From IMG/VR virus record IMGVR_UViG_3300023313_000031, positions 1 to 20,834 of that record: DNA of 20,834 nucleotides, one strand, 5' to 3'. Every line of letters begins with the position of its first letter. The stretch's first letter is position 1. Positions 1 to 20,834 of the stretch are shown here, piece by piece. Made by a program: the position numbers and the translations under genes. The notes beneath the pieces were generated by a model, which did not search any database, was not told the DNA's origin, and was given only the letters and a program-made list of their open reading frames with translations. This DNA is from a virus.

Positions 1-5
1 GGTAG

Positions 6-33
6 CTAGTCGCGCAAAAGCGAACTAGTTTTT
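6..33 (+). terminator. Probable rho-independent terminator
   Basis: The arms at 6-13 and 20-28 pair (CTAGTCGC with GCGAACTAG, one bulged A) around a GCAAAA loop, and five T residues follow at 29-33. It would end a transcript coming in from the left, before the ParB-like gene. The stem is short and partly AT-rich, so strength is uncertain. It was found by eye; no folding energy was computed. Confidence 0.5.
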
Positions 34-49
34 GAAAAAAAAACTTGAA

Positions 50-69
50 TGTAATGGGCTAATATTACA
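50..69. promoter_or_regulatory. Operator-like inverted repeat upstream of the ParB-like gene
   Basis: TGTAAT (50-55) and ATTACA (64-69) form a perfect 6-bp inverted repeat with an 8-base spacer. It lies 21 bases before the first start codon of the gene string, between the terminator-like hairpin and a GGAG ribosome binding site (80-83). The spacing suits a dimeric helix-turn-helix repressor, and the nearby TAATAT could be a -10 element. No well-spaced -35 box was found, so a promoter here is inference. Confidence 0.3.
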
Positions 70-90
70 CGCATATTTTGGAGATAAAAA

Positions 91-651
91 ATGCAAAAAC
101 AAAAATTAGAATATTGGCCGATAGAAAAGTTCTCACCATACGACAGAAATCCAAGGCGAAATGACCACGCCGTAAATGACATGGCTCACGCAATAATAAA
201 TTTCGGTTTTAGAATTCCAATAATTGCTAAATCTGACTCGACAGTAATCGACGGGCATTTGAGATTAAAAGCCGCAACTTTAGCAGGACTAAAGGAGCTT
301 CCCGTTTTAGTCGCTGACGACATGTCAGAAGATAAAATAAAAGCTTTCAGAATCAACGTAAACAAAATGGCTGAACTAGCGACTTGGGACTCTGGCTTGT
401 TAAAGCAAGAAATTTTTGAGCTAGATGAATCAGAATTCGACTTAAAAAGTTTGGGATTTAACGACAGGGAACTAGCCTCTTTACTTCCTGACGATGACGA
501 CATTGATGTTAGTGACGAAAACGAGGACGACGAGGGAACAAGTAAGGGTGTCGAACAAAAATTAACTATTATTATTTCTTGTGAAAATCAAGAAGAGCAC
601 GAAAATCTATTCGACGAATTAAACAGCCGTGGATTCAAGGTAAAAGTATGA
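91..651 (+). CDS. ParB/Srx-like N-terminal domain protein
   Basis: This 186-residue protein has the N-terminal fold of ParB/sulfiredoxin-type nucleotide-binding and nuclease domains. Visible marks are a proline- and arginine-rich start (PYDRNPRRND, residues 16-25) and the ParB box DGHLRLKAA (residues 54-62), which in the family holds the GHxR phosphate-binding residues. There is no ParB-type DNA-binding helix-turn-helix after it. Instead residues about 132-150 are very acidic, followed by a small basic C-terminal part. A GGAG ribosome binding site lies 7 bases before the ATG. Its TGA overlaps the ATG of the methyltransferase by four bases (ATGA), which suggests translational coupling. Phages often pair such genes with DNA methyltransferases; a role in DNA modification or in nicking is inferred. 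It is too short and lacks the domains for chromosome partition. Confidence 0.8.
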   Translation: MQKQKLEYWPIEKFSPYDRNPRRNDHAVNDMAHAIINFGFRIPIIAKSDSTVIDGHLRLKAATLAGLKELPVLVADDMSEDKIKAFRINVNKMAELATWDSGLLKQEIFELDESEFDLKSLGFNDRELASLLPDDDDIDVSDENEDDEGTSKGVEQKLTIIISCENQEEHENLFDELNSRGFKVKV

Positions 652-1616
652 GCAAATATGGAATACCTTACATGGGATCTAAGGGCACTGTGGCAGAATC
701 TCTTTCGATGATTTTCCCTAAAGCAGAAAACTTCTATGATTTATTTGGCGGTGGTTTTTCTATGACTCACTGCATGATGAAAAATAAATCCCATAGGTTT
801 TCTAAATTTCATTACAACGAAATAAGAACCGATGTTGTAAAGCTTGTCGAAGATTGTTTGGCAGGTAAATTCAACGAAAATATTTTCACTCCTTCTTGGA
901 TTACGAGAGAAGAATTCCACGAAAAAAAAGAGACTGATGCTTACATTGGCTTGTGCTGGTCGTTTGGGAACAACAAGAAAGGTTATCTTTTTGGCGAGGA
1001 CATAGAAGAATACAAAAGGTCTATGCACATGGCTGTGGTCTTTAACGAGTTTGATGAACTAGCTACAAAAGTTTTTTCTTTTAACTCTTGGCCAGTATGG
1101 ATAGATTCAATTTACAAAAAAAGATTATTTCTTAGGAAGAAAATAGAGTTTTATAGGACGACTTCAATCCCTGAATTTCTACATCGTTTTATTAAAGGTG
1201 AGCAGTTGGAGCAGTTGCAGCGGTTGAAGCAGTTGCAGCGGTTACAGCAGTTGCAGAAGTTGCAGCATTTAGAGCGTTTAGATCAGTTACAGAAGTTAGA
1301 AAAAACAAGAACAGAAAATCTATTTATCACCTCCAAAGATTATAGAGAAATAGAAATAAAAAACAGCTCAGTTGTTTATTGCGATATTCCCTACGCAGGC
1401 ACAGCAGACTATGGCGATTTTTCTCATGAAGAATTTTTTAATTGGGCAGCTTCAAGAGCCTTCCCAGTCTATGTTTCAGAATACAACATCGAAGATCCTA
1501 GGTTTAAATTAGTTTACTCTCTCGACAAAAGATCTAAACTTGCTCCAAAAAATATCGACAATCAACAATTAGTTAAGCAAGAAAAATTGTATTGGAATGG
1601 TGTTAAAAATGGCTAA
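648..1616 (+). CDS. D12-class DNA adenine N6-methyltransferase (Dam-like) with Leu-x-x repeat insert
   Basis: This protein of 322 residues is predicted to transfer a methyl group from S-adenosylmethionine to adenine N6. Near the N-terminus PYMGSKG is the D12 motif X, and DLFGGGFS (from about residue 32) is the SAM-binding motif I. The catalytic motif IV is DIPY at residues 246-249, a variant of DPPY seen in other phage Dam-like enzymes. Between them, in the region that holds target recognition in Dam enzymes, residues 187-219 are eleven Leu-x-x triplets rich in Gln, Lys and Arg. The gene overlaps the ParB-like gene upstream and runs into the small terminase gene downstream. Likely roles are protection from host restriction or marking of phage DNA. 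The target sequence cannot be read from the protein. Confidence 0.85.
   Translation: MSKYGIPYMGSKGTVAESLSMIFPKAENFYDLFGGGFSMTHCMMKNKSHRFSKFHYNEIRTDVVKLVEDCLAGKFNENIFTPSWITREEFHEKKETDAYIGLCWSFGNNKKGYLFGEDIEEYKRSMHMAVVFNEFDELATKVFSFNSWPVWIDSIYKKRLFLRKKIEFYRTTSIPEFLHRFIKGEQLEQLQRLKQLQRLQQLQKLQHLERLDQLQKLEKTRTENLFITSKDYREIEIKNSSVVYCDIPYAGTADYGDFSHEEFFNWAASRAFPVYVSEYNIEDPRFKLVYSLDKRSKLAPKNIDNQQLVKQEKLYWNGVKNG
1206..1304 (+). repeat. Eleven in-frame 9-bp tandem repeats inside the methyltransferase
   Basis: The 99 bases are eleven 9-base units of the form TTR-NAN-NNN, reading Leu-x-x each time. The 5' units are almost identical: the 18-base blocks at 1206-1223 and 1224-1241 differ at one position. 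The 3' units are more diverged and change from TTG to TTA leucine codons. Because the period is nine bases, gain or loss of units changes protein length without a frameshift. Confidence 0.9.
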
Positions 1617-2100
1617 AGAAAAAATACCAAAATTCGCAGGCGTGAGAGACTATGCAGCTCACAGGGTCTGTCACATGAACACTATCCAACAATACATAAA
1701 GCAAGGCATCTTAAAGCGTGAGTTTGTTGGAAGCTCTCCAAAGCTAAACGTGGCTGAGTCAGACAAAATCTTAGACGCTTTGGGAGTAGAAAAAAAGAAA
1801 AGTTCTAGTGACGTCCCTTCGATCCAAGATTCAAAATCAATCAAAGAAGCTTACTCAGCAAGAATAAAAAAATTAGATTACGAAGAGAAAAAAGGCTTGC
1901 TGGTAAACAAAGCTAAAACTATAAAAATGGTTCAAGAAATTTCGTTTAGTGTTAAAGAGAGGCTTAGGACAATACCTCAAAAGGTATCGGCTGAACTGGC
2001 TGCTGAAACTGACGCTCATGTCTTAGAATTAAGGCTTCAAAAAGAAATTGATTTAGTGCTTAACTCACTAACTGACATTAAGGAAGGTTTGAAACTATGA
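1609..2100 (+). CDS. Terminase small subunit, Nu1-like
   Basis: This looks like the DNA-recognition subunit of a lambda-type terminase. It would bind the packaging site and bring in the large subunit. The N-terminal 55 residues (GVRDYAAHR, then TIQQYIKQGIL) fit the winged helix-turn-helix of the Nu1 family; a long charged helical part follows, rich in Lys and Glu. The length (about 163 residues) is close to lambda Nu1 (181). ATG 1609 was chosen because the family usually starts just before this helix-turn-helix; an in-frame ATG at 1597 would add four residues, and neither has a strong ribosome binding site. The start lies inside the end of the methyltransferase gene, so coupled translation is likely. 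The large subunit is 470 bases downstream, separated by two small genes. Confidence 0.75.
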   Translation: MAKEKIPKFAGVRDYAAHRVCHMNTIQQYIKQGILKREFVGSSPKLNVAESDKILDALGVEKKKSSSDVPSIQDSKSIKEAYSARIKKLDYEEKKGLLVNKAKTIKMVQEISFSVKERLRTIPQKVSAELAAETDAHVLELRLQKEIDLVLNSLTDIKEGLKL

Positions 2101-2324
2101 TTGAAGTAGAACAAGAAATGAAATATCAATGCCCAAGATGTTTGAGTGAGGAGCTATATAACTTGTACGACAACGAGACTGAAGAAGAAACCCAAGAGGG
2201 AGTCCAATGCGAAGGCTGTGACTTTAAATTTGTGATCGTTCATAAAGTAGAGAAGATTTTCCATGGCTACTTTGAATTAGTTTTAGCAAACGTTAAAGAC
2301 GAATGCGATGCCCTACTTCAATAA
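2097..2324 (+). CDS. Small zinc-ribbon protein, unknown function
   Basis: The 75-residue product has two CxxC knuckles, CPRC at residues 12-15 and CEGC at 38-41, spaced as in a zinc ribbon. The loop between them is acidic and contains many Glu. The C-terminal third is mostly beta-strand-like and aliphatic. The start overlaps the stop of the small terminase gene (ATGA), so it is probably co-translated. I do not recognise a named family. Proteins of this type can bind nucleic acid or act as small adaptors; its position between the two terminase genes suggests a packaging or late-gene role, but that is inference. Confidence 0.7.
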   Translation: MIEVEQEMKYQCPRCLSEELYNLYDNETEEETQEGVQCEGCDFKFVIVHKVEKIFHGYFELVLANVKDECDALLQ

Positions 2325-2329
2325 TAGGG
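2311..2329. other. Small hairpin at a convergent gene end
   Basis: CCCTA (2311-2315) pairs with TAGGG (2325-2329) around a 9-base loop, across the stop codon of the zinc-ribbon gene and just before the convergent stop of the minus-strand gene. It has no T run on either strand, so it is not a classical terminator. It may be chance. Confidence 0.2.
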
Positions 2330-2336
2330 CAGCAGC

Positions 2337-2516
2337 TTAGACACCTAAATGGACTTTTTGATTTGTCTTTAAAATCTTACCTCTGACAAAAGTCTTGCCT
2401 TCCTCACCGTGATTTTGAATATATTTTTCTGCATCTTTTTTCTTTTCAAAGATTTCTATAACTTCAACTAAATATATTTTAGGTTTTTCGTTTTCTTTTT
2501 CATTAATTTTTGTCAT
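2337..2516 (-). CDS. Small minus-strand gene, unknown function (59 aa)
   Basis: Reading the minus strand from an ATG (complement of 2514-2516) gives 59 codons and a TAA stop (complement of 2337-2339). The product begins MTKINEKENEKPKIYLVEVI and later has KKKDAEKYIQ and FVRGKILK. It is highly charged with alternating aliphatic residues, like small soluble phage accessory proteins. A purine-rich AAGG site lies 7 bases before the start codon. It exactly fills the only sizeable gap between the zinc-ribbon and terminase genes, and it is the only convincing gene against the direction of the rest. It would need its own promoter in the roughly 55 bases before the terminase start. I do not recognise the family; separate, early or lysogenic expression is possible. 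Confidence 0.65.
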   Translation of the reverse strand: MTKINEKENEKPKIYLVEVIEIFEKKKDAEKYIQNHGEEGKTFVRGKILKTNQKVHLGV

Positions 2517-2563
2517 TTTTTTTCCTTCGTGTTAGTTTAAATTTAATTCCTAAATATCAAACC

Positions 2564-2575
2564 GGAGCAAAATTG
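2564..2575 (+). promoter_or_regulatory. Ribosome binding site fixing a TTG start for the large terminase
   Basis: GGAG (2564-2567) stands 5 bases before an in-frame TTG (2573-2575). The frame is open upstream to about 2510, but those codons overlap the minus-strand gene, give a T-rich non-family sequence and have no ribosome binding site. The TTG start gives a 905-residue precursor whose spliced size (631) matches the GpA family. Confidence 0.65.
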
Positions 2576-5290
2576 GCGACAAATAGTTTAAATGATGTCT
2601 TAGCTGCATTTATTAAAGGATTTTTGCCGCCTCCGGTCTACACTGTTTCTCAGTGGGCTGACAATCACAGGATCCTTTCGCAAAAATCGTCAGCAGAGCC
2701 AGGGAAGTGGAGGACAGAGCGAACTCCTTACCTTAGAGATATTATGGACGACCTGTCCGACCTCTCGCCAATTCAAACTGTAGTGTTTAAAAAAGCGTCA
2801 CAGATCGGAGCGCCCTTATCTCTCAAAACCAAAATCCCAACTCCAACGGGTTGGACTACAATGGGTCAGATCCAAAAAGGCGATCTAGTTTTTGATGAGA
2901 ACGGCAAGCAATGCACGGTTACAGGAAAATCAGAGGTATTTAAATCAAGGGACTGCTACAAGATTTCCTTTTCTGATGGCGCTGAGATAGTAGCTGATGG
3001 CGATCATAAGTGGACTACCAGGCAAGCTTCAAGAAAATACAAGGCGTCTACCCTGACAACGTGTGAAATGCTCCAAAGGGCAGACGCTCTAGGAAAATTA
3101 GATCAATTCATAGACGTAACCATGCCGCTAACTACCGCTGAGGTAAGCTTGCCAGTTCCTCCTTACTCACTAGGTATTTTCTTAGGCGATGGGATCAGTC
3201 ACAAGGTTAAAGTAAATAAAACTTTTTGCGCAGAGCTAAAAGAAATAGGCGTTATTCAAAACAAACATATTCCAAAAGAATATTTAAGAGCGTCTTATAA
3301 TCAGCGTTTAAGTCTTCTACAAGGCTTGTTTATTCCAGATGGCCATATTACTAATAAAGGTTATTGCTGTTTTTATTCAACAGAGAAAAAACTAGCAGAT
3401 GGAGTATTTGAACTTTGCATTTCGTTGGGATTACACCCAAGGGCTAGTGTTAAACCTGATGTCAAAAAAGATATTTTTATTGTTGGTTTTTCAGAAGATG
3501 CAAACAGTGTCTACAAATCAAGAAGAAAAATAACCAGCATAGAAAAGGTTGAGAGCGTCCCTGTTCAATGTATTTCTGTAGACAGTGACAGCCATTTATT
3601 TTTGGTTAGCAAGCACATGATCCCGACTCACAACTCTGAGTGCGGAAATAACTGGGTCGGTTACACAATAGACCACGCTCCAGGGCCTATGCTGCTAGTC
3701 CTTCCAACGTTAGACATGGCTAAAAGAACTTCCAGGCAACGGATCACGCCTTTAATTGAAGACACTGGATGCTTGCAGCTAAAAGTTAGCACCAGAAAAC
3801 AAAAAGACGCCGACAACACGATATTAATGAAGGACTTTCCCAACGGTACTTTAGTCCTAGCAGGTGCGAACTCGAGTGCTGGACTGCGCTCAATGCCTGC
3901 TAAAAAGCTTTTCTTAGATGAATATGATGATTACCCTTTAGATATTGGCTCTCAGGGTGATCCAGTGAAATTAGCCGAGGCTAGAGCTAGAACTTTTGGC
4001 TCTAAAAGGAAAATATTTAAAGTCTCAACGCCGACAGTTTCGGGAAGATCGAGGGTAGAAGAGGATTTTGAGAACTCAGATCAAAAGTATTTCCACGTTC
4101 CATGTCCTAAATGCGACAAAAAACAGGTCTTAGTTTTCAAAAATTTGATCTGGGAAAAGAAAAACTATAAAACCGTTCATTATAAGTGCGAGCATTGCGG
4201 CTATAAAATTAAAGACTACGAAAAAACCAAGATGCTAAATGGCGGAGTTTGGGTTAAGCACAATCCTGATTTTGTCGGTAAAATCTCGGGCTATCATCTT
4301 TCAGGCTTGTATTCCCCAGTAGGTTGGATGTCTTGGGAAGAGATAGCGGAAGAGTGGGACGAGATCAGAAGCAAAAAAGCTACTGATAGAATGAAAGTTT
4401 TCGTCAACACTATTTTGGGCGAGACTTGGAAGGAAAAATCCGAGGTTCCAGATTGGAACAGGCTTTACGAGCGGCGTGAGCAATATCCCATGGGCTTTGT
4501 CCCAGACGGTGCCTACTTCTTAACTATGGGCGTCGATATTCAAGAGGATAGAATTGAGGCCGAGGTGACAGGTTGGGGACCTGACAAAGAATCGTGGTCA
4601 ATTTGCTACCGAGTAATGATGGGAAATACCTCTGAAGAGCATGTCTGGCTACAGTTAGACGCTTTAATGGGCGAGACTTTTCCTCGTGCTTCCAACGATA
4701 GAATTAGAATGCCGATCAAAATGACTTGTGTTGACTCGGGTTTCAGGACTAAAACAGTCTATTCTTGGGCTAGAAAACATCCGTTGACAAAAATCTCTGT
4801 CATCAAGGGTCGTGATTCGATGACAACATCTGTCGGACTTCCCAAGCCAGTTGACGTGACTGTCAAAGGAAAGAACGTTAGAAGAGGCTTAAAGGTTTGG
4901 TCTGTGGGCGTGTCACTTCTCAAAAACGAGCTCTATTCTTGGCTAAGGCACAATATGGCTAAGGAAGAGGATAGAGCGCCAATTGGCTATTGTCATTTTC
5001 CTGAATATGATGTCGAATATTTCAAACAGTTGACAGCGGAAGAATTAGTCATCAAGATTGTCAAAGGATATAAAAAACCTGAGTGGCAAAAAAAGCGAGA
5101 GAGAAACGAGGCATTAGATTGCCGTGTTTATTCGATGGCAGCTTCCATTATTCTTGGGATAGATCGATACACTGAAGAGCATTGGCGCAGGTTGAAGTCA
5201 AATCAAAGCGTTCAAGCGCCTCAAAGTCCGCATAAACAGTCTAAAATCAATAGACCGAGCATCAATAGAAGGAGATCTAGTTGGCTGTAG
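2573..5290 (+). CDS. terL: Terminase large subunit, lambda GpA family, with intein
   Basis: This is the packaging motor and DNA-cutting subunit. The precursor is 905 residues; removal of a 274-residue intein leaves 631, against 641 for lambda gpA. The ATPase P-loop, reading KASQIGA-SECGNNW after splicing, is split by the intein between Ala80 and Ser355. Walker B is LFLDEYD with Asp449/Glu450. Two CxxC pairs (Cys511/514 and Cys539/542) form the zinc-ribbon-like element usual in this family. The nuclease part shows GVDIQEDRIE (Asp655) and NEALDCRVY (Glu846, Asp849); after subtracting the intein these fall near the nuclease residues Asp401 and Glu586 of lambda gpA as I recall them. It overlaps the gpW-like gene by 10 bases. 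The family suggests cos-type cutting, but no cos site was identified. Confidence 0.92.
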   Translation: MATNSLNDVLAAFIKGFLPPPVYTVSQWADNHRILSQKSSAEPGKWRTERTPYLRDIMDDLSDLSPIQTVVFKKASQIGAPLSLKTKIPTPTGWTTMGQIQKGDLVFDENGKQCTVTGKSEVFKSRDCYKISFSDGAEIVADGDHKWTTRQASRKYKASTLTTCEMLQRADALGKLDQFIDVTMPLTTAEVSLPVPPYSLGIFLGDGISHKVKVNKTFCAELKEIGVIQNKHIPKEYLRASYNQRLSLLQGLFIPDGHITNKGYCCFYSTEKKLADGVFELCISLGLHPRASVKPDVKKDIFIVGFSEDANSVYKSRRKITSIEKVESVPVQCISVDSDSHLFLVSKHMIPTHNSECGNNWVGYTIDHAPGPMLLVLPTLDMAKRTSRQRITPLIEDTGCLQLKVSTRKQKDADNTILMKDFPNGTLVLAGANSSAGLRSMPAKKLFLDEYDDYPLDIGSQGDPVKLAEARARTFGSKRKIFKVSTPTVSGRSRVEEDFENSDQKYFHVPCPKCDKKQVLVFKNLIWEKKNYKTVHYKCEHCGYKIKDYEKTKMLNGGVWVKHNPDFVGKISGYHLSGLYSPVGWMSWEEIAEEWDEIRSKKATDRMKVFVNTILGETWKEKSEVPDWNRLYERREQYPMGFVPDGAYFLTMGVDIQEDRIEAEVTGWGPDKESWSICYRVMMGNTSEEHVWLQLDALMGETFPRASNDRIRMPIKMTCVDSGFRTKTVYSWARKHPLTKISVIKGRDSMTTSVGLPKPVDVTVKGKNVRRGLKVWSVGVSLLKNELYSWLRHNMAKEEDRAPIGYCHFPEYDVEYFKQLTAEELVIKIVKGYKKPEWQKKRERNEALDCRVYSMAASIILGIDRYTEEHWRRLKSNQSVQAPQSPHKQSKINRPSINRRRSSWL
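2813..3634 (+). other. Class 3 intein with reduced LAGLIDADG endonuclease region
   Basis: A 274-residue intein sits in frame in the terminase P-loop. It starts PLSLKTKIPTPTGWTTMG (block A with Pro1) and ends IPTHN, followed by extein Ser. It lacks an N-terminal Cys/Ser. It has the class 3 triad: Trp67 two residues after the block B His (DHKW), Cys253 in block F (VQCISVD) and Thr272 before the terminal His273-Asn274. Ending the extein at Ala80 restores the family spacing of the P-loop. Endonuclease motifs are YSLGIFLGDG (Asp at 3188-3190), a block-D-like IPKEYL, and LLQGLFIPDG (Asp at 3338-3340). The two motif aspartates are only 50 residues apart, much closer than in a full two-motif enzyme, so splicing is probably intact while homing is doubtful. 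Confidence 0.88.
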
Positions 5291-5496
5291 AATCGACAAG
5301 CTGGGACGTTAAAGACTTGGCAGCACTAGAAAAGGCGATCGCTCAAGGCGTTCAGAGGGTTAAATACACTGACAAAGAGATCGAATACCGCTCTTTAAAC
5401 GAAATGCTTAGGCTTCGAGACGTAATAAAAAGATCTTTGGGACTAGTAAAAAAGAGCAATAGACTGAAAGCGCAATTCGATAAAGGGCTTGGCTAA
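5281..5496 (+). CDS. Head-to-tail joining protein, lambda gpW-like
   Basis: This 71-residue protein matches the size (lambda gpW 68) and pattern of gpW, which binds below the portal after DNA packaging to stabilise the filled head. Key features are an N-terminal helix with DLAALEKAIAQGVQRV, then a short beta hairpin with YTDKEIEYRSLNEML, then a C-terminal basic helix. The start is TTG 5281, supported by a GGAG ribosome binding site 6 bases upstream. It overlaps the end of the terminase gene by 10 bases and stops immediately before the portal ATG. The order terminase-gpW-portal is the lambda order A-W-B. Confidence 0.88.
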   Translation: MAVESTSWDVKDLAALEKAIAQGVQRVKYTDKEIEYRSLNEMLRLRDVIKRSLGLVKKSNRLKAQFDKGLG

Positions 5497-6975
5497 ATGT
5501 GGATTGATTCAGCAATAGGTTTTTTCTCACCTTCGACAGCTTATAAAAGAATTAAGTCGAGAAGAAAAATCGACTCTATAAAAAGAAAATTCGAGGCTGC
5601 TTCTAGGTCTCGGAGAACTGCCGGTTGGCATGCCGCTTCGACTTCAGCTAACACTGAAAACAGGCAGGCTATTACTATTCTAAGAAACCGTAGCCGTGAC
5701 TTAGTTAGAAATAATCCCTACGCAAATAGGGCTGTGACTCTAATAGCCAACAACGTCATTGGCAAAGGCATTATTCCTTACATAACTAATCCAAACGAAA
5801 CCGCTCAAACATCATTTCAAGAACTTTGGAAGGCTTGGGCTAATTCTAAGGAATGTGATTTCGATGGTATTTTAACATTCCCGGGCATTCAAAATCTTGT
5901 CGTTAAGTCTATGGCTGAATCTGGAGAAGTTTTAATTAGAAAAAGAATTTCTACAGAGTTTGACACTATTCCTTTGCGACTCCAGGTGTTGGAATCTGAT
6001 TTTATTGTCTCAAGTGAGTTTTCTGTAAATGAAAAAAATGGCAATCAAATAGTTCAAGGGATAGAATTTGATAGCTTAGGTAAAAGAATTGCCTATCACC
6101 TCTATGAAAATCATCCAGGTAATTCAGGCTTTGATTTATCTAACTCGTTTAGAACTATCAGAGTGCCAGCAGAAGAGATAATCCACCTTTTCCGCACCGA
6201 CAGACCTGGACAAATCAGAGGTGTGCCATGGCTATCGTCAATCATGCTCAGGCTAAAAGATTTCGACGAGTTTGAAGATGCTCAACTTGTCAGACAGAAA
6301 ATAGCTGCCGCTTGGTCTGTTTTTATCACTGACTTACAGGGCGATGACGATCTATCAGAACAAGAGCGAGTTGATTTAGGAGAAAAGGTCGAGCCTGGTT
6401 TGATCGAATTATTGCCTCCAGGCAGGGATGTTAGATTTGCTTCACCTCCTGGAGTTTCAAACTACAAAGAATACACAACCACTGTCCTGCATGCCATTGC
6501 CGCCGGAGCTGGTATTTCTTATGAGGCACTTACGGGCGATTTATCCGAAGTGAATTTCTCTTCAGCTCGCATGGGTTGGTTAGAATTTCAAAGAAATATT
6601 GATTCTTGGCGAACTAGCATAGTAAATCCTTGCTTAAACGACACGACATTCAAATGGTTTTTGAATTCTAGTGAGTTACTTGGCTTCAAACCGGCAGAAA
6701 CCAAGGCTGAGTGGACGTCTCCGAAAAGAGAGATGATTGATCCAACCAAGGAAATACCTGCTAAAATCAAGGCTATTAGGGCCGGTATCGAGCCATTGTC
6801 AGACGTAATCAGACAAAATGGCGGAAATGTCGAAGATAAGTTGCGAGAAATTGCGGAAGTTAATAAAATGTTAGACACGCTCGGAATAATTTTAGATATT
6901 GATCCAAGAAAAGTGCTCTCAACTGGCAAACTTCAGGATCAAACAAATGGCGAAGTTTTACCGCAAGATAATTGA
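5497..6975 (+). CDS. Portal protein, lambda gpB family
   Basis: The 492-residue product is the dodecameric portal through which DNA enters and leaves the capsid. The N-terminal part has the family's RNRSRDLVRNNPYANRAV stretch (about residues 67-85) and VIGKGIIPYI. Later come SGEVLIRKR, the IIHLFRTDRPGQIRGVPWL region (residues about 228-247), LPPGRDVRFASP, and GISYEALTGDLSEVNFSSAR, which are all hallmark stretches of lambda-type portals. Length is slightly below lambda gpB (533). The ATG follows the gpW-like stop codon directly. The C-terminal tail (after residue 430) is charged and presumably flexible. Confidence 0.93.
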   Translation: MWIDSAIGFFSPSTAYKRIKSRRKIDSIKRKFEAASRSRRTAGWHAASTSANTENRQAITILRNRSRDLVRNNPYANRAVTLIANNVIGKGIIPYITNPNETAQTSFQELWKAWANSKECDFDGILTFPGIQNLVVKSMAESGEVLIRKRISTEFDTIPLRLQVLESDFIVSSEFSVNEKNGNQIVQGIEFDSLGKRIAYHLYENHPGNSGFDLSNSFRTIRVPAEEIIHLFRTDRPGQIRGVPWLSSIMLRLKDFDEFEDAQLVRQKIAAAWSVFITDLQGDDDLSEQERVDLGEKVEPGLIELLPPGRDVRFASPPGVSNYKEYTTTVLHAIAAGAGISYEALTGDLSEVNFSSARMGWLEFQRNIDSWRTSIVNPCLNDTTFKWFLNSSELLGFKPAETKAEWTSPKREMIDPTKEIPAKIKAIRAGIEPLSDVIRQNGGNVEDKLREIAEVNKMLDTLGIILDIDPRKVLSTGKLQDQTNGEVLPQDN

Positions 6976-7081
6976 ACGCTTTTATTTTAATTGTAGTCTG
7001 TTAAAGTCAGTCAAATTTAAGACGATAAACTTTTCAAACTTCGATTTAACTTTAATTGGTTTCCACCTAAGGAAATAATAA
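6976..7081 (+). promoter_or_regulatory. Intergenic leader before the capsid gene (weak hairpin, possible promoter)
   Basis: This is the longest gap between plus-strand structural genes and is very AT-rich. It contains a weak hairpin in which GTCT (6996-6999) and TAAA (7002-7005) pair with TTTA (7016-7019) and AGAC (7020-7023). A poor promoter match, TTAAAG (7001-7006) and GATAAA (7024-7029) with 17 bases between, overlaps it. AAGGA just before the ATG is the ribosome binding site. Extra transcription of the capsid gene is plausible because capsid protein is needed in excess, but evidence is weak. Confidence 0.3.
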
Positions 7082-9070
7082 ATGGTCAGAAAAGAAAACC
7101 TCGGCAAGGATGTTAGAGCAGCATCTTTCAAGCCAGGAACTTTTAACGAAGAGCGCAACACGATAGACGTAGTTTTTTCCTCCGGTGCTCAAGTCAAGCG
7201 TCAATCATTTTTCGAGGGTGATTTTATCGAAGAGCTATCGCTCAAGAGAAAAGACGTCAGACTTGATAGATTGAACTCAGGCGCTCCTGTCTTAAGTAAT
7301 CATGATTCCTATAGGCTTGATTCTGTTTTGGGCGTAGTTGAAAAAGCTTCGATCAAAAAAGAAGATGGCAAAACTCTCGCTATGGCCACTGTTAGATTTA
7401 GCGACAGAGAAGAGATAAAGCCTATTATTAAAGACATTCGAGACGGAATACTTCCCAATATCTCAGTTGGCTACCGAGTCCATAAGTTTGAAGAAATGCC
7501 AAAAAATGATGATGGCGTCCCTGTATTTAGAGCCACAGACTGGGAGCCTTACGAGATTAGTTTTGTAACTATTCCGGCAGACGCTCAGGCTCAAGTCAGA
7601 TCAGACGACGAAAAACATGCTTGCGAGATTGTTAGAATAGAAGAGGCTTTAAACGTCCCAGAAGAATCGACAGTATTAGATTCGGATAGAGACGGTTGCA
7701 CATATGGCGATGAGTCAAGAAGCGAAATTTCAAATTGTAAATCTAAAGGAGTTAGAGAGATGCCAACAGAAGAAACAGTGAATCTTGACGATGTTAAATT
7801 AGCAGCCGTCAACGAAGAGAGAAAAAGAGTTTCTGAAATCACTACTGCAGTTCGATCAGCAGGATTGAGCGAAGATTTCAAAAGCACTTTAGTTGAAGGA
7901 GGAACTTCTATCGATGAAGCTAGAAAATTAGTGATAGAAGAATTAGGAAAAAAAGACGCTGAAACTAAAACACGTTCAAGCAATGTTGCTATCATCACTG
8001 AAGAGCGTGACACTGTAAAGCGAGGCATCGAAGATGCTATCCTTCACCGCACTGATTCAAGAGTAAATAAATTAACTGACGTCGGTCGTGAGTTCAGAGG
8101 CATGGGACTTCTTGACATGGCTCGGGAATGTCTTGACCAAGCAGGCGTTAAAACTAGAGGCATGAGCCGCCAAGAAGTTGCTAAGCTTGCACTTAGGGCG
8201 CACACCTCTTCAGACTTCCCTGAAATTCTAGCGAACGTAGCTGGTAAAACTCTTCGTGATGCTTATGAAGCAGCTCCACAAACATTCGAGTCATTTACAA
8301 GACGAGTTGAAGTGCCTGACTTCAAGCAAGTTTCAAGGACACAACTTGGAGACGCACCAGACTTAGAAGAAGTTTTGGAAAGTGGAGAGATTTCTCAAGG
8401 AACTGTCGGCGAGCAAGCTGAAAAATATGAAGTTAAAACTTATGCGAAGATGATTGGCATGAGCAGAAAAATGCTTGTTAATGACGACCTATCAGCATTT
8501 GCAAGAATCCCTCAGCTATTTGGCCGAGCAGCAGCAGACTTAGAGTCTGATCTTGTTTGGAATATCTTGTTCGACAATGCCGCTCTCGCAGATGCGGTAG
8601 CTTTGTTCCACGCAACCCACAGCAACCTAAACCAAGGTGGTTTGTCAGCTATTACTGTTGCTTCTTTGGGAGCTGCAAGAGCTGCCATGAGAACGCAAAC
8701 TGGTCTTAACGGTCGTAAGTTAAACCTAGCTCCTATGAACTTATGTGTTCCAGCAGCTTTGGAGACAGTAGCTCAGCAGTTCATAGCTAACATCACTCCA
8801 GATCTAGCAGGAAACGTTAACCCGTTTTCTAACAGATTGAATCTTATCGTAGAGCCTAGAATTGACGACAATGACGCCAACTCTTGGTACTTGATGGCGG
8901 ACGCCGGACAAGTTGACATGATCGAGCTAGCTTCATTGACTGGCGAGACAGGTCCTATGATCGAGACTGAGGACATGTTTGACTCAGAGGGAATTAAGAT
9001 CAAAGCTAGAATGGATCGAGGCGTTAAAGCTATCGACTTCAGAGGAATGCAGAAAAACGACGGTGCATAA
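7082..9070 (+). CDS. Prohead protease / scaffold / major capsid fusion protein
   Basis: One 662-residue chain joins a U35/HK97-type prohead protease to a HK97-fold major capsid protein. In the protease (residues about 10-175) the catalytic candidates are His74 in LSNHDS and Ser128 in NISVGYRV, with the conserved WEPYEISFVTIPADAQA stretch (from residue 154) behind it. Residues about 227-320 are helical, charged and look like a scaffold or delta domain. The capsid part runs from about residue 330 to the end (FPEILANVAGKTL, KMIGMSRKMLVNDD, DLVWNILFDN, then the C-terminal beta domain). Such natural protease-capsid fusions are known in phages. An in-frame ATG at 7760 with a strong ribosome binding site could also give a separate 436-residue scaffold-capsid protein. 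The protease would cut itself and the scaffold away during maturation. Confidence 0.9.
   Translation: MVRKENLGKDVRAASFKPGTFNEERNTIDVVFSSGAQVKRQSFFEGDFIEELSLKRKDVRLDRLNSGAPVLSNHDSYRLDSVLGVVEKASIKKEDGKTLAMATVRFSDREEIKPIIKDIRDGILPNISVGYRVHKFEEMPKNDDGVPVFRATDWEPYEISFVTIPADAQAQVRSDDEKHACEIVRIEEALNVPEESTVLDSDRDGCTYGDESRSEISNCKSKGVREMPTEETVNLDDVKLAAVNEERKRVSEITTAVRSAGLSEDFKSTLVEGGTSIDEARKLVIEELGKKDAETKTRSSNVAIITEERDTVKRGIEDAILHRTDSRVNKLTDVGREFRGMGLLDMARECLDQAGVKTRGMSRQEVAKLALRAHTSSDFPEILANVAGKTLRDAYEAAPQTFESFTRRVEVPDFKQVSRTQLGDAPDLEEVLESGEISQGTVGEQAEKYEVKTYAKMIGMSRKMLVNDDLSAFARIPQLFGRAAADLESDLVWNILFDNAALADAVALFHATHSNLNQGGLSAITVASLGAARAAMRTQTGLNGRKLNLAPMNLCVPAALETVAQQFIANITPDLAGNVNPFSNRLNLIVEPRIDDNDANSWYLMADAGQVDMIELASLTGETGPMIETEDMFDSEGIKIKARMDRGVKAIDFRGMQKNDGA
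7746..7762 (+). promoter_or_regulatory. Internal ribosome binding site and start for the scaffold-capsid part
   Basis: AAAGGAG (about 7745-7751) lies 8 bases before an in-frame ATG (7760-7762), at residue 227 of the fusion. This is exactly the junction between the protease domain and the helical scaffold-like part, where a linker would be. Initiation here would make a 436-residue protein beginning MPTEETVNLDDV in addition to the full fusion, so that capsid subunits outnumber protease. This resembles the nested C/Nu3 arrangement of lambda. Use of the site is inferred from its position and quality. Confidence 0.6.
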
Positions 9071-9126
9071 ACCTTAGTTTCCAACTGATTATTAAATAAT
9101 AAAAATTCACCTAGAGAGGGTAGAAA

Positions 9127-9471
9127 ATGAAAAATAAAATTCAAGATGGCGATGTTTTAGAATTGACCGCACCTGCTACTGTTTTAAGTGGCGCTGGTGT
9201 TTTGGTAAATGGTTTGTTTGGCGTAGCTGCTGTTGACGCAGTTTTAGGCGCTAGATTATCTGTTCACGTCGAAGGAGTTTTTCAAATCAACAAGGAAGCT
9301 ACTACAGCAGCTTTTGTTGAAGGCGAGAAAGTTTTTTGGGACGACACTGCTAAGCAATTAGATGAGTCTGCTGTCGGACGTTTTCACGTTGGAACTGCTA
9401 TCGAAGTTGCTGGAGCAACAGCGACTACAGTTAAAGTTAAGCTTCTTGGTTACTCCGTAGTAGCGGTATAA
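9127..9471 (+). CDS. DUF2190-family capsid accessory (decoration/cement) protein
   Basis: The 114-residue protein fits the DUF2190 family, small beta-rich proteins encoded directly after the major capsid gene and thought to decorate or stabilise the shell. It has IQDGDVLELTAPATVLSGA near the N-terminus, then FGVAAVDAVLGARLSVHVEG and KVFWDD, ending in a valine-rich strand; glycine and alanine are frequent and there is no membrane segment. A GAGAGGG ribosome binding site lies about 6 bases upstream of the ATG. The next gene begins one base after its stop. It might serve the role of lambda gpD, but the sequence is unrelated by eye. Confidence 0.8.
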   Translation: MKNKIQDGDVLELTAPATVLSGAGVLVNGLFGVAAVDAVLGARLSVHVEGVFQINKEATTAAFVEGEKVFWDDTAKQLDESAVGRFHVGTAIEVAGATATTVKVKLLGYSVVAV

Positions 9472-9472
9472 T

Positions 9473-9802
9473 ATGGCACTACCGTCTTTTAAAAAAAAGG
9501 TTGATAGCCTTTTGCATACTGCTGTGAGGGCGTTCGGTGAGAGCGCTCAATACCAGCCTTTAAAAGGCGGTAGTTATACCCTTTGCGGCGTGTTCGATAG
9601 AAACTTTGAGCAAGTTGATCCAGACACTCAGATAGTTATTGCGAGCAACGTTCCAATGTTTGGCGTTAACTTAAACGAGATGTTTGAAAAACCTCAGCAG
9701 GGCGATTTATTGTCTATTGATGAAGAGGTTTTTAGAGTTACAGATTCCCAAGAAGATGGCCAAGGTGGCGCAACTCTTATTCTTCAAAAGGTCAGCGAAT
9801 GA
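9473..9802 (+). CDS. Head-tail joining protein, gpFII-like
   Basis: The 109-residue product resembles the FII/Gifsy-2-type head-tail connector family. It begins with a helix (FKKKVDSLLHTAVRAFGE), then a beta-rich domain with GVFDRNFEQVDPDT and the GDLLSIDEEVFRVTDSQEDGQG stretch typical of this family (about residues 77-98). It would complete the head at the neck and form the surface for tail attachment. The end overlaps the next gene by four bases (ATGA). The order capsid, accessory protein, FII-like, tail terminator matches lambda-like and mixed myophage genomes. Confidence 0.75.
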   Translation: MALPSFKKKVDSLLHTAVRAFGESAQYQPLKGGSYTLCGVFDRNFEQVDPDTQIVIASNVPMFGVNLNEMFEKPQQGDLLSIDEEVFRVTDSQEDGQGGATLILQKVSE

Positions 9803-10344
9803 GTAGCGAGAGGAAAAAAATTCGTCATGCTATCGTAGATCTTTTAAAGCGTAAGAAAACATCGGCAGGAAGAAAAGTTTTTGGCAATAGGTCAACCAAC
9901 GTCTGGCAAGAAGATTTGCCTGCGATCATGGTTTATCCTAGATCTGAGGACGTGTCAGAGCGGTCTAAGTCTCCTAGAGAAATTACTAGGTCTTTGTCTA
10001 TGGCTATAGAAATAGTCACAGACGGCAAGGATGACGACGAGGCTGCTGATAGGATGGACGATCTTGCAGATCAGGTCGAAAGAATTCTAGGCGTTGACGA
10101 AACTTTGGGCTGCACGACAGATGATATTATTTTGGATTCTGTAGAATTTGATTATGAAGATAAAGGAGAGCGTTCTATCATGAGCGCAACCCTGGTTTAT
10201 CTATTGACTTACGTCGTCAACGTTCCAAAAGACAGACGAGATCAAGACACAGATGATTTCACAAATATTAATGCTTCCTGGGACGTAGGCACCGCAAGCG
10301 ACCCTGACCCTGAAGCAACAGATACTATCAATCTTCCTCAGTAG
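9799..10344 (+). CDS. Probable tail terminator / tail completion protein (gpU-like)
   Basis: The 181-residue product has an N-terminal helix with RKKIRHAIVDLLKRK, then WQEDLPAIMVYPRSE, a strand-helix pattern with LSMAIEIVTDGKDDDEAADRMDDLADQVERIL, and strands ending SATLVYLLTYVV. This is the alpha/beta pattern of tail terminator proteins, which cap the tail tube and stop its growth at the right length. The last 40 residues are acidic and low-complexity (DFTNINASWDVG, then DPDPEATDT), and are probably flexible. It is coupled to the FII-like gene and precedes the Mu-type tail genes. Function is assigned by position and pattern; the exact family is uncertain. Confidence 0.65.
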   Translation: MSSERKKIRHAIVDLLKRKKTSAGRKVFGNRSTNVWQEDLPAIMVYPRSEDVSERSKSPREITRSLSMAIEIVTDGKDDDEAADRMDDLADQVERILGVDETLGCTTDDIILDSVEFDYEDKGERSIMSATLVYLLTYVVNVPKDRRDQDTDDFTNINASWDVGTASDPDPEATDTINLPQ

Positions 10345-10352
10345 GATTTAAA

Positions 10353-10553
10353 ATGGATGACGACAGGAAACTAATAAAACCAAAAACCGGCTTGATAATC
10401 AGAGATCCAAAAACCTCTGAGATTATTCCGGCTGAAGGCAAGCTAGTAAAGGTTAAGGAGCCTTACTGGTTTAGACGTTTGCAGTGTGGCGATGTTGTTC
10501 TTGTTTCTATCAATAAACCATTTCAAGATAAAAAATCTGGAGGAAGTAAATAA
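10353..10553 (+). CDS. DUF2635 protein, Mu gp38-like
   Basis: This 66-residue protein matches DUF2635, the small protein encoded before the sheath gene in Mu-like phages. It shows IRDPKTSEIIPAEGKLVKV (residues 16-34), followed by YWFRRLQCGDVVLV, the family core. The tail is lysine- and glycine-rich. The gene ends on the same base as the sheath start, so translation is coupled. Function is unknown; its fixed place suggests a role in tail assembly or regulation of sheath translation. It lies directly after the tail terminator gene, as expected in this module. Confidence 0.85.
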   Translation: MDDDRKLIKPKTGLIIRDPKTSEIIPAEGKLVKVKEPYWFRRLQCGDVVLVSINKPFQDKKSGGSK

Positions 10554-12034
10554 TGGCAGTTTCATTCAACGGCATCGGTACTAATCTTAGAGTTCCTTTT
10601 GCTTATATTGAGTTTGACAACTCAAGAGCGCAACAAGGCCCTAGCGTTCAACCCTACAAGACTTTAATCATGGGACAGAAAATATCAGCAGGAAGCGCAA
10701 CAGCTTTGCAGCTTTCGACTGTTACTTCAGAGTCTCAAGCTATCGAACTTTATGGCGTAGGCTCTATGCTTCATTTGATGATAGCTAAATATTTAGAGAA
10801 CGACAAAATCACAGAGATCAAAGCGATTTCTATTGATGACGCTGGAGCTGCTGTCGTAGCAACAGGCAAGGTTACAATAGCAGCAGGCTCGGCAACTAAA
10901 GACGGTGTGCTTGCTTTTCACATTGCAGGAAAAAAAGTATCTGTCGCAGTCTCTTTAGGAGACAACCAAGACGCTGCAATTTTGGCTTTGGTAAACGCTA
11001 TCAACGCTAATACAGCTCTGCCAGTTACAGCAGCAGTCAATGGAACAAACGCAAACGAATGCGATATAACAGCTAAAAATTTGGGAGCTGTTGGCAACGA
11101 GATAGACATTAGAAAAAACTATTTTGAAGCTGACAAAGACGTAGCAGGCTTGGCCGTTACAATAACAGCTATGGCATCTGGAGCGACTAACCCTGATGTC
11201 GCAGCTATCATAGCGGCACTTCCTGAAGATCAATACAATGTCATCGTTAACCCTTGGACAGATGCAGCTAACTTAGCTGCTATGGAGACTGAGCTATCAG
11301 ATCGCTTTGGAGCACTAAGGCAAAATGATGGCGTGATGTTTTCAGCTAAGCTTGGAAGTTTGGGCACGCTTCAAACTTTGGGGAACTCAAGAAACTCACA
11401 GCACAGCTCAATCATGGGACCTGCTTCAGGAGCGCCAAACACCTCCTATGAGTTCGCAGCAGCCTACGCCGCACAAGTAGCTATCTCAGGTCAAGCAGAT
11501 CCTGCAAGGCCATTTCAGACGCTTCCAATGAAGGGTATTTTAGCACCTAGCGATGCAGAGTCTTTTCTCCTAACAGAGAGAAATTTGCTTTTACATGACG
11601 GTATTGCTACAGCCAAAAACACTTCAGGAGATGTTGTTAGAATAGAACGGGCTATCACTACCTTCCAAACTAATGCCGCTGGAGCCGCTGACACTTCTTA
11701 TCTTGACGTCAATACTTTATTGACTCTAAGCTTTTTGAGATATGATTTTAGAAATACAATGTTAGCAAAATTCCCTAGAGCTAAACTAGCAAATGACGGA
11801 ACTAATTTCGGTCCTGGACAAGCTATCATCACTCCGCTTGTTGGAAGGGCTGTCGCTGTCGAGAAGTTCAGGCAGTGGGAAGATTTAGGACTTGTCGAAG
11901 GTCTTGAGCAATTTAAAACAGATTTGATTGTCGAGAGAAACGCTCAAGATCCAAACCGTTTAGATTTCTTATTACCTCCAGATCTTATCAATCAAATGCG
12001 TGTCGCAGCAGCACAAATTCAATTTCTACTTTAG
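10553..12034 (+). CDS. Contractile tail sheath protein, Mu gpL-like
   Basis: The 493-residue product matches the Mu tail sheath (gpL, about 495 residues). The N-terminus (FNGIGTNLRVPFAYIEFDNSRA) is the family signature. Residues about 55-85 (VTSESQAIELYGVGSMLHLM) follow, then the repeated-strand insert domain with GKVTIAAGSATKDGVLAF and AVGNEIDIR. LPEDQYNVIVNPWTDAANL, then FQTLPMKGILAP and the C-terminal MLAKFPRAKLA to QFLL are the conserved sheath core. These subunits surround the tube and contract to drive it into the host cell envelope. Neighbours are the gp38-like protein and the tube protein, as in Mu. Presence of this gene identifies the virus as a myovirus. Confidence 0.95.
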   Translation: MAVSFNGIGTNLRVPFAYIEFDNSRAQQGPSVQPYKTLIMGQKISAGSATALQLSTVTSESQAIELYGVGSMLHLMIAKYLENDKITEIKAISIDDAGAAVVATGKVTIAAGSATKDGVLAFHIAGKKVSVAVSLGDNQDAAILALVNAINANTALPVTAAVNGTNANECDITAKNLGAVGNEIDIRKNYFEADKDVAGLAVTITAMASGATNPDVAAIIAALPEDQYNVIVNPWTDAANLAAMETELSDRFGALRQNDGVMFSAKLGSLGTLQTLGNSRNSQHSSIMGPASGAPNTSYEFAAAYAAQVAISGQADPARPFQTLPMKGILAPSDAESFLLTERNLLLHDGIATAKNTSGDVVRIERAITTFQTNAAGAADTSYLDVNTLLTLSFLRYDFRNTMLAKFPRAKLANDGTNFGPGQAIITPLVGRAVAVEKFRQWEDLGLVEGLEQFKTDLIVERNAQDPNRLDFLLPPDLINQMRVAAAQIQFLL

Positions 12035-12045
12035 GGGTTTAAACC

Positions 12046-12414
12046 ATGAGTAATAGAAGAATAGGCGGAATAGTTTTTTTCAAGATAGACGGCACTCAGT
12101 TTTCTGCTAAAGGAAATTGGAGCTATAATATCGGCGTTCCTAAAAAGGAAATGATTGCCGGTGCAGATTCTATCCACGGATTTAAGGAGCTGCCACAGGT
12201 TCCTTTTATCGAAGGTACTATCACCGACAACTCTGACTTAGACTTAGAAGCTTTGCAGAAGTCTCGTGACGTCACTTGCACGCTTGAACTTGCTAACGGC
12301 AAAGTCATTGTCGTTGAAGAGGGCGTGTTTGCTTCAGATGGCAATGGCTCTTCTGAAGAGGGTGAAATTGAAGTTAGAATCGAAGGCGTAAGAGGAAGCG
12401 AGTTAAAAGGATGA
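12046..12414 (+). CDS. Tail tube protein, Mu gpM-like
   Basis: The 122-residue product matches the Mu tail tube protein gpM (118 residues). The sequence GGIVFFKIDGTQFSAKGNWSYN at the start, KKEMIAGADSIHGFKE (about residues 33-48) and PFIEGTITDNSDLDLEAL (about 53-70) are the family core; beta strands dominate. It forms the hexameric rings of the inner tube through which DNA passes. It follows the sheath gene by eleven bases and overlaps the assembly chaperone by four bases, consistent with a single transcript. Confidence 0.93.
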   Translation: MSNRRIGGIVFFKIDGTQFSAKGNWSYNIGVPKKEMIAGADSIHGFKELPQVPFIEGTITDNSDLDLEALQKSRDVTCTLELANGKVIVVEEGVFASDGNGSSEEGEIEVRIEGVRGSELKG

Positions 12415-12677
12415 ATCCAGTAATTTACAAATTAAAAGAGCCAATAGAATTGGATGGAGAGAAAATCGAAAGATTGGAACTCCAACACCCTAGAGGCAAG
12501 CACATCAAAAACATCGATACCAATAATTTAACTATTGGCGTCATCATGGTTTTAGCTGCTAAAATCTCAGGCCATAGGCCGAAACTTTTTGACGAGATGA
12601 TAGCTGCTGACGTTATGGCTATTGCAGGTATCGTTGGCGATTTTTTGGGCGATGGCCAAGAAACTGGCCTGAGCTAA
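12411..12677 (+). CDS. Tail assembly chaperone, Mu gp41-like (unshifted product)
   Basis: This 88-residue protein is the short form of the tail assembly chaperone. It resembles Mu gp41: YKLKEPIELDGEKIERLELQ near the start, then HPRGKHIKNID, and a helical half with IGVIMVLAAKISGHRPKLFDEMIAADVMAIAGIVGDFLG. It would coat the tape measure protein and recruit tube subunits. It overlaps the tube gene by four bases. The frameshift site at 12641-12647 lies 10 codons before its stop and leads to a longer form. Family members are the functional equivalents of P2 gpE and lambda gpG. Confidence 0.88.
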   Translation: MNPVIYKLKEPIELDGEKIERLELQHPRGKHIKNIDTNNLTIGVIMVLAAKISGHRPKLFDEMIAADVMAIAGIVGDFLGDGQETGLS

Positions 12678-12805
12678 TTGGTTACGTTGCCGGTACTTTT
12701 AAATTTTCTATTAATGAAATCTGGGAACTGACTGCTGATGATTTAGAGTTTTGGGCGGAGAGAGCTGAAAACTATTTAGAAAAGGTAGGTTCCTCAGATG
12801 GGTAA
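12411..12805 (+). CDS. Frameshifted tail assembly chaperone (about 131 aa, -1 at T TTT TTG)
   Basis: Reading frame 0 to 12647, slipping back one base, then continuing in the -1 frame gives a fusion of about 131 residues. The 52-residue extension starts GRWPRNWPELIGYVAG, continues FKFSINEIWELTADDLEFWAERAE, and stops at TAA 12803-12805, overlapping the start of the tape measure gene by 8 bases. The extension has no start of its own, fills the gap between the short chaperone and the tape measure, and its Trp/Leu helical pattern (EIWELTADDLEFW) fits the second domain of chaperones of the P2 E+E' and lambda G-T type. The long form is expected in small amounts relative to the short form. Confidence 0.85.
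12641..12669 (+). promoter_or_regulatory. Programmed -1 ribosomal frameshift signal
   Basis: The slippery heptamer T TTT TTG occupies 12641-12647 in the correct phase for a -1 slip (GAT-TTT-TTG in frame 0). Six bases later GGCCA (12654-12658) pairs perfectly with TGGCC (12665-12669) around the loop AGAAAC, a GC-rich stem in the position expected of a stimulatory hairpin. T TTT TTG is the same slip sequence as reported for the P2 tail gene operon. Confidence 0.88.
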
Positions 12806-14729
12806 GACAACTACAACAACATCAAATTTAAATCTACAAGCCAAGGACAACGTCTCAAAAACCCTGAGGCGTTTGTCTGGCACCTTCCAAAAATTTACAG
12901 GTAAAATTAACAAGACTACAAAAGCCTTTGGGCGTATGCAGTTGAAAACTTTTGCTTTAAGAAAAAGCCTCAAAAAGGTTGGCAAGAGCATGCGTGGTAT
13001 TGGTAAGAGCATGTCCACTAGCGTGACTCTTCCCATTGTAGCGGCAGGCGCAGGAATAATTTCTATGGCTGCGAAGTTTGAAAAGTCTATGAATAAAGTG
13101 CGTGCGCTCACAGGAGCCACGGGCGAGGACTTCAAAAAGATGAGAGACCTAGCTAAAAAACTAGGTATTACTACGCAGTTTTCAGCATCAGAAGCAGCAG
13201 ATGCTATGTCTTTTTTAGGCATGGCAGGCTTTGACACAAATCAAATATTGACTTCAACACCTTCGCTTTTAAAACTAGCTGCTGCATCTGGTATTGAGTT
13301 AGCTAGAGCTGCTGATATTGCTTCCAACGTCATGGGTGGTTTTGGCTTAAAGGCTAGTGAAGCTGGAAGAGTGGCAGACGTTTTAGCTAATACAACTGCC
13401 AGTTCTAATGTCAACATGGAACAACTTGCAGAGTCAATGAAGGTGGCAGCTCCTTTGGGTAAGCAGTTTGGAGCTTCAATAGAAGAGGTTTCAACAGCAA
13501 TCGGCCTTCTAGGTAATGTCGGTATTCAAGGCTCTGATGCAGGTACTGCTTTAAAGCGAGCGTTTTTAGCTTTGAGTGCTCCAGGTAGTAAAGCTTCTAA
13601 GATGCTTGGGATCATGGGCGTTAAAGCCACAGACGCTAAAGGCAACATGCGAGATTTTTCAGCTATCATGGAAGATTTCGGCAAGAAAAGTGCTAAGTTT
13701 TCTCAGTCTGAAAACCTAAAAGTATTGAACGAAATATTTGGCAAGATCGGAATATCTGGAGCAGCTGCTTTGATCGAAGCGACTAAGTCAGCAGGAGGAG
13801 CACAGAGCGAGTTTGATCGACTTACTAAAAAGATAAAAGCATCAGATGGCGTAGCTGCGAAGATGGCTAAAACAATGCAGGAAGGCGCAGCAGGAGGCAT
13901 GAAAAAATTCATGTCAGCTATCGAAGGTCTAGCAATAGCTATTGGAGACAGTGGCGTATTACAAATGTTTACAGACTTAGTGACTGGTTTAGCTAAGTTC
14001 ACTCAGTCAATAGCTAAAACAAATCCTTGGATATTGAAAATCGGATCATTGTTCGCTGTTGTAGTAGCTGCTATCGGTCCTTTGCTAGTTGCTTTTGGAA
14101 TGGTGGCAGGTGCTATGCCTGCGGTAATATCTGGATCCGCTGCCATAGGAACGGGAATAGCTGCAATTGGAACAGCAATAGCAGGAGCAGGGCTTACAGC
14201 TTTAGGAGTGATATTTAGTCCATTGGGAGCGATCATTGCTGGAGTTGGAATTGCTTTAGCATCTTTATGGAAGGTGTTCGAGCTAGGTAGAGATATTTGG
14301 CGAGCGTTTGCAGACGATCCAGCGATAGCTTGGAAGGCTTTAAAAGCAACGTTTAAAGACATGTTTCCTATGGTGTCATCTATCATCGGCTTGTTTGGCG
14401 ATGCTGCTACATCGGTAGCCAACTTTACTGGGCTCAATATCTCTGGCTCTGGTGACAAGTCTAAAAAGAGAAACTTCGCACCTGTAAATAATGACGTTAA
14501 GAACTTTGTTCTTGGTGGTTCTTTTGGCAAAGACAAAGGAATAAAAACTCCAAATGTCAGCAGCTCGTTTGGAAAAAACAGAGAGATAAAAACTCCTAAA
14601 TCTCAACTAGCTAAAACACAAGTTACGGTTGATTTCAAAAACCTGCCAAAAGGCTCGAAGGTAAAATCTGAAGGAACTAAAAACAGCAATCTTAACCTTA
14701 ACCTAGGTTTTCAAGGAGTAGGTAGCTAG
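12798..14729 (+). CDS. Tail tape measure protein
   Basis: The 643-residue product sets tail length. Residues about 10-75 are basic and helical (KTLRRLSGTFQKF, LRKSLKKVGKSM). A hydrophobic segment (SVTLPIVAAGAGIISMA, about 75-91) precedes the TP901-type tape-measure core (about 92-330), with KSMNKVRALTGA, AMSFLGMAGFD, NVMGGFGL and GIQGSDAGTALKRA. A second long hydrophobic and glycine-rich zone runs from about residue 411 to 490 and could insert in the host membrane during injection. The C-terminus is Ser/Lys-rich. At roughly 0.15 nm per residue the tail would be near 95 nm. Size is close to the Mu tape measure. The start overlaps the end of the frameshifted chaperone by 8 bases. Confidence 0.93.
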   Translation: MGKTTTTTSNLNLQAKDNVSKTLRRLSGTFQKFTGKINKTTKAFGRMQLKTFALRKSLKKVGKSMRGIGKSMSTSVTLPIVAAGAGIISMAAKFEKSMNKVRALTGATGEDFKKMRDLAKKLGITTQFSASEAADAMSFLGMAGFDTNQILTSTPSLLKLAAASGIELARAADIASNVMGGFGLKASEAGRVADVLANTTASSNVNMEQLAESMKVAAPLGKQFGASIEEVSTAIGLLGNVGIQGSDAGTALKRAFLALSAPGSKASKMLGIMGVKATDAKGNMRDFSAIMEDFGKKSAKFSQSENLKVLNEIFGKIGISGAAALIEATKSAGGAQSEFDRLTKKIKASDGVAAKMAKTMQEGAAGGMKKFMSAIEGLAIAIGDSGVLQMFTDLVTGLAKFTQSIAKTNPWILKIGSLFAVVVAAIGPLLVAFGMVAGAMPAVISGSAAIGTGIAAIGTAIAGAGLTALGVIFSPLGAIIAGVGIALASLWKVFELGRDIWRAFADDPAIAWKALKATFKDMFPMVSSIIGLFGDAATSVANFTGLNISGSGDKSKKRNFAPVNNDVKNFVLGGSFGKDKGIKTPNVSSSFGKNREIKTPKSQLAKTQVTVDFKNLPKGSKVKSEGTKNSNLNLNLGFQGVGS

Positions 14730-15955
14730 TGAGTGAAATTTGGAAAAAAAGATTACTACCAGGGTCGTTTAGGGGAATTCCTTTTTTCTTGGACTCTCAC
14801 GACCTAAGCGGTGGTAGAAAAGCAATATCTCATGAGCCAGTTGATCGAGACTCTACGTTTTCAGAGGACACAGGCATTAAGTCCAAGACCTACTCTATTG
14901 AAGGGCACGTCCTTGGCGACAACTATTTTTTCATTAGAGACGCTTTAATAACAGCTATGGACAATAGGGATGTTGGCATCCTGATTCATCCATATTTAGG
15001 ATTGGTTGAGGTTAGACCTGGAAGCTATTCCTTTTCTGAGGACACGAAAGAGGGAAGGATTGCGACCTTCAATCTAAGGTTTATAGAGGCAGGCGATCCG
15101 TCATTTCCTTTAGCTGCCATAGACTCTATAACTAAAGCTATTGGAGCTGTGGTAGTTGCCGTAGCTCAAGTTCAAAACGTGTTTCAACTAGCGTTTAAAA
15201 TAGCAGAGCTACCAGGCTTCGCACTATCTGGAGCAGAATCTCTAGTAACAAAGTTTTTCTCAGACATTAAAACAGGAATTAAAAACGTAAGTTTAAAGCC
15301 TGAAGAACAAGCTACAATACTAAAAAAGATCGAAGAGGCTGAGCAAGCAACTCCAGCTTTAGTACAAAACCCTGCCTCTTTAGCTGCTGAGATAGATTCT
15401 ATAATTGCTAGTTTATCTGGAGCTGTCTCAGAGCTATCAGCTTCCACAACTATCGACACGACCTCGGGAAGAGACGAGAAAATAGCAGTGTTTGACGCTG
15501 CCATAAACTTCACTACTGGCTATGCTTCCATCCCAACAAATACACCGACAAGAATTAAAGAGCGAGACAACGCCAAAGCCTTACAGGATTTGATAGTTCA
15601 AATAGGTCTTGCAAGACTGACAGAGACTATTGTCGAAAAGGATTTCACCTCTTCTGACCAGGCTTTAGCAGCTAGGGAATCTGTCAGCAGTAAGATAGTG
15701 GAACAACTTCTAACAGCAGATGACGAGAGCTATCAGGTGTTAAACGATTTAAACTCGTCTTTAATAGAGGCTGTTCCAAATCCTAACGAAAACTTAGCTT
15801 CAATTAGCTCGTTAGTTTTAGAGGGTGAGACACCTTCGCTTGTTTTAGCCTACGACCTTTACGAAAACCAAACTTTAGAAAACGACATTATAAAAAGAAA
15901 CAAGATTAGAAACCCAGGATTTATCTCGGGAAGTGTCGAGGTGCTAAGTGGGTAG
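14729..15955 (+). CDS. Mu gpN-like baseplate protein (DNA circularisation N-terminal family)
   Basis: The 408-residue product has the family's N-terminal domain (about residues 5-125): WKKRLLPGSFRGIPFFLDSH, then EPVDRDSTFSEDTGIKSKTY, FIRDALITAMD, and HPYLGLVEVRPGSYSF, matching Mu gpN and its relatives. The family name refers to DNA circularisation, but in Mu the protein belongs to the tail/baseplate. The rest is helical and Ala/Ser-rich, with little sequence signature. The start is GTG 14729, sharing one base with the tape measure stop; AAGGAG lies 10 bases upstream. It joins the tape measure end to the baseplate in the usual Mu gene order. Confidence 0.87.
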   Translation: MSEIWKKRLLPGSFRGIPFFLDSHDLSGGRKAISHEPVDRDSTFSEDTGIKSKTYSIEGHVLGDNYFFIRDALITAMDNRDVGILIHPYLGLVEVRPGSYSFSEDTKEGRIATFNLRFIEAGDPSFPLAAIDSITKAIGAVVVAVAQVQNVFQLAFKIAELPGFALSGAESLVTKFFSDIKTGIKNVSLKPEEQATILKKIEEAEQATPALVQNPASLAAEIDSIIASLSGAVSELSASTTIDTTSGRDEKIAVFDAAINFTTGYASIPTNTPTRIKERDNAKALQDLIVQIGLARLTETIVEKDFTSSDQALAARESVSSKIVEQLLTADDESYQVLNDLNSSLIEAVPNPNENLASISSLVLEGETPSLVLAYDLYENQTLENDIIKRNKIRNPGFISGSVEVLSG

Positions 15956-17147
15956 TTTTTTTTCTGGCCTATCTAAAATAGAAGATCCAATAATAGTTAA
16001 GGTCAATGGCAAGATCTATGACTCATGGTCTGAGGTTGAGATAGTTAGATCTATCGAGAACGTTTCTTCAGGCTTTAAAATATCTATGGCTGACAAGTGG
16101 CGTGAGTCAGAAGAAACATGGCCTCTTCAACCAGGCAAGCAGTTGCGTGTTAGTGTTGGAGACATACCTGTCATTAACGGCTATATAGATAGGCTTGATG
16201 TTTCAATTTCTGGTGGCGATAGAAAATTAGAAGTTACTGGAAGAGATAAAACCGCTGATATTGTAGATGCCTCAGCTATTGGAACTGCTACGCTAAAAGA
16301 CGTGTCGATAAAAGACATAGCCGAGCATTTTGCCACAGAATTATTTGGAGTGAAAGTCACGGTCAACACTGACATTGGTGACAACTTCAAAATTTGGACA
16401 ATAAAACAAGGCGAGACTGTTTTTGAAACGCTCCAACGAGCTGCTAGGCTCAGGGGTGTTTTGCTTCAATCTGACACAGACGGAAACTTAGTCATCACTA
16501 ACCGCTCAGACGGCACAGAGGCTCAACCTCCTTCGACAAAAAACCTCCTAGATAGCTTTGATTTCGTAGCTCATCTAGCAGCTAAAGCAGGTACGTCCTC
16601 TTCAGAGGTGTCATTGATTCAAGGAAAAAACGTTTTAGCAGCTTCAGCAAGCTTCGATCAGACCGAGCGTTTTTCTGATTATTTAATTAAAGGGCAGGCT
16701 CCAGGCAAAGACAATTTCAACGGCCTTAAAGTTACTCAAGTCAAAGCTACTGCCAAAGATATTGGGATGAATCGCTTCAGACCTTTGACCGTGATAGCTG
16801 AAGGAAATATCGATACCAACGCAGCTAAACGGCGAGCTAATTGGGAAGCTTCGACAAGAGCAGCCAAGTCTACTGACGTTCAAATAACAGTACAAGGGTG
16901 GCTCCAAACTCCAGGTGGCAAGCTTTGGGAGCCCAATAATCTAGTGACTGTTGACGTGCCGTTTATCGGCGTTAAAAGCATCATGTTGATTGCTGAAGTC
17001 ACCTACAAAAAAGGCTCTGACGGCACGTTCACAGATATTAGTTTAACAAGGGCAGACGCCTTCAAGCCAGATTTAGACGTCATCAAAAAGAACAAATCAA
17101 CTGATGACGGATTAGGTTGGTTAAGGAAGGCGGTTGACCGTGGATAG
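15948..17147 (+). CDS. Baseplate hub protein, Mu gp44 (gpP)-like
   Basis: The 399-residue product matches the Mu gpP/gp44 hub, equivalent to P2 gpD and T4 gp27. Signature stretches are VNGKIYDSWSEVEIVRSIE near the start, LQPGKQLRVSVGDIPVINGY (about 56-75), LEVTGRDKTADIVDAS, WTIKQGETVFETLQRAARLR and RANWEASTRAAKSTDVQI. It should form the trimeric hub at the end of the tube on which the spike sits. The start is GTG 15948, overlapping the gpN-like gene by 8 bases, with GAGG close upstream. The end overlaps the spike gene by 14 bases. Confidence 0.9.
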   Translation: MGSFFSGLSKIEDPIIVKVNGKIYDSWSEVEIVRSIENVSSGFKISMADKWRESEETWPLQPGKQLRVSVGDIPVINGYIDRLDVSISGGDRKLEVTGRDKTADIVDASAIGTATLKDVSIKDIAEHFATELFGVKVTVNTDIGDNFKIWTIKQGETVFETLQRAARLRGVLLQSDTDGNLVITNRSDGTEAQPPSTKNLLDSFDFVAHLAAKAGTSSSEVSLIQGKNVLAASASFDQTERFSDYLIKGQAPGKDNFNGLKVTQVKATAKDIGMNRFRPLTVIAEGNIDTNAAKRRANWEASTRAAKSTDVQITVQGWLQTPGGKLWEPNNLVTVDVPFIGVKSIMLIAEVTYKKGSDGTFTDISLTRADAFKPDLDVIKKNKSTDDGLGWLRKAVDRG

Positions 17148-17733
17148 AGAGCTTCATTCATTTCTAAATAAATTTATAGCTCCATTAAAAAGGCGTGTAA
17201 TGCTCATGGTTGGCAGGTGTGTTTTATCAGCTGTGAACGATTCAAACGGCATGCAAGAAGTGAAAATAGATTTATTAGCTGACGAGACTTTAGACGAGGT
17301 AGAGCGCTTCCAAAACTATGGCTTTACTTCAAACCCTCTAAGCGGTGCCGAAGGCGTGACAGTGTTTGTTTCTGGAGACCGTAGCCATGGAATAGTCATA
17401 GCTATGGATGACAGACGCTACAGACTCAAAGGCTTGGAAGATGGTGAGGTCGCTCTTTACACAGACGAGGGCGATAAAATCCATTTTAAAAGAGGGAATA
17501 AAATAGACATAGAAACCAAAGAACTTACAATAAACGCTCAAACAAAAACTATTGTCAACGCTCCTGCTGTTGAATTGAGCAGCGGAGTTTTAGAGAAGAT
17601 TTTAAACGGTGAGTCTTTTCAAACCGTGTTTAATAATCATGTCCATGTAGGAAATTTAGGAGTGCCAACCGCACCTCCTTTGGTTCCAAGCACACCGGCA
17701 GATTTATCAACTAAAGTAAAGGCGGCTAAATAA
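17134..17733 (+). CDS. Baseplate spike protein, Mu gp45-like
   Basis: The 199-residue product matches the Mu gp45/gpV-type central spike. Residues about 18-100 form the OB-fold start (RVMLMVGRCVLSAVNDSNGMQ, then VERFQNYGFTSNPLSGAEGV), followed by a strand repeat region ending in IDIETKELTINAQTKTIVN, which would be a trimeric beta-helix. Near the tip are His169 and His171 (NHVHVG), candidates for a metal-binding HxH as in other spike tips. The start is TTG 17134, with AAGGA 6 bases before it; GTG 17140, in frame, is a reasonable alternative. It pierces the outer membrane. It overlaps the hub gene and, by one base, the next gene. Confidence 0.9.
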   Translation: MTVDRELHSFLNKFIAPLKRRVMLMVGRCVLSAVNDSNGMQEVKIDLLADETLDEVERFQNYGFTSNPLSGAEGVTVFVSGDRSHGIVIAMDDRRYRLKGLEDGEVALYTDEGDKIHFKRGNKIDIETKELTINAQTKTIVNAPAVELSSGVLEKILNGESFQTVFNNHVHVGNLGVPTAPPLVPSTPADLSTKVKAAK

Positions 17734-17951
17734 TGGCTTTGAGTGTCACAACAATAAAAGCGACGATAGAAGCGGAGCTACTTGCGACTTATGGAGCGCC
17801 TGAAATAGCCTCTGAGCAAGACAAATTCATTACAGCTATGGCTGAGGTAATGTTTAAAGTCTTAACTCAGCAAGCAGTGGTCGTGATGGCTGGAGCTGGT
17901 GTCGATACTGGCGGTGACTCTCTTATAACAAACCAAGGGAGTTTGACTTGA
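17733..17951 (+). CDS. Small protein between gp45- and gp46-like genes, unknown
   Basis: The 72-residue product begins MALSVTTIKATIEAELLATY and contains FITAMAEVMFKVLTQQAVVVMAG, ending with a glycine-rich stretch (AGVDTGGDSLI). It is mostly helical with an amphipathic, aliphatic middle; it is not clearly a membrane protein. The ATG shares one base with the stop of the spike gene, and its stop overlaps the gp46-like start by four bases, so it is within the tail operon and translated with it. Mu itself has no gene here to my knowledge. A baseplate accessory or assembly role is likely from position only. Confidence 0.7.
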   Translation: MALSVTTIKATIEAELLATYGAPEIASEQDKFITAMAEVMFKVLTQQAVVVMAGAGVDTGGDSLITNQGSLT

Positions 17952-18400
17952 GTGACATTGGATTATTTTTAGTAGATAATTGCATCAATCTTAAATTAGA
18001 AAATGGCGACATTGCTTTAGATGAAGGCATTGAAACTTCAATTTTAATATCTGTTTTTTCAGATGCTAGAGTTTCAACCGACGAGCTACCAGCAGGCGAG
18101 ACAAATAGAAAAGGCTGGTGGGGTGATATGTTTCCTGAGATTGAAAACGATAAAATAGGCTCTAAGCTTTGGCTAACCGAGAGAGGCAAGAAAACTTTAA
18201 GCGTTTTATCTAGCGTAGAAACAAGCGTTAAACGGTCTCTTAAATGGCTGATAGATGACGGCGTAGCTAGTAGCGTTGACGTAGTAGCTGATTTCGATTC
18301 TAACGATGGCATCACTTTATCAATAGATATTACCAAGCCATCAGACGAGAAAAATCTATTTAAAATATTTTGGAACAAGCAAGAAATCAAAAGGGCTTAA
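17948..18400 (+). CDS. Baseplate wedge protein, Mu gp46-like
   Basis: This 150-residue protein matches the Mu gp46 family (P2 gpW / T4 gp25-related). The signature is NRKGWWGDMFPE (from about residue 53), then GSKLWLTERGKKT, followed by a helical stretch with SVKRSLKWLIDDGVASSVDV and a beta hairpin. It links the hub to the surrounding wedges. The start is TTG 17948, overlapping the TGA of the previous gene (TTGA), with AAGGG about 9 bases upstream. It is followed by the gp47-like gene after three bases. Confidence 0.9.
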   Translation: MSDIGLFLVDNCINLKLENGDIALDEGIETSILISVFSDARVSTDELPAGETNRKGWWGDMFPEIENDKIGSKLWLTERGKKTLSVLSSVETSVKRSLKWLIDDGVASSVDVVADFDSNDGITLSIDITKPSDEKNLFKIFWNKQEIKRA

Positions 18401-18403
18401 CTT

Positions 18404-19495
18404 ATGTCATTTACCAGACCAGACTTGCAGACAATAATCGACAGAGTAAAAGGCGATTTAAAAAGCGAACTGTCGTTAACAGCTATTTTAAGACGTTCAG
18501 TTTTATCGGCTATTGCTAGAGCTGTCGCAGGCGTAGCTCACATGCTTCATGGTCACATGGTTTTTATCTCTAAGCAGATATTTCCAGACCAAGCAGAGCA
18601 AGAATTTTTGGAGCGTTGGGCTGGTATTTTTGGAGTAGATAGAAAAACAGCTACCTTCACTCAACTAGCTGTAGATTTTGTTTTCACTGGAGCTGCTACA
18701 ATACCAGTTGGCTCTAGCTTTGTTAGATCAGATGGAGAGACTTACACACTTGATGCTGAAGTATCAGCTATTGGAGCAGGAACTTTGTCCGGACAAATCA
18801 CAGCTGACAATTCTGGTATTGTTCCCAACACTAATAACGCTGAGATTTTGAGTTTTGTCTCTGTCATTAGCTCTGTCGATTCAGATGCTACCGTGACGGC
18901 AACGGTCACAGAGGGTGAAGATTCTGAAACTGATGACTCTCTAAGAAGCAGAGTTATAGCAAGAATACAGCAGCCTCCTTCCGGTGGTACTGCTTCAGAT
19001 TACGTCAACACAGCTTTGTCGGTTGCTGGTGTGACTAGAGCTTGGGTTTCTCCAGGGCTTTTAGGAGAGGGAACGGTGGTCATTTATTTTGTAGGTGATA
19101 ATGACGTTCCAATAATACCGGACGCTCCTGAAGTTGCGGCAGTTCAAGTAGCAATAGATGCTTTCAAACCAGTGACGGCAGAGGCCACAGTGGTAGCTCC
19201 TGTGCCTAGGTTATTAAACGTGAGTGTTTCTATTACTCCAAACACGCAGGCTGTTAGGGACGCCATTACCTCAGAGATAGAGGACTTGATTTTAAGAGAT
19301 TCGCACGTGTCGGGATCGTTCAAGGAAGTTGGATCAACTAACTCAGGAAATATTTTAATATCTAAAATTAACGAAGCTATTTCTATAGCGGCTGGTGAGG
19401 ATGATCATGTTTTACTGTCTCCAACGACAGATATAAACCCAACAACTGGCGAGATAGTAACTCTCGGAACAATTACCTTTTCGACATTGGTCTAA
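18404..19495 (+). CDS. Baseplate J-like wedge protein, Mu gp47-like
   Basis: The 363-residue product matches the baseplate J family (Mu gp47, P2 gpJ, T4 gp6), which forms the wedge ring of the baseplate. The N-terminus has RPDLQTIIDRVKGDLKSEL, then DQAEQEFLERWAGIFGVDRK (about 65-84), FTGAATIPVGSSFVRSDG, and in the middle DDSLRSRVIARIQQPPSGG (about 181-199), SDYVNTALSVAGVTRAWV and GTVVIYFVGDND, all conserved in this family. The C-terminal half is alpha/beta, ending ISIAAGEDDHVLLSP. It lies between gp46- and gp48-like genes with only 3-base gaps on each side, as in Mu. Confidence 0.93.
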   Translation: MSFTRPDLQTIIDRVKGDLKSELSLTAILRRSVLSAIARAVAGVAHMLHGHMVFISKQIFPDQAEQEFLERWAGIFGVDRKTATFTQLAVDFVFTGAATIPVGSSFVRSDGETYTLDAEVSAIGAGTLSGQITADNSGIVPNTNNAEILSFVSVISSVDSDATVTATVTEGEDSETDDSLRSRVIARIQQPPSGGTASDYVNTALSVAGVTRAWVSPGLLGEGTVVIYFVGDNDVPIIPDAPEVAAVQVAIDAFKPVTAEATVVAPVPRLLNVSVSITPNTQAVRDAITSEIEDLILRDSHVSGSFKEVGSTNSGNILISKINEAISIAAGEDDHVLLSPTTDINPTTGEIVTLGTITFSTLV

Positions 19496-19498
19496 AAT

Positions 19499-20140
19499 AT
19501 GGCATCTAACTTAAAAAAATATCAAAGCCTGTTTAAGAAGCTCCTTCCCATGGGCAGGTCTTGGGAAAACGTCAAAGAGCATGACTTGTTTAAAGGAATG
19601 GCTGTTGAGTTTTGTCGTGTTGAAGATAGAGGCATTGATTTATTAAACGAGTTTGGACCTCTCACATCGACTGAGCTGCTTGGAGACTGGGAAAAGCTTT
19701 TAGGTCTGCCAGATGAATGCACTCCTGAAAATCAAACTGTTGGTGAGAGAAGAATTCAAGTCAATCAAAAGCTAGGAACTTTAGGCGGAATAAACGCAAA
19801 GTTTTTTGTCGATCTTGCTGCTACTCTTGGTTTTACAATAACAATAGAAAACCCTGTTCCTTTTAGAGTTGGGAAACAAAGGGTAGGGGGTGCCTTATAT
19901 AACAATAGCATTAGGGATACTTTTCAAGTTGGTAAAAATACCGTAGGTCAGCAGCTTAATGTTTTCGGTTGGCAGTTTTACTTTATTGCTAGGGTGCCTG
20001 CTTCAGAGCTAAGAAAATTTGAAGTGGGAAGAGACACGGTAGGCTCAAGACTTGTCGAGACAGGCAACGAGCTGCTTGAATGCACGATTAGAAAACTTAA
20101 ACCTGCGAACTCAGGTGTGGTGTTTTTGTTTAGTGTCTAA
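19499..20140 (+). CDS. Baseplate protein, Mu gp48-like (DUF2313)
   Basis: The 213-residue product matches the gp48/YmfQ family. It starts KYQSLFKKLLPMGRSWEN, followed by VEFCRVEDRGIDLLNEFGP and LLGDWEKLLGLPDECTPENQTV, conserved marks of the family. The second half has three copies of an F-x-VG-x-x-x-VG-like motif (FRVGKQRVG, FQVGKNTVG, FEVGRDTVG), then LLECTIRKLKPANSGVVF. The homologous motif in other members reads like FRAGRSRCGD, so the repeat is a family feature. It closes the baseplate wedges and gives the platform on which tail fibres attach. Fibre genes follow. Confidence 0.9.
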   Translation: MASNLKKYQSLFKKLLPMGRSWENVKEHDLFKGMAVEFCRVEDRGIDLLNEFGPLTSTELLGDWEKLLGLPDECTPENQTVGERRIQVNQKLGTLGGINAKFFVDLAATLGFTITIENPVPFRVGKQRVGGALYNNSIRDTFQVGKNTVGQQLNVFGWQFYFIARVPASELRKFEVGRDTVGSRLVETGNELLECTIRKLKPANSGVVFLFSV

Positions 20141-20178
20141 AAAATTAAAATGAATTTTCAATATAAGGAGTAAGGAGC

Positions 20179-20736
20179 ATGAAAAGAACTGATGCAAGTG
20201 GGCATTCTTCAAACCAATACACCGAAGGAAATCCTTCTTTAGGAATTCCAGCAACAGTGCTTGGAGCTGAGGAAATGAATCAGATCCAGGAAGAATTAGC
20301 TAAATTAGTTGAGTCAGCAGGGTTAGTCGTAGATCAGACGGGAGCTAGTGAAACTCAGGTGACTGAAGCTATTAAAATAATCGTTGAAGATGGCGGCACT
20401 AACAACGGGCAGCTTTCTATCTTAGATGGCCAATCTGCTAGTGATGTCACTCCTTTAGCTGCTTTAGACAAGACTAAAACAAAGTCTGCTAAAATGATCA
20501 TAGATATTTTCAGGCGAGACGACAGCCAATCTAAAAACGAGCTATTTGAATTAGCTGCTATTTACGATCCAGAGGGTGACGCTTGGAGTTTGTCATTTAC
20601 GTCTATGGGCGATGACGCTGGAGTGAGTTTTTCTATCACTGCTTTAGGACAGCTTCAATATGCCTCAACTACTTTTGGCGGATTGAATTATTCTGGTACT
20701 TTAAGAGTTTCACACGTTAAAAAACTAGCAATTTAA
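20179..20736 (+). CDS. Short tail fibre-like protein
   Basis: The 185-residue product has the usual start of a tail fibre: GIPATVLGAEEMNQIQEELAKL (residues about 23-44) with the following SAGLVVDQTGASETQVTEAI, the region that often joins fibres to the baseplate. The C-terminal part (about 108-185) is a compact beta domain ending SITALGQLQYASTTFGGLNYS, like C-terminal domains of virion structural proteins. It is unusually short for a fibre and has no coiled-coil stalk or collagen-like repeat. A strong purine ribosome binding site (TAAGGAGTAAGGAGC) precedes the ATG. It could be a connector or minor fibre, with the receptor-binding protein further downstream. Confidence 0.72.
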   Translation: MKRTDASGHSSNQYTEGNPSLGIPATVLGAEEMNQIQEELAKLVESAGLVVDQTGASETQVTEAIKIIVEDGGTNNGQLSILDGQSASDVTPLAALDKTKTKSAKMIIDIFRRDDSQSKNELFELAAIYDPEGDAWSLSFTSMGDDAGVSFSITALGQLQYASTTFGGLNYSGTLRVSHVKKLAI

Positions 20737-20747
20737 GGAGCTATAAA

Positions 20748-20834
20748 ATGAAAAAGAATTATTATTTATTCGGTCTTTTGACATTTGTTTTGTTGGGCGC
20801 TTACAAGGTAAGTGACAACGTGTTTAAGTTTGGA
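20748..20834 (+). CDS. Start of a gene with signal-peptide-like N-terminus (partial)
   Basis: Only the first 29 codons lie in the window. The product starts MKKNYYLFGLLTFVLLGAYK, a short basic tip followed by a hydrophobic core, like a signal peptide or membrane anchor, then KVSDNVFKFG. AAGGAG lies 7 bases before the ATG. The stop of the fibre-like gene is 11 bases before its start, so it belongs to the same transcript. Candidates are an exported tail-associated protein, a lysis protein or a membrane-anchored surface protein; none can be chosen from so little sequence. Confidence 0.6.
   Translation, partial: MKKNYYLFGLLTFVLLGAYKVSDNVFKFG

Follow-up and report, generated by a model that had tools for sequence, protein, structure and literature searches.

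A phage terminase gene whose ATP-binding loop is split, in frame, by 274 additional codons raises the question of what the interrupting element is and how a packaging motor could be made from such a gene. The gene lies in an IMG/VR record of 20,834 bases, analysed over its whole length and here called the window, which carries a series of genes for head and tail: a D12 methyltransferase, the terminase, a lambda-type portal, a protease-capsid fusion, a tail sheath, a tape measure protein, a Mu GpP-like hub and baseplate J. The terminase reading frame comprises 905 codons (2573-5290), with a TTG at 2573 as the favoured start, a GGAG a few bases 5′ of it and a stop at 5290. Very probably, the element is a class 3 intein interrupting Walker A in a GpA-family terminase, most likely able to excise itself and descended from a recurrent homing lineage, with an endonuclease that now looks degenerate. 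The features on which this reading draws are the following, all on the plus strand.

2573-2812, plus: N-extein of the GpA-family terminase large subunit, 80 aa, ending in the Walker A sequence KASQIGA (reading frame; GpA_ATPase Pfam match).
2792-2812, plus: N-terminal half of the Walker A motif or P-loop (KASQIGA), continued after splicing by the Ser-Glu at 3635 (alignment with the intein-free alleles KxxQIGG/TECGNNWVG).
2813-3634, plus: class 3 intein, 274 aa, from Pro1 to His273-Asn274 (in-frame segment, matches to sequences of solved structures, alignment, AlphaFold model).
2954-2956, plus: Cys48, counterpart of the redox-trap Cys48 of Mycobacterium smegmatis DnaBi1 (class 3 alignment; PMC6195587).
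2996-3013, plus: block B, Asp62-x-x-His65-x-Trp67 (DxxH; B:10 His, B:12 Trp), with numbering shared with MsmDnaBi1 and MchDnaB1.
3170-3343, plus: remnant LAGLIDADG endonuclease core, from block C LGIFLGDG (3170-3193) to block E LLQGLFIPDG (3314-3343) (alignment).
3569-3571, plus: block F Cys253 (F:4), the predicted first nucleophile (alignment).
3626-3634, plus: block G Thr272-His273-Asn274 (G:5-G:7) (alignment).
3635-5290, plus: C-extein, 551 aa plus stop, with Ser+1, the remainder of the GpA ATPase and the GpA nuclease domain (reading frame; Pfam).

The host protein belongs to the GpA family, since the joined extein scores far above the cut-off for both of its domains, the ATPase (PF05876, E 9e-81, 271.5 bits) and the nuclease (PF20454, E 1e-92, 310.7 bits), and its closest named relatives are the phage WO terminases of Wolbachia, at about 51%. 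The placement of the insertion at the P-loop of a GpA terminase, proposed in the initial annotation, is borne out by these matches and by intein-free GpA genes, which are uninterrupted at this point (KGSQIGG/TECGNNWVG). The same annotation gave 631 residues for the protein after removal of the insert, which is correct, and equated this length with that of lambda gpA, which has 641 aa, so that the two are close only. A search with a 30-base word of the extein found no additional contig of the window's phage, and a scan of genome contigs with the whole terminase precursor as query found no relative; the same type of scan with the C-extein reached only distant loci of Bryobacterales, Acidobacteria, Polyangiaceae and gammaproteobacteria. 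Elsewhere in the window, the D12-type adenine methyltransferase frame (648-1616) has an internal Leu/Gln-rich tandem repeat (LQRLKQLQRLQQLQKLQHLERLDQLQKLEK), and a prohead serine protease (Peptidase_S78) and a capsid protein (Phage_capsid_4, Mu gpT-like) are fused in a single 662-aa frame (7082-9070).

The insert was recognized as a class 3 intein by direct comparison with solved structures. The phmmer search against the PDB returned as top matches the class 3 DnaB inteins of M. chimaera (6rix, 6riy) and M. smegmatis (6bs8), with E-values of 1e-25 to 3e-24, in two blocks (intein residues 2-74 and 239-274) that keep H65, W67, C253 and T272-H273-N274 in register. Thus, C253 coincides at F:4 with the nucleophilic Cys of 6rix and 6bs8, and W67 and H65, at B:12 and B:10, fall on the W67 and H65 of MsmDnaBi1 and MchDnaB1. 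The catalytic sets reported for these two proteins are Trp67, Cys118 and Thr137 with Asp62 and His65 in DnaBi1 (PMC6195587), and Cys124, His65, Thr143 and Trp67 in MchDnaB1 (PMC7664689). Residue 1 is Pro rather than Cys, Ser or Thr, Ala or Pro being usual there in the aligned relatives; Thr272 occupies G:5, Asn274 occupies G:7, and the +1 residue is Ser, a position held by Thr in 49, Ser in 36 and Cys in 1 of the relatives. In an alignment of 87 class 3 sequences, made up of the window's intein and those of viral contigs, phages and one plasmid, the catalytic His, Trp, Cys, Thr and Asn columns are filled in every row, although the Cys at F:4 and the final Asn were partly demanded by the pattern that collected the sequences.

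The predicted fold points in the same direction. The AlphaFold model of the intein, built from a 70-row alignment, reached a pLDDT of 94 and superposed on M. smegmatis DnaBi1 (6bs8) with a VIA Z of 22.7 and an rmsd of 1.4 Å over 127 residues, placing it in the Hedgehog/intein fold, and it matched PI-SceI across its entire length with a Z of about 23. The boundaries given in the initial annotation were exact (274 codons in frame, KASQIGA before and SECGNNW after), the Pro start, Trp67, Cys253, Thr272, terminal His-Asn and Ser +1 that it listed were all recovered in the translation, and neither the alignments nor the superposition moved Trp, Cys or Thr out of blocks B, F and G, an outcome fixed beforehand as one that would count against the assignment. 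The class 3 assignment and the P-loop location are therefore supported. The Pfam Intein_splicing model scored 14.8 bits, under its cut-off of 35.8, and the NCBIfam intein models also stayed under cut-off; these scores were rejected as counter-evidence, the direct match to class 3 structures being strong. Classes 1 and 2 were likewise rejected, on account of the missing nucleophile at position 1 and the full W-C-T set. Third-position GC, at 44% in the extein, drops to 34% in the intein, and this lower value is in keeping with a separate origin of the insert.

The insertion point lies within Walker A, immediately 5′ of the Mg-binding Ser/Thr, which doubles as the +1 residue of the intein. In DnaBi1 the +1 Ser has the same dual role of Mg2+ ligand and splicing nucleophile, and RadA has been quoted as precedent for an inactive intein-bearing precursor (PMC6195587). 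With Walker A divided and its Ser/Thr serving as splicing nucleophile, the unspliced terminase of the window would be unable to act as a motor.

Among GpA loci sampled regardless of inteins, by terminase or portal similarity, this site was empty in 97 of the 100 that span it (for example, KGSQIGG-TECGNNWVG) and interrupted in three (L130, L141, L149). When loci gathered via the intein (L003, L005, L051/L052, L116) or via annotated records (L135, L136) were added, the count of other GpA terminases with a class 3 intein at the homologous codon rose to at least nine; they are diverse and include those of Acidovorax phage ACF1 (L136), the Endozoicomonas sp. Mp262 plasmid (L135) and a Bryobacterales MAG; in L051 the invaded P-loop is of the lambda type, KSARVGY/T. 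Two of these loci have further peculiarities. Toward the end of the GpA frame of L003 (from about base 4300 to the last base of the contig, 4617), an apparent second intein, of class 1 type and beginning with CFDAQTEVLSDAGWLPF, follows EALD in the nuclease domain and runs off the contig. In L135, the unannotated 39.5-kb Endozoicomonas "plasmid" record CP092490.1, which is probably a phage or phage-plasmid, the reading frame of the intein-bearing terminase (bases 5917-8891) breaks into two downstream of the intein.

The occupation of the site also varies between close relatives. L141, with a 370-aa intein (bases 997-2106), and L142, without one (around base 349), are near-identical phages from two metagenomes; both are relatives of the window's phage with exteins about 47% identical, and distinct from it. 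At the DNA level, identity is 97.7% along 4896 bp downstream of the site and 97.1% along 345 bp upstream of it, and the flanks join exactly at QIGA/TECGNNWIG, which makes L142 an exact empty site. Since L142 lacks the intein that near-identical L141 carries, a relative can do without the element. Mismatches between the pair are concentrated beside the site, with 82 in the first 1.5 kb downstream (about 5.5%) vs 30 in the remaining 3.4 kb (about 0.9%), a cluster such as co-conversion during homing, or recombination removing the intein, would leave. The two phages constitute a natural plus/minus comparison that opens to direct testing what a P-loop intein costs, how it homes and whatever regulatory value it may have.

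On a wider scale, tblastn with the window's intein detected relatives in 651 of 50,697 phage records, and an alignment-based scan confirmed at least 573 stretches. In a quick tree the GpA inteins clustered beyond chance (4 changes vs 7.8 in shuffled data, reached in 0 of 500), in a grouping that is weakly supported and requires at least four changes; the nearest rows to the window's intein were L003, L135 and L005, all from GpA and with weak support, and its own terminal branch was long (1.74). Among the papers searched, none names an intein of a GpA terminase. P-loop inteins and class 3 inteins have been described in mycobacteriophage terminases of the Terminase_1 and Terminase_6 families (PMC5050341). 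The intein is a genuine but ordinary addition to an already recognized group of mobile protein elements; new are the same-site class 3 inteins in the other GpA terminases, the polymorphism of L141 and L142, the trimmed endonuclease and the presence of Cys48. The GpA terminase (lambda/Mu/WO-like) joins the proteins in whose P-loop class 3 inteins settle, and its site was invaded in phages from several unrelated hosts.

The endonuclease domain, whose decay was absent from the initial annotation, sets the window's copy apart from its relatives. At 274 aa it is the shortest of the 87 aligned inteins (295-390 aa in the others), with 37 residues from the first to the second LAGLIDADG motif (median 71) and 47 in the second endonuclease half up to block F (median 68). 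Ile174 stands where 85 of the 87 have Asp, and the Pfam LAGLIDADG_3 model scored 20.6, under its cut-off of 22.5. Since both LAGLIDADG halves are trimmed, homing has probably been lost, and the domain would have ceased to function while the splicing residues were preserved. The alternative of a still-active endonuclease in a compact yet fully mobile intein could draw on the terminal catalytic Asp kept in both motifs (D126 in FLGDG, D176 in FIPDG) and on the compact AlphaFold fold spanning most of PI-SceI, but the domain lacks about half of its first repeat, along with some 20 residues of its second, when set against nearly every aligned relative, which makes this alternative unlikely.

According to the preferred reading of a self-excising intein, Cys253, activated by His65 and Thr272, would attack the Ala-Pro bond at the N-junction, and the N-extein would then be transferred onto Ser+1. 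Asn274 would cyclise, and ligation of the exteins would yield KASQIGA-SECGNNW and with it an intact P-loop ATPase. The intein would belong to a lineage that recurs at the GpA site and spreads among phages through LAGLIDADG homing, and the window's copy, with both endonuclease repeats partly lost, is now probably maintained by vertical inheritance, being kept competent for splicing because the packaging motor needs its removal.

Could the dependence of the motor on splicing amount to a switch for packaging, as the initial annotation speculated? In DnaBi1, a class 3 P-loop intein, splicing is stopped under oxidative stress by a disulfide between Cys48 and Cys118 (PMC6195587). By analogy, oxidation would join Cys48 of the window's intein to the block F Cys, halting splicing and keeping the motor idle until reducing conditions return to the cell. 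The presence of Cys48 and Cys253 where DnaBi1 forms its regulatory disulfide, a location at which the precursor could not bind ATP normally, and splicing residues intact despite endonuclease decay would all be compatible with such conditional splicing, which is nevertheless judged very improbable. Cys48 was termed non-conserved in the DnaBi1 study (PMC6195587), contrary to its alignment column, which holds Cys in 77 of the 87 class 3 inteins; because it is so common, and is required in DnaBi1 for splicing per se, its presence does not argue for regulation. Moreover, the 97 empty sites among 100 GpA loci and the polymorphism of L141 and L142 indicate that packaging does not need the intein. Nothing therefore shows regulation, given a Cys48 that is common and needed for splicing and close relatives that manage without the intein. 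A redox- or metal-gated motor, in which the Cys48/Cys253 pair would delay a functional GpA terminase until splicing is permitted and the intein would be retained for that purpose, is marginally more doubtful still; if it existed, the phage would be keeping an endonuclease-decayed intein in order to gate the formation of its terminase. A splicing-dead intein in a dead phage, for which the pseudogene intein Arth_1007 of Arthrobacter FB24 (PMC3196547) offers a comparison case and which the deletions evident in the endonuclease and the long terminal branch might suggest, is the least credible proposal, as the 905-codon frame is fully open with every catalytic residue retained, the fold is predicted with high confidence and the nearby genes for portal, capsid, sheath and baseplate show no damage.

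Among known systems, the mini-inteins of M. smegmatis DnaBi1 and M. chimaera DnaB1 (6bs8, 6rix) share with the window's intein the absence of a residue-1 nucleophile, D62/H65/W67, the block F Cys and the block G Thr, and DnaBi1 also shares the P-loop insertion ahead of Ser+1 (PMC6195587). Their splicing domains are 39-42% identical to that of the window, with an rmsd of 1.4-1.6 Å, but their host is the DnaB helicase and they have no endonuclease remnant. The GpA inteins of L003, L005, L130, L135 and L136 agree with it in host family and insertion point, and Pro is likewise the first residue in L130, L135 and L141. GpA inteins are 39-49% identical to it where compared one to one, and those measured have 341-390 aa and a fuller LAGLIDADG core. 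The mycobacteriophage TerL1 and TerL6 inteins likewise occupy a phage terminase ATPase domain, at P-loop sites a and b, with TerL1-c and TerL1-e as class 3 examples, whereas their hosts are Terminase_1 and Terminase_6 proteins, the only terminase families in which that study recorded inteins, save for the terminase-like Pham3880 (PMC5050341). Finally, PI-SceI, the Vma1 intein, shares the whole-length architecture of splicing and LAGLIDADG domains, and differs from the window's intein in its class 1 chemistry and its active endonuclease.
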